DNA of 64,000 nucleotides, from the NCBI RefSeq assembly GCF_000526375.1, contig NZ_JAFY01000002.1, forward strand, positions 186,001 to 250,000. The letters are read 5' to 3'. Each line of letters starts with the position of its first letter. The stretch's first letter is position 1. Below, one piece after another: positions 1 to 64,000 of this stretch. The notes under the pieces are model-generated. The model made no database searches. It was given only the letters and a program-made list of their open reading frames with translations, and was not told the DNA's origin. The DNA is from Aminiphilus circumscriptus DSM 16581 (lineage in GTDB: Bacteria; Synergistota; Synergistia; Synergistales; Aminiphilaceae). The position numbers were made by a program, and so were the translations under genes.

Positions 1-146
1 AGACAAAAAATCGACAACTCCTCGGACCAACTTATTGACAAATTAAATACATATCTCGAAAAAACCTGCAAAAACAATACAAACGTCATTGCTGAAGTCA
101 ATAAAATGGTGATTATTTTCTCAATATTCGCTAAAACAAATCTCAT
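1..146 (-). CDS. TRAP transporter small permease (DctQ family), N-terminal part only
   Basis: The gene runs off the left edge; only about the first 48 codons are present. It would be the small membrane subunit of a tripartite (TRAP) carboxylate transporter in the inner membrane. The readable protein has one hydrophobic helix followed by VFSRYVFN and SWSEELS, the typical first-helix and loop pattern of DctQ proteins. The start at 146 is preceded by GGAGG (154-158) at about 7 nt. It lies 17 nt downstream of the GntR regulator on the same strand, so the two are probably co-transcribed and the regulator probably controls the transporter. The region is clearly AT-rich compared with the rest of the window. 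The family call rests on a short segment. Confidence 0.75.
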   Translation of the reverse strand, partial: MRFVLANIEKIITILLTSAMTFVLFLQVFSRYVFNLSISWSEELSIFC

Positions 147-163
147 ATTTATACCTCCAGACC

Positions 164-826
164 TTATTTGATGTTTTCCACAAAAACACCCTCTTTTAAT
201 GTTTTTGCAATCCTTTCTGTTGCACGTACATAATGGCTCTTTAGCTTTTCAATACTAATAGCCTTGTCCTTTTTCCATAAAGCATCTATAATGTCTTGAT
301 GTTCTTTTTTAGGATTTAGATAATCTTTTGCAATTTTTTGTGATGCAAGAGTCATCCTAATCAATTCCTCAACCATCGTCATCCAAACCTTCATCACATA
401 GTCGTTTTGCTCGAAATCAAGTATTGTCTTGTGAAACTCAAGATCCTTCATTGTGAAATCATACAAACGACCTTCTACTTTTATCATTTCAGAAAGAATT
501 GAGTCGAGCTTTCCTGCTATCAACCTGGATGAGTCTTTTTCAAATATTTTTTCAAGTGCCATTGCCTCCATTTGAGTCCTAAAACAATACATATCGTAAA
601 TATCTTTCTCTCTTAACTCTTTGACAAGATACTTTTTCCCTTCTCCCGTGGACACCCACCCGTCCCAGGCAAGGCGCTGCAGAGCATCCCTGACGGGAGT
701 CCGACTCGTTCCGAGCTGTTCCGCCATCTCTCGTTCCTTCACAGCCGCACCAGGCGGCAATTCCAGCGTGATAATCTTCTCCTTGATCGTTCTGTAGATT
801 TGCAAATACAGAAACTCCTCGGCCAT
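164..826 (-). CDS. GntR-family (FadR/FCD subfamily) transcriptional regulator
   Basis: DNA-binding regulator of about 220 residues: a winged helix-turn-helix at the N-terminus (EREMAEQLGTSRTPVRDALQ) followed by an all-helical FCD ligand-binding domain. A longer reading frame to 895 exists, but 826 is preferred because GGGGCGAG lies just upstream and because the longer version would start inside the -10 box of the gene's own promoter. It is followed at once by a TRAP permease gene, so the ligand may be a carboxylate or sugar acid. Operator-like repeats sit between promoter and start codon, suggesting autoregulation. Oddity: the helix-turn-helix part (about 650-826) is GC-rich, whereas the FCD part (about 164-645) is AT-rich; the switch is sharp. 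Confidence 0.88.
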   Translation of the reverse strand: MAEEFLYLQIYRTIKEKIITLELPPGAAVKEREMAEQLGTSRTPVRDALQRLAWDGWVSTGEGKKYLVKELREKDIYDMYCFRTQMEAMALEKIFEKDSSRLIAGKLDSILSEMIKVEGRLYDFTMKDLEFHKTILDFEQNDYVMKVWMTMVEELIRMTLASQKIAKDYLNPKKEHQDIIDALWKKDKAISIEKLKSHYVRATERIAKTLKEGVFVENIK

Positions 827-842
827 GTCAGCACTCGCCCCT

Positions 843-868
843 TTTTTGGTACACCAAAAATATTTTGG
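843..868. promoter_or_regulatory. Probable FadR-type operator (overlapping inverted repeats)
   Basis: TTTTTGGTACACCAAAAA (843-860) is a perfect inverted repeat with core TGGT-AC-ACCA, the general form bound by FadR-subfamily GntR proteins. A second inverted repeat, CCAAAA-ATA-TTTTGG (854-868), overlaps it. A further half-site, TTTTGGTG (901-908), lies in the promoter spacer. The cluster lies between promoter and start codon of the GntR gene, as expected for autorepression. Confidence 0.65.
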
Positions 869-885
869 CACGTCATGTTTTCTGA

Positions 886-914
886 AATATACCATTCTTA
901 TTTTGGTGTGTCAA
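886..914 (-). promoter_or_regulatory. Promoter of the GntR-TRAP unit
   Basis: On the minus strand TTGACA (909-914) and TATATT (886-891) are separated by exactly 17 bp, a near-consensus sigma-70 promoter. Transcription would begin about 50 nt upstream of the GntR start codon and run through the operator-like repeats at 843-868. Confidence 0.7.
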
Positions 915-1280
915 CAAGAGTACCGTATACCACGAGTTTTCTCCTCGCGAGGAGGAAAATGTCCTTGGTGGGCATATCATTCCTCCGCGCATGCCGCGGC
1001 GAACCGGAGGCAAAGGCCTCCCCGAGGCGGGGTCAAAAAGCGGAGAGAACACTGGAACAGGGAAAGAGAATGGACAGAGTGCGAGCGAACGCGAAACCCG
1101 AGAAAGCGAAACGGAGATGTAGTGGCAGAGCCACCTTGAAAGGCGAGGAGGTGCATCCCTGCTGGAGCGGCGGTGCCGCAGAAAAGGGGCGGAGCTCTCC
1201 TTGTGGACAATGGCAGAGAGGAAGTCCGCAGAGATTTTCCTGAGGGCGGAGGATTCTGTGAGCCTGCAAACCGGGGCTTG
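915..1280. other. Intergenic, no gene recognised
   Basis: Several frames are open on both strands, but none has a convincing ribosome-binding site or recognisable protein motif. The stretch lies between the GntR promoter and the insertion-sequence remnants. Confidence 0.5.
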
Positions 1281-1423
1281 AGTTGTGTGCGTCAAGTTGT
1301 GCAAAAAGGTTTTTATGGTGTTCGGCGGCCGTCTGCCGCGATTAGCCGCACTTTTCCAGGAGTGCCTTTTTGTGTTCGATCAACAGATCCATGTGGAGGT
1401 AGCGGCTGGATTCCAGCCGCGGG
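1281..1423 (-). mobile_element. Remnant of the 3' end of an IS256-family element
   Basis: About 140 bp match the right end of the intact IS256-like element at 44.4-45.8 kb (reverse complement of 45656-45797) with roughly ten differences. The match covers the terminal sequence AGTTGTGTGCGTCAAG, the inner GTGCAAAAAGG and the last 24 or so transposase codons (ending in LLIEHKKALLEKCG and a stop). Everything upstream in the element is missing, so this is a dead fragment. Confidence 0.85.
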
Positions 1424-1616
1424 GCGGGGGCGTGAAATCCGGAGGCGGAGCCTCTCTTTCCCGCTTATGTCACCTTCGCCGGCAAGGTAGTTTCGCGGGC
1501 ATTGTGCACACCGTCCGCCGAGGAGAACGTTCCCAGGCATGCCCGAATAAGTTCGGTGCCGGGCGGACCGGTCTCCTTTGCCCATCTTCATAGCCACTGG
1601 GAACGGGGAAGTAATG

Positions 1617-1909
1617 AGAATACCAACGGCATCCTCGTCATCGACGAACTGGGGTTCCAGGTTCTGGACCGGATGAGTGCCCATTCGCTCTTCAAGGTGG
1701 CGAGCGCCCGATATGAACGCTCCAGCACGATCATCACGCCGAACACAAGCATCCGGGAATGGCCGGAGATGCTCGCGGGAGACGAAGTGCTCGCCACGGC
1801 GATTCTGGACCGGCTTCTCCATCACTGCCATGTGGTTCACGTGGATGAGAGCAGCTACAGGCTCTGGGAGATGGAACGCCGCACCCGGACTGCCGGGAAG
1901 GAGGGATGA
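1617..1909 (+). pseudogene. istB: Fragment of an IS21-family IstB helper ATPase
   Basis: The frame encodes about 97 residues matching the C-terminal half of IstB-type transposition helpers: ILVIDELGF (Walker B region), SARYERSSTIIT (sensor region), then ATAILDRLLHHCHVVHV and ESSYRLWE. Normal IstB has about 250 residues; the Walker A half and the istA transposase are absent. Together with the IS256 scrap just to the left, it marks an old insertion hotspot. Confidence 0.8.
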
Positions 1910-1968
1910 CGGAACCGGGGAATCCCGACAGGTTCAGGAATCAGTTCTGCTCAGTCACGATGGAATGC

Positions 1969-1994
1969 GGACATCTGCGGGAAAATAGATGTCC
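1969..1994 (+). terminator. Hairpin with T-run after the IstB remnant
   Basis: GGACATCT (1969-1976) and AGATGTCC (1987-1994) form a perfect 8-bp stem with a 10-nt loop, followed by TTTT on the plus strand. It may be a weak terminator left from the IS21-type element. Confidence 0.4.
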
Positions 1995-2040
1995 TTTTCG
2001 TGCGGGAATCCGGGTGTCCCTTGACATCCGAATTGGGCGC

Positions 2041-2844
2041 TCAGGGATTTTCCGCACTTCCCGCATCGGACAGACGGGGTGGGTTCGTTCTCCAATAGGC
2101 GCTTCCGTCGGCCTTCCGGTCCAGAAAACCGTAGTCGATGAGATAGCGCCGAATGGTGACGTAGTCGTCAAAGGCCCCGGCGAGAAGTTCGTTGACATCC
2201 CTTTCCGAGTACCGGCGTCCCCGGACGAAGAGTTCCACCATCCGATTGAGCACCACCAGCTTTGCCTTCTGTTTCTTCGGAAACGACGCGAGAACCAGAG
2301 GATCCTCGGAACTGAAATGCTTCTTCAGAATTTTCCGGGCCTCCTCGTCGGTGACCTTCACCCGGTCGTCCGCGACGGGCAGCGCCGCGTTGAAGGTCAG
2401 GTAGCCCTGATTCGCTTCCTTCCGGTCGAGGAGTTCCATGATGGCGAGAAAGAGCTTTGCCTCCCGGCGCCGCTTCCGGAGCTGAAAACGGTGATTCCGC
2501 ACCGTCGAGGGGGACTTGCCCCCGAGAAGCGCCGCCGTTTCTCTGTCGCTGGCGCCCGCGTGGGTGTGGCGGAGCACCGCCTCCTGCAGCTCCGAGATGC
2601 CCGTATGCTCCTTTCCGAGACGCAGCAGCGCGTCGAAGGGATCGCCGTGCACCTCCGCCACGTGGCGGCGGACCGCTCCAGAGGCCGTGAAGAGCGTCGT
2701 TCCGAAGGGATAGACCACTCCTTCCTCGAATCTCTTGCCGCAGAACAGGCAGACATAGGCCTCGGGAGCGGTTTCCCGGATATGGCCGCACACGAGGTCC
2801 TCAAGGGATGCACGCTCGAGCTGGGAAATAAGTGAGTTTGTCAT
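2041..2844 (-). CDS. DUF2087-domain transcriptional regulator
   Basis: Predicted DNA-binding protein of about 267 residues. Parts in order: an N-terminal segment with a CLFCGKRF zinc-knuckle-like motif and a later HVAEVH; a LuxR-like helix-turn-helix (SDRETAALLGGKSPSTVRNH) near the middle; and a C-terminal DUF2087 domain (FPKKQKAKLVVLNRMVE, YSERDVNELL, RRYLIDYGFLDR). The target is unknown. The start is uncertain: the frame is open to an ATG at 2886 without a ribosome-binding site, while a promoter inside that extension would start the transcript only a few bases before the ATG at 2844. The 2844 start is preferred. The gene stands alone, transcribed towards the IS remnants. Confidence 0.75.
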   Translation of the reverse strand: MTNSLISQLERASLEDLVCGHIRETAPEAYVCLFCGKRFEEGVVYPFGTTLFTASGAVRRHVAEVHGDPFDALLRLGKEHTGISELQEAVLRHTHAGASDRETAALLGGKSPSTVRNHRFQLRKRRREAKLFLAIMELLDRKEANQGYLTFNAALPVADDRVKVTDEEARKILKKHFSSEDPLVLASFPKKQKAKLVVLNRMVELFVRGRRYSERDVNELLAGAFDDYVTIRRYLIDYGFLDRKADGSAYWRTNPPRLSDAGSAENP

Positions 2845-2853
2845 AATGCGGAC

Positions 2854-2882
2854 AGTATCGCGCATCATCTCTTTTTTGTCAA
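2854..2882 (-). promoter_or_regulatory. Promoter of the DUF2087 regulator, possibly leaderless
   Basis: TTGACA (2877-2882) and GATACT (2854-2859) on the minus strand are spaced by 17 bp. The expected start point is near 2847, only 2-4 nt before the ATG at 2844. Confidence 0.5.
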
Positions 2883-2931
2883 ACATATACTAGAAACATC
2901 TACTTATCCCCACCTCGACACGTCTCGACAC

Positions 2932-2975
2932 AAAAACGCCGGGGCGGCGGCGGAACACTCCGCCATCGCCCCGGC
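2932..2975 (-). terminator. Rho-independent terminator of the dpp-hydrolase operon
   Basis: A 17-bp GC-rich stem (2938-2954 with 2959-2975, one mismatch, 4-nt loop) is followed on the minus strand by GTTTTTG. It lies about 30 nt after the stop codon of the beta-lactamase-fold gene. Confidence 0.85.
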
Positions 2976-3004
2976 AGAATCCGTCGCAACAGAGGGAAAA
3001 AGAG

Positions 3005-3847
3005 CTACCGGAACCGTCCCTCCAGGGTGAGGTACTGATCGAAGAGAAGGCGGCTCACCCGAGAGCCGAAGCGGAAGGACTCGTGGTCCTGGTAGTACAG
3101 GGAGTCCTTGAAATCTTTGGTGAAGATGGCCACCACGTAGTTCCCGTAGGGGGTGGAGACGATGCCTCCGTCGTTTCTGCAGGCGTCCATGCTGCCGCTC
3201 TTGGAGGAGACGAAGAAGAGTTCCTCGTCCCCGGTGTTCTCCGCGTCGAGAAAGTACTGGGGAAGCCCCTTGGTGAGCAGGGTGTTGTACTTCTGGTCCT
3301 TGAACATGCCGCGCATGTCCTCGCAGGCCTCGGCGCTCCAGAGTTCGTTCCGGGCGATCTTCCCGAAGAACTCGCCGTACTCCCGGGGCGTGGTGGTTCC
3401 CAGTTTGTCGAACCGGGCGAAATCGATGCGGTTGTGCAGCACCGTGTTCGGAAAGCCGAGGGCCCTGCAGGTGGTGTTGATGGCGTCGATCCCCAGGAAG
3501 TCGATGAGCAGATTGGTGGCGATGTTGTCGCTCACCACGATCATGAGGGTCGCGAAGTCCTTCACCCTGAGGGTCACGCCGCTCTCCAGACACCGCAGGA
3601 TGCCGCTCCCCACGACGAAGTGCTCCTCGCCGCAGGAAAGAAGCTGGTCGGGGGCGACGCTTCCCTCGGCGATGCGCCGGTACAGCTCGGCGAGAATGAA
3701 GACCTTGATGCAGCTCGCGGATTCAAAGGGTTCGTCCGCGTTCAGGGCGATCACGTTGCCCCGGAGATCGTCCGCGTAGAGTCCGAGCAGGCCGCTGAAA
3801 TTGTGAATCTCCGCACGGATGCGTTCCTCGAATGTCACTGTGCGCAT
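3005..3847 (-). CDS. Class A beta-lactamase-fold serine hydrolase, cytoplasmic
   Basis: Protein of 280 residues with the penicillin-recognising serine enzyme motifs in order: SxxK at about Ser45-Cys-Ile-Lys48, SDN at about 106-108, and KSG at about 216-218. Unlike true beta-lactamases it has no signal peptide, so it probably acts in the cytoplasm. It is the last gene of a peptide ABC transporter operon and overlaps the upstream ATPase gene by 13 nt. The start at 3847 is supported by AGGAG just upstream. A role in hydrolysing an imported peptide, lactam or amide is inferred from this position. Antibiotic resistance is unlikely given the location, but activity cannot be judged from sequence. 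Confidence 0.82.
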   Translation of the reverse strand: MRTVTFEERIRAEIHNFSGLLGLYADDLRGNVIALNADEPFESASCIKVFILAELYRRIAEGSVAPDQLLSCGEEHFVVGSGILRCLESGVTLRVKDFATLMIVVSDNIATNLLIDFLGIDAINTTCRALGFPNTVLHNRIDFARFDKLGTTTPREYGEFFGKIARNELWSAEACEDMRGMFKDQKYNTLLTKGLPQYFLDAENTGDEELFFVSSKSGSMDACRNDGGIVSTPYGNYVVAIFTKDFKDSLYYQDHESFRFGSRVSRLLFDQYLTLEGRFR

Positions 3848-4914
3848 GACGGGTTCTCCTCTCCCTGCAGCGGAACGGGGTCGTCCGCTCCGCTCTTTGA
3901 CAGAAATTCCTCGGCGAAATGGCACGCCGCCCAGTGTCCTTCTCCGACGCACCGGAGTTCCGGCTCCTCCCGGGTGCACTGTGGACGCACATGAGAGCAG
4001 CGGGGAGAGAAGCGGCACCCCGGCGGCAGTTTCACCGGCGAGGGGGTCTCCCCTTTGAGCAGCGCCCGATCCCGGGGTTGTTCCTCCATGGTGGGCAGGG
4101 CGTCCACGAGCGCCCGCGAATAGGGATGCACGCAGCTTCCGGCGACGATACGATGGCTGCCGATCTCCATGATCTTTCCCAGATACATGATGGCCACCCG
4201 GTCGGAGATGAGCCACGCCAGAGAGAGATCGTGGGTGATGAAGAGGTAGGAGGTGTTCTTCGTCTCCCGCATCTTCACCATGAGGTTCAGGATGTCCGCC
4301 CGCACGGAGGCGTCCAGCATGGAGACGGGCTCGTCCGCGACGATGAAGTCCGGCGAGAGGATGAACGCTGCGGCGATGGCGACCCGCTGACGCTGGCCGC
4401 CGCTCAGCTCGTTGGGATATTTGTACAGGTAGGTCTCCGCCGGCTTGAGCCCGGCGAACTCCAGGGCCTCCACCGTCCGGGCGAGCAGCTCCTCCTGGTC
4501 GTGATGGTCGCCGTCGATGCGAAGCGGCTCGGACACGATGTCCACGATCATGTCCTTGGGGTTCAGGGACTGGTAGGGATCCTGGAAGATCATCTGGGCC
4601 TTTTTGCGGAACATCCTGTTCCATTCCCTGTCTCGGTTCGACACGGACGCGCCGTCGAAGAGCACCTCGCCGCCGCTTTTGGCGACGAGGTTCAGGATGG
4701 CCCGCCCCGTGGTGGTCTTGCCGCTGCCGCTCTCTCCCACGAGGGAAAGGATCTCCCCGCGGCGAAGGGAAAAGGTCACTCCGTCCACGGCTTTGACGGT
4801 GGCCTTGTTCCTGCCGAGGAGGGTATCCAGGAAACTCCTCCGGATCTCGAAATGGACCTTCAGGTCCCGTACGTCCACAATGTGTTCCGTCATGCCTTCC
4901 CTCACCTGTTTCAT
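3835..4914 (-). CDS. Dipeptide/oligopeptide ABC transporter ATPase (DppF/OppF-like)
   Basis: ATPase of 359 residues that energises peptide uptake at the inner membrane together with the second ATPase. Walker A GESGSGKTTT, signature LSGGQRQR, Walker B FIVADEP and the switch ITHD are all present. The C-terminal extension carries the cysteine cluster CRFSPRCSHVRPQC typical of Opp/Dpp ATPases. The ATG at 4914 overlaps the stop of the upstream ATPase gene (ATGA), so translation is coupled. The substrate could be di- or oligopeptides; the family cannot separate these. Confidence 0.93.
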   Translation of the reverse strand: MKQVREGMTEHIVDVRDLKVHFEIRRSFLDTLLGRNKATVKAVDGVTFSLRRGEILSLVGESGSGKTTTGRAILNLVAKSGGEVLFDGASVSNRDREWNRMFRKKAQMIFQDPYQSLNPKDMIVDIVSEPLRIDGDHHDQEELLARTVEALEFAGLKPAETYLYKYPNELSGGQRQRVAIAAAFILSPDFIVADEPVSMLDASVRADILNLMVKMRETKNTSYLFITHDLSLAWLISDRVAIMYLGKIMEIGSHRIVAGSCVHPYSRALVDALPTMEEQPRDRALLKGETPSPVKLPPGCRFSPRCSHVRPQCTREEPELRCVGEGHWAACHFAEEFLSKSGADDPVPLQGEENPSCAQ

Positions 4915-5879
4915 GATCGTTCCTCCGCGAAATGACAGGCCGCCTCGTGCCCGGGTTCCACGCATCGCATGGCGGGCTCCCGGGAAAAGCAGATCTCCCC
5001 GGCGGCATCGCACCGGGGAGAAAAACGGCACCCCGGCGGAGGCGTGACGAGATTGGGCGGAAAGCCCGGAATGGACTGCACCATCTCCCGCTCTCCCCGG
5101 ATGTCGGGGAACGCCTTCAGGAGTCGCTGCGTGTAGGGATGGCAGGGGTTTCGCAGCACCTTTCCCACCGGGCCGATCTCCGCGACCTTGCCGCCGTACA
5201 TGACCGCCACCTGGTCGCAATTGGCTCCCACGATGGAGAGATCGTGCGTGATGAGGATCATGGCCATGCCGAACTCGCGGCGGAGCTTTCCGAGAAGGGC
5301 CAGGATCTGGGCCTGGACCACCACGTCCAGCGCCGTGGTCGGCTCGTCGCCCACAATGAGCTTTGGCCCGCAGGCGAGGGCCATGGCGATCATGGCCCTC
5401 TGGCGCATGCCGCCGCTGAACTCGTGAGGATAACAGTCCACGAGGCTGGAGGAGATCTCCACCAGATCGAAGAGGGCGAGCACCCGCCGCCGGGCCTCTT
5501 TCTCGGTAAGCCCCTCGTGGAGGAGCAAAGCCTCCGCAATCTGGCGGCTCACTTTCATCACCGGATTGAGGGCGTTCATGGCTCCCTGGAAGACGATGGA
5601 CACATCCCGCCACCGGTGCTTCCGCAGCTCCTCCTCGCTCTTCGCGGCAAAGTCCTCCCCGTTCAGAAGGATCTGGCCTCCGGCGATCCGCCCTTCCTTG
5701 GGCAGCAGTTGCAGCACCGACAGCGCAGTGGTGGTCTTGCCGCACCCAGACTCTCCCACCAGACCGATGGCCTCGCCCTTTTCGAGGAAAAAGCTCACGT
5801 CGTCCACCGCGCGGACGACGCCATCCCGGGTGTCGAAATAGGTCTTGAGGTTGCGTACTTCCAGCAGCTTCATGGTCAT
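4911..5879 (-). CDS. Dipeptide/oligopeptide ABC transporter ATPase (DppD/OppD-like)
   Basis: ATPase of 322 residues. It carries Walker A GESGCGKTTT, signature FSGGMRQR, Walker B LIVGDEPTTALD, ITHD, and the C-terminal cysteine motif CRFSPRCDAAGEIC characteristic of DppD/OppD. The start at 5879 (Met-Thr-Met) overlaps the permease stop as ATGA. It pairs with the following ATPase as a heterodimer on the two permeases. Confidence 0.93.
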   Translation of the reverse strand: MTMKLLEVRNLKTYFDTRDGVVRAVDDVSFFLEKGEAIGLVGESGCGKTTTALSVLQLLPKEGRIAGGQILLNGEDFAAKSEEELRKHRWRDVSIVFQGAMNALNPVMKVSRQIAEALLLHEGLTEKEARRRVLALFDLVEISSSLVDCYPHEFSGGMRQRAMIAMALACGPKLIVGDEPTTALDVVVQAQILALLGKLRREFGMAMILITHDLSIVGANCDQVAVMYGGKVAEIGPVGKVLRNPCHPYTQRLLKAFPDIRGEREMVQSIPGFPPNLVTPPPGCRFSPRCDAAGEICFSREPAMRCVEPGHEAACHFAEERS

Positions 5880-6751
5880 CTCCTCCGCAACGCCGGATTG
5901 AGGATCTCGTCGAAGGAGTGCCCGAGGAAGGCGAATCCCAGGACCAGCAGAATGATGCACACTCCGGGCGGAACGAAGAACCAGTAAGCGCCGACGCTGA
6001 CCGCCCCCGCCTCGAAGGCGTAGTGGAGCATCATGCCCCAGCTCGGCCGCAGCACATCCCCCATGCCGAGAAAGCTCAGGGTTGTCTCGGAGAGAATGGC
6101 CACCGCGGAGACGAGCACCGTGTTGGAGAAGATCAGGGGAAAGACGTTTGGCAGAATCTTCTTCCGCATAATGTACACGTGCCCCGCCCCGATGGAGCGG
6201 GCTCGCTCCACGAACTGCCGCTCCTTCACGGAGAGGGTCTGGGCCCGGGCGAGACGGGCCGTTCCCGCCCAGCTCGTGACGCCGATGACGACGACGATGT
6301 TCCACAGGCTCGACCCCAGAAGAGCCGCCAGCACGAGCATGAGGGGCAGCCAGGGAAGCACCAGAAAGGCGTCGGTGACGCGCATGAGGAAGGCGTCGGT
6401 CCTTCCGCCGAAGTAGCCCGAGCTGATGCCGATGACCGTGCCGATCACCATGGAGATGAACGTGGCGAGCACTCCCACGATGAGAGAGGTCTTTGCCCCG
6501 TGGATAAGCTCTCCCAGCACGTCCCGTCCCAGATCGTCCGTGCCTAGGAGAAACGCCTTCGACGGGGGCTCCAGCATTCCCCCGGCGCCGTATTCCTGGT
6601 GGTCGTAGTCGTACAGGAGCGGACCGACAAAGGCCATGAGGACGAAGAAGACCAGGATGGCCAGACCCACGAGGCTCATCTTGCTGCGAAACAGTGCCTC
6701 GACAAATTGCCTCCGTTTTCTGTGCAGAGCCAGTTTTTTCGCGTTTTCCAT
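5876..6751 (-). CDS. Peptide ABC transporter permease (DppC/OppC-like)
   Basis: Inner-membrane permease of 291 residues with a first helix near residues 28-48, the N-terminal FLLGTDDLGRDVLGELIHG motif of OppC/DppC proteins, and the EAA loop (ERARSIGAGHVYIMRKKILPN) that contacts the ATPases. It lies 12 nt downstream of the partner permease gene. The RBS GAGGCGGG precedes the ATG at 6751. Confidence 0.92.
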   Translation of the reverse strand: MENAKKLALHRKRRQFVEALFRSKMSLVGLAILVFFVLMAFVGPLLYDYDHQEYGAGGMLEPPSKAFLLGTDDLGRDVLGELIHGAKTSLIVGVLATFISMVIGTVIGISSGYFGGRTDAFLMRVTDAFLVLPWLPLMLVLAALLGSSLWNIVVVIGVTSWAGTARLARAQTLSVKERQFVERARSIGAGHVYIMRKKILPNVFPLIFSNTVLVSAVAILSETTLSFLGMGDVLRPSWGMMLHYAFEAGAVSVGAYWFFVPPGVCIILLVLGFAFLGHSFDEILNPALRRR

Positions 6752-6763
6752 GGATATCCCGCC

Positions 6764-7732
6764 TCAGTACCGGATCCGGGGATCCAGATAGCCGTACATG
6801 ATGTCCGCGGCGAAATTCGCCAGAATGACGCAGAAGCTGACAATGAGAAAAATGCCCTGGAGCAGGGGATAATCCCTCGCCTTGAGCGCCTCGTACATGA
6901 GACGCCCGATGCCGGGCCAGGAAAAGACCGTCTCCACCTGGAGCGCCCCGGCGATCATGAAGCCCAGGTTGATGGCGATGATGGTGATGATGGGAAGCCT
7001 CGCGTTGGGCACGGCGTGCCGGTTGATCACGTCCCGCCGGCTGAGCCCTTTCGCCCTGGCGGTGGTGATGTAGTCCTCGCTGAGCACGTCCAGGAGAGAA
7101 CTCCGCATGATCATGGAGTATCCTCCCACGATGACCACCGCCAGGGTGACCGCCGGCAGGAAGAGATGCTTCGCCAGATCCACGGCTTTGTCGGCGAACC
7201 CCGCGAAGGTGACCCCCGAGGTGTACATGCCCACCGTGGGAAACAGCCCGAGGTGGACACAGAAGAAGGCGATGAAGACGATGCCGAGCCAGAAGGTCGG
7301 CATCGCGTAGGTCACGAGGGAAAAGCCCAGAATGGCCGCATCCACGGGCTCACCGCGACGCACTGCGGCGATCTTGCCCAGGAGGATGCCCAGAAAGATG
7401 GCCACGATCTCCGCGGCGAAGGCGAGCACCAGCGTGGCGAAGAGCCGGGAACCGATGACGTCGATCACGGGCTGCCGATAGAAGAAAGACATGCCGAAGT
7501 TCCCCTTCACCAGTTCCCGCAGGTACACGGCGAACTGCACGAGCTGGGGTTTGTCGAATCCGTAGAGGCTCTTCACCTGGGCCAGCATGGAGGGATTGGC
7601 GTTGGGATTCCGCATGATCATGGAGACGGGGTCACCCGGCATGATGCGGAAGAGGAAATAATTGATGATCAGGACGATGAACAACGTGATGGCGCTGTGA
7701 AAAATCTTTCGGAGCAGGTATTCGGAATTCAT
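6764..7732 (-). CDS. Peptide ABC transporter permease (DppB/OppB-like)
   Basis: Permease of 322 residues. It shows the OppB/DppB signature: an N-terminal helix, FRIMPGDPVSMIMRN near residue 30, the EAA loop TTARAKGLSRRDVINRHAVPNA, and the C-terminal DPRIRY ending. GGGAGG upstream supports the ATG at 7732. It is separated from the binding-protein gene by 163 bp containing a strong hairpin, a common way to keep binding-protein mRNA in excess over permease mRNA. Confidence 0.92.
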   Translation of the reverse strand: MNSEYLLRKIFHSAITLFIVLIINYFLFRIMPGDPVSMIMRNPNANPSMLAQVKSLYGFDKPQLVQFAVYLRELVKGNFGMSFFYRQPVIDVIGSRLFATLVLAFAAEIVAIFLGILLGKIAAVRRGEPVDAAILGFSLVTYAMPTFWLGIVFIAFFCVHLGLFPTVGMYTSGVTFAGFADKAVDLAKHLFLPAVTLAVVIVGGYSMIMRSSLLDVLSEDYITTARAKGLSRRDVINRHAVPNARLPIITIIAINLGFMIAGALQVETVFSWPGIGRLMYEALKARDYPLLQGIFLIVSFCVILANFAADIMYGYLDPRIRY

Positions 7733-7836
7733 GCGCGTTCCTCCCGACGGTAAGCGCCTTCATCCGGGGCGAGCCCGGCCAAGGGACCGCACCGCTCCAC
7801 TCTCCGGAGCCGCTGCAATCCCCGCAGGCGCAGGGA

Positions 7837-7861
7837 GGGCGGCGCGACGAGCGCGCCGCCC
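7837..7861. terminator. Intercistronic hairpin between binding-protein and permease genes
   Basis: GGGCGGCGCG (7837-7846) pairs perfectly with CGCGCCGCCC (7852-7861). On the coding (minus) strand there is no T-run after the stem, so it is more likely an mRNA-stabilising or attenuating hairpin than a full terminator; the T-run lies on the plus-strand side. Confidence 0.55.
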
Positions 7862-7895
7862 TTTTTTCACTGTTGTTCTGTTCGCCCGCCTCCGC

Positions 7896-9518
7896 CTACT
7901 TCTTCGGTTCGAGCTTCACGAGGCTCGTGGCATTCTGAGCGAAGTAGAAGAGGGGGCCGTTCTCCGCGGGAACCCGGACGAAGTTGGTGTATTTGTCCGT
8001 GCGGTACGCCTCGTAGACCTTGTTGTAGTACATGATCACGTAGGGAGCATCCTCATAGAGAATGGCCTGCATCTGGTCCACGATCCGCTTCCGTTCCGCC
8101 AGATCCACCGCGGTGGCCTGTTTTTCGTAGAGTGCGTCGTACTCGGGGTTGCTGTAGAAGCAGTCGCTCATGTTGCCGATCTCGCTGGTGAGCATGACGC
8201 TGAGGATGTAGCTGGGGTCGAGATTGGAGGTCCAGCCCCAGATGAAGAGATCGAAGTCGGCGCTGCCGCCGCCCATGAGATCGATGAGCACGCCCTCGTC
8301 CATGATCTCGATGTTCACCTCGATGCCCACGTCGGCGAACATCTTCTTCATGAGCTGGCTGGATTTGACGTAGTGGTCATAGTTGGAGAGGACGGCAAAA
8401 CGGAAACTCAGACGGTTGCCGTCCTTGTCCTGCCGGATGCCGTCCTTGCCGACGGCATAGCCCGCCTCGTCGAGGAGCGCCTTGGCCTTCTCGGGGGAGA
8501 AGGCCCGGAGGAGCGACTCGGGAACCTCGTAGTGCCAGTCCGGCTGGGAGGGGGGAATGAGCGTCGTGCCGGGGCTCGCGGAGCCCATCTTGGAGAAGTT
8601 CACCAGTTTTTTCTTGTCCAGGGCGTAGTCCATGGCCTGGCGGATCCGCTTGTCCAGGAGCAGCTTGTTGCCCTTCGACTTCTCGGACTGCCAGCAGTTG
8701 AAGCCCAGCTCGGTGAAACTCCGCTCGTCCGAATGGAGAACCTCGATGTTCGGATCGTTCCGAAGGGTCTCCACCTGGTTGGGATTGATGTCCAGGGCGG
8801 CGTCGATCTCACCGGTCTTGATGGCCTGCACCATGGCGTCCTTGTTGGCGAAGAGGATGAAGATGAGTTTGTCGATCTTCGGCGCCCCGCCGTAGTAGTT
8901 CTTGTTGGCCCTGAGGACGAGGCTGTCCTTTTCCTTCCACTCCTCCACGATGAAGGGACCGCTTCCCACGGGAGCCTTGTTCGGGAACGTGGCGAGCTCC
9001 TCCTTGGAGAGCGTCTCCCACACATGCTTGGGAAGAATGGGCGCGGAGATCTGGAGCATGTTCGCCTTGGGGGCCTCGGTGAGCATCTCCACCGTGTCCG
9101 CGTCGACAAGGCGAATCTCCTTGATGCCCGCGAGCTGGGACGAATAGCCCAGACCGGCGCTCAGGTAGAGTTCGTAGCTGAACTTCACGTCCTCCGCGGT
9201 GAACGGCTTGCCGTCGGACCAGGTGATGCCCTTCCGGATCGTGAAGGTCCAGGTCAGACCGTCCTCGGAGATCTTCCAGCTCTCGGCGGCCTTGCCGACG
9301 GCGGAAAGATCGTCCGCGACGCCGATGAGCGGATCGTAGATCAGCTTGAACAGATCTCCCGCGTAGGCCGAATAGGCCGCGAGAGGGCTCAGGCTGTCCG
9401 TCTCGTTGGGATAACCGATGCGGTACACCGCCTCCTCCGCGAAGACAGGCAGGGCGCTGCCCAAAAGCAGTGCCACCAGCGTACACAGGACGAGAAACGG
9501 GTTGTTCGTCTTCCTCAT
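7896..9518 (-). CDS. Peptide ABC transporter substrate-binding protein (DppA/OppA-like)
   Basis: Periplasmic solute-binding protein of 540 residues, family 5 (SBP_bac_5). A signal peptide is clear: positively charged MRKTNN, a hydrophobic core, then PVFAEEA. Family motifs include TFTIRKGITWSDGKPFTAEDVKFSYE near residue 90 and, further on, VGSGPFIVEEW. No lipobox cysteine is visible, so it is probably soluble in the periplasm. It is the first gene of the operon and the one nearest the promoter at 9698-9726. Confidence 0.93.
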   Translation of the reverse strand: MRKTNNPFLVLCTLVALLLGSALPVFAEEAVYRIGYPNETDSLSPLAAYSAYAGDLFKLIYDPLIGVADDLSAVGKAAESWKISEDGLTWTFTIRKGITWSDGKPFTAEDVKFSYELYLSAGLGYSSQLAGIKEIRLVDADTVEMLTEAPKANMLQISAPILPKHVWETLSKEELATFPNKAPVGSGPFIVEEWKEKDSLVLRANKNYYGGAPKIDKLIFILFANKDAMVQAIKTGEIDAALDINPNQVETLRNDPNIEVLHSDERSFTELGFNCWQSEKSKGNKLLLDKRIRQAMDYALDKKKLVNFSKMGSASPGTTLIPPSQPDWHYEVPESLLRAFSPEKAKALLDEAGYAVGKDGIRQDKDGNRLSFRFAVLSNYDHYVKSSQLMKKMFADVGIEVNIEIMDEGVLIDLMGGGSADFDLFIWGWTSNLDPSYILSVMLTSEIGNMSDCFYSNPEYDALYEKQATAVDLAERKRIVDQMQAILYEDAPYVIMYYNKVYEAYRTDKYTNFVRVPAENGPLFYFAQNATSLVKLEPKK

Positions 9519-9697
9519 GTCATCACGCTCCTTCGGTCTTCATCCACAACATCCGCACCGCCACTCCGCCGCGTCAACGCTGCCGATCTCGTCTCTTGCC
9601 GTCGCCTGTCCAGGCCCCACGCATGGCATGCACAATAGACGGACCATCACTCATCACGGCAAAACATGCCTTTTTCATGAAACACCGCCGCGGCACG

Positions 9698-9726
9698 ACT
9701 ATACCACGCCGCAAGAGGGGCGACAA
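9698..9726 (-). promoter_or_regulatory. Promoter of the dpp operon
   Basis: TTGTCG (9721-9726) and TATAGT (9698-9703) on the minus strand are 17 bp apart; the -10 matches consensus in five of six positions. It leaves a leader of about 170 nt before the binding-protein gene, in which no known riboswitch was recognised. Confidence 0.55.
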
Positions 9727-9770
9727 ACCAGATCTTTCGCAGAGCCTTCCACATAAAAACAGTGCTTGCG

Positions 9771-11072
9771 TCAAAGAACTCCGTGCATGCGCAATCCCAG
9801 CAGAAGAATCGTCGCGGGAGCCAGGTACTTCACCAGGATGGTGATGTAGGTACGCAACCCCGGGGAGAGGACGTTCGCTTCGGCGAAAAAGCGGGGAAGT
9901 CCCCAAGACCATCCCACGAAAAGGGAGAGAAGGAGCCCCCCGAGAATGAGCAGATTGTTCAGGAGCGTGTCCGCCGCCTCGAAGAAGGGCATGGACCAGG
10001 CCGCCACGCAACCGATGGAGAACATGACCGCCCCCACCAGGTACACCGCTTTCCGCCGGGACATGCCGAACTCCTCCATATAGGCCGCCACCACCGCCTC
10101 CGCGCCTCCGAGCCAGGAGGAGAGCGCCGCCAGATAGAAGAGCACGTAGAAGAGAACGCCGAAGAGCGTGCCGTAGGGCATCTTGTTGAAGACGTTCGGC
10201 ATGGTGACGAAGGTCAGCCCAGGCCCGCCCGCGGGCTCAAGGCCGAAGGAGAAGACCGCGGGGAAGATGACCAGACCCGCGAGAAACCCCGCCAGCGTGA
10301 GCGCCGCGCCAATGTGGATCCCCTGCCGGACCAGGCTTTTTTCCTCCTGTCGGAGATAGCTTCCGAAGACGATGCCCGCCGCCATGGCGACGCCGATGGC
10401 GAAGAAGGCCTGGCCGATGCAGTCGTAAAAGGCCTGGGCGGTGAAATTGGCGAAATCCGGTTTCAGGTAGTAGGCCAGCCCCGCTCCGGCTCCGGGAAGC
10501 GTGACGGAGCGGAGGATCAGCAGGAGCAGCAGAACGAAGAGGGCGGGCATGCAGAAGGCATTCGCCCGTTCGAGCCCCTTGTTCAATCCCCTGGTGATGA
10601 TGAGGACCACGAGGACCACCGTGACGGCCATCCAGGCGATCACCTCCGGCGTGTTGCCGATGAAGGCGCCGAAGTACTCGCCGATCTCGGCGGGGGCCAT
10701 GTTCCGGAAGGTGCCCGCGCCGGTCTTGAAGATGTACGCCGTGACCCATCCCGCCACGGGCATGGTGTATCCCAGCAAAAGCTGCATGGCGAAGACGTTC
10801 ATGTACCCGTTCAGCGTCCATCCCTTCCCCTTGCCCAGAATGCGGTAGGCGCCGACGGGGTTTCTCTGGGAGGCGCTTCCCAGGCTCAGTTCCAGAATGA
10901 AGAGCGGAATGGCGAGGAGAAAGATCACCGCCACGTAGAAGAGAAGAAAAACGCCGCCGCCGTACTTCCCCACGAGATAGGGAAAGCGCCACAGGCTGCC
11001 GATGCCGATGGCGAACCCGATGGCGGAAAGAAAAAATCCGAGTTTCGAGGAAAACCGTTCCCGCTCTGCCAT
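9771..11072 (-). CDS. Sodium:neurotransmitter symporter (NSS) family amino-acid transporter
   Basis: Integral membrane protein of 433 residues with about eleven helices. The unwound first helix is recognisable (AIGFAIGIGSLWRFPY), as is the later AFFAIGVAMAAGIVFGSY. It should import an amino acid with sodium. The start at 11072 is preferred over an ATG two codons upstream because GGAGAG lies about 8 nt from the former but only 2 nt from the latter. It is downstream of the amino-acid dehydrogenase with a 77-bp gap. Oddity: where LeuT has the sodium-ligand Asn in helix 1 (GLGN), this protein has Ser (GIGS). Confidence 0.9.
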   Translation of the reverse strand: MAERERFSSKLGFFLSAIGFAIGIGSLWRFPYLVGKYGGGVFLLFYVAVIFLLAIPLFILELSLGSASQRNPVGAYRILGKGKGWTLNGYMNVFAMQLLLGYTMPVAGWVTAYIFKTGAGTFRNMAPAEIGEYFGAFIGNTPEVIAWMAVTVVLVVLIITRGLNKGLERANAFCMPALFVLLLLLILRSVTLPGAGAGLAYYLKPDFANFTAQAFYDCIGQAFFAIGVAMAAGIVFGSYLRQEEKSLVRQGIHIGAALTLAGFLAGLVIFPAVFSFGLEPAGGPGLTFVTMPNVFNKMPYGTLFGVLFYVLFYLAALSSWLGGAEAVVAAYMEEFGMSRRKAVYLVGAVMFSIGCVAAWSMPFFEAADTLLNNLLILGGLLLSLFVGWSWGLPRFFAEANVLSPGLRTYITILVKYLAPATILLLGLRMHGVL

Positions 11073-11149
11073 GCTCATCTCTCCTTTACCCTCTCCGGAA
11101 AATCGCTCCGTGCCGCCGCACGCCGCCTCGGGAATGCGGCCTCTCGCTC

Positions 11150-12484
11150 TCACTCGCCGTAGACGTCGCGCTCCACCGAGCGGTAGGCGTGCTCCGTGGG
11201 AGTGACGCCCTCGCGGCGTGCGCCGTTCAGGTTCTCCCAGGTCTGTTCCGTGCAGAGCTTTCCCACGTTCTCCATGAGCCGCTCCCGGCTCGCCCTCTCC
11301 TGGTGGACATATTCCTCGTATCCCGCCATCACTCCCGCGATGTTGTGCACCCACTCCACCTGATAGAGAATACCCCGCTCCGCGATCCGGGCCGCGAGGG
11401 CATATTCTTCTTCCTGGCTGGACGCCTTGAGGACGTTGTTTGCGGGACCCATGATCATTCGGAACTTCAGCTCCGGAATGTTGTGCGCGTCAAGGATCCC
11501 CCCCACCGCGGCGGGGGCGAAGATGTCAGCCTCGACGCCCAGGATAGCCTCGGGCTCCACCACCCGGACGGCCCCCTCGGGGGACGCGGCGACGAGTTTC
11601 CGCACCGCCTCCGGATCCCGGTCGCAGACGACGAGTCTGGCGCCGTCGGCGAGAAAATCCTCCGCCAGAGGAAACCCCACGGCACCGAGTCCCTGCACGA
11701 CGACGGTCTTTTCCTTCAGGCTTTCGGAGCCCCAGAGGAAACGGGCCCCCTGCTTCACTGCCATGTGGGCGCCGTGCGCCGTGGGCGTGCCGGTGGGCCC
11801 CAGCGGTCCCTTCGGCCCACCGGTGATGTGGAAGGAGAAATGTGCCTTCATCACGTCCGCGAGCTCCGGAGGAAAGCGCATGTCCGGCCCGGTGGTGTTC
11901 CGCGTCCGGTCGTTGGCATAGGCGAGGAACCCCACCTGATCCAGATTTTCCAGGTCCACGGGCTCCATCTGCACCGTCACCTTGCATCCCCCCATGGGAA
12001 GACTGGCGGCGACGTTCTTGAACGTCATTCCCCGTCCGAGGTTCATGCCGTCGACGAAGACGTCGATTTCGTCCTCTCCGGGCTCGTGGCGCCGGATTCC
12101 TCCCATGAACAGGCTGGAATGGAGATTGTTCACGCCGCGTTTGTCGCTGTGGATGTGGTTGACGAAGCGGATGTCCATCTCCTCGTGGTAGTAGCAGTCG
12201 AGAAGAATGTGCCGTCCCTTGCGCATGAGTTCCATGATCTGCCGGAGGTGTTCCTCCAGGCCGTGCTTTGCGAAGAGTGCCCGGGTCTCCCCGGAATTCC
12301 GGTACACCCCCTCGGTGGGACAGAGCGTGAAGAGCGTGAAGGAGCGGTTGTACTCCCGAAAGGGCGTGTCTCTGTCCCATTCCCGGGCGGAAAAGAGCGA
12401 AAAGTGATCCTTCCTCCAGTCATAGGCAATCTTGAGATGGGTCAATCCCTCTCGGCGCAGCACTTCGAAAACGCTTTTCCTCAT
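11150..12484 (-). CDS. Glu/Leu/Phe/Val dehydrogenase-family enzyme
   Basis: NAD(P)-dependent amino-acid dehydrogenase of 444 residues, expected to deaminate an amino acid to a 2-oxo acid. The N-terminal catalytic domain carries FKNVAASLPMGGCK, corresponding to the lysine-containing loop (usually GGGK or GGAK), and the C-terminal Rossmann domain has GLGAVGFPLAEDF with an acidic residue after it (VVCDRD), suggesting NAD preference. GPANNVL matches the family's substrate loop. It is about 80 residues longer than typical leucine dehydrogenases. The ATG at 12484 has GGAGG at about 8 nt; a TTG one codon upstream is less likely. The NSS transporter gene follows, so import and deamination of one amino acid are probably coupled. 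The substrate cannot be read from sequence. Confidence 0.85.
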   Translation of the reverse strand: MRKSVFEVLRREGLTHLKIAYDWRKDHFSLFSAREWDRDTPFREYNRSFTLFTLCPTEGVYRNSGETRALFAKHGLEEHLRQIMELMRKGRHILLDCYYHEEMDIRFVNHIHSDKRGVNNLHSSLFMGGIRRHEPGEDEIDVFVDGMNLGRGMTFKNVAASLPMGGCKVTVQMEPVDLENLDQVGFLAYANDRTRNTTGPDMRFPPELADVMKAHFSFHITGGPKGPLGPTGTPTAHGAHMAVKQGARFLWGSESLKEKTVVVQGLGAVGFPLAEDFLADGARLVVCDRDPEAVRKLVAASPEGAVRVVEPEAILGVEADIFAPAAVGGILDAHNIPELKFRMIMGPANNVLKASSQEEEYALAARIAERGILYQVEWVHNIAGVMAGYEEYVHQERASRERLMENVGKLCTEQTWENLNGARREGVTPTEHAYRSVERDVYGE

Positions 12485-12690
12485 CAAACTCCCTCCTCGA
12501 CGTCGTCGGATTCGCTCCTTGCGGAACTCCGGTGCAGCAGAATCATCCTCGCTTCAACCATTCCGGCGGCACCGCCCGGAAAAAGCGGAAAACACCGCCG
12601 GTCTCCGCGCCGCACCGCCGAGGGCGGCCGGCGACAAAAAAAGCATGAAGGGAGGACTGCTCCGTCATTCCGCGAAAGAATGTGCTGTCG

Positions 12691-12719
12691 ATGGTATTTT
12701 TCACTAAAGTGATTGTCAA
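12691..12719 (-). promoter_or_regulatory. Promoter of the dehydrogenase-transporter unit with internal palindrome
   Basis: TTGACA (12714-12719) and TACCAT (12691-12696) on the minus strand are spaced by 17 bp. The spacer holds the inverted repeat TCACT-AA-AGTGA (12701-12712), a good candidate operator. A leader of about 200 nt follows before the dehydrogenase start. Confidence 0.55.
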
Positions 12720-12847
12720 GCGGCGATGCATGGCGCTTTTGGTTCATCCAAAGGAAGAAAGGAACACGATCTCTGCGCACCGCCGAAGCGGAGCGAGAAC
12801 AGCGGGAGCACGACACCGGAACATGCCGCTGCCTGAGAAAAGGCGAT

Positions 12848-12990
12848 CCGTGGTTGCCGTATCCGAGGGAGCAGGGTTCCCGATGGCGATGCCCATGCCC
12901 ATGGAGGCCGTGTTGCCGTATCTGAGGGAGGAACAGGTTTCCTATGGCGATGCGCGTGCCCATGGAGACCGTGTGGTCGTCTCCATGGGC
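12848..12990. repeat. Imperfect 60-bp tandem repeat ending in a hairpin
   Basis: Two units of about 60 bp start at 12848 and 12908, each opening with GTTGCCGTATC-GAGGGAG and ending with a CCCATGGAG block; a partial third unit starts at 12969. The end forms a perfect 12-bp stem: GCCCATGGAGAC (12958-12969) with GTCTCCATGGGC (12979-12990). No reading frame here looks real. Confidence 0.7.
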
Positions 12991-13068
12991 AGACAGGGAC
13001 CGGGACAGAGACAAGGGACAAAGACTGGGAGCCGAAGAGAACAAGAAAAAGGCACCGGCGCACAAACG

Positions 13069-13098
13069 AAGCGGGGCGTGCTTGCGCACGCCCCGCTT
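13069..13098 (-). terminator. Terminator hairpin after the first two-component operon
   Basis: AAGCGGGGCGTGC and GCACGCCCCGCTT form a perfect 13-bp stem with a 4-nt loop, about 110 nt beyond the kinase stop. The minus-strand tail (CGTTTGTG) is only moderately T-rich. Confidence 0.6.
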
Positions 13099-13205
13099 CG
13101 GAAATAGTCCGGCAGTCCTCGGTGGAACACGCGGCCCATCCCGTATCGGGTGCGCCGGGCACTCGCCTGCTCTGGAACGGATGCCGAAAAACGGCCCGAA
13201 GTGTC

Positions 13206-14594
13206 TCAGGCGCGACGTTCCGCGTCGCGCCGCACCTCTCTCGGAAGGACGATTTCCACGAGCAAACCGCCTCCGGAAGCGAGGGAAGCCCGGATGGAAC
13301 CTCCGTGCCGTTCCACGGCGCGCTTGGCGATGGCGAGGCCAAGGCCCACGCCGCCGCTCCGCCGGTCCCGGGCGGCATCGCTCCGGTAGAAGGGTTGGAA
13401 GATGCGCTGCAGCTCCTGTTCCTCCACGCCCGGACCGTGGTCCCGGACGGACAGGACGATGCGGGATCCCGTCTCTTTGAGCTCGACCTCCACGGCGGTC
13501 CCCGGCGCGGTGTGGCGCAGGGCGTTGCGCACCACATTTTCCAGCGCGCTCGCCAGAAGCGCCTCGTCTCCGGAAATGACCAGATCAATGGGCAGATCTC
13601 CCACGAGGACGCGCTTTCCCTCGTTTTCCGCCTCGAAGGAAGCGTCTCCGGCGACGCGTTCCACCAGAAGGGAAAGATCCACGGGAGCATGCGGTTCGTC
13701 GCTGTTCATCTCCTCCGCCCGGAACAGGGCCAGGAGATGGCCGATCATGTCGTTCATGCGCGCCGCCTCGAGCTCCACCCGATCGAGGAACAGGTTTACC
13801 TCGGGGGTCGCGCCGTTTCTGGCGAGGGTGAGCGCCACGTCGAGGCGTTGAAGCGGCGAGCGAAGCTCGTGGGAGATATCCCCCAAAAGACGGCGCTGGG
13901 AGGTGAGAAGGGCTTCGATGTGTTCCGCCATGCCGTTGAAGGCCAATCCGAGACGTGCGATCTCGCCCCCCCCCTCCAGAACGATCTCCGGAGCCCGTGC
14001 GGCAAAATCCCCTTCGGCAAGGCGGTGGGTGGTGCGCTCGAGCTCCCGGATGGGAACAGTGATGTGTCGGACGAAGACGAAACAGAGGAGCGCTCCCGCA
14101 GCCATGGAGAGCAGAAGCATTCGGGACGGGCCGGGAAAGCGAGGGGGTTTTCCGAAGGGATGGAACACCGCGACGAGGTGTTGTCTCTCCCCATTGGACG
14201 CCCTGTCCCCAAAGGGAACGGTCACGAAAAAAGAGCCCCGGTCCAGGTGCTGCACGCCATGGGAGGAAGCCGCCTCAAGCTGGAGCCGCACCTGTTCCGG
14301 CAGAGGTGGGCGGAATCCTTCCTCCGCGGGGAGGTGGAACTCCGCACTGTTCGCCTCCTCCGCCTCGTCCAGATAGGACGACAGGGCCGCCAGATCTCCG
14401 CTCCGGAGCAGGTGCGCCGCAGTCCGCGCGACCGAGAGAGCCACCCATTCCATGTGCCGCTCTATGTGGGGAGGAATGCCCACGCGCTCCGCCGGGCGGT
14501 ACAACAGGGAGGATATCTCGAAGACCACCACGGGGAAGAATACTACCGCTAACGCACCCAGATAGAGCTTCCAGAAAAGAGGAAATCCTCTCAC
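13206..14594 (-). CDS. Sensor histidine kinase (CpxA-like), system 1
   Basis: Membrane sensor kinase of 462 residues: a first helix near residues 6-28, a periplasmic sensing region of about 130 residues, a second helix near residues 158-178, a HAMP linker (HITVPIRELERTTHRLAEGDF), the phosphoacceptor box DISHELRSPL (His242), and ATP-binding N, G1 and G2 boxes (ENVVRNALRHT, DHGPGV, GVGLGLAIAKRAVERHGG). The GTG start at 14594 overlaps the response-regulator stop (GTGA), so the pair is translationally coupled. The signal is unknown; CpxA relatives sense envelope stress. Confidence 0.92.
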   Translation of the reverse strand: MRGFPLFWKLYLGALAVVFFPVVVFEISSLLYRPAERVGIPPHIERHMEWVALSVARTAAHLLRSGDLAALSSYLDEAEEANSAEFHLPAEEGFRPPLPEQVRLQLEAASSHGVQHLDRGSFFVTVPFGDRASNGERQHLVAVFHPFGKPPRFPGPSRMLLLSMAAGALLCFVFVRHITVPIRELERTTHRLAEGDFAARAPEIVLEGGGEIARLGLAFNGMAEHIEALLTSQRRLLGDISHELRSPLQRLDVALTLARNGATPEVNLFLDRVELEAARMNDMIGHLLALFRAEEMNSDEPHAPVDLSLLVERVAGDASFEAENEGKRVLVGDLPIDLVISGDEALLASALENVVRNALRHTAPGTAVEVELKETGSRIVLSVRDHGPGVEEQELQRIFQPFYRSDAARDRRSGGVGLGLAIAKRAVERHGGSIRASLASGGGLLVEIVLPREVRRDAERRA

Positions 14595-15334
14595 GATGCA
14601 TCCGCCTTTCCGGAACAACCGTCCTCTCCGGGAAAAGCGTACACGTATCCTTCACTCCGCACGGTGTGGATCCGCTCGGTTCCGTCACTGTAGGGACCAA
14701 GTTTTTTCCGGAGACGGCTCATGTGCACGCCAAGGCTACGGTCAAAGGGAGAATGGCGCCTTCCGAGCACGTCCCGGGAAAGGCGCTCCAGGGAAACCAA
14801 TCTTCCCGCCGAGACGAGAAGGGTCTCCAGAAGACGGAATTCCGTTCCCGTAAGCGCCACGGGAACACCGCCGACCTTCACGGAGCGTGCGCCGGGACGA
14901 CATTCGAGATCGCCCACGACAAGCAGTTCCTCCTCGCGACCACGAAGCACCCCCGGCACGTCTTCGTTCCGCCGCTCCGTCCGGCGCAGAACGGCCCGGA
15001 TCCGCGCCGCGAGCTCCCGGGTGTGAAAGGGTTTGGGGATATAATCGTCCGCCCCCAGCTCGAATCCGACGATGCGGTCCACGTGATCCGTCCTCGCCGT
15101 GAGGAACAGCACGGGGAGGTCCGTCCTGTTCCGGACCTCCCGAAGCACCTCGAATCCGTCGCATCCGGGAAGCATCACATCCAGAACCATCACGTCGTAC
15201 TTTCCCGAAAGGGCCTCCCGAATACCCGCGATGCCGTCGTGCACATGCCGGAAGGCAAATCCCTCCCGCTCGAAATAAGCCTCGAGAAGTTCGCAGAGCT
15301 CCATATCGTCGTCCACGACGAGAATGCGCTTCAT
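14591..15334 (-). CDS. OmpR-family response regulator (CpxR-like), system 1
   Basis: Regulator of 247 residues: a receiver domain with the acidic pocket DDD (8-10), phosphorylation site Asp52 in VLDVMLPG and TAR switch residue, then an OmpR-type winged helix (LTGTEFRLLETLL, SLGVHMSRLRKKLG, GYVYAFP). AGGAGG precedes the ATG at 15334. It is cotranscribed with the adjacent kinase. Ten-base direct repeats about 110-140 bp upstream (15445-15474) look like its own binding site. Confidence 0.93.
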   Translation of the reverse strand: MKRILVVDDDMELCELLEAYFEREGFAFRHVHDGIAGIREALSGKYDVMVLDVMLPGCDGFEVLREVRNRTDLPVLFLTARTDHVDRIVGFELGADDYIPKPFHTRELAARIRAVLRRTERRNEDVPGVLRGREEELLVVGDLECRPGARSVKVGGVPVALTGTEFRLLETLLVSAGRLVSLERLSRDVLGRRHSPFDRSLGVHMSRLRKKLGPYSDGTERIHTVRSEGYVYAFPGEDGCSGKADAS

Positions 15335-15444
15335 GTTTTTTCCTCCTTCACCGTCCCTCTTCGGACCATCCGCTCTCATGCCGCGTCTCCCTTTGAGTTT
15401 TCGGTTGTAGCAATGAAAAGGCGCATCCTCAAGATTATTTGTAT

Positions 15445-15474
15445 TTCTTCGCGATTCTTTGCGATTTCATAACG
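15445..15474. promoter_or_regulatory. Ten-bp-phased direct repeats, probable response-regulator site
   Basis: TTCTTCGCGA, TTCTTTGCGA and TTTCATAACG follow one another with an exact 10-bp period. Tandem direct repeats at one helical turn are the usual binding pattern of OmpR/CpxR-family dimers. They sit between the divergent regulator gene and the small-protein gene, so either could be controlled. Confidence 0.6.
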
Positions 15475-15586
15475 CTTCTTGTCGAGCTCTTTTCTCCCAG
15501 CCTCCGAGAAGGGAAATAGACGGTATGTCGCTTCCGGAGCGCGGCACCGCAAAGATCATGTTTCTTCAAAAGGAGGTGTGTGCTAC

Positions 15587-16081
15587 ATGAGTGTGAGCGG
15601 AATCACCGGCAGTAGCGACACAAGTAGCATTTCCGAACTACTCCGCCTGGCACAATTGAATGCTCAGCACGTGGAAACGAATTCCACGGAAACGGAAGAG
15701 GATGACGTAACCCTGTCCGGCCCGGGGGAACTCCTGAGCAAACTGCGACAACTCCAGGAGGAGGACCCCGAACAGTTCAAAATCGTTGCCAAGGAACTCG
15801 CGGAACAACTTCAAACTATGGCGGACGAGATGGGCGGCACCGAAGGCGAGATGCTTTCCTCCTTCGCGTCGGATCTCCTGACGGCGAGCGAAACGGGAGA
15901 TCTTTCCGCCATGCGTCCCAAGCCGCCTCAGGGAGGCGGTATGCCTCCGGGCGGAACCTACGGCATGGAGAACGGCAAGGTCGTCATGAATAACGATACG
16001 GAGGACGAAAACAGCTTCCAGACCCTCGGCGCCATTTTCGCAGCACTGTCCGACGAACTCGACGACATGCTCAACGCATAA
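15587..16081 (+). CDS. Small acidic hypothetical protein
   Basis: Protein of 164 residues with no signal peptide or membrane helix. It has a Ser/Thr-rich start (SVSGITGSSDTSSISE), an amphipathic helical segment (LLSKLRQLQEEDPEQFKIVAKELAEQLQTMADEM), a Gly/Pro-rich linker (PPQGGGMPPGG) and a helical acidic end. The EDPEQFK type segment occurs in uncharacterised bacterial proteins, but no function is known to me. AGGAGG lies about 10 nt before the ATG. It is upstream of the FliD-like gene on the same strand and could be a secreted or envelope partner of it; this is only positional inference. Confidence 0.75.
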   Translation: MSVSGITGSSDTSSISELLRLAQLNAQHVETNSTETEEDDVTLSGPGELLSKLRQLQEEDPEQFKIVAKELAEQLQTMADEMGGTEGEMLSSFASDLLTASETGDLSAMRPKPPQGGGMPPGGTYGMENGKVVMNNDTEDENSFQTLGAIFAALSDELDDMLNA

Positions 16082-16094
16082 TTCGTTTCCTGAA

Positions 16095-16137
16095 GGCTGT
16101 TCCCGGGGCGTTTCCGCGGAATGTCCCGAGAACAGCC
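16095..16137 (+). terminator. Inverted repeat after the small acidic protein gene
   Basis: GGCTGTTCCCGGG (16095-16107) pairs with CCCGAGAACAGCC (16125-16137) with one mismatch. There is no T-run, so it may attenuate rather than end transcription before the FliD-like gene. Confidence 0.45.
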
Positions 16138-16302
16138 CTGAGTGATGAGAGACTTCGACACCGTCGGGAAAATGAAGAAACTCTGCTCGCTGCGGGCTGC
16201 CTCATCGGCTTCCTGCGGGCAATTCCGCAAGGAAGCCGTTCTCGTCTTCCTTTGTCCCGCTCATAAGAGGAATGCAAGCAGGTTTTTCAAGGAGGAAAAG
16301 CC

Positions 16303-18369
16303 ATGTCAGACTACTCGACACCAATGTTTCAGTTCACGGGCGTCACCAGCGGCATCGAATGGGGGGACATGATCGACACGATCATGGCGGCGGCCCGCAA
16401 GCCGGTGGAAGTTTGGGAAGCCCAACAGGACACGTTGGAACTCAAGATCGGACTCTACGAAGAATTCTCCGCCGTCATGAAGACCATGCAGAGTACGCTG
16501 ACGAGCCTGAAGCTTCCCTCTACCTTCCGGATGAAAGCGACGGAGGTCACTTCCCTCTCCTCCGGCCTGGAGAGCAATGCCATCCTGACTGCCACGGCCA
16601 CCACAGATGCCTATCTGGGCGAGTGGGACATTGAGGTGCTCCAGAAGGCGACCACGGAACAACGAGTCGGCACGGGCTTCTCCAGCGCTTCGGAAGCACT
16701 GGGCATCTCGGGAACCTTCTACGTCCGCGTGGGATCCCAGCGGGCGGAAATCGAAGTAAAGAGCACCGACAGCCTTCGGGAGATCAACCTGAAGATCTCT
16801 CAGGCCGTGGACGATCACGGCAACGCGTTGAACATCAGCTCCAAGCTCATCGACAATCACCTGGTACTCACCAGCGCTTTCAGTGGCCTCGGCAGCAGCA
16901 CGGGAAGTTCCGCGACGGTGACGCGGGGATCCTGGACGGATGGCGAGGGTGGATCGGACTACCTGCCTCTTCCCGGCGACGGAAGCAGCTACCCCACCAT
17001 CACGGCGATCACCTACGGCTCCACCACCTACACAGAGGGAACGGACTACACCTACGATCAAAGCACGGGAACCATCACATGGCTTTCCGGGGGCTCTCAT
17101 CCGAGCACGGACGAGGACTACACCATCACCTTCGACGGAGAATACACGTGGAACACGAATACTTTCGCCCTTGAAGAGGGAACGGGAGATGTCCTGACAT
17201 CCCTGGGACTCAACATCGACGACGACGAGCACTACAGCGCCGCCCAGGACGCGATTCTTCTCGTGGACGGCGTCCGGGTCACCCGGAGCAGCAACGAGAT
17301 CGACGATCTCATCGGCGGCGTCACCCTCAACCTGAAAGGACCCGGAAAAGTGATCCTGGACATCACCACCGACATGGAAGAAGCCGTCACCGCCATTCAG
17401 GCGTTTGTGGATGCCTACAACGAGGTCATGGAATGGATCAATATCCGTCTCTCGGAAGAATCCGATGAAGACGCCGAGACGGACTTCGACAAGAAGTTCG
17501 GCCTGCTCCACGGGGACTCCCTGCTGTGGCAGGCGAAAAGCCAGCTCCGGCAGCTCATTTCGGACCCGCAGAACATTCTCGGCCCCCTTACGATGCTCTC
17601 TCAGATCGGCATCACCACGGAAAGCACCGACTACGGCAAGAGCGGTCTCCTTGAGTTCGACTCGTCGGCGTTCATGGAAGCGGCCACGCCGGGTTCCCTC
17701 GATTTCCTGGATCAGTGGATGACTGACGCTCTGGAGGATTCGGATACTCCTCTCAACGAACTGAAGACCGGCTTCAGCGGAGGCACCTTCTCCATTGCCA
17801 TCGGAGGCAAGAGCACCACCATCACAGTGAACGCCACGGACACGCTGACGGACATCAATCTCAAAATCGCCGCCGCCCGGGACACCACGACAGGAACGTC
17901 CCTCGCTCTCCGAAGCACGATCGTAAACAACACGCTGGCCTTTTCCAGCAGAAGCGTCGACGAAGATCTGAGCTTCCAGGATCCCGACGGAGTATTGCTC
18001 GCTCTGGGGATGGACATTTCCGATCCGGATGATTCGGCACATCATGCGCAATACGCCTCGGATTTCGTCGGAGACCTCGTCACTACAATCATGTCGAAGC
18101 TCGACGATTTCTGCAGCAACATGGTGGACAGTACCCAAGTCTCGGTGGGTACTACGGTGACCATCAAGGGACGCATCGCAAGCCGCATCGATTCTCTGAC
18201 CACACAGATCACGAACCTCGATGAACGCATCGCGGCCTTCGAGGAACGACTCGCGACCAAAGAGCGCGGTCTGAACGCCCAGTACTCCCAAATGGAGACC
18301 ATTCTCGCCGAACTCAACGAACAGGCGGAGTGGCTGTCAAGCACTCTTTCGGCCCTCTCGTCGAGTTGA
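16303..18369 (+). CDS. fliD: Flagellar hook-associated protein 2 (FliD-like filament cap)
   Basis: Protein of 688 residues, at the long end for FliD. The N-terminus has the FliD pattern (QFTGVTSGIEWGDMIDTIMAAARKP), the C-terminus the predicted coiled coil and ending of the FliD_C domain (ITNLDERIAAFEERLATKERGLNAQYSQME, then WLSSTLSALS). Two related inner modules (about residues 135-190 and 485-545: GTFYVRVGS and GTFSIAIGG, each followed by LR/LTDINLKI) are duplicated domains. AAGGAGG precedes the ATG at 16303. No flagellin or other flagellar gene is nearby in this window. It could cap a flagellar filament or serve as a surface adhesin. Confidence 0.85.
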   Translation: MSDYSTPMFQFTGVTSGIEWGDMIDTIMAAARKPVEVWEAQQDTLELKIGLYEEFSAVMKTMQSTLTSLKLPSTFRMKATEVTSLSSGLESNAILTATATTDAYLGEWDIEVLQKATTEQRVGTGFSSASEALGISGTFYVRVGSQRAEIEVKSTDSLREINLKISQAVDDHGNALNISSKLIDNHLVLTSAFSGLGSSTGSSATVTRGSWTDGEGGSDYLPLPGDGSSYPTITAITYGSTTYTEGTDYTYDQSTGTITWLSGGSHPSTDEDYTITFDGEYTWNTNTFALEEGTGDVLTSLGLNIDDDEHYSAAQDAILLVDGVRVTRSSNEIDDLIGGVTLNLKGPGKVILDITTDMEEAVTAIQAFVDAYNEVMEWINIRLSEESDEDAETDFDKKFGLLHGDSLLWQAKSQLRQLISDPQNILGPLTMLSQIGITTESTDYGKSGLLEFDSSAFMEAATPGSLDFLDQWMTDALEDSDTPLNELKTGFSGGTFSIAIGGKSTTITVNATDTLTDINLKIAAARDTTTGTSLALRSTIVNNTLAFSSRSVDEDLSFQDPDGVLLALGMDISDPDDSAHHAQYASDFVGDLVTTIMSKLDDFCSNMVDSTQVSVGTTVTIKGRIASRIDSLTTQITNLDERIAAFEERLATKERGLNAQYSQMETILAELNEQAEWLSSTLSALSSS

Positions 18370-18409
18370 TCCCGGTTTCTCACGTCGACACAGGGAATCC
18401 GCAACTTCG

Positions 18410-19833
18410 TCATTCGTCAGTCTGCCCGGAGGAGGTCCCGTCCAACCCCTCGGATCCCTCGGGAAAACGCAGCTCCACGCAGAGTCCTCCCCCTCGGACG
18501 TTCGTCGCATCGATACGTCCTCCGTGGAGCTGCACCGCCCTCCGGGCGATGGCGAGCCCGAGCCCGACGCCGCCGCTCTCCCGCCCCCGGGAGGCGTCGA
18601 GGCGGTAGAAGGGGCGGAAGAGGTTCTCCAGCTCCTCCTCGGGAACACCAGGCCCGTGGTCGCGAATGCGCACCAGCCCCCATCTCCCGCCGTTTTCCAC
18701 AAGAGACAAAACCGCCACCTTGACCTCCGTTCCCGGCGCGGTATGGCGCAGGGCATTGCGCACCACGTTCTCCACGGCGCTCCGCACCAGATCCGCGTTG
18801 AGCAACAGCGGCGGAAGCGCACCGAACGCCTCGAAGCGCACCGTGCAGCCGCAGGCGCGGGCCTCAAAGTCCGCGTCTGCTACCACTTCGCGCACCAGAG
18901 CAACGAGATCCTCCGGGGCAGTGAGGATCCTCCCCAGATCCGCCTCCACCCTGGCCAGGGAGAGAAGTTGACCGATGAGTTCGTTCAGTGCCTCCGCCTC
19001 CTTCTCGATGCGGGCGAGTGCCCCCTGGACTTCCGCGCCCGCCCGTTGTCTGGCGAGGGCGAGGGCCACATTGAGCCGTGCCAGAGGTGAACGCAGTTCG
19101 TGGGAAATATCCCGAAGAAGGCGCTGCTGCGCTTCCAAAAGGGCTTCCACGTGACGCGCCATGTCGTCGAAGCTCCGTCCGAGTTGACCGATCTCGTCTC
19201 CACGGTTCTTTAGATCCTTCTCCACCCGAACGGAAAACTCCCCTCTGGCCATGGCCTGGGTCACCTCGTTGAGGCGCCTCACGGGGCGAGCGATATGCCG
19301 GGCGAGCCAGAAACAAAGCAAACCGGCCGTGCAGGCAAGCCCAGCCAGGTAGACCGGAAGAACCCGACGGTTCGGCCCGATGAGGGGAAAGAGAGGACGT
19401 TTCGGCAGAAGACCAACCACAATGTAGGCATTGCCCCGGGAAGAAACGATCCTCTGGAAGACCAGGGACAGCCCCTGGCGATTCGCGAAGCTCTCCCCCC
19501 TCTTCAGGGCGGCAAAGGCGCTCTCCCGAATCCGCTCATCTCCAGGAAAGGGAACGAGGGAGGTCCCATCCTCGCGGAAAAAATGCAGCCCCAGGGCCGT
19601 TTCATTTCGAATCTTCGCCGTCGCCTCCGCGAGGGCATCGGTCCCTCGCACCTCGTAGATCTCCAGACAAGTCGCACCGTGGTTCCGCACGGCGTTGGTG
19701 AGAATGCCCTCCCGCCCCGAGAGGAGAATGCCCTGGGAGATCATGACCTGGGTGAGGACGACGCTCACCGTCGCCATGAGAAGGAGCACGCCGAGAAACC
19801 AGAGGAAAATCTTGAGGAAGAGGCTTTTGCCGC

Positions 19834-19837
<4 letters not shown>
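18410..19837 (-). CDS. Sensor histidine kinase (CpxA-like), system 2
   Basis: Kinase of 475 residues with the same layout as system 1: N-terminal helix, periplasmic loop, second helix near residues 158-180, HAMP (HIARPVRRLNEVTQAMARGEF), DISHELRSPL (His246), ENVVRNALRHT, DHGPGV, GVGLGLAIARRAVQLHGG. The GTG start at 19837 overlaps the regulator stop and follows GGGGAG. Its position next to the divergent tolC-macAB genes suggests it governs them. Confidence 0.92.
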
Positions 19838-20538
<701 letters not shown>

Positions 20539-20652
20539 TTCTTCCGCCTCCCGATATTCCGGCCTTTTTCCGCCCGAAGTCCGTCTTCTCCTCCACTCTA
20601 TCCCGACTTGTCTTCCTTGCCCAGTCAAGAACTGTTCGGTTGTGCCAAGGAA

Positions 20653-20682
20653 TCTTTACGTATCCTCACAAATCTTCACAGA
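20653..20682. promoter_or_regulatory. Three 10-bp-phased direct repeats, probable response-regulator site
   Basis: TCTTTAC (20653), TCCTCAC (20663) and TCTTCAC (20673) repeat at an exact 10-bp period in the region between the regulator gene and tolC. The arrangement mirrors the repeats at 15445-15474 and fits CpxR/OmpR binding. The rest of 20539-21002 holds no gene that I can support. Confidence 0.6.
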
Positions 20683-21002
20683 GAAAAAAGGCATGTTTAC
20701 CCGAAGCGCGCTAGAATCCTCCCGTCCGGAGGAAAAAATGCGTTTTCTCCACACCCTGCGAAGTGGGCACACTCCGACGCCAAATCCAAACAGAGAAGCG
20801 TTTGCCCCGGCCTGTCCCGCTTGCCCTCGATGGAACAAGATGCACACAGGGTGGAACACGCATGAGAGAAAACCCCTGAAGAAAGGCTTTTCCTTTTCCC
20901 TTGGCTTGGCTTGGATCGCATCGAGTTTTGCAAGGAGACCCGCGGCATTGACGTAGCCTCATTCAAAGATTCCATAGTTTTTCCCTCAGGAGGCGAGAGT
21001 TC

Positions 21003-22325
21003 ATGAAAAAAAGTTTTCTTCCGCTACCGTTTCTGTTCCTGTCGGTGTTTTTGCCGGTGCTGCTCCTCTTCCCTGCCTGGACTGGCGCCGTCCCGGCGGA
21101 ACAGACACAGACGGAGATCCTCACCCTGGAACAAGCACTGAAGCTCGCCTTCGCGTCCCACCCGGATCTTGCCGGGGGCGAGGCGGCATTGCGAAGCGCC
21201 GCCGGATCGGTGGCACAGGAAAGAGCGGGGACGAGACCGTCTCTTTCGGCAAGCGCTTCCCACACCTCTTGGGAACGAGAGAACAGCCAGAGTGCCTCTT
21301 TGAAAGTGCAACAACTTCTCTCCGACGGAGGCAAAACTTCCGCCGCCGTGCGAGCGGCCCAGCGGAGCGAGGATGCGGCAGCCTCGGACCTGGAGAGCCT
21401 TCGAAACGCGCTGGCCTACGAGGTACGCACCGCCTATTACGAACTCGTCCGGGCCAGACAGGAACTGCAAGTTGCCCTGGAAATGGTGTCCCTCTACGAA
21501 AAACACCTGGACAAGGCAAAGGCCCTCCTCGCCGCCGGAGCCTCCCCAAAATCAGACGTTACCGCCGCCGAAGTGGACCTAAGCCAATCCAGGCTCGACC
21601 TCGCCGCGGCACGGGCCGCGGCGGCACAGGCCGCGGCGGCGCTGGAAAACGCCATGGGAGTTCGCAGCAACGGCGCAGCGCCGGAGTATGCCGTCGAGGA
21701 ACCCCCGCTTCCCAACGGACAAACCCTTTCCCTCGAAGAGGCCGTGCAAAAGGCCCTTGCAGCGCATCCGGATCTCCGCGCCAAGGCCTTCCGCGTCGCC
21801 GAGGCGGAGGAGACGCTGCGGCTCAGCCGCAAGGGGCTGGCTCCGTCCCTTTCCGCCTACGGGGGCTATTCCTGGAGCTCCGGAGGCACCAGCGACAGCG
21901 AGTGGGAGGCTGGGCTCACCCTGAGCGTCCCTCTCGCCGACGGAGGACTCACCGCCGCGAACATCACCGTCGCGGAGGCAAAGCTCGACGCAGTGCGCGC
22001 AGAAGAGGAGCGCCTGCGCCAGACCGTGCTTCTTGAGGTGCGCAAGGCATGGCTCGCCATCGGCGAGGCGGAGGAGAAGTTGAAAACAGCGACGGTGGTG
22101 GTGCGCCAGGCAAAGGAGAATCTCGATCTCGCGGAGGGACGCTACCAGGTCGGGGTGGGAAGCGCTCTTGAAGTGAGCGACGCCGCAGCGAGCTACAGTG
22201 ACGCCCGAAAGTCTCTCGTTCAGGCCCGGTGCGACCGTCTCTCCGCCGAAGCGGCCCTTCTCAAGGCCATGGGAGTTTCCGGCGTCGCCGCCATCGAAAG
22301 CACGAACGCAGCCCGTCCCAAATAG
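21003..22325 (+). CDS. tolC: TolC-family outer-membrane efflux protein
   Basis: Protein of 440 residues: signal peptide (MKKSFLPLPFLFLSVFLPVLLLF), then two homologous halves each beginning with LEQALKLAFASHPDL and LEEAVQKALAAHPDL and containing long alpha-helical stretches, the pattern of trimeric outer-membrane channel-tunnels. AGGAGG precedes the ATG. It forms an operon with the periplasmic adaptor and the MacB components that follow, which would complete a tripartite exporter from cytoplasm to exterior. Confidence 0.93.
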   Translation: MKKSFLPLPFLFLSVFLPVLLLFPAWTGAVPAEQTQTEILTLEQALKLAFASHPDLAGGEAALRSAAGSVAQERAGTRPSLSASASHTSWERENSQSASLKVQQLLSDGGKTSAAVRAAQRSEDAAASDLESLRNALAYEVRTAYYELVRARQELQVALEMVSLYEKHLDKAKALLAAGASPKSDVTAAEVDLSQSRLDLAAARAAAAQAAAALENAMGVRSNGAAPEYAVEEPPLPNGQTLSLEEAVQKALAAHPDLRAKAFRVAEAEETLRLSRKGLAPSLSAYGGYSWSSGGTSDSEWEAGLTLSVPLADGGLTAANITVAEAKLDAVRAEEERLRQTVLLEVRKAWLAIGEAEEKLKTATVVVRQAKENLDLAEGRYQVGVGSALEVSDAAASYSDARKSLVQARCDRLSAEAALLKAMGVSGVAAIESTNAARPK

Positions 22326-22422
22326 CCCACAGGAAAGGAACGGGGCGGATTCGTCCGACGTGACACATTCGTCATCTGTTTCCTGCGAAAACGAGCTTAG
22401 GCCTATTCAGGAGGTTATGACC

Positions 22423-23763
22423 ATGAAAAAACTTCTGTTTCTGTTTCTTCTCTGCCTCGTCGGAGGAGGCGTGTATCTTGGCTTTCTCCGAGAGCGCCCG
22501 GAAGAACTTCGTTTCATCACAGCACCTATAGTCCGCGGCGATGTGACAACTGTTGTCTCCGCCACGGGCACCGTTGAGGCGGTGAACACCGTCACTGTGG
22601 GAACCCAGGTGTCCGGCACCATTCAAAAGATCCTGGCGGACTACAACTCCCACGTCAAGAAGGGTGATGTCATCGCCCTCATCGACCCCGTGCTCATTCA
22701 GGCCGAGGTAGCCCAGAAGGAAGCGGCTCTGAGTGCTGCACAAGCGGCGGTTCGGGAGAGCCAGGCAACGCTTGCAGACGCAAAACGCACTCTGGAGCGA
22801 CAGAAAAAGCTGTACGCCCTCCAGTACATCGCCGAGAGCGACCTCGACAGTGCTCAAAGCGCCGTGGACGTCGCCGAGGCAAAGCTCAGCTCCGCCAGAG
22901 CTCAGGTGGAACAGGCACAGGCATCGCTGAAGTACGCAAAGGCAAATCTTGACAACACCCGCATTCTCTCCCCCGTGGACGGCGTAGTGATCGGCAAGGA
23001 CGTGAGCGAGGGACAGACCGTCGCGGCGAGCTACCAGACGCCGACGCTCTTCACCATCGCGGAGGACCTGACCAAGATGGAGGTTCAAGCCGATGTGGAC
23101 GAGGCGGACATCGGCGCCATCACTGAGGGCATGGAGGCCACGTTTACGGTGGACGCCTTTCCCGACGAGATTTTTCATGCGAAGGTCCACCAGGTCCGCT
23201 TCCTCGCCACCACCGTGGAGAACGTGGTCACCTATCCGGTGGTACTTCGGGTGGGCAACCCCCATCTGAAGCTCAAACCGGGGATGACCGCCAACGTCTC
23301 CATCGAGACCGCCGCGGCCCGGAACGTCCTGACGGTTCCCGCGGCGGCACTGCGCTTCACGCCTCCCGAGGCGTTCCTCCACCCCGAAGGAGCCGCCGGT
23401 GCCGCGGCTTCTCCGGCTTCATCCAGAGCGACCGAAACCGGAACGGCATCGGAAAAAAACAGGGGATCCAGCGGCGGAACCGGAAGCGGCAAGGGAGCCA
23501 GCTCTGGTTCTGGCAAAAATGCAGACAGGGCCGGAGGCCGAGTCCTCTGGATTCTCGAGGAGACCTCCGGAAACCGTCCTTCTCTGAAAGCCGTCCCCGT
23601 GAGGACGGGGCTCTCCGACGGGTCGAAAACCGTCGTCTTCGGTGACCTTCGGGAAGGACAGCAGGTCGTTATAGGAACCACCTCGGGCGGTTCCTCGGGC
23701 GCATCCTCAAACAGTGCGGGAACGAGGCAGAGCACTCAGCCTCCTCTGCCCCGCTTCTTCTAG
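22423..23763 (+). CDS. macA: MacA-like periplasmic adaptor (membrane fusion protein)
   Basis: Adaptor of 446 residues with an N-terminal membrane anchor, a barrel-sandwich half-motif (VVSATGTVEAVNTVTVGTQVSG), a coiled-coil hairpin (about residues 90-185), DNTRILSPVDGVV, and a beta-barrel domain. A low-complexity Gly/Ser-rich insert sits near residues 320-365. The ATG at 22423 is preferred to one two codons upstream because GGAGG is 8 nt from the former and 2 nt from the latter. It links the inner-membrane MacB to TolC. Confidence 0.92.
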   Translation: MKKLLFLFLLCLVGGGVYLGFLRERPEELRFITAPIVRGDVTTVVSATGTVEAVNTVTVGTQVSGTIQKILADYNSHVKKGDVIALIDPVLIQAEVAQKEAALSAAQAAVRESQATLADAKRTLERQKKLYALQYIAESDLDSAQSAVDVAEAKLSSARAQVEQAQASLKYAKANLDNTRILSPVDGVVIGKDVSEGQTVAASYQTPTLFTIAEDLTKMEVQADVDEADIGAITEGMEATFTVDAFPDEIFHAKVHQVRFLATTVENVVTYPVVLRVGNPHLKLKPGMTANVSIETAAARNVLTVPAAALRFTPPEAFLHPEGAAGAAASPASSRATETGTASEKNRGSSGGTGSGKGASSGSGKNADRAGGRVLWILEETSGNRPSLKAVPVRTGLSDGSKTVVFGDLREGQQVVIGTTSGGSSGASSNSAGTRQSTQPPLPRFF

Positions 23764-23767
23764 AGCC

Positions 23768-24475
23768 ATGGCACTGCTCGAACTCGAAAACATCCACAAG
23801 ACCTACGACCTTGGGGAAGTTCAGGTCCACGCCCTCCGGGGGGTGACGCTCTCCGTCCGCAAAGGGGAATATCTGGCCATCATGGGGACGTCCGGCTCGG
23901 GAAAATCCACCCTCATGCACATTCTTGGATGCCTCGACACACCCACGGAGGGACGCTATCTCCTGGACGGAAAGGACGTGAGCGGCCTCGGCGGAGACGA
24001 TCTCGCCCGGATCCGGAACAATCGGATCGGTTTCGTCTTTCAGGGTTTCAATCTCCTGGCCCGGACTTCCGCCGTGGAAAACGTGGAACTTCCGCTCCTC
24101 TACGCGGGCGTTCCGAGAAAGGAGCGGCGGCAGCGCGCTCTGGAGGCGCTGGCACTGGTGGGCCTTTCGGGGCGAGAGCACCATCAGCCGCACCAGCTCT
24201 CGGGAGGACAACAGCAACGAGTGGCCATCGCCCGGAGCCTCGTGAACGGTGCTCCCCTCATCCTCGCGGACGAGCCCACGGGAAATCTGGATACCCGGAC
24301 CAGCGAGGAGGTCATGGAGCTTTTTTCGCATTTGAACGAGACGGCGGGCATCACGGTGATCCTGGTCACCCACGAGCCGGAGATGGCCCGCTACGTGGAG
24401 CGCATCGTCACCATCCGGGATGGACTGGTGGTCTCCGACGAGGCCAAGGCCAGGGAAAGGAGCTTCGCCTCATGA
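23768..24475 (+). CDS. MacB-type ABC exporter ATPase
   Basis: ATPase of 235 residues: Walker [10 protein letters not shown], signature LSGGQQQR, Walker B LILADEPT, switch VTHE. In E. coli MacB the ATPase and permease are fused; here they are two genes, as in many LolD/MacB-type transporters. It starts 5 bp after the macA stop with no strong ribosome-binding site, which suggests translational coupling. Confidence 0.93.
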
Positions 24476-25701
24476 TCGCGCCGGAAGAAATTCTCCTCAC
24501 CGCCCTTCGGGCGTTGCGGAGGAACAAGATACGCTCCCTTCTTACCGTGTTGGGCATGATCATCGGCGTGGCGGCGGTGATCGCCATGTTCGCCGTGGGA
24601 ACGGGGGCTCAGGTGCGGATCACGGAACGATTCGCCAGCATGGGGAGCAATCTGCTCGTCGTCTTTCCCGGGTCGAGCCGGAGCGGCGGTGTCCGGGGCG
24701 GCGGAGGCACACTTCCCACCCTGACGCTGGAGGACGCCGAGGCGGTCCTCCGGGAGTGCCCCGCAGTGGCGGACGTGGCGCCCCGCGTGTCGGGACGGAC
24801 CCAGGTGGTCTACGGCAACGCCAACTGGTCCACCAGCACCGTGGGCTCCACGGCGTCACTGCTCTCCATCCGGAACTGGACGCTCGAAAGCGGAAGGAAT
24901 TTCACCGAGTCGGACCAGCGGAGCGCCGCAAAGGTGTGCATTCTCGGCGCCACCGTTGCGGCGGAGCTTTTCGGCGGCGAGGACCCCCTGGGGAAAATCG
25001 TCCGGGTGAACAAGATCCCCATGACCGTTGTGGGACTTCTGGCGGCGAAGGGAAGTTCCGCCGCCGGCTCCGACCAGGACGACATGGTGCTCGTTCCCGT
25101 GACCACCGCCATGAAGCGTCTCTTCGGCGCCCGCTTCCCCGGCAAGATCCAGGACATGACCATTCAGGCGAAAAGCGCCGCGGAGATCGCCGCGGCGGAG
25201 AGCCAGATCACGGACCTGCTCACCCGGCGGCACCGGATACGCCCCGGCGAGGAGAACGACTTCACCGTGCGGAATCTCTCGGAGATCATGGAGGCCGCCC
25301 AGGAGGGAGCGCGCATCATGTCCCTTCTGCTCGCCGCCGTGGCCTCGGTGTCACTTCTCGTGGGAGGCATCGGCATCATGAACATCATGCTCGTCTCCGT
25401 TACCGAGCGGACAAGGGAAATCGGCATCCGCGCCGCCGTGGGCGCCCGGAGAGCGGACATTCTGCTCCAGTTTCTCGCGGAGGCGCTCCTCCTCTCTCTC
25501 GCCGGGGGAATCCTGGGCATCTGCACCGGCGCCGGAGGAGCATTTCTGATCTCCCATTTCGCCGACTGGCCCGCGGTGATCGCCCCCGAATCGGTGGCCC
25601 TCGCCTTCGGCTTTTCCGCCGCCATCGGAGTCTTCTTCGGCTTCTATCCCGCATGGAAGGCCTCGCGGCTCAATCCCATCGAGGCGCTGCGCTACGAATA
25701 G
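24472..25701 (+). CDS. MacB-type ABC exporter permease (FtsX/MacB_PCD)
   Basis: Membrane protein of 409 residues: a first helix (LLTVLGMIIGVAAVIAMF), a large periplasmic MacB_PCD domain of about 220 residues, then three C-terminal helices with the FtsX pattern (VGGIGIMNIMLVSVTERTREIG, ending WKASRLNPIEALRYE). The ATG overlaps the ATPase stop as ATGA. With the adaptor and TolC it should export a peptide, lipid or drug; the substrate is unknown. Confidence 0.93.
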   Translation: MIAPEEILLTALRALRRNKIRSLLTVLGMIIGVAAVIAMFAVGTGAQVRITERFASMGSNLLVVFPGSSRSGGVRGGGGTLPTLTLEDAEAVLRECPAVADVAPRVSGRTQVVYGNANWSTSTVGSTASLLSIRNWTLESGRNFTESDQRSAAKVCILGATVAAELFGGEDPLGKIVRVNKIPMTVVGLLAAKGSSAAGSDQDDMVLVPVTTAMKRLFGARFPGKIQDMTIQAKSAAEIAAAESQITDLLTRRHRIRPGEENDFTVRNLSEIMEAAQEGARIMSLLLAAVASVSLLVGGIGIMNIMLVSVTERTREIGIRAAVGARRADILLQFLAEALLLSLAGGILGICTGAGGAFLISHFADWPAVIAPESVALAFGFSAAIGVFFGFYPAWKASRLNPIEALRYE

Positions 25702-25723
25702 GGGAGCTGAGCGCGGCCCTCGC

Positions 25724-26449
25724 CTACTCCAGATCGAAGAAGGGATTCTCCCGGCGGAGCAGGGCGGTGCGCACCTCCCCACCGAGACGACACCGTACCT
25801 GTTCGGCCAGTTCCTCCATGGCCTCCGCGACGGAAAGGGCGAAGGAATCGTCCACGCCCTCGATGCAGAGCAATGCGTTCCGGGTCGCCTCGGTCAGCTT
25901 GGTCCGCTCCGCCTCGCGCCAATTCCAGCAGCGGCAGAGAATTCCTTCGTCGTCGGCGTAGACCACCTCGCCGGGCAGGGGTGGCTCGTTTGTCTCGCTT
26001 CCGAGGGGGACGAAAAGTTCGTCGCCTCTCGCGAGGGTGAGGCGGACGTCACCGCTGGACACGTCCAGATCCTCTCCACCGCAGGGAAGCGCGAAACTCA
26101 GAGAGACCATGTTGTACAGATCCACCAGGGGATTGATGGAGGGCAGAGGTTTGCCGTTCTTCACCCGCCGAAGCAGGGCCTCGATGGAAGAGCGGTTTCC
26201 CTTGGGCGCACCGAAGCGCTTGTAGGCCTCACGCCAGGGCGCTACAGCGGCATGTCCCGCTAGTTCCACATCGCGGAAACGCTCCTCCGCACGAGCCGTT
26301 GCCTCCTGGAGGAGCTCCGGCAGGGAAGGCACCTCACCCTTCCGAGAAAGCCACCGGTTGTCCACGTTCCGCGCCACCGCCACGGCGATGACGCTGGAGG
26401 GAAAGAGATTCCAGAACGCTTCTTCGATGACAAGACGTCGCATGAGCAT
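25724..26449 (-). CDS. Stand-alone B3/B4 tRNA-binding-domain protein
   Basis: Cytoplasmic protein of 241 residues resembling solo B3/B4 domain proteins, relatives of the editing region of phenylalanyl-tRNA synthetase beta. Recognisable parts are WREAYKRFGAPKGNRSSIEALLRRVKNGKPLPSINPLVDLYNMVSL and the later CRCWNWREAERTKLTEATRN. These proteins are thought to hydrolyse wrong or non-protein aminoacyl adducts, but their role is not settled. The ATG at 26449 follows GGAAGGA; another ATG two codons in is possible. It converges with the macB permease gene with only 22 bp between stops. Confidence 0.8.
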   Translation of the reverse strand: MLMRRLVIEEAFWNLFPSSVIAVAVARNVDNRWLSRKGEVPSLPELLQEATARAEERFRDVELAGHAAVAPWREAYKRFGAPKGNRSSIEALLRRVKNGKPLPSINPLVDLYNMVSLSFALPCGGEDLDVSSGDVRLTLARGDELFVPLGSETNEPPLPGEVVYADDEGILCRCWNWREAERTKLTEATRNALLCIEGVDDSFALSVAEAMEELAEQVRCRLGGEVRTALLRRENPFFDLE

Positions 26450-26643
26450 TTCATCCTTCCTGCAAACGTTTTCTCCGTCGGTCTTTCGCCGAGAAACGAC
26501 GGACCTTCGGGACATTGCCCTTCTTTTGGCTCCCGCGTGGTCTGGTTTCTCCAGACGCAACACCGCTTCAGAAGGAGGGGCTTCGTCGGCTTCGCCTCCG
26601 CCCGGAAGGCCCCGCGGCGCAGCTTCACGAAGGCACCCTTGCG

Positions 26644-27774
26644 TCATCCACCGAGGTTCACGCCGATGAGAGCGCCGATGCCGTAGGTGACCACCGCGGC
26701 GCCCAGGCCAAAGACGATCTGTCGCACTCCCGAGGCGAGAAGGGGCTTTCCCGTGACCAGGGTGATCCCCGCGCCGATGACGAAGAGCCCGAGGGCGGAG
26801 AAGGCCCCGCTGGCCGCCACGGCGACATGCCCCGACAGGAACAGAAAGGGGAGCACCGGCACCGCCGCACCCGCGGCGAAGAGCGCAAACGATGTGAGCG
26901 CCGCCTCCCAGGCGGAGCCGCCCAGTTCCTGGGGGTCGATGCCCAGCTCCTCCCGGGAGAGCGTGTCCAGGGCCCCCTCGGGATCGGCGAGAATGGAGCG
27001 GGCCAACTCCCGGGCCTGGAATTCGGAGAGCCCCTTGGCCTGATAGATCAACGCCAATTCCTCCATCTCCTCCTCGGGAGATTCCTCGAGCTCCTCCTTT
27101 TCGATCTGGATCTGATTCTCGTAGAGTTCCCGGGCACTCTGCACCGAAAGCCACTCTCCGAGGGCCATGGAAATGGCCCCAGCCAAAAGACCGGCCATAC
27201 CCGTGACCAAAATGGCCCGGCCATCCAGGGCGGCTCCCGCGACGCCCATGACGAGGCTCAGGTTCGACACGAGCCCGTCGTTGGCCCCCATGACGGCCGC
27301 CCGGAGCGCGTTGCCCCCCGTGGAGCGGTGACGCCCCTCGAGACGGGCGACGGCGCTGCCCTCCAACCCCCGGGCACTTCCTCTCGAAAGGGAGCGAAAA
27401 ATCCTGGCGTGGGAACGCTCCTCCGCGGCAATGCGGGGGACTTCCGGATCGGGCTGCCCCGCGTACTCTTTTCCCGCGTCCCCCTCCATGGCGGTCACGC
27501 TCTGAAGAATGAGCCCCGTCCCCCAGACCTTCGCGAGCCACCCGAGAAGACGCACGCGCCATCCCGGCGCGAAGGGACGAACCGTCCCGCCGGCCTCTTC
27601 GATCTTCCGGCGCCACGTGTCGGCGTGGCGATCCTCCGTCTCGGCCATCTTTCGGTAGATCCTGGCCAGCTCGGGATGCTCTTCTCTCTCCGCCATGATC
27701 CGATAGAGCATCGCCGCCTCCCGCTCGGACTGCAGGTTTCGCGCATAGCGCCGAAGATCTTCGTTTCCGGTCAT
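26644..27774 (-). CDS. Rubrerythrin-like ferritin domain fused to a VIT1/CCC1-type membrane transporter
   Basis: Protein of 376 residues. Residues 1-140 form a ferritin-like four-helix domain with metal-ligand patterns (SEREAA, ETEDRH at 45-50, EERSH near 117-121). Residues 150-376 form the VIT1/CCC1 membrane domain: NALRAAVMGANDGLVSNLSLVMGVAGA, a cytoplasmic Glu-rich helical loop (EKEELEESPEEEMEELALIYQ) and further helices. Such fusions (MbfA-type) are thought to export or sequester iron or manganese. GGGAGG lies 8 nt before the ATG at 27774. Confidence 0.88.
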   Translation of the reverse strand: MTGNEDLRRYARNLQSEREAAMLYRIMAEREEHPELARIYRKMAETEDRHADTWRRKIEEAGGTVRPFAPGWRVRLLGWLAKVWGTGLILQSVTAMEGDAGKEYAGQPDPEVPRIAAEERSHARIFRSLSRGSARGLEGSAVARLEGRHRSTGGNALRAAVMGANDGLVSNLSLVMGVAGAALDGRAILVTGMAGLLAGAISMALGEWLSVQSARELYENQIQIEKEELEESPEEEMEELALIYQAKGLSEFQARELARSILADPEGALDTLSREELGIDPQELGGSAWEAALTSFALFAAGAAVPVLPFLFLSGHVAVAASGAFSALGLFVIGAGITLVTGKPLLASGVRQIVFGLGAAVVTYGIGALIGVNLGG

Positions 27775-27935
27775 GTCCGTACCTCCCCGTACTGTGGGCG
27801 CACTTCCGGCGCTTCGGCACCGTCGCCCCACTCCAAGTATACGCCACATCCCCCGTGCACTCCCGGAAAAACCGGGAAAAACCGCGGATTCCGAGGAGCC
27901 TTTCGCCTTGTGAAGGCTCTCTCCGAACATCTATA

Positions 27936-28661
27936 ATGAATGACCCTGAAAGCGGACCGGCCCTTTCGGAAACGCCGCAGGATCTCTGCACACGCGGACG
28001 CAGGGGCGCCGTCGTCCTGGAACGCCTGCTCTTTTCCCGTCGGGCTTCCACGAACCCCGTGCTCCTTGAGGAACGCCTCGGCAAGGCCCTCTTCGAGGGA
28101 GACCGGGACACCGCGTCCCGCATCGTCGCGGAAGGGGAGTCCTCGCTGCACCACCTCTTTTCCGCCGCCATCGCCCATTGGCAGATCGATGCGGAAACGC
28201 TCAAACTCCTGCTGGAGCAGGAGATCCGCCGGGAACTCTTCCGCTGGGAGAAGGGGCTTGCCCTTCTCGGCACGGCGGCGCGTCTGGTGCCGCCTCTCGG
28301 GCTTCTGGGAACCGTGCTCGGCATGGTGGAGATCTTCCGGCTTCTTCCCGAGTCCGCCGCGTCGCCCAAGGCGGGCGTCAGCGCCGCCGCCACAGCGGCG
28401 GGCTGGCCCGTCTCCATCGCCGGAGGTGCCACCGCATCCCCCACACATTCCACCGAAACCTCCGGGCCCCTCCGGAGGAGAACGTTCCCTACGAACCACA
28501 CACCGCGGAAGCACTCCCCAGGAGCACGAAAGCGCGGCACGCCCTGCGACGCCACCACCTTCCCAGAGCCGGAAACGCGGCGAGGAGGAAAAACGGCGGT
28601 CCTTCTTCTTTCCGTGGCAAAGGGGAAGGCACAAGTGATTCAGTGGCGGGAAGAACCGTGA
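27936..28661 (+). pseudogene. Degenerate ExbB/TolQ/MotA-like proton-channel gene
   Basis: The first 130-150 residues look like an ExbB/TolQ family protein (LEERLGKALFEGDRDTASRIV, then LGTAARLVPPLGLLGTVLGMVEIF), but the last two membrane helices are missing. After about residue 150 the frame becomes Pro/Arg/Thr-rich and unrelated (RRRTFPTNHTPRKHS). No TolR/ExbD partner follows. The ATG at 27936 has no good ribosome-binding site and lies inside a TATAAT sequence. A deletion joining the 5' part to a neighbouring cupin remnant is the simplest reading; a short functional protein is less likely. Confidence 0.6.
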
Positions 28662-28780
28662 CGCTCGATTCCGGCGACGAACTGTTCATCCCCTCCGGCG
28701 TGGCCCACGGGGGGTGCTGAACCGCTGGGACGAGAACCATCCACGCCTTCGGCGGCAGACGGACCGAGCGGGAGGCCTGA
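28632..28780 (+). pseudogene. Cupin gene remnant with an in-frame TGA
   Basis: One frame reads VTLDSGDELFIPSGVAHGGC, a clear C-terminal cupin motif (GD...IP.G..H), then TGA at 28718-28720, and continues in the same frame as TAGTRTIHAFGGRRTEREA to a stop at 28778-28780. The second block is also cupin-like, so the TGA interrupts one former gene. The N-terminal half is missing and the 5' side overlaps the decayed exbB-like frame. Confidence 0.55.
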
Positions 28781-28800
28781 CCCCCGGCGGAAACCGGGGG
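28781..28800 (-). terminator. Hairpin after the GntR regulator
   Basis: CCCCCGG (28781-28787) pairs with CCGGGGG (28794-28800) immediately beyond the regulator's stop codon. There is no clear T-run, so the terminator call is weak. Confidence 0.4.
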
Positions 28801-28804
28801 CGCG

Positions 28805-29542
28805 TCAGCAGAAGAGCGTCCGATACCTGTCCAGGTGCCTTTCGAGGCAACCGCGGGCAGCCTCCAGGTCCCGCGCCTCGATGTAACGAGTCAGGTTCCG
28901 GTGGCACTCGAGAATCTCCCGTTGATGCAGGAGCGATTCCTCCGCGTCGAGGCTTTGAAAGCGCTCCCCCATGGTCTCCGAAAGGATTCGGTACAGCACC
29001 CGGTAGACCACGGCAACAAGGCCGTTGCGCCCCGCTTCGGCGATGCGCCGATGGAACGCCAGATCCTGGAGAAGAAACGTCTCCCAGTGCCCCAGGCAGC
29101 CCTCCGCGGCGGCGACGATCTCCCGAAAGGCGCGGAGGTCCTCGTCGGTGCGGCGCTCCACACACCAGGCGAGCATGGCCTGTTCGAGGACGATGCGAAA
29201 CTCGTAGATCTCCTTCGCGGAGATCCGCTCCAGATGGAGCATCGTCTCCAGGGGCTCCTCGATGTTCGACGCGGCGAAGTGCTGCACCGTGGCACCGCCG
29301 CCGGGAACGATCCGGACCAGGCCGCTCTGTTCGAGCATGCGCAGCGCCTCCCGCACGGTGGGGCGGCTGCGTTTGAACTGGGTGATGAGGGTCCGCTCCG
29401 AGGGGAGCTTGTCCCCAGCCTTGAACCGGCCATCGAGAATGCTGCGCCGGATCTGTTCGTAAATCGCCTCCGAGGCCTTGACGGTGCACACCGGCTTGAA
29501 CTCCGCGTACCCGGCGCTTTTCCGGATCTTTTCCCCGGACAT
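28805..29542 (-). CDS. GntR-family regulator, PdhR/LldR-like (FadR subfamily)
   Basis: Regulator of 245 residues: winged helix with SERTLITQFKRSRPTVREALRMLEQSGLV, then a helical FCD domain with metal-ligand-like residues (ALAFHRRIAEA, CHRNLTRYIEARD). The RSRPTVREA recognition segment resembles PdhR, LldR and relatives that bind TGGT-N3-ACCA sites. Exactly such a site (AACTGGTAAGACCAGTT) lies in front of iorAB at 48447-48463, making this protein a candidate for its repressor. The ATG at 29542 follows GGGGGGA. It stands alone here. Confidence 0.87.
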   Translation of the reverse strand: MSGEKIRKSAGYAEFKPVCTVKASEAIYEQIRRSILDGRFKAGDKLPSERTLITQFKRSRPTVREALRMLEQSGLVRIVPGGGATVQHFAASNIEEPLETMLHLERISAKEIYEFRIVLEQAMLAWCVERRTDEDLRAFREIVAAAEGCLGHWETFLLQDLAFHRRIAEAGRNGLVAVVYRVLYRILSETMGERFQSLDAEESLLHQREILECHRNLTRYIEARDLEAARGCLERHLDRYRTLFC

Positions 29543-29918
29543 GGAGCCATTCCCCCCATACGATAGCTTTGCCCCGTTCGGCGGAAGACGGTCTCTTTTC
29601 CGTGTGTCCCCCCCGACCTGCGCGCCTCCCGCCTCCCGACAGGAGGCAAAGAGGCCACGCACGACGACGCCTCGCCCCATTCTACAGGGACACCGGAAAG
29701 GCCGCACGCCCTCGTCGTCGTCGCGCAAGAACATTCTTTCTGTCGCTGTCCCGTCGCAACAGAACGTGCCGGATTTGACACAACATGCAGGTTTCGCCAT
29801 TTTGCCCGGAGGTGCGCCGCGCACACCACGGCATCTCCGGCAACTGCACGTAACCGATGCCCGGAGGGTGTCCCCGCCCATCCGTGTCTCATCGGGAGAG
29901 CGTCCCGAAAGGAAGGCG
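29543..29918. other. Intergenic, no gene recognised
   Basis: Upstream region of the PdhR-like regulator. Frames are open but lack ribosome-binding sites and recognisable motifs. No convincing promoter hexamers were found. Confidence 0.45.
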
Positions 29919-29946
29919 AAGCCCCTTCGGAAATCCAAAGGGGCTT
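29919..29946 (-). terminator. Hairpin after the sulfonate-type ABC operon
   Basis: AAGCCCCTT (29919-29927) pairs with AAGGGGCTT (29938-29946); three more pairs with one mismatch extend the stem inward. It lies about 55 nt beyond the last gene. The T-run is poor. Confidence 0.5.
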
Positions 29947-30001
29947 GCACGTCTCTCATCTGCGCCGGTCTGCCGCATTCCCGAAACGTCCCGCTCTCTC
30001 C

Positions 30002-31120
30002 TTACAGCATCGCCTCGTAGGCCTCTTCGGCCGTCAGGAGATCCTTGGAGAAGGCGATGCGTTCCCGCTCGATCTCCCGTTTTTCGTCGTCGTCGAGGCC
30101 CCGGCTGTCGCGCAGGCGGCACAGCTCGAAGTAGCGTTTGGGGTCGAGAGCCTTCTTCAGGATGAACCGCCCCTTTCGCGTCCCCACCGCAATGTCGAAG
30201 AGGAAGGAACCGCCCGTCTGCCCCTCGGGAGCGACCACCTGTCCCTCGCCGAGCCGCTCGTCGATCTCCAGGCGGCCCCCGCTGGCGGCGCGGGTGACCA
30301 TTTCGAGCCCGTCCACGATCCCCTTCCCGAAGATGCCGCAGCGGATCGACAGGTCCTTCCGCTCGGGCATTCCCTCCCGGGCCAGAAGCGGAAGAGCCTG
30401 CCGCAGCAGCATGTAGGCCGCGGCGACGCCGCATTCGGATTGCCGCCCCGCGTAGCGCAGCATCGCTCCGTAGGTGATCGAAAGAGGCAGCCCGTTGTCC
30501 GCCACGGCAAGAGGAGGCAGCGCGTCCTCGGCGGAGAGATCCGCCGGCGAATCGTCTTCGCCCTCCGCCGACATGCGCGGCAAAGGCGAGAGGTGGTGGC
30601 AGTCGAAAAGGTCCTCCGGCTTCGAGGCAAGGAGCGCCGCGCCCACCGCCCTGCGAAGCGCCATCAGGCGCTCCCGCTCCGCTCCCTGGAGAGGCGAGCG
30701 GGCGTTCGCCTCCGAGAGCGTGTAGAATTCGTCCGGAACGAGCCCGTGCTTCAGCGAGAAGAGGACGATGCCGCCCGCAGCGTGCAGCTCGAAGAAAAAA
30801 TACCCCCGATTCGGAGAGGCGGGAGGGTTGCCCAGCATCGGCATGCCGTCGAGCAGATGAAACGCCTTCCGCGAGGAGGCCCTTGTCGCCATCTCCACCG
30901 CGTCGAAGAACCCGATGCCGGGAAAGGGCGTCTTCAGCAAAACATCCTCCCGGCGCACCACACCTCCCCCCGCAAGTGCGGGCAGGGCGAAACGGAGCGC
31001 CTGCCACGCAAGCGCCACACCACCCGGATACTCGCTGCCGTGGTACATGGAGAGATGTTCGTGCGAAAGGGACAGCATGTCCTTTCCGTCGCGGACGAGA
31101 AGATGCTCCCGGCTGTTCAC
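30002..31120 (-). CDS. Hypothetical protein with internal duplication, distantly FmdE-like
   Basis: Cytoplasmic protein of 372 residues made of two related halves. The first has SMYHGSEYPGGVALAWQALRFALPAL and GIGFFDAVEMATRAS (about residues 24-82); the second has ITYGAMLRYAGRQSECGVAAAYMLLRQALPLL and GIFGKGIVDGLEMVTRAAS (about 205-280). The H-G-x-x-x-P-G pattern in half one resembles the FmdE domain, but the usual cysteines are not evident. The GTG start at 31120 overlaps the binding-protein stop (GTGA), so it is translationally tied to the transporter and probably handles the imported compound. FmdE kinship is a weak guess. Confidence 0.6.
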   Translation of the reverse strand: MNSREHLLVRDGKDMLSLSHEHLSMYHGSEYPGGVALAWQALRFALPALAGGGVVRREDVLLKTPFPGIGFFDAVEMATRASSRKAFHLLDGMPMLGNPPASPNRGYFFFELHAAGGIVLFSLKHGLVPDEFYTLSEANARSPLQGAERERLMALRRAVGAALLASKPEDLFDCHHLSPLPRMSAEGEDDSPADLSAEDALPPLAVADNGLPLSITYGAMLRYAGRQSECGVAAAYMLLRQALPLLAREGMPERKDLSIRCGIFGKGIVDGLEMVTRAASGGRLEIDERLGEGQVVAPEGQTGGSFLFDIAVGTRKGRFILKKALDPKRYFELCRLRDSRGLDDDEKREIERERIAFSKDLLTAEEAYEAML

Positions 31121-32067
31121 GGTTTCACGACCTCGATGAGCGATTCCACGTCGATTGTCTTCGTGATCAACCCGGCTTCCAGCAGAAAATCCTGCGTGCG
31201 CTTCAGTTCCTCGATGTCCGAGGGACGAATCTCCGGATCAAAGTCGTACAGGGGGGCCATCTCGCGCACCTGCTCGACGGAGAGCCCCGTTTCCTCGGCG
31301 GTGAGGCAGAAGGCCTCCTCGGGATCCGCCTTCATGAACGCGACGCTCGCACGACGGACCTTGTCGAAGGAGCGCACAATCTCCGGATGCGTGCGCAGCA
31401 GCTCCCCGCGCACCGCGACCACGGTGGTGGCATCGACAAGCCCTTCCCCGTCAAAGAGGATGCGTGCCCCCTTGCTCAACGCATCCGCCACAGACGGCCC
31501 CGCGGCCAGCGCGCCGTCCACCGAGCCGCCGAAGAGGGCGGCGACCCCGTGGGGGATGCCCATTTCAATGTGCTGCACGTCGTCGTAGGCCATTCCCTCT
31601 TTCTTGAGCGCCGCAGCCAGAAGCTGATGCAGCACCGTCCCCTTGGGACCGGCGATCTTCTTGCCCTTCAGATCGGCGAGGGATTTCACACCCGGGTCGC
31701 TGACGAGCAGCGTGAACGCCTTCGGCGAGCGTCCGTAAATGCCGATGATTCTGATGTCGAGCCCCTGAGAGGCCGCGATGAGCACCGACGTCCCCCCGAC
31801 GCAGTTGGCGAAGTCCACGGAACCCGCCGCCATCGCCTGCGTCTGCTTCGGCCCCGCCGTGATCTCGGGATGCCCGACGGTGATCCCCTGGGGCCCGAAC
31901 TCCTTCTCGAACAGCTCCATGCGCTTCTGCACGATGGAGGGAATATTCAAAGGCGCCTTGACGTAGGTGATGTCGAGCTCCCGGATCTCCGCCGATGCCG
32001 AAGAAAGAGCCGCCCCGGATGCAACGAGCAGCGCAAGGACCGTTATCGCAAGGATCATTCTTTTCAC
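31117..32067 (-). CDS. ABC transporter substrate-binding protein (SsuA/TauA/NMT1 type)
   Basis: Periplasmic binding protein of 316 residues with signal peptide (MKRMILAITVLALLVASGAALSSASA). The fold is that of sulfonate, taurine, nitrate or thiamine-precursor binders: VGHPEITAGPKQTQAMAAGSVDFANC, then SLADLKGKKIAGPKGTVLHQLL. The GTG start at 32067 has AGGAGG at about 8 nt. It sits behind the permease and ATPase genes. The ligand is not predictable; the following duplicated-domain protein suggests something other than a simple sulfonate. Confidence 0.88.
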   Translation of the reverse strand: MKRMILAITVLALLVASGAALSSASAEIRELDITYVKAPLNIPSIVQKRMELFEKEFGPQGITVGHPEITAGPKQTQAMAAGSVDFANCVGGTSVLIAASQGLDIRIIGIYGRSPKAFTLLVSDPGVKSLADLKGKKIAGPKGTVLHQLLAAALKKEGMAYDDVQHIEMGIPHGVAALFGGSVDGALAAGPSVADALSKGARILFDGEGLVDATTVVAVRGELLRTHPEIVRSFDKVRRASVAFMKADPEEAFCLTAEETGLSVEQVREMAPLYDFDPEIRPSDIEELKRTQDFLLEAGLITKTIDVESLIEVVKP

Positions 32068-32119
32068 CGTGCTTCCTCCTTCTATGTTCTTCTGCGTGCG
32101 TTCTTATGTTTGCTTTCTC

Positions 32120-32884
32120 TTATACTTCTGCTGCTTTTTCTTTCGCATGATGCGCTCCGCAACACGTTCCGTTGCCGATCGCGTCGAGAATCTCCCTTTT
32201 CAGTCCGCTCATCGACGCAATGTCCCGCGGATAGTCGTCCTCAACATCGAAGATCCGTACCACCTCCCCTCTGTCCATCACGTGGATTCGCTGTCCGAGA
32301 CAGAGCGCCTCGTCCACGTCGTGCGTCACGAAAAGGACGGTTTTCCGCCGCTCCTGCCAGAGATGCAGCAGATCGTCCCTCAGCGCGGCACGGGTAAAGT
32401 AATCCAGTGCGGAGAAGGGTTCATCCATCAGGATGATGTCCGGATCATAGAGCAACGTTCTGCCGAGGGAAGCCCTCTGGGCCATGCCGCCGGAGATTCG
32501 ATTCGGGTGCGCACGGCGGAAGGCGGTCAGACCGAGGCTCTCGATCAGGGCCGAGAGCGTTTCCTCGGTCGGTCTTTTCCCCATACTCCGGTACGAAAAG
32601 GCAATGTTCTCCTCCACCGTCAGCCACGGAAAAAGGCGCGGCTCCTGAAAGACAATCCCCGTCCTGAGCGGTGCGCCGCCCCCGCGAACACCCACCGTTC
32701 CTTCCGTGGGCTCTTCCAGCCCGGCGATGAGCCGCAGCAGCGTCGTCTTGCCGCAACCGCTCTTTCCGACGAAGACGGCGAACATCCCCGCGGGAATCGA
32801 GAGCGTGATACCCTTCAGCGCGGAAAAGCGGCCTCCGTCGAACAGAAATTCCTTTCGGAGATTCCGGATGTCAAGGGCGTCCAT
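32120..32884 (-). CDS. ABC transporter ATPase (SsuB/TauB-like)
   Basis: ATPase of 254 residues: Walker A GKSGCGKTT, signature ISGGMAQR, Walker B IILMDEPFSALD, switch THD. The ATG at 32884 overlaps the permease gene by 14 nt, with AGGAGG upstream. It energises uptake of the ligand captured by the binding protein that follows. Confidence 0.92.
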   Translation of the reverse strand: MDALDIRNLRKEFLFDGGRFSALKGITLSIPAGMFAVFVGKSGCGKTTLLRLIAGLEEPTEGTVGVRGGGAPLRTGIVFQEPRLFPWLTVEENIAFSYRSMGKRPTEETLSALIESLGLTAFRRAHPNRISGGMAQRASLGRTLLYDPDIILMDEPFSALDYFTRAALRDDLLHLWQERRKTVLFVTHDVDEALCLGQRIHVMDRGEVVRIFDVEDDYPRDIASMSGLKREILDAIGNGTCCGAHHAKEKAAEV

Positions 32885-33638
32885 GAACGTCGTCCTCCTG
32901 AAACGCCCAGGGCGCTATCCGACTGCTCACCTTCAGAACGAGAGCGTCGAGAAGACTCCCCAGGATGCCGATGGCAAGGATGCCGACGATGACGGTATCC
33001 GAACGGGAGAGCATTTCCGCATCGTGGATCATGTAGCCGAGGCCCGATGCCGCCGCCACGAGTTCCGCGCCGATGAGCGCCCGGAAACCGAACCCGAGGG
33101 CGAGGCGCATTCCCGTGAGCACGTGGGGAAAGATCGACGGAAGAAGAATCGTGCGGAAAATCGCCCCCCGGGAGAGGCCGAAGGAGCGTCCCACCTCGAT
33201 GAGCTTTCTGTCGCAGGCCGCGACGCCACCGAGCGTGTTCAGAAAAACCGGAAAGAAGGAGGCCAGGATGATCACGGCGATCTTGGACGCCTCGCCGATT
33301 CCCAGCCACAGGATGAGAAGCGGGATGAGCGCCAGCGGCGGCGTGTGTCGGAAGAAGTCCAGAATCGGAAAAAAAGGAGCGCATCCTCGCGGAAAGAGAC
33401 CGAAGAACACCCCCAGAGGAAACCCAGCGGCAAAGGCGAGCCCCGTGCCGACAAGCACGCGCCCGAGACTGGCCTGAAGATGCCTGAAGAGCGTTCCGTT
33501 CAGCAGCAGCGTGCAAAACGTCTCGCCCACCGCCTGGGGAGAGGGGAGAAGAAACGCATTCCACCAGCCGAAGACGGAGCCTGCCTGCCACAGAAGAAGC
33601 AGAAGAAGAGAGGGCAGAAAAAACGAGAGGCGACGCAC
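32871..33638 (-). CDS. ABC transporter permease (SsuC/TauC-like)
   Basis: Inner-membrane permease of 255 residues with about six helices and the EAA loop (EVGRSFGLSRGAIFRTILLPSIFPHVLTGMRLALG) typical of the SsuC/TauC group. The GTG start at 33638 follows AGGAGG at 8 nt. It is the first gene of a four-gene operon and lies just downstream of a promoter with an inverted-repeat operator. Confidence 0.92.
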   Translation of the reverse strand: MRRLSFFLPSLLLLLLWQAGSVFGWWNAFLLPSPQAVGETFCTLLLNGTLFRHLQASLGRVLVGTGLAFAAGFPLGVFFGLFPRGCAPFFPILDFFRHTPPLALIPLLILWLGIGEASKIAVIILASFFPVFLNTLGGVAACDRKLIEVGRSFGLSRGAIFRTILLPSIFPHVLTGMRLALGFGFRALIGAELVAAASGLGYMIHDAEMLSRSDTVIVGILAIGILGSLLDALVLKVSSRIAPWAFQEDDVHGRP

Positions 33639-33652
33639 AAGAGGACCTCCTG

Positions 33653-33670
33653 AGTTAGCGTGCTCTAACT
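33653..33670. promoter_or_regulatory. Inverted-repeat operator in the ABC operon leader
   Basis: AGTTAG (33653-33658) and CTAACT (33665-33670) flank a 6-bp centre. On the minus strand it covers about +6 to +23 of the predicted transcript, a position for repression. The regulator is unknown. Confidence 0.5.
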
Positions 33671-33682
33671 TAAACGAAGGCC

Positions 33683-33711
33683 AGCGTACGCTCTCCCCGG
33701 TTTTCTGTCAA
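33683..33711 (-). promoter_or_regulatory. Promoter of the SsuCBA-type operon
   Basis: TTGACA (33706-33711) and TACGCT (33683-33688) on the minus strand are 17 bp apart. The element lies 55 bp from the left end of IS-A copy 1, so the insertion left it intact. Confidence 0.55.
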
Positions 33712-33837
33712 GGCCCTTTTTTCACAAGTGTGATCGGACAGGGAAATGTCATCCTGATCTTACCCTGACATGCTCCCCTAAAATAGGACCACTGGAAGAG
33801 TTAGAGAGTCCCACAACCAGGAGGTGCCAAAGGGAGC

Positions 33838-34104
33838 ATGAAACAACGGTTCAGCGATGAGCAGATAGTCGCAATCCTGCGTGAAGGTGAGGGTGGATCC
33901 GATTCCATTCGCGACGTATGCAGAAAGCATGCCATTACGGAAACGACCTTTTACCGATGGCGGCGCCGCTTTGGAGCCATGTCGAAGCCTGAGGTTCGCC
34001 GCCTGCGCGAGCTTGAACGGGAAAATGAGCGCCTCAAGCGCATGATGGCCGAACGGGATATCGAGCTGGACATCATCAAGGAATTTCTAGCAAAAAACTC
34101 CTGA
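33838..34104 (+). CDS. IS3-family OrfA (IS-A copy 1)
   Basis: DNA-binding subunit of the transposase, 88 residues: helix-turn-helix (DEQIVAILREGEGGSDSIRDVCRKHAITETTFYRW) followed by a leucine-zipper-like helix (RRLRELERENERLKRMM). AGGAGG lies upstream. Near its end an A-run (GCAAAAAACTCC) could allow -1 frameshifting to give an OrfAB fusion. Confidence 0.92.
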   Translation: MKQRFSDEQIVAILREGEGGSDSIRDVCRKHAITETTFYRWRRRFGAMSKPEVRRLRELERENERLKRMMAERDIELDIIKEFLAKNS

Positions 34105-34127
34105 CGGCACAGCAACGAAGGAGAGCC

Positions 34128-35009
34128 GTGACGTTCTGCATGTCGCGAGGGCTTTCGGAACGTCGTAGCTGTGCCATCGCCCGGATCAGTCGTTCCAGCT
34201 ACCGTTACATACCCGATCCCGATCGGGACGAGCAACTGACGAGCGAAATCAAGCAGATCGCAAAAGAGTACCGGCGTTACGGATACCGCCGCGTGTGGGC
34301 TTTGCTCCGACGCAGGAAGCGGTATGTCAACCACAAACGCGTGTATCGACTGTGGAAAAGCGCCGGGTTGTGCCTGCCGTCGTGCAAACGGCGCAAACCA
34401 GCCCCGAAAAGGGGGTACATCCCCATGGCGGCGCTCCATCCGAATCATGTCTGGACCTATGATTTCATGGAAGACAGGACTGCGAACGGCCGAAAGATCC
34501 GGATACTCAACGTCGTCGACGAGTTCACGCGCGTCTGCCTCGCATGTGAAGTCGCCCGCCGGTTCGACGCAAGGGCAGTGATTGCCGTTCTCGAAGAACT
34601 TTTTGCTCGAAACGGGATGCCGGAATATCTGCGTTCCGATAACGGCCCCGAGTTCATTGCCAAGGATTTGAAAAGCCGGCTTGCTTCCCGAAACGTCCGG
34701 CCGTACTACATCGCCCCGGGCTCCCCATGGCAAAACGCATATGTAGAGAGCTTCAACGGCAAGCTTCGGGAAGAATGTCTGAATCTTGAAATCTTCGCAT
34801 CACTGCTGGAAGCACAGGTGATCATCGAAAGCTGGCGCGTTTACTACAACGAGGCGCGACCTCACCAAAGCCTCGAGTACAAAACACCCTGTGAATTCCT
34901 CGAAATCTATCGGCAAGGAGTTGATGGCATGAACGACAAAGTGCGAAAAGATCTCTCGGAAGGGGAGCCCCTTGTCACCGGAGTGCTCGCCCAGAGAGTA
35001 CCGTCGTGA
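34128..35009 (+). CDS. IS3-family OrfB transposase (IS-A copy 1)
   Basis: Catalytic subunit of 293 residues with an integrase core. The DDE residues are visible in WTYDFMED, LRSDNGPEF and ESFNGKLREE. A GTG start at 34128 with AAGGAGAG is possible; alternatively the frame is entered by -1 shift from orfA. It appears intact and differs from the copy 2 protein by at least one residue near the C-terminus (Gly versus Glu in VT-VLAQ). Confidence 0.92.
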   Translation: MTFCMSRGLSERRSCAIARISRSSYRYIPDPDRDEQLTSEIKQIAKEYRRYGYRRVWALLRRRKRYVNHKRVYRLWKSAGLCLPSCKRRKPAPKRGYIPMAALHPNHVWTYDFMEDRTANGRKIRILNVVDEFTRVCLACEVARRFDARAVIAVLEELFARNGMPEYLRSDNGPEFIAKDLKSRLASRNVRPYYIAPGSPWQNAYVESFNGKLREECLNLEIFASLLEAQVIIESWRVYYNEARPHQSLEYKTPCEFLEIYRQGVDGMNDKVRKDLSEGEPLVTGVLAQRVPS

Positions 35010-35078
35010 CGTAGGGCTGATTTTCCGGGAGCTGTCGATACTAACTTTCCTCGTGGTACTCAATTTGGGGGCTGGTCA

Positions 35079-35380
35079 CGAAGCGCGAGGGAATGCATCG
35101 TTGACACTCGAACCTGCGCCGCAGCATTTGCATAGGGGAGAGTGCTGCAGAAAACCCGGATACGTTCAGTCAGCTCGGCACACGTAGCCCGAGTGAATGA
35201 TATAACATAGACATTGCTGGGAGTCGCTCCATTGGTCAGAAGATCAGCTACCCGCTTTTCAATCGTATGAGATTTGCCTGTGCCCGGGCCGGCAACAAGC
35301 CGCACCTGTGGCGCACCATCTCTGGCAGCGGCCCACTGGCGTTGCTCAGCTTGTGCTTTTTGTGCAGCGGTTATCGGCAT
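35079..35380 (-). pseudogene. UvrD/PcrA-like helicase, N-terminal fragment cut by IS-A
   Basis: About 100 residues remain of a superfamily 1 helicase: AAQKAQAEQRQWAAARDG, Walker A GPGTGKS (about 31-37), motif Ia-like SFTRATCAELTERI, and STMHSLALR. The frame then runs into the right end of IS-A copy 1 and stops within a few codons. Everything from the Walker B motif onward is lost and is not found on the other side of the element. The gene follows the MBL-fold gene by 61 bp on the same strand, so the two once formed a unit. Confidence 0.82.
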
Positions 35381-35441
35381 CCTATCACCTTCACGCGCCT
35401 ACTATTGAGACTGCATTGTCGGAAAAATCTTCTTTCGTATT

Positions 35442-36794
35442 TCACTTCATTGCTCCTTCTGACAAGACTTCAATCTCGTGCCTTTCTTTGCCAATTCTCA
35501 AAATTCGGGGAACGGCATGATTGGAGGAGTCTGTCAGACGGTCTGCGTCCATACTCTGGCGATTGGCATGTATCTGGCCCATAAACTGAGAAAACAAACC
35601 CGGCTTTGGTAGCCCCTGTGAGGGATAGGGATAGACCAAGACATGCATCGGCTTCACGACTTCTGTGAAAAGGCGACAAGCGTCTTGAGTAGCGATTCTT
35701 TTTTCTAACCTGTGCCAATACTCATGGTGCCACTCACAGCATTCCGGATGGCACCATGGACCGCAGGGACAGCAGCGGGGAAATGGGTGTCCAAAATGTC
35801 GAAGGGCCTTCCGACTGATGCCGGGACCCGAGCTACCATGGTGGGGGTATTTGAAGATATCGGCTGATAGATCGGGGAACCGCCTGGCAATCAAGTAAGT
35901 CCAGTCAGTCAGATCGCCGGGGAAGAGCATGGTTGCCGGGTTGATTCCGCCAAGCACGTGAATCTTGGTAACGATGCTCAGGTTATTGTAGAGGGTGCCC
36001 AGCATTGAAATAGGCAGGTATTCGTGGTTGTTTGAAACTTCCTCTTCTTCGGGGGAGAGATTATCTGACTCCTCGGGTGTATCGGGTGTAGCCAATGGTA
36101 CGGGGATGGCTTCAGAGCCTAGGGAATTAAATCCATCCAGGCGCTCGCCTAACAAGGATTGCTCCTTTGATACAGTAATTTTGTGAGCAAGACATGGCCG
36201 TTGGTTCTCAATATTTTCTCTATTTTCTCTTGCCCATTCTGGAGGCATCCAGTCTGCAGGCCATTTCTTCGCCAGAAGCTCCCTAATCCGTGTTGGTGAA
36301 TGGAGCTCGTTGTAGAATCCATCCCATGGGTAAAGTACTTCAATGTAAAGACTGCCAAGAGTGAACCTATGCCCTGCTGACACCTGAAGTGTGAGTACAT
36401 TCTTCTCGCCAAGCGTCTTCAAAATCTTATCCATACCATCGAGCGTTCGAAACAAGCACTCGTAGATAATCTTTCGGGTAGGGTCCTTCGGGCGCGGTAT
36501 CTTTCCGGTCGTGACAAACTCCCGAAGAAAAGCCAGATCGAAGCACCACACCTGCCCCAAAGAGATCAGAGGGTTGCTGAGTATGGCAAGCAAACCCTGC
36601 AAGTGATCCAAGTCAGGGTGAGAGAGGATTATGAGATCGAGGTGGTATACCCCGATGCTCTGCAGATAGGAGACAACTTCGTCCTTCGCCAGTCCGGCAT
36701 CAATCAGAACCGTATATGGACGACCCTGGGAGCGGTCAATGATGAGCGTCGCATCTCCGGCCTGCACTGGAAGCATATGGAGTTCCACTGTCAT
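35442..36794 (-). CDS. ComEC/Rec2-type MBL-fold metallohydrolase
   Basis: Protein of 450 residues without a signal peptide. The metallo-beta-lactamase fold motif is SHPDLDH (His59, Asp61, Asp63, His64), preceded by VLIDAG; later LFPGDLTD and KYPHHGSSG match the ComEC/Rec2-type family. A Glu/Ser-rich insert (PDTPEESDNLSPEEEEV) splits the domain near residues 245-265. AGGAGA lies 8 nt before the ATG at 36794. IS-A copy 2 ends only 16 bp upstream, so the native promoter is gone and expression would depend on read-through from the element. It was probably co-transcribed with the truncated helicase gene; a role in nucleic-acid processing or phage defence is inferred. Confidence 0.78.
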   Translation of the reverse strand: MTVELHMLPVQAGDATLIIDRSQGRPYTVLIDAGLAKDEVVSYLQSIGVYHLDLIILSHPDLDHLQGLLAILSNPLISLGQVWCFDLAFLREFVTTGKIPRPKDPTRKIIYECLFRTLDGMDKILKTLGEKNVLTLQVSAGHRFTLGSLYIEVLYPWDGFYNELHSPTRIRELLAKKWPADWMPPEWARENRENIENQRPCLAHKITVSKEQSLLGERLDGFNSLGSEAIPVPLATPDTPEESDNLSPEEEEVSNNHEYLPISMLGTLYNNLSIVTKIHVLGGINPATMLFPGDLTDWTYLIARRFPDLSADIFKYPHHGSSGPGISRKALRHFGHPFPRCCPCGPWCHPECCEWHHEYWHRLEKRIATQDACRLFTEVVKPMHVLVYPYPSQGLPKPGLFSQFMGQIHANRQSMDADRLTDSSNHAVPRILRIGKERHEIEVLSEGAMK

Positions 36795-37666
36795 AGAGTA
36801 ATCTCCTTTCTGACCAGCCCCCAAATTGAGTACCACGAGGAAAGTTAGTATCGACAGCTCCCGGAAAATCAGCCCTACGTCACGACGGTACTCTCTGGGC
36901 GAGCACTTCGGTGACAAGGGGCTCCCCTTCCGAGAGATCTTTTCGCACTTTGTCGTTCATGCCATCAACTCCTTGCCGATAGATTTCGAGGAATTCACAG
37001 GGTGTTTTGTACTCGAGGCTTTGGTGAGGTCGCGCCTCGTTGTAGTAAACGCGCCAGCTTTCGATGATCACCTGTGCTTCCAGCAGTGATGCGAAGATTT
37101 CAAGATTCAGACATTCTTCCCGAAGCTTGCCGTTGAAGCTCTCTACATATGCGTTTTGCCATGGGGAGCCCGGGGCGATGTAGTACGGCCGGACGTTTCG
37201 GGAAGCAAGCCGGCTTTTCAAATCCTTGGCAATGAACTCGGGGCCGTTATCGGAACGCAGATATTCCGGCATCCCGTTTCGAGCAAAAAGTTCTTCGAGA
37301 ACGGCAATCACTGCCCTTGCGTCGAACCGGCGGGCGACTTCACATGCGAGGCAGACGCGCGTGAACTCGTCGACGACGTTGAGTATCCGGATCTTTCGGC
37401 CGTTCGCAGTCCTGTCTTCCATGAAATCATAGGTCCAGACATGATTCGGATGGAGCGCCGCCATGGGGATGTACCCCCTTTTCGGGGCTGGTTTGCGCCG
37501 TTTGCACGACGGCAGGCACAACCCGGCGCTTTTCCACAGTCGATACACGCGTTTGTGGTTGACATACCGCTTCCTGCGTCGGAGCAAAGCCCACACGCGG
37601 CGGTATCCGTAACGCCGGTACTCTGGGGTCGGTCGTCAATAGCGGACACCAAAATATGTAAGCAGC

Positions 37667-38563
37667 CTACTGCTCTTTGAAAAATTGTTTCTCATAGGCG
37701 GCAGGGGAGAGATAACCAAGTCTCTTCTGCCGTCGCTGCCGATTGTAAAAGATTTCGATGTACGTCGTGATCTGCCGTATAGCTTCCTGCCGGGTTTCGT
37801 AACGGCAATGATGAACGAGTTCGTTTTTCAGCACACCCCAGAAACTCTCAATGGGCGCGTTGTCATAGCAGTTCCCACGGCGGCTCATCGATGCCCGCAT
37901 TTTGAACTGGTCAAGGAGTTTTCGGTAGCCCGCGGCGCAGTACTGACTGCCACGGTCGGAATGATGAATCAAACCAGCCGCAGGCCTCTTGGCAGCGACA
38001 GCGCGAAACAGGGACTGGGTGACCAGATTCTTTGTCATGCGTTCTCCCATGGCGTAGCCCACAATCTCTCCGGTAAAAAGATCCTTGTGACCGGCAAGAT
38101 ATAACCAGCCCTCGGCTGTGGGGATGTAAGTGATATCCGTTACCCAGACTTGATTCGGGGCCTCCGTGACAAAGTTTTGTTCTAAAAGATTTGTGGCAAC
38201 CGGCAGCTTGTGGTTTGCGTTTGTGGTTGCTTTGAACTTTTTGACCTGTTTGCAGCGAAGCCCCAGTTTCCTGCGAATCCGTTTGATCCGGTGAACTCCA
38301 ATGTGAACGCCGTGGCAGGCAAGCTCTTTCTGCAGACGTTCCGGACCGTAGGTTTCTTCCGTTCTTTTATGAGCCGCTATGATTTCGAGTTCGAGCCGTT
38401 TTTCCTCTTGATTCCGGGGAGAATCCGGTCGTTTCAGCCAGGCGTAGTAGCCACTGGTTGAAACCTCCAGAACCCGACATAGCCGAGGAACCGGATACTT
38501 CGATCGAAACCGCCTGATTACCGCGTACCGGACAGCGACTCCCGGGCAAAGTACGCGGCGGCT
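37667..38563 (-). CDS. IS-B copy 1 OrfB transposase (entered by -1 frameshift)
   Basis: Integrase-core frame of 299 codons including the stop: [47 protein letters not shown] and NAPIESFWGVLKNE carry the DDE residues. There is no ordinary start; it is read by -1 shift at the A-run (AAAAAAG, 38562-38568) at the end of orfA, as in IS150/IS3. It appears intact. Confidence 0.88.
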   Translation of the reverse strand, partial: SRRVLCPGVAVRYAVIRRFRSKYPVPRLCRVLEVSTSGYYAWLKRPDSPRNQEEKRLELEIIAAHKRTEETYGPERLQKELACHGVHIGVHRIKRIRRKLGLRCKQVKKFKATTNANHKLPVATNLLEQNFVTEAPNQVWVTDITYIPTAEGWLYLAGHKDLFTGEIVGYAMGERMTKNLVTQSLFRAVAAKRPAAGLIHHSDRGSQYCAAGYRKLLDQFKMRASMSRRGNCYDNAPIESFWGVLKNELVHHCRYETRQEAIRQITTYIEIFYNRQRRQKRLGYLSPAAYEKQFFKEQ

Positions 38564-38835
38564 TTTTTTAAGATATCGCGCTCCTGTTTTACTTGAGCAA
38601 GCTCTCGTTTGACGCGCTCAAGCTCCTCCTCAACCTGAGTGAGAGGCCGCCGCTCGCCGCCAATATCGGAAAGTTTTCCGGCCTTGTACGCTCTCACCCA
38701 GTTTTCCAGGGTCGACTTGGGCAGGGAGAGTTGACGCGATGCTTCATATGCTGTCAAGCCGCCTTCAATGATCATGTTGACGGCTTCATGCCGAAATTCT
38801 TTCGAATAGCGACCGTTCGTTGCGTTCTTTGCCAT
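38518..38835 (-). CDS. IS-B copy 1 OrfA
   Basis: DNA-binding subunit of 105 residues: helix-turn-helix (FRHEAVNMIIEGGLTAYEAS, LPKSTLENW), then a coiled coil (VEEELERVKRELAQVKQERDILKKAAAYF). GGAGG precedes the ATG. The reading frame overlaps orfB through the slippery A-run. Confidence 0.92.
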   Translation of the reverse strand: MAKNATNGRYSKEFRHEAVNMIIEGGLTAYEASRQLSLPKSTLENWVRAYKAGKLSDIGGERRPLTQVEEELERVKRELAQVKQERDILKKAAAYFARESLSGTR

Positions 38836-39060
38836 TCAGACACCTCCGTTTTGGTTGGATAGTAACTTTGGTGTCCGATATTTTCAACGTACCTCACTCT
38901 TTTGCGATCTGCTTGATTTCGCTCGTCAGTTGCTCGTCCCGATCGGGATCGGGTATGTAACGGTAGCTGGAACGACTGATCCGGGCGATGGCACAGCTAC
39001 GACGTTCCGAAAGCCCTCGCGACATGCAGAACGTCACGGCTCTCCTTCGTTGCTGTGCCG

Positions 39061-39327
39061 TCAGGAGTTTTTTGCTAGAAATTCCTTGATGATGTCCAGC
39101 TCGATATCCCGTTCGGCCATCATGCGCTTGAGGCGCTCATTTTCCCGTTCAAGCTCGCGCAGGCGGCGAACCTCAGGCTTCGACATGGCTCCAAAGCGGC
39201 GCCGCCATCGGTAAAAGGTCGTTTCCGTAATGGCATGCTTTCTGCATACGTCGCGAATGGAATCGGATCCACCCTCACCTTCACGCAGGATTGCGACTAT
39301 CTGCTCATCGCTGAACCGTTGTTTCAT
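39061..39327 (-). CDS. IS-A copy 2 OrfA
   Basis: Identical in sequence to the copy 1 OrfA (88 residues, helix-turn-helix plus zipper helix). It is still intact, although its orfB partner is split by IS-B. Confidence 0.9.
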   Translation of the reverse strand: MKQRFSDEQIVAILREGEGGSDSIRDVCRKHAITETTFYRWRRRFGAMSKPEVRRLRELERENERLKRMMAERDIELDIIKEFLAKNS

Positions 39328-39399
39328 GCTCCCTTTGGCACCTCCTGGTTGTGGGACTCTCTAACTCTTCCAGTGGTCCTATTTTAGGGGAGCATGTCA

Positions 39400-39555
39400 C
39401 CGCATCTGCCGAGATTTCGTAGAACCTTGCTGCGACGATCTCGCGTTTGGCGTGGTCGAGCTTGGCAACGGGATTATGGATGCGCACAAGCTCGGGCGAA
39501 TCGCCCAAGGGACCCCAGACCACGTAGAGCCAGCATTGATCTTGCCCACCAATCG
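39400..39555 (-). pseudogene. Internal fragment of an unidentified gene, possibly DUF3883-like
   Basis: About 50 codons survive between IS-A copy 2 and IS-C: QCWLYVVWGPLGDSPELVR and HNPVAKLDHAKREIVAARFY. The LYVVW...P.L..I.NP pattern recalls the C-terminal DUF3883 region of large helicase-like defence proteins, but the fragment is too short for a firm call. Both ends are cut by insertion elements. Confidence 0.4.
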
Positions 39556-39566
39556 TGGACACCGAG

Positions 39567-40420
39567 CTAAGCGGCAAATTTCGCCTCGAAGGATTCGGGG
39601 CTCAGGTATCCGATGGAACTGGAACGACGAATGCGATTGTAGTTGACGGCAATGTACTCGAAGACCGCCCGGCGCATGGCTTCCCGCGTCTGGAACCGGT
39701 TGCCGTGGATGACTTCGACCTTGAGCGAGTGAAAGAAGCTTTCGGCGCAGGCGTTGTCGAAGCAGTTGCCCTTGCCGCTCATGCTGCAAACCAGGTCGTG
39801 CCACGTCAACAGCGTCTGGTACTGAGCGGAACAGTACTGACTTCCGCGATCGGAATGGACGATGACGCCACGAGGCGTCCCTCTCCGCCACAAGGCCATC
39901 TGCAGTGCGTCGCACGCCAGATTCGCCGTTCTGCGTTTCCCCATGGCCCAGCCAACGACCATGCGGGAGAAGAGGTCGATGACAACGGCGAGGTAGAGCC
40001 ACCCTTCCTCAGTCCACAGGTACGTGATGTCACCCACCCATTGCTGGTTCGGTGCGGACGCCGTAAAGTCCTGCGCCAACAGATTCGGCGCCACGGGCAG
40101 GTCATGTTTCGAGTTTGTCGTCGCCTTGAATCTGCGTGCTGCTTTCGCCCGAAGGCCCTGACGACGAAGGCTCGCGGCCACCGTCTTTCGGTTCAGGGAA
40201 TTGCCGGACTCCTTGAAATCGTGCGCCAGACGCGGCGCCCCGTAGAAGCTTTTCCGCTCCTTGAAGGCTCTTTTGACTCGTTCGTCGGCGCCTGCCGTTT
40301 CGAGGGGGCTTTCCCCCGGGATTTCCAGGCATAATACCCGCTCCGGGCAACTTCGAGCACGCGGCACATGGTGCGCGTCCGAAATTCGCCTGAGTGCTTG
40401 TCGATGAACGCGTATCTCAC
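39567..40420 (-). pseudogene. IS-C orfB transposase, frameshifted
   Basis: Starts with GTG at 40420 overlapping the orfA stop and reads [31 protein letters not shown], then shifts frame near 40290 and continues as [43 protein letters not shown] and [14 protein letters not shown] (DDE residues). Two frames are needed for one IS3-type OrfB. Confidence 0.82.
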
Positions 40421-40708
40421 CTCAGGCTCTTTGCGAAATACGCTGCGGCTTTTTTTAGGATTTCGAGCTCTTCGGCCTTTTCGGCCAGCTGGCGCTTCAG
40501 GCGGGCGTTCTCCGCCAGAAGGCGGGCTTCGGCTTCGCCTTTTTCCTCATGAAGCCGCATCTTGCTGCGCCAGGAGCACAAAAGCGCTTCCGACACGCCT
40601 TGCTGCCGTCGGGACGCCCACGCGTTCCACGAGCTTCAGCGCCTCTTTCTTGTACTCCTCTGGATATTTGGTCCGGGTTCGCTTTTCCTGCTTCGCCTCG
40701 TTTTTCAT
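40417..40708 (-). pseudogene. IS-C orfA, frameshifted
   Basis: Reads KRTRTKYPEEYKKEALKLVERVGVPTAARR in one frame from the ATG at 40708, then must shift near 40600 to continue as SEALLCSWRSKMRLHEEKGEAEARLL and AENARLKRQLAEKAEELEI with the usual KKAAAYFAKS ending. Confidence 0.78.
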
Positions 40709-40868
40709 GATCCACCTCTGACTGGTATTGTACTCGCTTGTCCGAGTGTCCATCAAAGATGGGTAAGATCATCGAGGTCCAACCCTCCTTGAGTCATAAC
40801 GTCGACATCACCTGCTAAGTGAAGCGCTAGCGGAATTCAGTCAGGTGCATGCGGTTGTTCGCCTCACG

Positions 40869-41822
40869 TTAACCCCTGAATCTCTCGGTGAGCGTCTCGA
40901 TTTTGTCGCCATCGAGAAACACAAGGTTGTTCCGTAATGCATGGCTCTCAATCTTGTCGCATATCTTCTCGATGGCATTCTCCGTGAATTTCCCCGATGC
41001 GATTACCAACAGTTTCGAAATCCGTTGTTGCTGTCGTGTGTAAATATCGTAGAACGGCATCTTAAAGGCATCGTCTGCTTGGGTGATGATCTTGTCGATC
41101 TCCGAACCTGCGCCGCCGCCAATATCGCCGTACTTCACTTGGGCGGCCCAATGTTCGAGTTCCTGAAACTCCGTCATTCGGGCGAAGACAATGTCCTTCC
41201 CGTATTCCCGCTGTCCATGGTTGTACTTAATATTCGCGAAGCCAAGTTTCCTGAGAATGGGCAGAACAACGCGGACAGTGAACTCCGCTTCGTTTGTGGG
41301 ATCGCTCGCCTTGATAAGACGACCGCCGAGACGAAGCTCTGCCGCTCCATCGATCTCGTCCACAATCTGCTCTGCGAGCTGGATTGCGGCCTCGACGGAG
41401 TCCGCTTGGAACTCGGCACTGTACTGAAGCCAGATGTAGGCGCCATCATCGTCGTATGACTCGAAATGAACATCGCCCACCTCCGTCTGCCTTTCCTCGA
41501 CCGTAGCGCGCTTCGCTTCCATCCACGGCTTGAAGCCGATGTCACCGTCCCAGTACTTCCGTGTACCACCGTCTTTGAACTCTACACGGATTCTGTTTGA
41601 TGCGATGCGCTTTAGGCGCATGGGGATGGAATCGAGAACGACTGCGAAGTCTTCATGGAATTTGCATGGTTCGAACGCGACCGTTTTGGGTAGTTCGGAT
41701 ACCTTCAGCCCGGCAACGAGCCCCTTGGGAAGAAACCAAACTTCTCCATCGTCGGAATCCAGTCGCTCACCGTTTACGGTAATCGCTGTGATCTCACCAT
41801 GGTCATTTTGAATCTCAATCAT
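40869..41822 (-). CDS. Mrr-like PD-(D/E)XK restriction endonuclease family protein
   Basis: Protein of 317 residues. The N-terminal 165 residues are unrecognised and beta-rich. The C-terminal 150 residues look like a restriction-endonuclease fold: an acidic residue in NEAEFTVRVVLPILRKLGF (about 177-195), Asp210 in EYGKDIVF, and Gln228-Val-Lys230 in HWAAQVKYGDIGG, followed by ITQADDAFKMPF. That order (E, D, Q-x-K) matches Mrr-type nucleases. AGGAGGGG lies 7 nt before the ATG. It follows the gene split by IS-B copy 2, with a strong hairpin between them. A defence role is inferred. Confidence 0.7.
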   Translation of the reverse strand: MIEIQNDHGEITAITVNGERLDSDDGEVWFLPKGLVAGLKVSELPKTVAFEPCKFHEDFAVVLDSIPMRLKRIASNRIRVEFKDGGTRKYWDGDIGFKPWMEAKRATVEERQTEVGDVHFESYDDDGAYIWLQYSAEFQADSVEAAIQLAEQIVDEIDGAAELRLGGRLIKASDPTNEAEFTVRVVLPILRKLGFANIKYNHGQREYGKDIVFARMTEFQELEHWAAQVKYGDIGGGAGSEIDKIITQADDAFKMPFYDIYTRQQQRISKLLVIASGKFTENAIEKICDKIESHALRNNLVFLDGDKIETLTERFRG

Positions 41823-41853
41823 CGTGTTCCCCTCCTAGGCGAACGCCTGAATT

Positions 41854-41889
41854 CACCGGGCCTGCGCGAAAAGCCGCGCAGGCCCGGTG
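41854..41889 (-). terminator. Strong hairpin between the split gene and the Mrr-like gene
   Basis: CACCGGGCCTGCGCG (41854-41868) pairs perfectly with CGCGCAGGCCCGGTG (41875-41889), a 15-bp stem with a 6-nt loop. No T-run follows on the minus strand, so it may be a processing or attenuation hairpin within the operon. Confidence 0.55.
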
Positions 41890-42552
41890 GAATGATGGGT
41901 TAACGCTCGAAACCACGAGACATCGTTCTCGCATTTGTGGGCGTTGGTGGTTGAGGTTCATGATCGAGCGTCCTTGCTAACACTCGAAGACTATCGACTT
42001 CGACAACCGTGATTTCACCGCTGCCCAAAATATTCATGATTGCCCCCATGCCTCCACCACCTCCACCGTCGGGAGGGTCGTTGGCGGTGCAACGAGCCAA
42101 GACGTCAAGGTAATGTGAAAACTGCTCATAGCGCAGGCCCAGCTCTGATTTTGGGTTTAGTAGAGCCTCGCAAAAACCTGAAAGATCACGGCTGTCCTTG
42201 CGATCTTGAGAAGTTTTATCTCGAATAAAGGCATATGGCATAAACAAGAGAGTCATTGTCGAGTCTTCAAGAGGGGAAGGGAAGCACATGAAGTGACAAC
42301 CGCACGACAGCTCCGCCGCCTCTTCTGCGGTTGACTTGCTGAGCTCCTCCAATAGCTTGGTGCGTTGTGGTTTTCCAAACTCAGACTTCACCTGATGTTC
42401 GTTGCGCTTGAATTCGAAAATGAAATTCCGGCCTTTCAAATTGGCGAACAGATCACCGACAGTACGATCATCCGGAGTTTGTTGCAACAGCTGAGGTACG
42501 TTGAAAATATCGGACACCAAAGTTACTATCCAACCAAAACGGAGGTGTCTGA

Positions 42553-42870
42553 ATGGCAAAGAACGCAACGAACGGTCGCTATTCGAAAGAATTTCGGCAT
42601 GAAGCCGTCAACATGATCATTGAAGGCGGCTTGACAGCATATGAAGCATCGCGTCAACTCTCCCTGCCCAAGTCGACCCTGGAAAACTGGGTGAGAGCGT
42701 ACAAGGCCGGAAAACTTTCCGATATTGGCGGCGAGCGGCGGCCTCTCACTCAGGTTGAGGAGGAGCTTGAGCGCGTCAAACGAGAGCTTGCTCAAGTAAA
42801 ACAGGAGCGCGATATCTTAAAAAAAGCCGCCGCGTACTTTGCCCGGGAGTCGCTGTCCGGTACGCGGTAA
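42553..42870 (+). CDS. IS-B copy 2 OrfA
   Basis: Same 105-residue protein as in copy 1: helix-turn-helix plus coiled coil. GGAGG precedes the ATG. The A-run AAAAAAG at 42820-42826 is the probable -1 frameshift site. Confidence 0.92.
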   Translation: MAKNATNGRYSKEFRHEAVNMIIEGGLTAYEASRQLSLPKSTLENWVRAYKAGKLSDIGGERRPLTQVEEELERVKRELAQVKQERDILKKAAAYFARESLSGTR

Positions 42871-43721
42871 TCAGGCGGTTTCGATCGAAGTATCCGGTTC
42901 CTCGGCTATGTCGGGTTCTGGAGGTTTCAACCAGTGGCTACTACGCCTGGCTGAAACGACCGGATTCTCTCCGGAATCAAGAGGAAAAACGGCTCGAACT
43001 CGAAATCATAGCGGCTCATAAAAGAACGGAAGAAACCTACGGTCCGGAACGTCTGCAGAAAGAGCTTGCCTGCCACGGCGTTCACATTGGAGTTCACCGG
43101 ATCAAACGGATTCGCAGGAAACTGGGGCTTCGCTGCAAACAGGTCAAAAAGTTCAAGGCAACCACAAACGCAAACCACAAGCTGCCGGTTGCCACAAATC
43201 TTTTAGAACAAAACTTTGTCACGGAGGCCCCGAATCAAGTCTGGGTAACGGATATCACTTACATCCCCACAGCCGAGGGCTGGTTATATCTTGCCGGTCA
43301 CAAGGATCTTTTTACCGGAGAGATTGTGGGCTACGCCATGGGAGAACGCATGACAAAGAATCTGGTCACCCAGTCCCTGTTTCGCGCTGTCGCTGCCAAG
43401 AGGCCTGCGGCTGGTTTGATTCATCATTCCGACCGTGGCAGTCAGTACTGCGCCGCGGGCTACCGAAAACTCCTTGACCAGTTCAAAATGCGGGCATCGA
43501 TGAGCCGCCGTGGGAACTGCTATGACAACGCGCCCATTGAGAGTTTCTGGGGTGTGCTGAAAAACGAACTCGTTCATCATTGCCGTTACGAAACCCGGCA
43601 GGAAGCTATACGGCAGATCACGACGTACATCGAAATCTTTTACAATCGGCAGCGACGGCAGAAGAGACTTGGTTATCTCTCCCCTGCCGCCTATGAGAAA
43701 CAATTTTTCAAAGAGCAGTAG
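42825..43721 (+). CDS. IS-B copy 2 OrfB transposase (entered by -1 frameshift)
   Basis: Open frame of 299 codons including the stop, beginning at the slippery A-run in orfA and lacking its own start until an internal ATG at 43326. DDE residues lie in [16 protein letters not shown] and APIESFWGVLKNE. It appears intact, so this copy may be an active source element. Confidence 0.88.
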   Translation, partial: SRRVLCPGVAVRYAVIRRFRSKYPVPRLCRVLEVSTSGYYAWLKRPDSLRNQEEKRLELEIIAAHKRTEETYGPERLQKELACHGVHIGVHRIKRIRRKLGLRCKQVKKFKATTNANHKLPVATNLLEQNFVTEAPNQVWVTDITYIPTAEGWLYLAGHKDLFTGEIVGYAMGERMTKNLVTQSLFRAVAAKRPAAGLIHHSDRGSQYCAAGYRKLLDQFKMRASMSRRGNCYDNAPIESFWGVLKNELVHHCRYETRQEAIRQITTYIEIFYNRQRRQKRLGYLSPAAYEKQFFKEQ

Positions 43722-43892
43722 GCTGCTTACATATTTTGGTGTCCGCTATTGACGACCGACCCCAAGCTGCAATACGGTTTGATTCAGTTTAATTCCGCGC
43801 TGTCCTGCGAGGTAACCGAGAGTCAGAATGAGATTACCGAGAAGAATGTTTTCGTACGGCTGACGCATGCATGCTCTCCTTTGTGTATAATA

Positions 43893-43919
43893 GTTGTTAT
43901 ATGGTTTCTTCATAACAAC
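43893..43919. promoter_or_regulatory. Inverted repeat upstream of the disrupted gene
   Basis: GTTGTTAT (43893-43900) and ATAACAAC (43912-43919) are perfect 8-bp arms. They overlap an AT-rich stretch that on the minus strand reads TATTAT just before the ribosome-binding site of the split gene, so they may be its operator. A similar block, TATGGTTTCT plus ATAA, recurs at about 44021-44034. Confidence 0.45.
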
Positions 43920-43934
43920 TTTGGCCGCGACATC

Positions 43935-44430
43935 GCGGCATAAGACCTCGTCTGCAATTCTGTCGCAACACCAGCATTTGCAGAAAGTCATGCTCTGTCC
44001 CGCAATGAACACAGGGTATATATGGTTTCTGTATAAGACACCTTCGTTCCTCCTCTACAAATCGTCCGCGGGACTTTTGGCACCCTGGCCGCCCTGGTTA
44101 AGGACATGAGTGTAAATCATGGTGGGCACGATCAGCCGGTTGGATTTTCGCCCGTCAATTCAATTCCGCCTTTTCAAACAATTTCTTATGTGATTCTACC
44201 ACAACACCGCAATCAATCGCAAGCTGATTTTTCACCATTTCCACGTACATGCACGAAGAACGATAAAGTGTGATTGAAAATTGATTCTCCGCGTGAGCGA
44301 GAGTTTTAACGACAAACGGGACAGGGGAGATATCTCCCCTGTCCCGTTTTCTCTACCCTGGCGTAGCATTGCCCCGCCCCCTGGCATGTACTTTCGTCCG
44401 TCCAGCCCGGAAAAATGGATTATGCTCTAA
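43935..44430. other. AT-rich spacer between the split gene and the IS256-type element
   Basis: No gene is supported. Contents seen: a second TATGGTTTCT block near 44021 and the 36-bp palindrome at 44314-44349. Short frames here lack motifs. Confidence 0.5.
44314..44349. terminator. Perfect 36-bp palindrome with flanking A/T runs
   Basis: The 18-bp arms (44314-44331 and 44332-44349; arm begins AAACGGGACAGGGG) are perfectly complementary with no spacer. TTCTCT follows on the plus side. It could act as a bidirectional terminator just outside the IS256-type element. Confidence 0.55.
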
Positions 44431-45797
44431 AGAGTGTGCAAAAAGTGCTTGCGGAGGGGGATTCAAAAAAAGAAGGTCATGGTGTATGTAGGTTGTCTGC
44501 AGCGCACAAGCAACCCTAGCCCTTAGGAGGCGATACACCATGACCGGAAAGAAGCATAGCAGTCGTTTCGCTGGAATGAAAGCCCTTTTCGGGAACGAAA
44601 CGGACGCCCTGAAGACCCTGATGAAGGAAGTGCTGCAAGAAATCCTTGACGGGGAAATGACGGAACTCCTTGGAGCCGAACGACATGAGCGCAACACAGA
44701 ACGTACGGGTTATCGGTCAGGCTACTATACCCGAAGTCTGGTCACGCGAATCGGCAAGCTGGAACTGCGGATTCCCAGAGACCGCAACGGAGAATTCTCC
44801 ACGGCACTGTTCGAGCGTTATCAGCGCAGTGAGAAGGCATTGGTGGCGGCTCTGGCGGAAATGTATGTGCAGGGCGTGTCCACGCGCAAAGTGACGGCGA
44901 TCACCGAGGAATTGTGCGGACATCGTTTTTCCGCGAGCAGCATCAGCGCCATCAACAAAGGTCTCGATGAAGCCCTGTCTCGTTTTGCGAACCGTCCCCT
45001 TGACGAAGAGTACCCGTATTTGATTCTGGATGCTCGCTACGAGAAAGTTCGCGAGAACGGAGTTATCCGTTCCCAGGCGGTACAGATCGCCATCGGAATC
45101 AACCGGGAGGGGCAGCGGCAGATCTTGGCGGTGGAATTGGCTCCCCGTGAAACGGCAAGCAGTTGGAAAGAGTTTCTTCTCGGGCTCAAGCTACGGGGTT
45201 TGCGCGGTGTCGAATTCGTGGTATCCGACGACCACGCAGGACTTCGTTCGGCCATCGGAGAGACCCTGCTCGAAGCATCTTGGCAGCGTTGCTACGTCCA
45301 TTTTCTGCGGAATGCTCTGGATCATCTGCCCCGTAAGGCCGATGACGATTGTCTCCAGGAACTCCGCTGGATCTACGACCGCCGGGACATTATGGAGGCC
45401 CACCGGGATCTGACGTCCTGGATCACCAAATGGCAGAGGAAATATCCGAAGCTTGTTGACTGGGTGGAGGAGAACATAGAGGAGACGCTGACCTTCTACC
45501 GGCTTCCCAGAGCACATCACAAGCATCTGAAGTCAACCAACATGCTGGAACGGCTCAACGAAGAGATCAAGAGAAGGACCCGGGTCGTCCGTATCTTCCC
45601 AAACACCGATGCATGTCAGCGCCTGATACGGGCACTTTGCGTCGAAACCCACGAGGCGTGGCTGGAGTCCAGTCGCTACCTCAACATGGACCTGTTGATC
45701 GAACACAAAAAGGCACTCTTGGAAAAGTGTGGCTAATCGCCGCAGACGGCCGCCAAACACCATGAAAACCTTTTTGCACAACTTGACGCACACAACT
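44431..45797 (+). mobile_element. IS256-family insertion element (intact)
   Basis: Contains one transposase gene. The left end carries AGAGTGTGCAAAAAGTGC; the right end, as complement, carries AAGTTGTGCAAAAAGG. The right boundary at 45797 is set by the point where homology with the old remnant at 1281-1423 stops; the left boundary is approximate. No target duplication was identified. Confidence 0.82.
44540..45736 (+). CDS. IS256-family (mutator-type) transposase
   Basis: Transposase of 398 residues. Family landmarks: EILDGEMTELLGAERHERN near the N-terminus, YLILDARYEKV (first Asp), VVSDDHAGLRSAI (second Asp), and MLERLNEEIKRRTRVVRIFPN (catalytic Glu). AGGAGG precedes the ATG. Full length for the family and apparently functional. 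Confidence 0.95.
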   Translation: MTGKKHSSRFAGMKALFGNETDALKTLMKEVLQEILDGEMTELLGAERHERNTERTGYRSGYYTRSLVTRIGKLELRIPRDRNGEFSTALFERYQRSEKALVAALAEMYVQGVSTRKVTAITEELCGHRFSASSISAINKGLDEALSRFANRPLDEEYPYLILDARYEKVRENGVIRSQAVQIAIGINREGQRQILAVELAPRETASSWKEFLLGLKLRGLRGVEFVVSDDHAGLRSAIGETLLEASWQRCYVHFLRNALDHLPRKADDDCLQELRWIYDRRDIMEAHRDLTSWITKWQRKYPKLVDWVEENIEETLTFYRLPRAHHKHLKSTNMLERLNEEIKRRTRVVRIFPNTDACQRLIRALCVETHEAWLESSRYLNMDLLIEHKKALLEKCG

Positions 45798-45948
45798 GAA
45801 AAATGTCTCCGAAGGAGCCGGAAAAGAGCGGAGACACCATCCTTTTCCCGCTTCGGAACGTTATCGTGGCGTATATCCCCAAAACCGCACGGGCGGAGGC
45901 ACCGCTTCTCTCTTCCTCCCGCTCCGGAACTCCTCTCCGGGAAAAACG

Positions 45949-46539
45949 CTAGCGCATCGCCAGGGCTGCGCCGCGCTCGAAGGCCAGCAGGTTTACGTCC
46001 CTGGCCTTCGGCGGCACGAAGCGCGCCACCAGGTCCTTCCATGCCGCGCCTTCAAGACCGAGAAGGCTCACGAGCGCCCCGAGGAGAACCATGTTCTGCG
46101 ATCTCGGGCTTCCCAGCTCGTTCGCCACCTTCGCCGCCTCGATGACCCGAAGGTTCTCCACCACGGCGGACAGGCTCTCCACGACGTTTTCCGGATAGGT
46201 GGCTTCTCCGGTGAGGACCGGGACGGGATAGATCTCCCTCGGGTCCAGCACGAGAATGCCGCCCTTCCGAAGCCAGGGAAACCACCGGAGCGCCTCCGCC
46301 TTTTCGAAGGCAACAAGGAGATCCGCCTCGCCGGGGCCGATGTTGGGAGCGTAGATCTTGCGTCCGTACTTGATCTGGGTGGAGACGCTGCCGCCGCGCT
46401 GGGCCATGCCGTGGATCTCGGACATTTTCACGTCGTATCCCAGGTCCACGAGCCCCTGGCTGAGGATCTTCGACGTGAGAATCGTTCCCTGACCGCCCAC
46501 ACCCACGAGAAGAATGTTCCGCTCTTCCCTGCCGCTCAT
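45949..46539 (-). CDS. iorB: Indolepyruvate:ferredoxin oxidoreductase, beta subunit
   Basis: Protein of 196 residues with the gamma-type 2-oxoacid oxidoreductase fold: NILLVGVGGQGTILTSKILSQG and KMSEIHGMAQRGGSVSTQIKYG are hallmark segments. With IorA it oxidises aryl pyruvates (from Trp, Phe, Tyr transamination) to aryl-acetyl-CoA, reducing ferredoxin in the cytoplasm. The ATG at 46539 overlaps the iorA stop (ATGA). Confidence 0.93.
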   Translation of the reverse strand: MSGREERNILLVGVGGQGTILTSKILSQGLVDLGYDVKMSEIHGMAQRGGSVSTQIKYGRKIYAPNIGPGEADLLVAFEKAEALRWFPWLRKGGILVLDPREIYPVPVLTGEATYPENVVESLSAVVENLRVIEAAKVANELGSPRSQNMVLLGALVSLLGLEGAAWKDLVARFVPPKARDVNLLAFERGAALAMR

Positions 46540-48326
46540 CGCGCGCTCCCTCCCTTCCGGATCGCCCCGAAGGGGCACACCTGCATGCAGAGGCCGCATC
46601 CCGTGCAGAGCACGGGATCGTCGATGACGATCCGCCCCTCCTTGGAGGCGATGGCGGGGCAACCGATCTTGAGACATTGCCGGCACTGGCGGCACAATTC
46701 CTGATCGACCTCGCACCACTGCCCCTCGAAGGATTTGGCCACGTCCTTGAGAAGCACGCAGGGACGGCGCGACACGATGACGAAGGGTCCCTGGGCGGCG
46801 ATGGCCTCGTCCATGGCCGCTCCCGTCGCCGCAAGATCCAGGGGATCCACCACGCGGATCCGCTCTTCCGGAAGTCCCGTGGCCTTGACGAGCGCCACCA
46901 CATCCACGGGAACCACCTCGTTGCCCATGAGGTCCCGGGCCGTCCCCGGCGTTTCCTGGTGCCCCGTCATGGCGGTGATGCGGTTGTCGAGGATGCAACA
47001 GCAGACGTTGGCCCCCAGGTGCACCGCGTCCACAAGGCCCGGAATACCCGAGTGAAAGAAGGTGGAATCCCCCAGGATGGCAAAGACTTTTCTCGCGTCG
47101 CCGCGTTGGGCGAGGGCTCTCGAAAAGCCGATGGCGGAGGAGAAGGAGGACCCCATGCAGATGGAATAGTCGAACCCCTCCAGGGGCGGATTGACCCCAA
47201 GGCCGTAACAACCGATGTCCCCGACGCCCACCACGGATTTTTTCCGTCTGCCCAGGGCCGCATAGAAGCCGCGATGGGGACAGCCCGCGCAGAGCACGGG
47301 CGGGCGGGGCGGGGCGACGGGAAGCGCGGGGGCATCTTCTTTTTGCCCGGCCGGAGACGGCTGGGGCAGAAAGGCGGCGCGGAGAATGCCCGCGTCGAGT
47401 TCGCCGCAGAGGGGGACCAGTTCCTTGCCGATGCAGTCGAATCCGAGGAGTCGGACCTTCGTCTCCAGGTAGGGTTCTCCCTCCTCGATGACGTAAAGCC
47501 GCGACACCGAGCGGGCGAAGGTGCGGATCAGCTTCGACGGCAGGGGGAAGGTGAGCCCCAGCTTGAGATAGCTCGCTCCGTCACCGAAAACCTCCCGGGC
47601 ATGCTGGTAGGCGATGCCGCTGGTGATGATCCCCACTTCCCGGGAGGCGCCCCATTCGATGCGGTTGAGAGGCGACGTGTTCGCGTATTCCTCCAGGGCG
47701 AGGAGTTTTTCCTCCACAAGGCGATGCCGCACCCGGGCCACGGTGGGCAGCAGGGCGAACTTGCCCGTATTGCGCACGTAGGGCTTCATCGCCGGATCCC
47801 GGGGAACTCCGGGCACGACGAGGCTCTTGGAATGGCACACCCGGGTGGTCATGCGGAAGAGCACCGGCGTGTCGAAGGCCTCGCTCAGGTCGAAGGCGGC
47901 ACGGATGTACGTGCGGCACTCTTCGCTGTCCGAGGGTTCCACCATGGCCACCTTGGCCAGGGGCGCGTAGAGGCGATTGTCCTGTTCGTTCTGGGAGCTG
48001 TGGCATCCGGGATCGTCGGCGCTCACCACCACGAGCCCTCCGTTCACCCCCGCGTATCCCATGGAGAGCAGCGGGTCCGCCGCCACGTTGAGCCCCACGT
48101 GCTTCATGGCCGCCAGCGCCCGGGCGCCGCCGATGCTCGCCCCCAGGGCGATCTCCAGAGCCACCTTTTCGTTGCTTCCCCACTGGCACCACACGTTTTC
48201 GTACCGGGCCAGGTTCTCCAGAATCTCCGTGCTCGGCGTCCCCGGATAGGCCGCCGCAACGGCGCATCCCGCTTCAAAGGCGCCTCTCGCCACCGCCTCG
48301 TCGCCGCTCAACAGAACAGGCTTCAT
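46536..48326 (-). CDS. iorA: Indolepyruvate:ferredoxin oxidoreductase, alpha subunit
   Basis: Protein of 596 residues. The N-terminal part is a pyrimidine-binding domain (AAAYPGTPSTEIL), the middle a thiamine-diphosphate domain (GDIGCYGLG, GDSTFFHSG), and the C-terminus carries two 4Fe-4S motifs (CRQCRQCLKIGCP and CTGCGLCMQVCP). Together these define IorA. Its role is energy-yielding breakdown of aromatic amino acids in anaerobes. The ATG at 48326 follows GGAGGG. A PdhR-like operator and promoter lie upstream. Confidence 0.95.
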   Translation of the reverse strand: MKPVLLSGDEAVARGAFEAGCAVAAAYPGTPSTEILENLARYENVWCQWGSNEKVALEIALGASIGGARALAAMKHVGLNVAADPLLSMGYAGVNGGLVVVSADDPGCHSSQNEQDNRLYAPLAKVAMVEPSDSEECRTYIRAAFDLSEAFDTPVLFRMTTRVCHSKSLVVPGVPRDPAMKPYVRNTGKFALLPTVARVRHRLVEEKLLALEEYANTSPLNRIEWGASREVGIITSGIAYQHAREVFGDGASYLKLGLTFPLPSKLIRTFARSVSRLYVIEEGEPYLETKVRLLGFDCIGKELVPLCGELDAGILRAAFLPQPSPAGQKEDAPALPVAPPRPPVLCAGCPHRGFYAALGRRKKSVVGVGDIGCYGLGVNPPLEGFDYSICMGSSFSSAIGFSRALAQRGDARKVFAILGDSTFFHSGIPGLVDAVHLGANVCCCILDNRITAMTGHQETPGTARDLMGNEVVPVDVVALVKATGLPEERIRVVDPLDLAATGAAMDEAIAAQGPFVIVSRRPCVLLKDVAKSFEGQWCEVDQELCRQCRQCLKIGCPAIASKEGRIVIDDPVLCTGCGLCMQVCPFGAIRKGGSAR

Positions 48327-48446
48327 GATGCCCTCCTCTCCTCCCTTCCGAACAGGCACGCCGCGGCACCGTTTCGCTCCTGCCCCGCGGCTCCATACGC
48401 ACGTGCAAAGGGATGCACCACCGGCACAAAAAAGCCGGCCCTGCGC

Positions 48447-48463
48447 AACTGGTCTTACCAGTT
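48447..48463. promoter_or_regulatory. PdhR/FadR-type GntR operator of iorAB
   Basis: On the minus strand AACTGGTAAGACCAGTT is a perfect inverted repeat (7-bp arms, 3-bp centre) nearly identical to the known PdhR site consensus AATTGGTAAGACCAATT. It falls about +4 to +20 of the predicted iorAB transcript. Confidence 0.7.
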
Positions 48464-48473
48464 AGACAGGACC

Positions 48474-48502
48474 AGCCTACAAAAAACCGCGAGGCGTGTC
48501 AA
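48474..48502 (-). promoter_or_regulatory. iorAB promoter
   Basis: TTGACA (48497-48502) and TAGGCT (48474-48479) on the minus strand are 17 bp apart. The -35 box overlaps the stop codon region of arsM. The operator at 48447-48463 begins just after the expected start point. Confidence 0.6.
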
Positions 48503-49329
48503 GACGGCGCTCCACCCGTTCCTTTTCGCGCCGTCACGAGAGCGCTTCCGGCAGCGCCGTCCACCATGGGGAGTTCCTCCGGGGAGAGGTCCGGAAACAG
48601 CTCCCGGGCCTCCTCGGGCGAGAAGGAATAGACCTTCGTGACCCGCACGTCCCCGTCGTCGAATCCGGCGCGGCGAATTTTGCGCTCGAACTCCTCCGCG
48701 GAAAGCGCCCCGGCGATGCACCCCGTCCAGGCGGCGACACTCCGGTGCACCGCCGGAGGAAGAGCGCGGAGAAGCACCACGTCGGAGATGGCGACGCGCC
48801 CGCCTCTCCGGAGCACCCGGAACACTTCGGCCAGCACGCGGTCCTTGTCCGGGGAAAGGTTCACCACGCAGTTGGAAATCACCAGATCGACGCTCTCGTC
48901 GGGGAGCGGAATCTCCTCCATATGCCCCTTCAGAAAGGTGACGTTCTCCAGCCCGGCTCTGCGTCGGTTCCGCTCCGCCTCGGAGAGCATCTCCTCCGTC
49001 ATGTCCAGGCCGTACACCCGCCCCGTCGGTCCCACCTTGACCGCCGCGAGCAGCACATCCAGCCCCGCCCCGCTCCCCAGATCGAGCACGGTCTCCCCGG
49101 GCCGCAGCGACGCAATGGCCGTGGGATTGCCGCATCCGAAGGTGGGAATCTCCATGTTCTGCAACAGGTCGGGCAGATCCTCCGGAAAATAGTTTCCTCC
49201 GGTGATGGCGTCGCACCCGCCTCCGGAACCGGTGCCGCAGCCGCTCCTTCCGCCGCAGCACGCATGCCCGCTTCTGGCCGAAATGGCCGCCGCATATTTC
49301 TTTCGCACGTCCTCCCGGATGTCGCTCAT
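48499..49329 (-). CDS. arsM: Arsenite S-adenosylmethionine methyltransferase
   Basis: Methyltransferase of 276 residues. The SAM site is VLDLGSGAGLDVLLAA, and the conserved cysteines expected for arsenite binding are present (HACCGG in the N-terminal Cys/Gly-rich segment, SNCVVNLSPDKDRV, WTGCIAGAL). It would methylate As(III) to less toxic or volatile forms in the cytoplasm. AGGAGG lies a little far (about 12 nt) from the ATG. The MarR gene lies upstream on the same strand and probably shares its promoter. Confidence 0.92.
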   Translation of the reverse strand: MSDIREDVRKKYAAAISARSGHACCGGRSGCGTGSGGGCDAITGGNYFPEDLPDLLQNMEIPTFGCGNPTAIASLRPGETVLDLGSGAGLDVLLAAVKVGPTGRVYGLDMTEEMLSEAERNRRRAGLENVTFLKGHMEEIPLPDESVDLVISNCVVNLSPDKDRVLAEVFRVLRRGGRVAISDVVLLRALPPAVHRSVAAWTGCIAGALSAEEFERKIRRAGFDDGDVRVTKVYSFSPEEARELFPDLSPEELPMVDGAAGSALVTARKGTGGAPS

Positions 49330-49520
49330 CGTCGCACGTCGCCTCCTCGAATGGTCTTCCCTATTTCAGCGTTCCGGCATTCCGGCGCTCCCGCATGCGC
49401 ACAGATTGCCGCAATGCCGACGCCCTCCGTTCCTCTGGCCGTTCTTTGTGCGCAGGACGAAACGTTTTTCCCGAGAGGGTAACAGGGAGACGGAGGTGTC
49501 CGCCACGCACGAAGGAAGAG

Positions 49521-49970
49521 CTACCTGCATTCTCGGGAAGCGGCGTTTTCCAGCGACGCCGCCAGCAGCTCCAATCCGGAGAAGACCTTTTGCCGCTCCG
49601 CCTCCGCGAGGGTGCGGAGAGCCGAACCGAGCCACTCGTCCATGTTCCGCTCCACGCCACCCACCAGCGCCTCGCCTTGCCGGGAGAGCGAAAGCGTCAC
49701 ATACCGGCGATCCTCCGGCGACGCCTCCCGCACAAGCAATCCATCGTTCACCAGCCCATCCACCAGGCGGCTCACGGTGCTGCGATCCAGCAACAGCCGT
49801 TCCGCCAGCTCGGACAGGGATAACCCCGGAGAACCCGCAACTTCCAGCAGTGCATGACACTGGGCGAGGCTCACGCCACAACACCGGGCCTCCTCGCGAT
49901 CCAGCACGCCCAGAAGACGCAGGAGCTGCCGCAGATCCCTCCGAAGTCGTCGCACATCCTCTCCGCTCAT
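49521..49970 (-). CDS. MarR-family transcriptional regulator
   Basis: Regulator of 149 residues with a winged helix (LSELAERLLLDRSTVSRLVDGLVNDGLLVREASPEDRRYVTLSLS), flanked by dimerisation helices. Cysteines occur at EEARCCGV and near the C-terminus and could sense metal or redox state, but this is speculative. GGGGGGA precedes the ATG at 49970. It lies upstream of arsM by 190 bp on the same strand; control of arsM is inferred from position. Confidence 0.88.
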   Translation of the reverse strand: MSGEDVRRLRRDLRQLLRLLGVLDREEARCCGVSLAQCHALLEVAGSPGLSLSELAERLLLDRSTVSRLVDGLVNDGLLVREASPEDRRYVTLSLSRQGEALVGGVERNMDEWLGSALRTLAEAERQKVFSGLELLAASLENAASRECR

Positions 49971-50051
49971 GTCGTCCCCCCTTTTCGCCACATGGACGAT
50001 ACTCCCTGCGCTCCCGCAAGCTGTGCACCACACTCTTTTCGTGTTTCATCT

Positions 50052-50080
50052 ATTGTAAAATGCAACTATTGTTTTTGCAA
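50052..50080 (-). promoter_or_regulatory. Promoter of the marR-arsM unit with overlapping inverted repeat
   Basis: TTGCAA (50075-50080) and TACAAT (50052-50057) on the minus strand are 17 bp apart, a near-consensus promoter. The repeated TTGCA/TGCAA blocks inside could be the MarR operator. Confidence 0.65.
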
Positions 50081-50757
50081 TATGACTCATTCCAAAAACC
50101 GAGGACGCTCGTTTGAGCCGAGGGCGTTTTTGCCGCACCGAAAGGAACTGTCGAAAGAGGACACCCAAAGAACATTTACGGAAGAGGCGAGGCAAGAGGA
50201 GGAGGGAGGGAAGGGGAACAGAGAGGAAAGCAAAGACGAAACAAAGCCCCGCAAAGAAAAAAGGAATCTCTGAATAAGGCTGCGTCAGCCCCGCAGGGCG
50301 CCTCGCAGAGCCTGACGCGACCCGAGTCAAGGAAAAGCGAAAGGTCTTTCTTCAGAGCTTCCAAAAAAAAAGAAGAGCATGAGGCGAAACGGAAAAGGGC
50401 CGCAAAGGACGTCACCCTCTGTAAAATGGAGTGAATTTCCGCGTCAAACGCAACAAAGACCGCGAACCAATGGAGAGCACACCCCGAGAAAAAACAGAGA
50501 GGGCCATGGCGAGTCTTTCGCGGCGATAGCGTCACTCCAACCGCCCGCTCGCGGCGAGGATCCTTCGGCGTCCGCTTGTTACGGCATTCCTGCCGCGACG
50601 ACCCAGGGCATCCCGCAACAACCGGTTGCAACAGGTCGCCTTTCAGGTCGTCCGTCCGGTTTTGAGGACGCGGCCTGACCGTTTCTTTTGCAACTGTTTT
50701 TTCGTTTGGTCGAGGAGGCGCAGGGACGACACGCTCCCTGCAGCCGTTTGCCCGAAA
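50081..50757. other. Intergenic region with a purine-rich tract, no gene recognised
   Basis: Roughly 50180-50270 is strongly purine-rich on the plus strand. GCAGGGA/TCCCTGC (50720-50741) makes a 7-bp stem just after the ParA stop. Open frames exist but show neither ribosome-binding sites nor motifs. Confidence 0.5.
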
Positions 50758-51480
50758 TCACTTCCCGAGGATCCGGGCCGCCACGGCGCGGTATTCCTCC
50801 CGGCGGTCCCTGTGCACTCCCGTCCACCAGGGGCGCCGCTGCTCCACGTTCTCCACGACGCGGTTCGCCCGGGGCAGCACGCCCAAAACGCCGTACCGCT
50901 CCTGCACGGTCTCGGTGAGTTCCCGGTGGGTGGTGATGCGTCGGTCGTACAGGGTCACCACCACGTCAAAGCGGTTTTCAAGCTCCGGCTTCGTGGCGGC
51001 GACGAAGGAGGCCACCGCTTCGATGCCCGAGAGGGCGAAGGAGCTGGGATTCACGGGAACGAGAACCCGGTCTGCGGCGAGAAGTGCCGCCTGAGCCCAG
51101 CGCGAGAGGGAGGGAGGCGTGTCCACGAGGATCAGGTCGTGCTCCTTCCGCACAAGGGCGACGGCCTCGCTCAGGGCTTTGAGGCGGAACTCCCGCTCGT
51201 AGAGTTTGCCCGTGGAGACGATGAGAGCAAGGCGCCCGTCACCGTCCCACCAGGAGGGCACGACGGCGCGTTCCACGGTTCCGGCGGGAAACTGGAGCAC
51301 ATCCGCCACCGTGGCGGACACCTTTTCCACGGCGCCGAGCGCGGCGGACATGTTTCCCTGGGGATCCATGTCCACGCAGAGCACCCGCTTTCCCGAGCGA
51401 GCCGCTTCCTCGGCCAAAATGGCCGCCAGCACGGTTTTTCCCACCCCACCCTTGTTGTTGACGACGACCAGAACGCTCAC
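50758..51480 (-). CDS. ParA/Soj-family ATPase
   Basis: Protein of 240 residues with the deviant Walker A NKGGVGKT near residue 9, VDMDPQGN, and LILVDTPPS. Such ATPases drive DNA or protein-cargo positioning. No ParB or centromere-like repeats are nearby, so it is an orphan ParA; cargo is unknown. The GTG start at 51480 follows AGGGGAG. Confidence 0.9.
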   Translation of the reverse strand: MSVLVVVNNKGGVGKTVLAAILAEEAARSGKRVLCVDMDPQGNMSAALGAVEKVSATVADVLQFPAGTVERAVVPSWWDGDGRLALIVSTGKLYEREFRLKALSEAVALVRKEHDLILVDTPPSLSRWAQAALLAADRVLVPVNPSSFALSGIEAVASFVAATKPELENRFDVVVTLYDRRITTHRELTETVQERYGVLGVLPRANRVVENVEQRRPWWTGVHRDRREEYRAVAARILGK

Positions 51481-51606
51481 GTCGCTTCTCCCCTCCTTCT
51501 GTCACTCCGACGAGCACCGTTCCCGTCTCGGGGATTTCTGTCGGCATGCCGCTTCACATTCGCTCCATTGTATCGCACAAGAGCCTGGGACACGCTCGCC
51601 CGAGCG

Positions 51607-51966
51607 TCAGAAAAGCTTGCCGCCGATCTTCGCCTCCACCGCGGGAGTGATGAAGGTGGCCTCGCCGCTCTCCGCCTTGGGGTACTGCACTCCCAGGATG
51701 AGCACCTCCGACAGGGTCTCCCCCACTCTGCGGGGCTCGAAGTTGAGCACCCCCAGAACAAGTTTCCCCTTCAGCTCCTCCGGCGCATGCTGGGTGAAAC
51801 GTCCCACGCTGGTGCGCACCCCGAACTTGCCGAAATCGACGGTGAGTTTGTAAGCCCTCTTCGGCGACGAGGGCTCCTCCTCCACGGTCACCACTCGTCC
51901 GAGGCGTATTTCCAGAAGGTCGAAGGTGGATTCCTTGTCCACCCGGGGTTTCGTCTGCTCCGGCAT
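51607..51966 (-). CDS. csaA: CsaA-like tRNA-binding-domain protein
   Basis: Small protein of 119 residues forming one OB-fold tRNA-binding domain: DLLEIRLGRVV, KLTVDFGKFGVRTSVGRF, LVLGVLNFEPRRVG, SEVLILGVQYP. CsaA proteins are proposed to act as chaperones or tRNA binders. GGAG lies about 9 nt before the ATG at 51966. It follows the frameshifted zinc-ribbon gene on the same strand. Confidence 0.87.
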   Translation of the reverse strand: MPEQTKPRVDKESTFDLLEIRLGRVVTVEEEPSSPKRAYKLTVDFGKFGVRTSVGRFTQHAPEELKGKLVLGVLNFEPRRVGETLSEVLILGVQYPKAESGEATFITPAVEAKIGGKLF

Positions 51967-51990
51967 GTGGCACGCTCCTTTCCGGTGGTC

Positions 51991-52019
51991 CCGACAGTTT
52001 CGACAGTTCCGACAGTTCC
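51991..52019. repeat. Nine-bp tandem repeat
   Basis: CGACAGTTT, CGACAGTTC and CGACAGTTC follow one another between csaA and the zinc-ribbon remnant. In the remnant's frame they encode the repeated ELS-ELS-KLS segment. The cause may be replication slippage. Confidence 0.6.
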
Positions 52020-52323
52020 GGCGCTTTTTTCGCCCTGTTCGACCAGTCGCTCTTTTTCCAGCGCTTCAGCTCGGGCATGACCTGCGTCATGAGGGAACGG
52101 GGCTGCACCTCGGGCACGATGCCATGCCCGTTCATGATGGTCACGCATTTGTCGATCATCTGCTCCATCGAAATGTCCGGTTCGGTGAAAACCCCACCCG
52201 CATAGCACCAACAACAGTAGTCGTCGATGCGGAACCCGACGCGGCGGTACCGAAATCCTCAGGCTTCTCCAGCGGCATGCCACAACGCTGGCAGAACGGC
52301 CCGTTGGACATTGCCTCGCTCAT
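52000..52323 (-). pseudogene. Zinc-ribbon protein gene with a one-base frameshift
   Basis: From the ATG at 52323 (AGGAGGG upstream) the frame reads FCQRCGMPLEKPEDFGT, then leaves the family sequence near 52232. Adding one C there restores RIDDYCCWCYAGGVFTEPDISMEQM and IDKCVTIMNGHGIVPE, the rest of a known small zinc-ribbon family. As written it is broken; a sequencing error is equally possible. The restored frame does not stop cleanly before csaA. Confidence 0.65.
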
Positions 52324-52775
52324 GACAGATCCCTCCTTCGGAATGACCGGATGCAACAGGCGCTGCATTTTCTGCATTGTAGCAGAGGAAGGAGTCCCGT
52401 CCAGAGCCACGCTCTTCACTCGTAAAGGCATGCCTTCGCGTTTCTCCGAAAAATGGAGGTACGAAACGATGTTTTTTCGCTACAATAAAACCATTCGAAG
52501 AAAAGCGTTCATTTTTGAGTTCTGCACCGGTTTGTTCAAGAGAGCTCGTCCGGACTTTTCGTCCCTGGAGCTACCAAAGCGGGCACCAGAGGACGACAAC
52601 GGTTTCTGCAGCACGGAATGCACACTTCCGGAACAAGAAGAGACACCCGAACCTTCTCCTGGTTTCCAAAGGAACTTGCGCGGAAGACGGGCGGAGGAAG
52701 AGCGAGAACAGACGCAAGAGGACGGAAAAAGACCGGAACCGCGGAACGCGAGTTGGAAAGGAGCGCGAACAGAGA
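52324..52775. other. Intergenic, possible promoter only
   Basis: A TACAAT at 52481-52486 could be the -10 of the downstream dehydratase gene, but no good -35 is found. No gene is supported. Confidence 0.4.
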
Positions 52776-53783
52776 ATGGAGAACGGAAACGGATCGAGAG
52801 GAATCGCCGCGAAAGTCGTTCCCGACATGACGGAGGTGCTGCGGGCATGGCGCAGCCTTCAAGGAAAGGTGCACACCACTCCCTTTGAGCACTCTCCTTT
52901 TCTGAGCGATCGCTCCGGGGCAGAGGTCTTCGTCAAATGGGAAAATCTCCAGCGCTGCCGCTCTTTCAAGATACGGGGCGCGCTGAACCGGATGATGAAC
53001 CTCACGGCTTCGGAGCGCGCCGCGGGAGTCGTCACCGCGTCGAGCGGCAACCATGCCCAGGGCGTGGCCACGGCGGCCCGGATGCTTGGGGTGCAGGCCC
53101 TGATCTACGTACCCGAGACCTGCCCGGAGGTGAAACAGGAGGCCATCCGCCGCATCGGCGGCGACTTCGTGACGCTCCGGCGTTTCGGCCGCCTTTACGA
53201 CGACACCGAGGCGGAGGCGCTGCGGGTCTGTCGGGAGGAAGAGCGGATCTTCGTCTCCGCCTACGAGGACCGCTACGTGGTGGCCGGGCAGGGAACGGTG
53301 GGCGTGGAGATGTTCCTCGCCGAACCGGACCTGGAGGACATCGTCTGTCCTCTCAGCGGCGGCGGGCTTCTCGGCGGCATCACCGTCGCGGCGGGAGCGC
53401 TCGCACCGAAAGCCCGCCTCTGGGGTGCCCATGCAGCGGCCAATCCCTCGTGGGCCGAGGCGTTCCGTGCGGGCAAGGTGGTTCCCGTGGAGGAGCTGGA
53501 CTCTCTGGCGGACGCCCTCGGCGGCGCGGCGTCGAAGCATCTCTTTCCCTTTCTGCGGGAACGCCTGGCAGGTCTCGATGCTGTTTCGGAGCGGGAGATC
53601 GGGGAGGCCATCGCCTTTGTCCACCGAACGCACCACCAGGTGATCGAGGGCGGCGCCGCCACGTCGGTGGCGGCACTCCTCTCGGGGCGCCTTCCTCTCG
53701 AAGGACGCAAGGTGGGAGTGGTCGTCTCCGGTGGCAACATCGACGAAGGACGTCTGCTCCGTCTTCTCTGCCCGGGCGCGTAG
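52776..53783 (+). CDS. Threonine/serine dehydratase-like PLP enzyme
   Basis: Fold-type II PLP enzyme of 335 residues. The PLP lysine is in SFKIRGAL (Lys65), the substrate loop is SSGNHAQGVA, the phosphate loop SGGGLLGG, and the C-terminal VVSGGNID matches serine/threonine dehydratases. It lacks the regulatory ACT domain of biosynthetic IlvA, suggesting a catabolic enzyme (Thr to 2-oxobutanoate or Ser to pyruvate). The ATG at 52776 has GGAG about 13 nt upstream; an ATG at 52827 is an alternative. Serine racemase-type activity cannot be excluded. Confidence 0.87.
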   Translation: MENGNGSRGIAAKVVPDMTEVLRAWRSLQGKVHTTPFEHSPFLSDRSGAEVFVKWENLQRCRSFKIRGALNRMMNLTASERAAGVVTASSGNHAQGVATAARMLGVQALIYVPETCPEVKQEAIRRIGGDFVTLRRFGRLYDDTEAEALRVCREEERIFVSAYEDRYVVAGQGTVGVEMFLAEPDLEDIVCPLSGGGLLGGITVAAGALAPKARLWGAHAAANPSWAEAFRAGKVVPVEELDSLADALGGAASKHLFPFLRERLAGLDAVSEREIGEAIAFVHRTHHQVIEGGAATSVAALLSGRLPLEGRKVGVVVSGGNIDEGRLLRLLCPGA

Positions 53784-54028
53784 ACTCCCTCGCCCGGAAC
53801 ACACAACACAAAAACTGAAAAAATCGCTTGACGCTCCCGGAGAGAACCCACCGAAACAAGAGGGTGTTTTCTCCATGCACCATTCGGAAACTGGAGAAAG
53901 CCTGTTTCGGATTCGGCTTTCAGGCAGAAGACACGCATCGCACCAAAAGGGCCAAAACGCGGAACGGCTCGGGGAAATGCCGCCGCGCCCGCGGCGGAAA
54001 ATGGTTTCTTTCAAGGGAGGAATGCCCC

Positions 54029-55147
54029 ATGTACATCGCCGAGTTCGGTGTGGAAGAGTGGATGAACACTTACGAGACCAGGGCGCGCCACAATGTGGCG
54101 GAAACCTGCGTGGAATCGCTCACGGTGAAGGAACTGCTGACGCTGGTGGGAAATCGGGAGGAGCACCTTGCCGCGCTGGAGCGGACCCATCTCACCTACG
54201 GGGATATTCCGGGATCGGAGCGGCTTCGGGGAGCCATCTCCTCCCTCTATCGGAGCAGGACCGCCGAGGACGTGCTCGTCACCGGCGGCGGCATCGCCGC
54301 GAACTTCCTCGCCCTCTGGAGCCTCACGGAGCCGGGGGACCACGTGGTGGCCCTGCTCCCCACCTATCAGCAGCTCTACTCGCTTCCCGAGTCCTTCGGC
54401 GCACAGGTTACCCGCCTCTTTGCCCGGGCGGAGAACTCCTTTCTGCCCGACCTCGACGCCCTGCGGAAGGCCGTCTCGGACAAAACGAAACTGATCGTGC
54501 TGAACTACCCCAACAACCCCACGGGCGCGAAGCTCGACGAAGCCCTGATGAAGGAGATCGTTGCCATCGCGGACCGTTGCGGCGCATGGATTCTCTGCGA
54601 TGAAATCTACCGGGGACTCGAACACGACGCCCCCTACGGCACCCCTTCCTTCGTCGATCTCTACGACCGGGCCATCAGCACGGGAAGCGTCTCCAAGGTC
54701 TATTCTCTCGCGGGGCTCCGCACGGGGTGGCTCACGGGTCCCAGGGACTTTCTCCGAACCTGTTTCCAGCACAGGGATTACACCACCATTTCCTGCGGCC
54801 GTCTCGACGACTACCTCGCGACGCTGGCGCTGGAGCACCGTGCGGTCATCCTGGAGCGCAACCTTCCCCTGGTGCGCACCAACGCGGCACTCCTCGCCGA
54901 CTGGGTCGCCGCGGAACCCCGCGTCTCCTGCCTGCCGCCGAAGGCGGGAACCACCGCCCTGCTCCGGCTGGACATCCCCGTGTCCTCCGAGGAATTCTGC
55001 CGTCGTCTCCTGGAGGAGGCGGGGGCGCTCCTCGTTCCCGGAGAGTGCTTCGAGATCCCGTACACCGCGCGCATCGGCTTCGCCCCGAAGACGGAGACGC
55101 TCCGGGACGGCGTGGGCGCCCTCTCGGGCTTCCTGAAGCGGCTCTGA
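54029..55147 (+). CDS. Class I/II PLP-dependent aminotransferase
   Basis: Enzyme of 372 residues in the aspartate-aminotransferase fold: LNYPNNPTGAKL, ILCDEIYRGLE, the PLP-lysine segment SVSKVYSLAGLRTGW, and a C-terminal Arg in ARIGF. It is similar in style to VioD/capreomycidine-synthase-type and arginine-related aminotransferases, but the substrate is undetermined. AAGGGAGG precedes the ATG. It follows the dehydratase gene with a 245-bp gap and could be independently transcribed. Confidence 0.87.
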   Translation: MYIAEFGVEEWMNTYETRARHNVAETCVESLTVKELLTLVGNREEHLAALERTHLTYGDIPGSERLRGAISSLYRSRTAEDVLVTGGGIAANFLALWSLTEPGDHVVALLPTYQQLYSLPESFGAQVTRLFARAENSFLPDLDALRKAVSDKTKLIVLNYPNNPTGAKLDEALMKEIVAIADRCGAWILCDEIYRGLEHDAPYGTPSFVDLYDRAISTGSVSKVYSLAGLRTGWLTGPRDFLRTCFQHRDYTTISCGRLDDYLATLALEHRAVILERNLPLVRTNAALLADWVAAEPRVSCLPPKAGTTALLRLDIPVSSEEFCRRLLEEAGALLVPGECFEIPYTARIGFAPKTETLRDGVGALSGFLKRL

Positions 55148-55305
55148 GCGGCATTGGACGCTCAGACGATCCGGTCGAAGGGGCGCAGGCGCCACACGGC
55201 GGACGGATACCGTGCGGAGCGCGGCAGACAACCCCGGCGTCTCTCGGCCGAAGCCGGAACAACAGCCGGGCTTCCTCCGTAAAAAGCGACGTACCTACAG
55301 ACGAC

Positions 55306-55331
55306 AAGGGGATGCCCGAAAGCACCCCCTT
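55306..55331. terminator. Hairpin between convergent aminotransferase and icd genes
   Basis: AAGGGGATGC (55306-55315) pairs with GCACCCCCTT (55322-55331) with one mismatch and a 6-nt loop, in the 258-bp gap between two convergent genes. T-runs are short. Confidence 0.45.
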
Positions 55332-55405
55332 GTCCGGCACAGGGAAGGATGGTTTCAACGTCGTCCTGCGTACCCTTCCTTATCGATACAGCGGCATCCG
55401 ATGCG

Positions 55406-56638
55406 TCAGCGACAGCTTCGACCCGCTTCCCCGCTTTTCTCGAGCCGGAGCCGGATTTCACGGAGGAACTCCTCGGATCCGACGATTTTCTTGGAGGGAT
55501 GCGTGCTCAGAATCCCCAGATCCCTGGTCATCACACCTTCCTCTATGGTCCGGAGGGAACTCCTCTCCAGGCGATCCGCGAACGCCGCGAGATCGGCCAG
55601 TCCATCCAGTTCACCCCGCTTGCGAAGGGCTCCCGTCCAGGCAAACAGCGTCGCCATGGGATTGGTTGAGGTGGGATTGCCCTTCAGGTGCTCGTAGTAG
55701 TGGCGCGTCACGGTTCCGTGCGCCGCTTCGTATTCGTATTTCCCGTCGGGGGAGACGAGCACCGAGCTCATCATGGCAAGACTCCCGAAAGCGGAGGCAA
55801 CCATGTCGGACATGACATCGCCGTCGTAGTTCTTGCATGCCCAGATGAACCCGCCCTCGGAGCGGACGGCCCGCGCGACAGCGTCATCGATGAGCGTGTA
55901 GAAATATTCGATCCGGCTCGCCTCGAACTTTTCCCTGTACTCACTCTCGAAAATCTCCGCGAAGATGTCCTTGAAACGGTGATCGTATTTCTTGGAGATC
56001 GTGTCCTTCGTGGAAAACCAGAGATCCTGCCTCATGTCCAGGGCAAAACGGAAGCAGGCCCTGGCGAAATTGGCGATGGATTCGTCCAGGTTGTGCATGC
56101 CGAGAAGCACGCCCGAGCCTTCGAAATCATGGACGACGAGCCGTGTCTCTCCACCTTTCCCGTCGGTGAAGACCAGCTCGGCCCGCCCCTTGCCGGGGAT
56201 ATACATCTCCACGTCCCTGTAGATGTCGCCGTAGGCGTGCCGGGCGAGAGTGATCGGCTTCTTCCAGGTTCTCACGAAGGGTTCGATGCAGTCGACCAGG
56301 ATGGGAACGCGGAAGACCGTGCCGTCCAGGATCGCACGGATCGTGCCGTTGGGGCTCTTCCACATCTCCTTCAACTTGTATTCCTCGACGCGCTGCGCGT
56401 TGGGCGTAACGGTGGCACACTTCACCGCAACCCCGAGTCTCCGCGTGGCATGCGCGGCGGCAACAGTCACCTCGTCGTTCGTCTCGTTCCGATGTTCCAG
56501 CCCGAGGTCATAGTATTCAGTCCTGAGGTCCACGTATGGTTCGATCAGCGTCTGTTTAAGCATTTTCCAGATGATCCGGGTCATTTCGTCCCCGTCCATC
56601 TCCACCAGCGGTGTCGTCATTCGGATCTTCGTCGTCAT
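55406..56638 (-). CDS. icd: NADP-dependent isocitrate dehydrogenase
   Basis: Enzyme of 410 residues of the eukaryote-like (subfamily II) type: [32 protein letters not shown], the metal-site motif [12 protein letters not shown], and [23 protein letters not shown] for NADP. It oxidises isocitrate to 2-oxoglutarate and CO2. The ATG at 56638 overlaps the aconitase stop (ATGA). It is the last gene of the tricarboxylate operon. Confidence 0.95.
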
Positions 56639-58578
56639 TTGAATCGCTCCCGTTCCCTCAGACAGATTCTTGCGTGGTTCAGCGCACCACCCGCCTGCAG
56701 CAGCTCTTTTTCCAGCGGCAAGAGCGGGAGACGAATCCTGTACATCTCGTTCCGCGTTTCGTTCCGGACCAAAAGAACCCCCGCCTCCACGGCGGCGTAC
56801 AATCCCTCCGCGGAGAGGAAATCTCCCTGTTTGATCCGGTCGTAGTCACCCTCTTCGTCGAAGACCAGAGGGGCGATGCCCATGTTGATCAGGTTCTTGC
56901 GGTGGATTCTCGCGTAGGACTTAGCGAGAACCGCCTTGACCCCCAGATGCCGGGGCGCGAGAGCCGCGTGCTCCCGGCTCGATCCCTGACCGTAGTTACA
57001 TCCCCCCACGATGAGCCCGCCCCCGGCAGCCACGGCCCGGTCGTAAAAGGTCTCGTCCACCGTGGCGAAGCAGAACCTGGAAATGGCGGGAACATTGGAG
57101 CGGTAGGGCATGACCTTCGCTCCGGCGGGCATGATGTGATCCGTGGTGATGTTGTCTCCCACCTTCAGGAGAACCTCTCCCCTCACGGTCTCCGCAAGGG
57201 GAGGGAAGGGAGGCAGCGACCTGATGTTCGGGCCGCGGCGGATCTCGATCCCCGATCCGTCCACTGGCGGCACCAGAATCATCCGGTCGTCGATGTGGAA
57301 CCGGGACGGAACCGGGACGGAGATGGGGTTCCCGAGCGTCCTCGGATCGGTGAGCCTGCCCGTGAGCGCCGAGGCGGCGGCGGTCTCCACGCTCGCGAGA
57401 AACACCTTCGCGTCCTTCGTTCCGCTCCGGCCCTCGAAATTACGGTTGCTCGTGCGGAGCGACGTACCCCCCGAGCAGGGGGACTGGCCGATGCCGATGC
57501 ACGGACCGCAGGCACTCTCCAGAATGCGCGCCCCCGCCGCGATGAGATCCGCCAGTGCGCCGCTCTGGGCGATCATGTGCAGAACCTGACGACTTCCGGG
57601 GGCCACCACGAGGCTGGTGTTCTCCGCCACGAGCTTTCCCTTCAGGATCGCCGCGGCACGGGACAGGTCCACGTAAGACGAGTTGGTGCAGCTGCCAATG
57701 AAAACCTGGTTCAGAGACAGTCCCGCCGCTTCGCGCACGGGAACAACGTTGTCGGGAAAATGAGGGAGCGCCACGAGAGGTTCGAGCGTCGAAAGATCGA
57801 TTTCCAGGACCTCGTCGTACATCGCATCATCGTCCGCCTGGAGGGGAACGAAGGCATCGCCGCGCCCCTGGGCCTCCAAAAATTCCCTCGTGCGCCCGTC
57901 GCTGGGAAAGACGGAGCTGGTCGCCCCAAGTTCCGCCCCCATGTTCGTGATGGTCCCCCGTTCCGGAACGGAAAGACACGCCACGCCGGGACCGCCGTAT
58001 TCGATGATTTTCCCCACGCCGCCGCTGCAGGTGAGACGACGCAGGACTTCGAGAATCACATCCTTCGCCGCCACCCAGGGAGGGAGCGATCCCTTCAGTT
58101 CAACCCTGGTGACCCGCGGCATGGAGAACGTGAAGGGACGCCCCGCCATGGCAAGGGCGAGATCCACACCACCCACAGCGATGGCGAGCATGCCCATGCC
58201 TCCCGCAGTGGGTGTGTGGCTGTCCGTTCCCAGAAGAAACTTCCCCGGGGCGGCGAAGCGCTCCAAATGCACCTGGTGGCAGATACCGTTCCCCGCCCGG
58301 GAGAAGTGCACGCCAAACCTGGCCGCCACATCCTGCAGGTAGAGATGGTCGTCCGCGTTCTCGAATCCCACCTGCAGCGTCTGGTGATCCGCATAGCTCA
58401 CGGCAAGGCCCACCTGAACCCTGGGTATTCCGATGGCCTCGAACTGAATGAAAGCCATGGTACCGGCGGAATCGGGGTTGAGTGTCTGGTCCACCTTCAG
58501 GGAAAGTTCCTCTCCCGGCGCCAAGGAACCTTCGACAAAATGAGACCGAACGAGTTTTTCAACAATGCTGTAGCCCAT
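56635..58578 (-). CDS. acn: Aconitate hydratase (short bacterial type)
   Basis: Iron-sulfur enzyme of 647 residues, interconverting citrate, cis-aconitate and isocitrate. The cluster cysteines lie in GSCTNSS and [29 protein letters not shown] and the C-terminal swivel domain motif [17 protein letters not shown] are clear. The ATG at 58578 is preferred over a TTG three codons upstream because GGGGAG is about 9 nt from the former. Confidence 0.94.
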
Positions 58579-58593
58579 CGGCAGCAACTCCCC

Positions 58594-59745
58594 TCATGCG
58601 ACCGTTTTTTCCGGGATGCAGAGATCTCCCGCAAGGATGCGCCTCGCGGTTCTGTCCATACCCACAAAGGCTACGTTTTTTCCGTCCGCGGTCAGTCCCA
58701 CTCGGATTTCGGCGATGCCCCCGGGATGCCCCAGACGGAAGAGTCTTTCCTCCGCGCCGCAGTTTCCGCGGGCTGTCCGGAAGGGGACCGTTCCCTCAAG
58801 GAGACACGCGGCGGCAAGACAATAGAGGGCGCTGGCGGCAAAGGTCCGGTGAACGCGCCCCAGTGACAGCATTCTCGCCAGGACATCGATATCCTCTGCG
58901 CGGATGCGCTCGCCCGATTCGGCCACATAGTCCCGAGGGGGTGCCACCAACGCAATCTTCGGCACGGCAGGGGTCGTTTTCCGGGCTTCCTCGGGAGATT
59001 TCGCCCACCCGAGCGACACCGCCGCCTGATCCCTGATGCTGTTGAGCGTCTCCAGAAGTTCCTCCCTCGAAGAGAGGAGCGCGTTTGCTTCGGTCCCGTC
59101 GAGACCGAACGCATCGGCCTCGACGAAGACGATGGGGTTGACGATGTCCGCCAGGGTGATCTCAAAGACGTCTTCCCCGACCCGAAGGTGTGTGCGCGTT
59201 CCCAAGGGAAAGGAAGAGCCCGTCTTTCCTCCTCCGGGGTTCAGGATACTGATGCGGATCCTTGCGCCGGGACGGACGAGTCCGGACATCAGGAACGAGC
59301 CGTCCGCCCTTGCTTTTCCGTTCTCCAGGGGCACATGGATGCGGAGCGTCCTGTCGATGTTCGTGTCGTACACGACGACCTCCACGCTCTCCTGTCCTGG
59401 CGAGACGGGAACGAGTCCTTCGTCCACGGCAAAGGCTCCTGCGGCGCTCATGAGATTGCCACAGGTCCCTGCCGTGTCGGCAACGGGCACTCCGATACCC
59501 ACCTGGACGAAGGTGTAGTTCGCGTGCACGCCCTCCTTCGCGGAGGGAGCCATGACGACACACTTGCTGGTATGTGAGGTCCCCGCGCCGAGACCGTCCA
59601 CCTGGGAGGGATTCCAGCAATCCACCGCGTGAAGAAAGATCCGTCGCCGCTCCTCCGGATCCGTCGGAAGATCCTTCCCGTGAAAGAAGACGCCCCGGCT
59701 CGTGCCGCCCCGGTACACGACACAGGGAACGGTCATCTGAGGCAT
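58594..59745 (-). CDS. PrpF-family isomerase, copy 1
   Basis: Protein of 383 residues of the PrpF/DapF-like fold: CVVYRGGTSRGVFFH at the start, GAGTSHTSKCVV, ADTAGTCGNLMSAAGAFAV and NPGGGKTG. PrpF isomerises 2-methylaconitate; relatives act on 4-oxalomesaconate or methylitaconate. The ATG at 59745 overlaps the second prpF gene by 13 nt and follows AGGAGG. Two diverged PrpF genes in one operon suggests either a heteromer or two related substrates. Confidence 0.9.
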   Translation of the reverse strand: MPQMTVPCVVYRGGTSRGVFFHGKDLPTDPEERRRIFLHAVDCWNPSQVDGLGAGTSHTSKCVVMAPSAKEGVHANYTFVQVGIGVPVADTAGTCGNLMSAAGAFAVDEGLVPVSPGQESVEVVVYDTNIDRTLRIHVPLENGKARADGSFLMSGLVRPGARIRISILNPGGGKTGSSFPLGTRTHLRVGEDVFEITLADIVNPIVFVEADAFGLDGTEANALLSSREELLETLNSIRDQAAVSLGWAKSPEEARKTTPAVPKIALVAPPRDYVAESGERIRAEDIDVLARMLSLGRVHRTFAASALYCLAAACLLEGTVPFRTARGNCGAEERLFRLGHPGGIAEIRVGLTADGKNVAFVGMDRTARRILAGDLCIPEKTVA

Positions 59746-60890
59746 GGTTCTCCGCCTCCTTTTCCGTCCTCCGGAACATAGACGTGACCGTCCATCAGCC
59801 TTCGAGCGCTCCGCTCCACGCCGATCTTCGCGATGCGTCCGTTTTCCTCGGTGATATGAAGATTCATGGCACCGTAGGGCTGCCCAAGGCGCAGAACCTT
59901 TTGGGATCCCTCGGGAAAAGTTCCCAAAAGCTCGTTCACCACCGTCCCCGGGATCACCGCCGCCGCTGCGGTGCAGACGGCTCCGGAAACCATATAGGCC
60001 CTGTGCATCTTCTGCATCGAGGCGGCGCGGCCCAGAAAATCGACCTCGTCGGCCTCCACGATCTTTCCCTCCGCCGTCCGGTAGGCGGCGGAGCGGGCGA
60101 AGAAACCGATCTTCGGCACGTCCGGCGCGGTCAGCATGGACGTCATCCCCGTGTGCTCGGCGATTCGCCCGCAAAGGACCTTCCGCACTGTTTCGAGGGT
60201 CTCCAGAATCTCCGGCCTCGCCTCGATCTCCCCGGGCAGCTCGTCACCCCGCAGGCCGAGATTTTCCGCGAGGAGAAACACCATGGGCAGTCCCGCATCG
60301 ACTACGGACACATCGAAGACCCGCCCGTCGGGGAGAATCACCCTCTCGCGAACCTGTCCAGTGGGCAGCATCGATCCTGTGATCCCCCCCACGGGGTCGC
60401 AGAACTCCACCACGATGCGCGACCCCGGAAAGGGAACTCCGGGAATGCGAAAATCCCCCTCGCAGACGGGACGCCCCTCCGTCACCGGAACGGTCACGTG
60501 GATGCACTGCCGCACGTTCAGCGAGTAGAGGCGCACGGTCGTCGCCGGAGCACGGCTTCTCACCAGCCCCTCTTCGAGGGCGAACAGCCCCGCCGCGGAG
60601 GCCAGGTTGCCGCAGGTTCCGTTCCAGGCGACCTCGGGCCGATCCAGCAGGACTTGCCCCAGATCGTAGTCGAGATCCGCGTCCTCCCTCTCCGAGCGGG
60701 AGAGAACCGCCACCTTGCTCGTCAGCGAGTTCGCACCGCCGAGCCCGTCTATCTGCCTCAGGTCGGGACTGCCCATGAGACGCAGGAGAACGCGGTCCCG
60801 TTCATCTCCCGCTGGAGGAAGGTCCTCCGCGCGAAAGACAACGCCCTTGCTCGTTCCGCCCCGAAACAGGGCGCAGGGAATCTTTCTCAT
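59733..60890 (-). CDS. PrpF-family isomerase, copy 2
   Basis: Protein of 385 residues, same family: CALFRGGTSKGVVF, GLGGANSLTSKVAVLS, WNGTCGNLASAAGLFAL and DPVGGITGSMLPTG. Clearly related to the neighbouring PrpF but well diverged. AGGAG precedes the ATG, and the gene starts 9 bp after larA. It should shift a double bond in an aconitate-like acid. Confidence 0.9.
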   Translation of the reverse strand: MRKIPCALFRGGTSKGVVFRAEDLPPAGDERDRVLLRLMGSPDLRQIDGLGGANSLTSKVAVLSRSEREDADLDYDLGQVLLDRPEVAWNGTCGNLASAAGLFALEEGLVRSRAPATTVRLYSLNVRQCIHVTVPVTEGRPVCEGDFRIPGVPFPGSRIVVEFCDPVGGITGSMLPTGQVRERVILPDGRVFDVSVVDAGLPMVFLLAENLGLRGDELPGEIEARPEILETLETVRKVLCGRIAEHTGMTSMLTAPDVPKIGFFARSAAYRTAEGKIVEADEVDFLGRAASMQKMHRAYMVSGAVCTAAAAVIPGTVVNELLGTFPEGSQKVLRLGQPYGAMNLHITEENGRIAKIGVERSARRLMDGHVYVPEDGKGGGEPCLR

Positions 60891-60899
60891 GGCTGCTCC

Positions 60900-62177
60900 T
60901 CACTCCTCGTGAATGACCGGGATGATGTCCGACGCGTAGGGAATCACGAGAAACATCGCATCCTCTCCGTAATGCGCCAGGGCATCTTGGATTCCTTCCT
61001 CTAGCGACGCATAGGAGAGCATGAACATGCGCTCCGCCTCGTCCTTCGGCACCTTGCTGCACGCCAGCCCGAGACGGTGCTTGAGAAGAGCCCTGGCGTA
61101 CATGTAGGCCTTCGCGGTGGACTCCGCAGTGAACCCCTCCCGGGTGTACTTCTCCACGAGCTCCTCCGGGTGGTTCGCCTCCTGGAGAAGTTTGCCGAAC
61201 TTGCCCGCCCCGTCCGGCGCCTCCGCACAGAGAATGATCTGTCCTCCGGGACGGCAGGCGAGCTCGGCGCAGGAACAGGCTTTCTGCGACTGGTGCAGGT
61301 CGAAGTCCCTCGGATACCCTCCAGGGCTCACGATGACCACGTCAGCCCTGGAGGGAAGGTCCACCTCCCAGATGGAACGGCAGATCTCCACGCCCACTTT
61401 GTGGGCCTCGGCGAGATCCCCCGCCACGGTGGCGACCATCTCCCTCTCCACGTTGTCCACCGTGTTGACGATGAAATCGATACCCACCATCCGTGCTGCG
61501 TCGAGAGCATGTTCGTGGAAGGGATTCCCCGAGATCCACCCCATGGAGGGATCCTTCGGCCGAATGGGAAACGAATGGTGTGTCCGCAGACACGCGAGCC
61601 CGGAAATGCCGGGAACGACGCTCTTCCGTCCGCCGGAGAACCCCGCGGAATGATGCGGCGTAATGAGCCCTGTGGTGATCTTCACCTCTGCGGCAGCAAA
61701 TTCCCTGTTGATCTGCACGGTCACACCGCCGGGTGTCTTACCGAGCGTGACGAGCGTCTCCTCGTCCCCGGCGCGATGGTGCACGATGCGGAAACGTTCC
61801 ACCACTGCGTCGCCGAACATGGAACGCAGTTCTTCGTCGGTATTCACCCGGTGAATGCCGTAGGCCACGACGAGGAAGATATTCCCGTCCTCCAGGCCCA
61901 CCTCGTTCAGCTCCCGGGCGATTTCCTCCACCAGGAGACCTCCGGGATAGGGGCGGGTGATATCGTTGACGACGATTCCGGCAGTTCTTTTTCCCCGGGC
62001 GATTTCCCGAAGCGTCCCGGAGCCTATGGGATTCCGCAGGGCACGCCGCACTTCCTCCCGTTCGTCCGGCACGCCGGGAACACTTTTCGGTTTTGCGACG
62101 GCAACGAGGTTGGGAACGAGAGCCTTCACATGCCCCTTTCCCACAGGAACGACGACTTCGGTGCACTCTCTTCTCAC
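60900..62177 (-). CDS. LarA-family nickel-dependent 2-hydroxyacid racemase
   Basis: Protein of 425 residues of the lactate racemase (LarA) superfamily: VNDITRPYP, VAYGIHR, and the nickel-pincer cofactor segment TGLITPHHSAGFSGGRKSVVPG with the conserved His-His and Lys. The cofactor-making larBCE genes are not in this window. The GTG at 62177 is chosen over one at 62186 because AGGAG directly abuts the latter and is 9 nt from the former. In this operon it more likely racemises a malate- or hydroxy-tricarboxylate-like acid than lactate. Confidence 0.85.
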   Translation of the reverse strand: MRRECTEVVVPVGKGHVKALVPNLVAVAKPKSVPGVPDEREEVRRALRNPIGSGTLREIARGKRTAGIVVNDITRPYPGGLLVEEIARELNEVGLEDGNIFLVVAYGIHRVNTDEELRSMFGDAVVERFRIVHHRAGDEETLVTLGKTPGGVTVQINREFAAAEVKITTGLITPHHSAGFSGGRKSVVPGISGLACLRTHHSFPIRPKDPSMGWISGNPFHEHALDAARMVGIDFIVNTVDNVEREMVATVAGDLAEAHKVGVEICRSIWEVDLPSRADVVIVSPGGYPRDFDLHQSQKACSCAELACRPGGQIILCAEAPDGAGKFGKLLQEANHPEELVEKYTREGFTAESTAKAYMYARALLKHRLGLACSKVPKDEAERMFMLSYASLEEGIQDALAHYGEDAMFLVIPYASDIIPVIHEE

Positions 62178-62214
62178 GGACGACACCTCCTGTTCCGGCG
62201 ATCCTTCGTAGCCG

Positions 62215-63573
62215 TTAGATGGTCGGAACGCTTTTCAGCGCCTCCAGTTTTCTCAGATCCTGAAGCAGCGCTTCCGCCCTGATGTCGCCGAGGACGGGAC
62301 CGACGAGACCGCGGAATTTCGCGTCGATCTGCGAGGGCGTCATGGGGTTCGCAACGCTCCCCGAGGCGTCCAGCACGACTTTCTCGAAGCGGGTTCCGTC
62401 GTCGAGATTCACTTCGAGAGAACAACCCCACTTCTCGGGATACCGCGAGGTAAACTCCGGACTCTCCGCATAATCCACCCTTTCGGAAAGTGCCCGGACC
62501 TTCGGGTCTCGAATGCGATCCATGGAAAACTGTTTCTGCCCCGCCGAGCCGTCCAGGTAAGCAACGGCCACGCCGAAACGCATGCAGAACTTGGCCTCGC
62601 TCACGTTCTTCGGATATAAAATGGTGCCGCACTGCTTGACACCCACTTCGTAGGATTTGATCCGGATTCTCTCGATCCGGTCGGCCATCTCCGGACACTC
62701 CGCCCGGACCTGCAGGATCGCGTCGAGGGCGGGATGCATGCTGCGACAGCAGGAATAGGGTTTCCTGTCCACCTTCAGGATCTCGAAGAGTTCCCCGAGA
62801 TTCCGGGACACTTCATCGAGGGAATAGGAGCCGGAAGTGGCGGGAAACAATCCTCCGTCCTCCGCGTCGAGGATGTGTTCCGGGCCGGTCATGCCCGCCT
62901 TTGCGAGAAAGGCCGCCACGACGCCGTTCTCCGCCGCACGTCCCGTGTGCATCTTCTTCGACGTGGAGCCGTCGGCGAGAAAGGCCCAGAGTCCCGAAGA
63001 CTGTGTTCCCGCCATGCCGAAGGCATAAAGAGTCCTCTCCACGTCCAGCCCGAGCAGTTTCGCCGCCGCCGCCGCGGCACCGAACGTCCCCGCCGTGCCA
63101 GACACGTGCCATCCCCGAAGGCGATGGTCCGCTACCCCAAATCCCTTTCCTATCCGTGCCATGGTCTCGTATCCGGCAACCACAGCTTCGAGCACCCGCG
63201 CTCCCGATGCTCCGGTCACCTCGGCGACGGACCAAACCGCGGGAAGCACCACGGCACCAATGTGGGTTTTCGATTTCGTGTGTACGTCGTCCAGCTCCAG
63301 AGCGTGTCCCATGAGCCCGTTGAGAAACGCCGCCTGAAAGAGCGACGTGACCTTTCCGCTTCCCCAAACGGAGGCGTTCGCGTCGGCGCGTCCCGAAAGA
63401 GTCAAAAACGTTTCGAGAACGGACGGGACTTCCTCATAAGTCACTCCGCCCACGGCGGCGCCGATGGAATCGATGGCACAGACTTTCGCGGCATCGACGA
63501 CTTCGACGGGGAGATCCTCGATGCGAAGAGCACTGACATACGTTGCAAGTTCGGCCAACTGATGCATGGACAC
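62215..63573 (-). CDS. MmgE/PrpD-family dehydratase
   Basis: Protein of about 452 residues: AIDSIGAAVGG, AAFLNGLMGHALELDDVH, GRAAENGVVAAFLAKAGMTGPEHILDAEDGG and KPYSCCRSMHPALDAIL are hallmarks of MmgE/PrpD, which includes 2-methylcitrate dehydratase, iminodisuccinate epimerase and cis-aconitate decarboxylase. The GTG at 63573 with GGAGGG at 8 nt is preferred; an ATG two codons in is possible. It probably performs a dehydration or decarboxylation of the imported acid. Confidence 0.9.
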   Translation of the reverse strand: MSMHQLAELATYVSALRIEDLPVEVVDAAKVCAIDSIGAAVGGVTYEEVPSVLETFLTLSGRADANASVWGSGKVTSLFQAAFLNGLMGHALELDDVHTKSKTHIGAVVLPAVWSVAEVTGASGARVLEAVVAGYETMARIGKGFGVADHRLRGWHVSGTAGTFGAAAAAAKLLGLDVERTLYAFGMAGTQSSGLWAFLADGSTSKKMHTGRAAENGVVAAFLAKAGMTGPEHILDAEDGGLFPATSGSYSLDEVSRNLGELFEILKVDRKPYSCCRSMHPALDAILQVRAECPEMADRIERIRIKSYEVGVKQCGTILYPKNVSEAKFCMRFGVAVAYLDGSAGQKQFSMDRIRDPKVRALSERVDYAESPEFTSRYPEKWGCSLEVNLDDGTRFEKVVLDASGSVANPMTPSQIDAKFRGLVGPVLGDIRAEALLQDLRKLEALKSVPTI

Positions 63574-63604
63574 GGTTCTTCCCTCCTCGCTTTTTGTGCG
63601 GTTC

Positions 63605-64000
63605 TTATGCAGCGGCCTGTCGGTTGCCGCGCAGAATTCTTCTGATGACCGGCAGGGCCAGGAACACCGCACAGGCCAAGAGAAGCCCCGCCGTGATGGG
63701 ACGCGAGAGCATGGCCCAGTAGTCTCCTCCGGCGATCATGACACCCCGGCGCAGATTGTTCTCGCAGATGTCGCCCAGGACGAGCCCGAGGGTGAGAGCC
63801 GCCGGCGAATAGTGGAATTCCGCCATCAGGTATCCTCCGAGTCCCGCGACGACCATGGTCAGCACGTCCGTGAGATTGTTCTGGGTGGCGAAACTGCCCA
63901 CGGAGGCGAAGAGGATGATCAGGGGGCCGAGAAAGTGGTAGGGGATATCCATGAGCTTGGCGAAGGCAAGGGCGACGCCGAATGCGACGAAGATCATGAG
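63605..64000 (-). CDS. tctA: Tripartite tricarboxylate transporter large permease (TctA), C-terminal part
   Basis: The gene runs off the right edge; 131 C-terminal codons plus the stop are present. Motifs of TctA permeases are visible: YHFLGPLIILFASVGSFATQNNLTDVLTMVVAGLGGYLM, then FHYSPAALTLGLVLGDICENNLRRGVMI. It forms the main channel for citrate-like substrates, working with a periplasmic TctC and small TctB. It lies 31 bp upstream of the prpD gene and so is the visible head of this catabolic operon. Confidence 0.92.
   Translation of the reverse strand, partial: LMIFVAFGVALAFAKLMDIPYHFLGPLIILFASVGSFATQNNLTDVLTMVVAGLGGYLMAEFHYSPAALTLGLVLGDICENNLRRGVMIAGGDYWAMLSRPITAGLLLACAVFLALPVIRRILRGNRQAAA

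Follow-up and report, generated by a model that had tools for sequence, protein, structure and literature searches.

Remnants of a probable Hma-type defence operon, with MBL-fold hydrolase and UvrD-like helicase genes, broken by insertion sequences in Aminiphilus circumscriptus

Introduction

Hma, as defined by PADLOC, is composed of a helicase, a methylase and an ATPase (PMC8565338), and it was later regrouped with the type-1, DUF499-centred BREX-related systems (PMC12839542). Pairs of a gated MBL pro-nuclease and a protease are found in Hachiman, AVAST, Lamassu, DRT and Canu, and such nucleases have two inserts, by which the active site is blocked (PMC12799240). Our literature search for pairs of MBL and UvrD genes returned no direct precedent.

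The window analyzed here is the whole stretch of 64,000 nucleotides from A. circumscriptus DSM 16581 (GCF_000526375.1, contig NZ_JAFY01000002.1, positions 186,001 to 250,000), where an MBL-fold gene and the beginning of a UvrD-like helicase gene lie between insertion sequences. We suggest that this locus is probably a dead, IS-shredded Hma-type (BREX-related) anti-phage operon with the minus-strand order hmaA, MBL and UvrD, probably followed by hmaB. A 3' remnant of hmaA in the window is shared with the Hma/type-1 BREX-related systems, and HmaA and HmaB are found around the same helicase in two related loci (L029 and L032). The window differs from those systems by the missing hmaB and hmaC and by the extra MBL and UvrD genes.

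Results

Genes and insertion sequences of the locus

33727 to 45797: strain-variable segment, with the same flanks but other DNA in the sister species G001, except for a match to 43884-44417
33766 to 35078, plus strand: IS-A copy 1, IS3-type, 1313 bp, truncating the helicase
35079 to 35380, minus strand: uvrD-like SF1 helicase, first 101 residues, IS-truncated (UvrD-helicase PF00580, E 2e-16)
35381 to 35441, minus strand: interval of 61 bp from MBL stop to helicase start, without IS
35442 to 36794, minus strand: MBL-fold hydrolase gene, 450 aa, ATG at 36794, stop at 35442, apparently intact, ribosome-binding site kept
36811 to 39399, minus strand: IS-A copy 2, inverted, interrupted by IS-B, separating the hmaA remnant from MBL
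37625 to 38895, minus strand: IS-B, IS3-type, inside IS-A copy 2, one of a 1273-nt inverted pair
39400 to 39555, minus strand: 3'-terminal remnant, of about 50 codons, from an hmaA-like gene, beyond IS-A copy 2
about 39556 to 40770: further IS3-type element
about 42492 to 43764, plus strand: second copy of IS-B, the other member of the 1273-nt inverted pair
44540 to 45736: IS256-like transposase

As the original prediction had described, the MBL-fold gene is followed after 61 bp by about 100 residues of a superfamily 1 helicase cut by IS-A, and it starts 16 bp from another IS-A, the gap running from the end of copy 2 to the MBL ATG. The helicase ATG is at 35380 and the native residues end where the IS begins, at 35078. 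In a consensus scan of 35060-37100, no sigma-70-like promoter was found. A ribosome-binding site (AAAGGAG) survives between the IS end and the MBL ATG. The 3-bp target duplication is absent at either IS-A copy. The GC content is 51% in the MBL and helicase genes vs 63-64% in the flanks. At least 6 IS copies occur within 12 kb of the window (33766-45736), being two of IS-A, two of IS-B and two others.

The MBL-fold protein

The MBL ORF contains the motifs HPDLDH, NLSIV, LFPGD and YPHHGSS. Pfam comparisons gave MBL matches, with PF00753 (E 2e-4) narrowly missing the gathering cut-off, and the best PADLOC model was LmuA (7e-12), followed by Avs1a (1e-5) and RTasMBL (1e-5, N-terminal domain only). 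A ComEC match (2e-8) was also obtained, sub-threshold to moderate like the other MBL-family matches, and PDB ComEC chains were matched as well. The 'ComEC/Rec2-type' label first given to the gene holds as a distant domain match and as nothing closer: TIGR00361 (ComEC/Rec2) scored 32.7 bits for a cut-off of 190, with only positions 441-513 of 663 covered. We rejected the identity of a competence gene, since no membrane channel domain is fused to this 450-aa protein. The alignment with ComEC-type domains revealed approximately 110 extra residues before NLSIV and approximately 30 after HHGSS. An AlphaFold model of MBL alone had a pLDDT of 36.7 and was set aside. After HHGSS, residues ~340-355 form an unusual Cys-rich stretch, RCCPCGPWCHPECCEWHH, possibly an extra metal site. 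A frameshift was considered there and dismissed, as the ORF stays in frame into the HP motif, and the sequence was kept as read.

With the gated MBL pro-nucleases (PMC12799240), the window protein shares the ComEC-like MBL fold with metal motifs and the position as upstream gene in a defence operon. It is also longer than ComEC-type domains at two points, the equivalence of this additional sequence to the known inserts being putative. It differs in that the next gene is a helicase and no protease domain is fused. We did not place it in the gated MBL-protease group because no protease was recognised among the window ORFs at 34-46 kb, and none of the trypsin or caspase type in the window.

Full-length relatives of MBL were found neither in genome_contigs, viral_contigs and phages nor in the 395 genomes of the phylum of L032 and the five genomes holding L029-L033, where the pattern-based scans detect close relatives only. 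Plasmids and 151 genomes of the same order yielded N-terminal domain matches and no full-length relative. The protein resembles defence-associated MBL nucleases by its sequence, and its putative function is read from domain matches, the collections searched having yielded no relative over the full length.

Intact relatives of the helicase

Compared with intact helicases found elsewhere, the fragment shows 71-99% identity over its 101 residues and is thus genuine and no chance ORF. A scan of viral contigs revealed a prophage helicase of 688 aa (L028) with 71% identity over the fragment, and a scan of genomes with two N-termini revealed five more relatives (L029-L033, 88-99% over the fragment), which share 85-92% protein identity among themselves at full length. 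Their MAGs are labelled Lentisphaera, Methanomicrobiales, Sedimentisphaerales, Syntrophaceae and Calditrichaeota (five phyla); several of these contigs are short and the labels may be wrong, so that gene order, and not the labels, carries the conclusion. Remoter members were found by searching the phylum of L032 (39-67%) and that of L031 (one at 43%), the genome samples being drawn from a few phyla only.

The intact relative of the window helicase contains helicase domains only. Family members score 442-1534 bits against each other, and a relative matched RTasHel with 4e-41. The likeness to the UvrD helicase GajB suggested in the original prediction is borne out by scores of up to 160 bits against GajB models, a likeness shared with Gabija. 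However, these scores are far below those within the family, the helicase differs by its 688 aa, and no GajA OLD/TOPRIM nuclease adjoins it, either in the window or across L028-L033; L032 has an OLD/TOPRIM-type gene, which is three genes downstream. Both window genes match the DRT models of PADLOC (RTasMBL and RTasHel); in contrast with DRT, no reverse transcriptase was recognised by inspection among the window ORFs, where a deleted gene is possible.

Neighbours of the helicase relatives

In L029, an hmaA-like gene precedes the helicase and a DUF1156 methylase gene (hmaB) follows it. The order in L032 is a WYL regulator, a Hel308-like helicase, HmaA, DUF6978, DUF1828, the helicase, a 439-aa gene, HmaB (9e-112) and an OLD/TOPRIM-type ATPase. 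This last gene differs from the HmaC of Hma/type-1 BREX-related systems, and no DUF499 gene was recognised in the 8 kb downstream. Type I genes are found upstream of the helicase in L030 (specificity gene) and L031 (fused methylase-specificity gene, with a methyl-directed REase downstream). SIR2 (ThsA-like) and Dsr1-like genes are downstream in L052, a weakly TIR-like gene (4e-4) is downstream in L033, and L028 lies at a prophage end with a Cas4-like nuclease 1.4 kb upstream. L051 and L054 have no evident operon partner. The succession of a 43% helicase relative, SIR2 and a large Dsr1-like gene at L052:4161-10272 is a possible three-gene defence unit.

Nine helicase relatives have sequence reaching at least 0.4 kb upstream, and an MBL neighbour was found in none of them, tblastn (E<1) and a motif scan being both empty, and known MBLs were recovered by tblastn in control loci. 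L053 and L082, with less than 150 bp upstream, were left out of this count. Upstream of the helicase start codon there is no evident homology among the loci, the likeness ending at that codon. Because the neighbours differ, MBL is absent and upstream homology is absent, the helicase behaves as a one-gene cassette.

The hmaA remnant

When L029 was used as a DNA probe, two strong matches were found in this genome, both in the window. The helicase start (35079-35391) is 94% identical to L029:419-731, and 39402-39536 is 82% identical to L029:260-394, the end of the hmaA-like gene, whose full-length counterpart in L032 matches HmaA with 4e-185. In L029, 4 bp separate the hmaA stop from the helicase ATG, and hmaB comes next. 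Since the two L029 stretches adjoin, an hmaA-uvrD junction is preserved in the window at its two ends, which enclose IS-A copy 2 and MBL.

Near the window, no match to the hmaB of L029 was found; the only one, of 71 bp and 75% identity, is at C2:1078436, in a separate intact Hma locus of the same genome. hmaC (DUF499 ATPase) was not recognised by inspection among the window ORFs, the region being deleted. The separate locus (C2:1073127-1083008, L069) has complete hmaA, hmaB and hmaC genes with no insert between the first two, and in its HmaC the DUF499 match is preceded by additional N-terminal sequence that may be a HEPN domain. Plasmid Hma operons vary between hmaA and hmaB, where RelE/HigA, an ATP-binding protein, a hypothetical protein or no gene at all is encountered.

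The chromosomal site

In the sister species G001, flanks 97% identical to those of the window enclose a TIR-like gene (ThsB 8e-6), a 277-aa gene and an AriA-like ATPase (3e-72) at L068:4095-7057. These TIR-like and AriA-like genes of G001 show the site to be a defence hot spot. Window positions 43884-44417 are degraded and 87% identical to G001, with frames resembling the end of a tyrosine integrase (THVLN). On the minus strand, 40869-42568 holds a gene of 317 aa, weakly matching the restriction endonuclease domain Mrr_cat (8e-4, below the cut-off), and a 222-aa ORF with its 5' end cut by IS-B.

Discussion

The original order was probably hmaA (SNF2-type helicase), MBL hydrolase and UvrD-like helicase, with hmaB (DUF1156 DNA methylase) probably next, and with the MBL and UvrD genes as putative accessory cargo in the variable hmaA-hmaB interval. 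In an intact operon of this kind, self DNA would carry the mark of the methylase. Invading DNA lacking this mark would be the target of HmaA and the ATPase and would be processed by the UvrD helicase, and the ComEC-like MBL may have been a metal-dependent nuclease effector cutting foreign DNA. Today hmaB is missing, little is left of hmaA and uvrD, and the unit is dead: it cannot work because MBL is the sole complete gene.

Arguing for the Hma-type operon are the match to the hmaA-uvrD junction of L029, the HmaA and HmaB genes enclosing the helicase in L032, and the variable plasmid interval. The matches of MBL to LmuA, Avs1a and RTasMBL, the site shared with the defence genes of G001 and the lower GC content point in the same direction. 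On the other hand, a deletion linked to the IS could have joined hmaA and MBL, since IS-A copy 2 lies between them with no 3-bp target duplication; we infer their ancestral adjacency across the IS, which the missing duplications make unprovable. The hmaA and helicase pieces may also have separate histories, given their different DNA identities to L029. The absence of hmaB and hmaC from the window counts against the Hma assignment too, as does the fact that no other Hma locus with the window MBL was found.

The original prediction proposed a defence module of two genes, MBL enzyme and UvrD-like helicase, broken by an IS. Such a module, of MBL nuclease and UvrD helicase with a logic similar to Gabija, would have been located by chance in a defence island. 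The genes are indeed co-oriented with only the short IS-free interval between them, and DRT components in PADLOC include models of both kinds that these genes match. Its defence context is supported by the hmaA remnant and by relatives beside Hma, RM and SIR2 genes. The pairing itself did not hold up: homologues of the two genes were not found together, the context being nonetheless one of defence and not of competence. MBL is beside 0 of the 9 relatives with sufficient upstream sequence, has no full-length relative in any of the collections searched, and is replaced by hmaA as upstream neighbour in a close relative, while homology ends at the helicase start codon in each locus. We consider a true two-gene module unlikely. 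If instead the helicase were a single-gene mobile cassette and MBL a chance neighbour, maybe a ComEC-like enzyme without a role in defence, this would fit a helicase found alone or with very different neighbours as well as the ComEC domains matched by MBL (TIGR00361 and the PDB chains). It is improbable, however, with a defence model (LmuA) as best PADLOC match, long MBL inserts absent from ComEC domains and a position in a defence hot spot.

The inverted IS-A copies flanking the pair could also suggest a composite transposon carrying MBL and the helicase piece as passengers. This was rejected as very improbable: the outer flanks, CCC and CCG, do not form a target duplication, the outer right side is occupied by hmaA, a neighbour of this helicase in L029, and only a fragment of the helicase is carried.

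Beyond the probable Hma-type origin of this locus, we tentatively propose a wider role, which we regard as rather doubtful. The 688-aa UvrD-type helicase would be an accessory gained repeatedly by defence operons of unrelated kinds: Hma, type I RM, an operon of SIR2 and a Dsr1-like gene, one with a possible TIR gene and, at this locus, one with the MBL nuclease. In the lineage of the window it would drive a protease-free MBL nuclease, replacing the protease as activator. A single sighting of adjacent defence genes flanked by IS elements is no proof that they form a system. If the proposal is right, one helicase gene, with 85-92% protein identity among MAGs of five phyla, has been slotted beside unrelated defence enzymes, and it would add to the MBL-protease pairs a second case in which the parts of bacterial immune systems are interchangeable.
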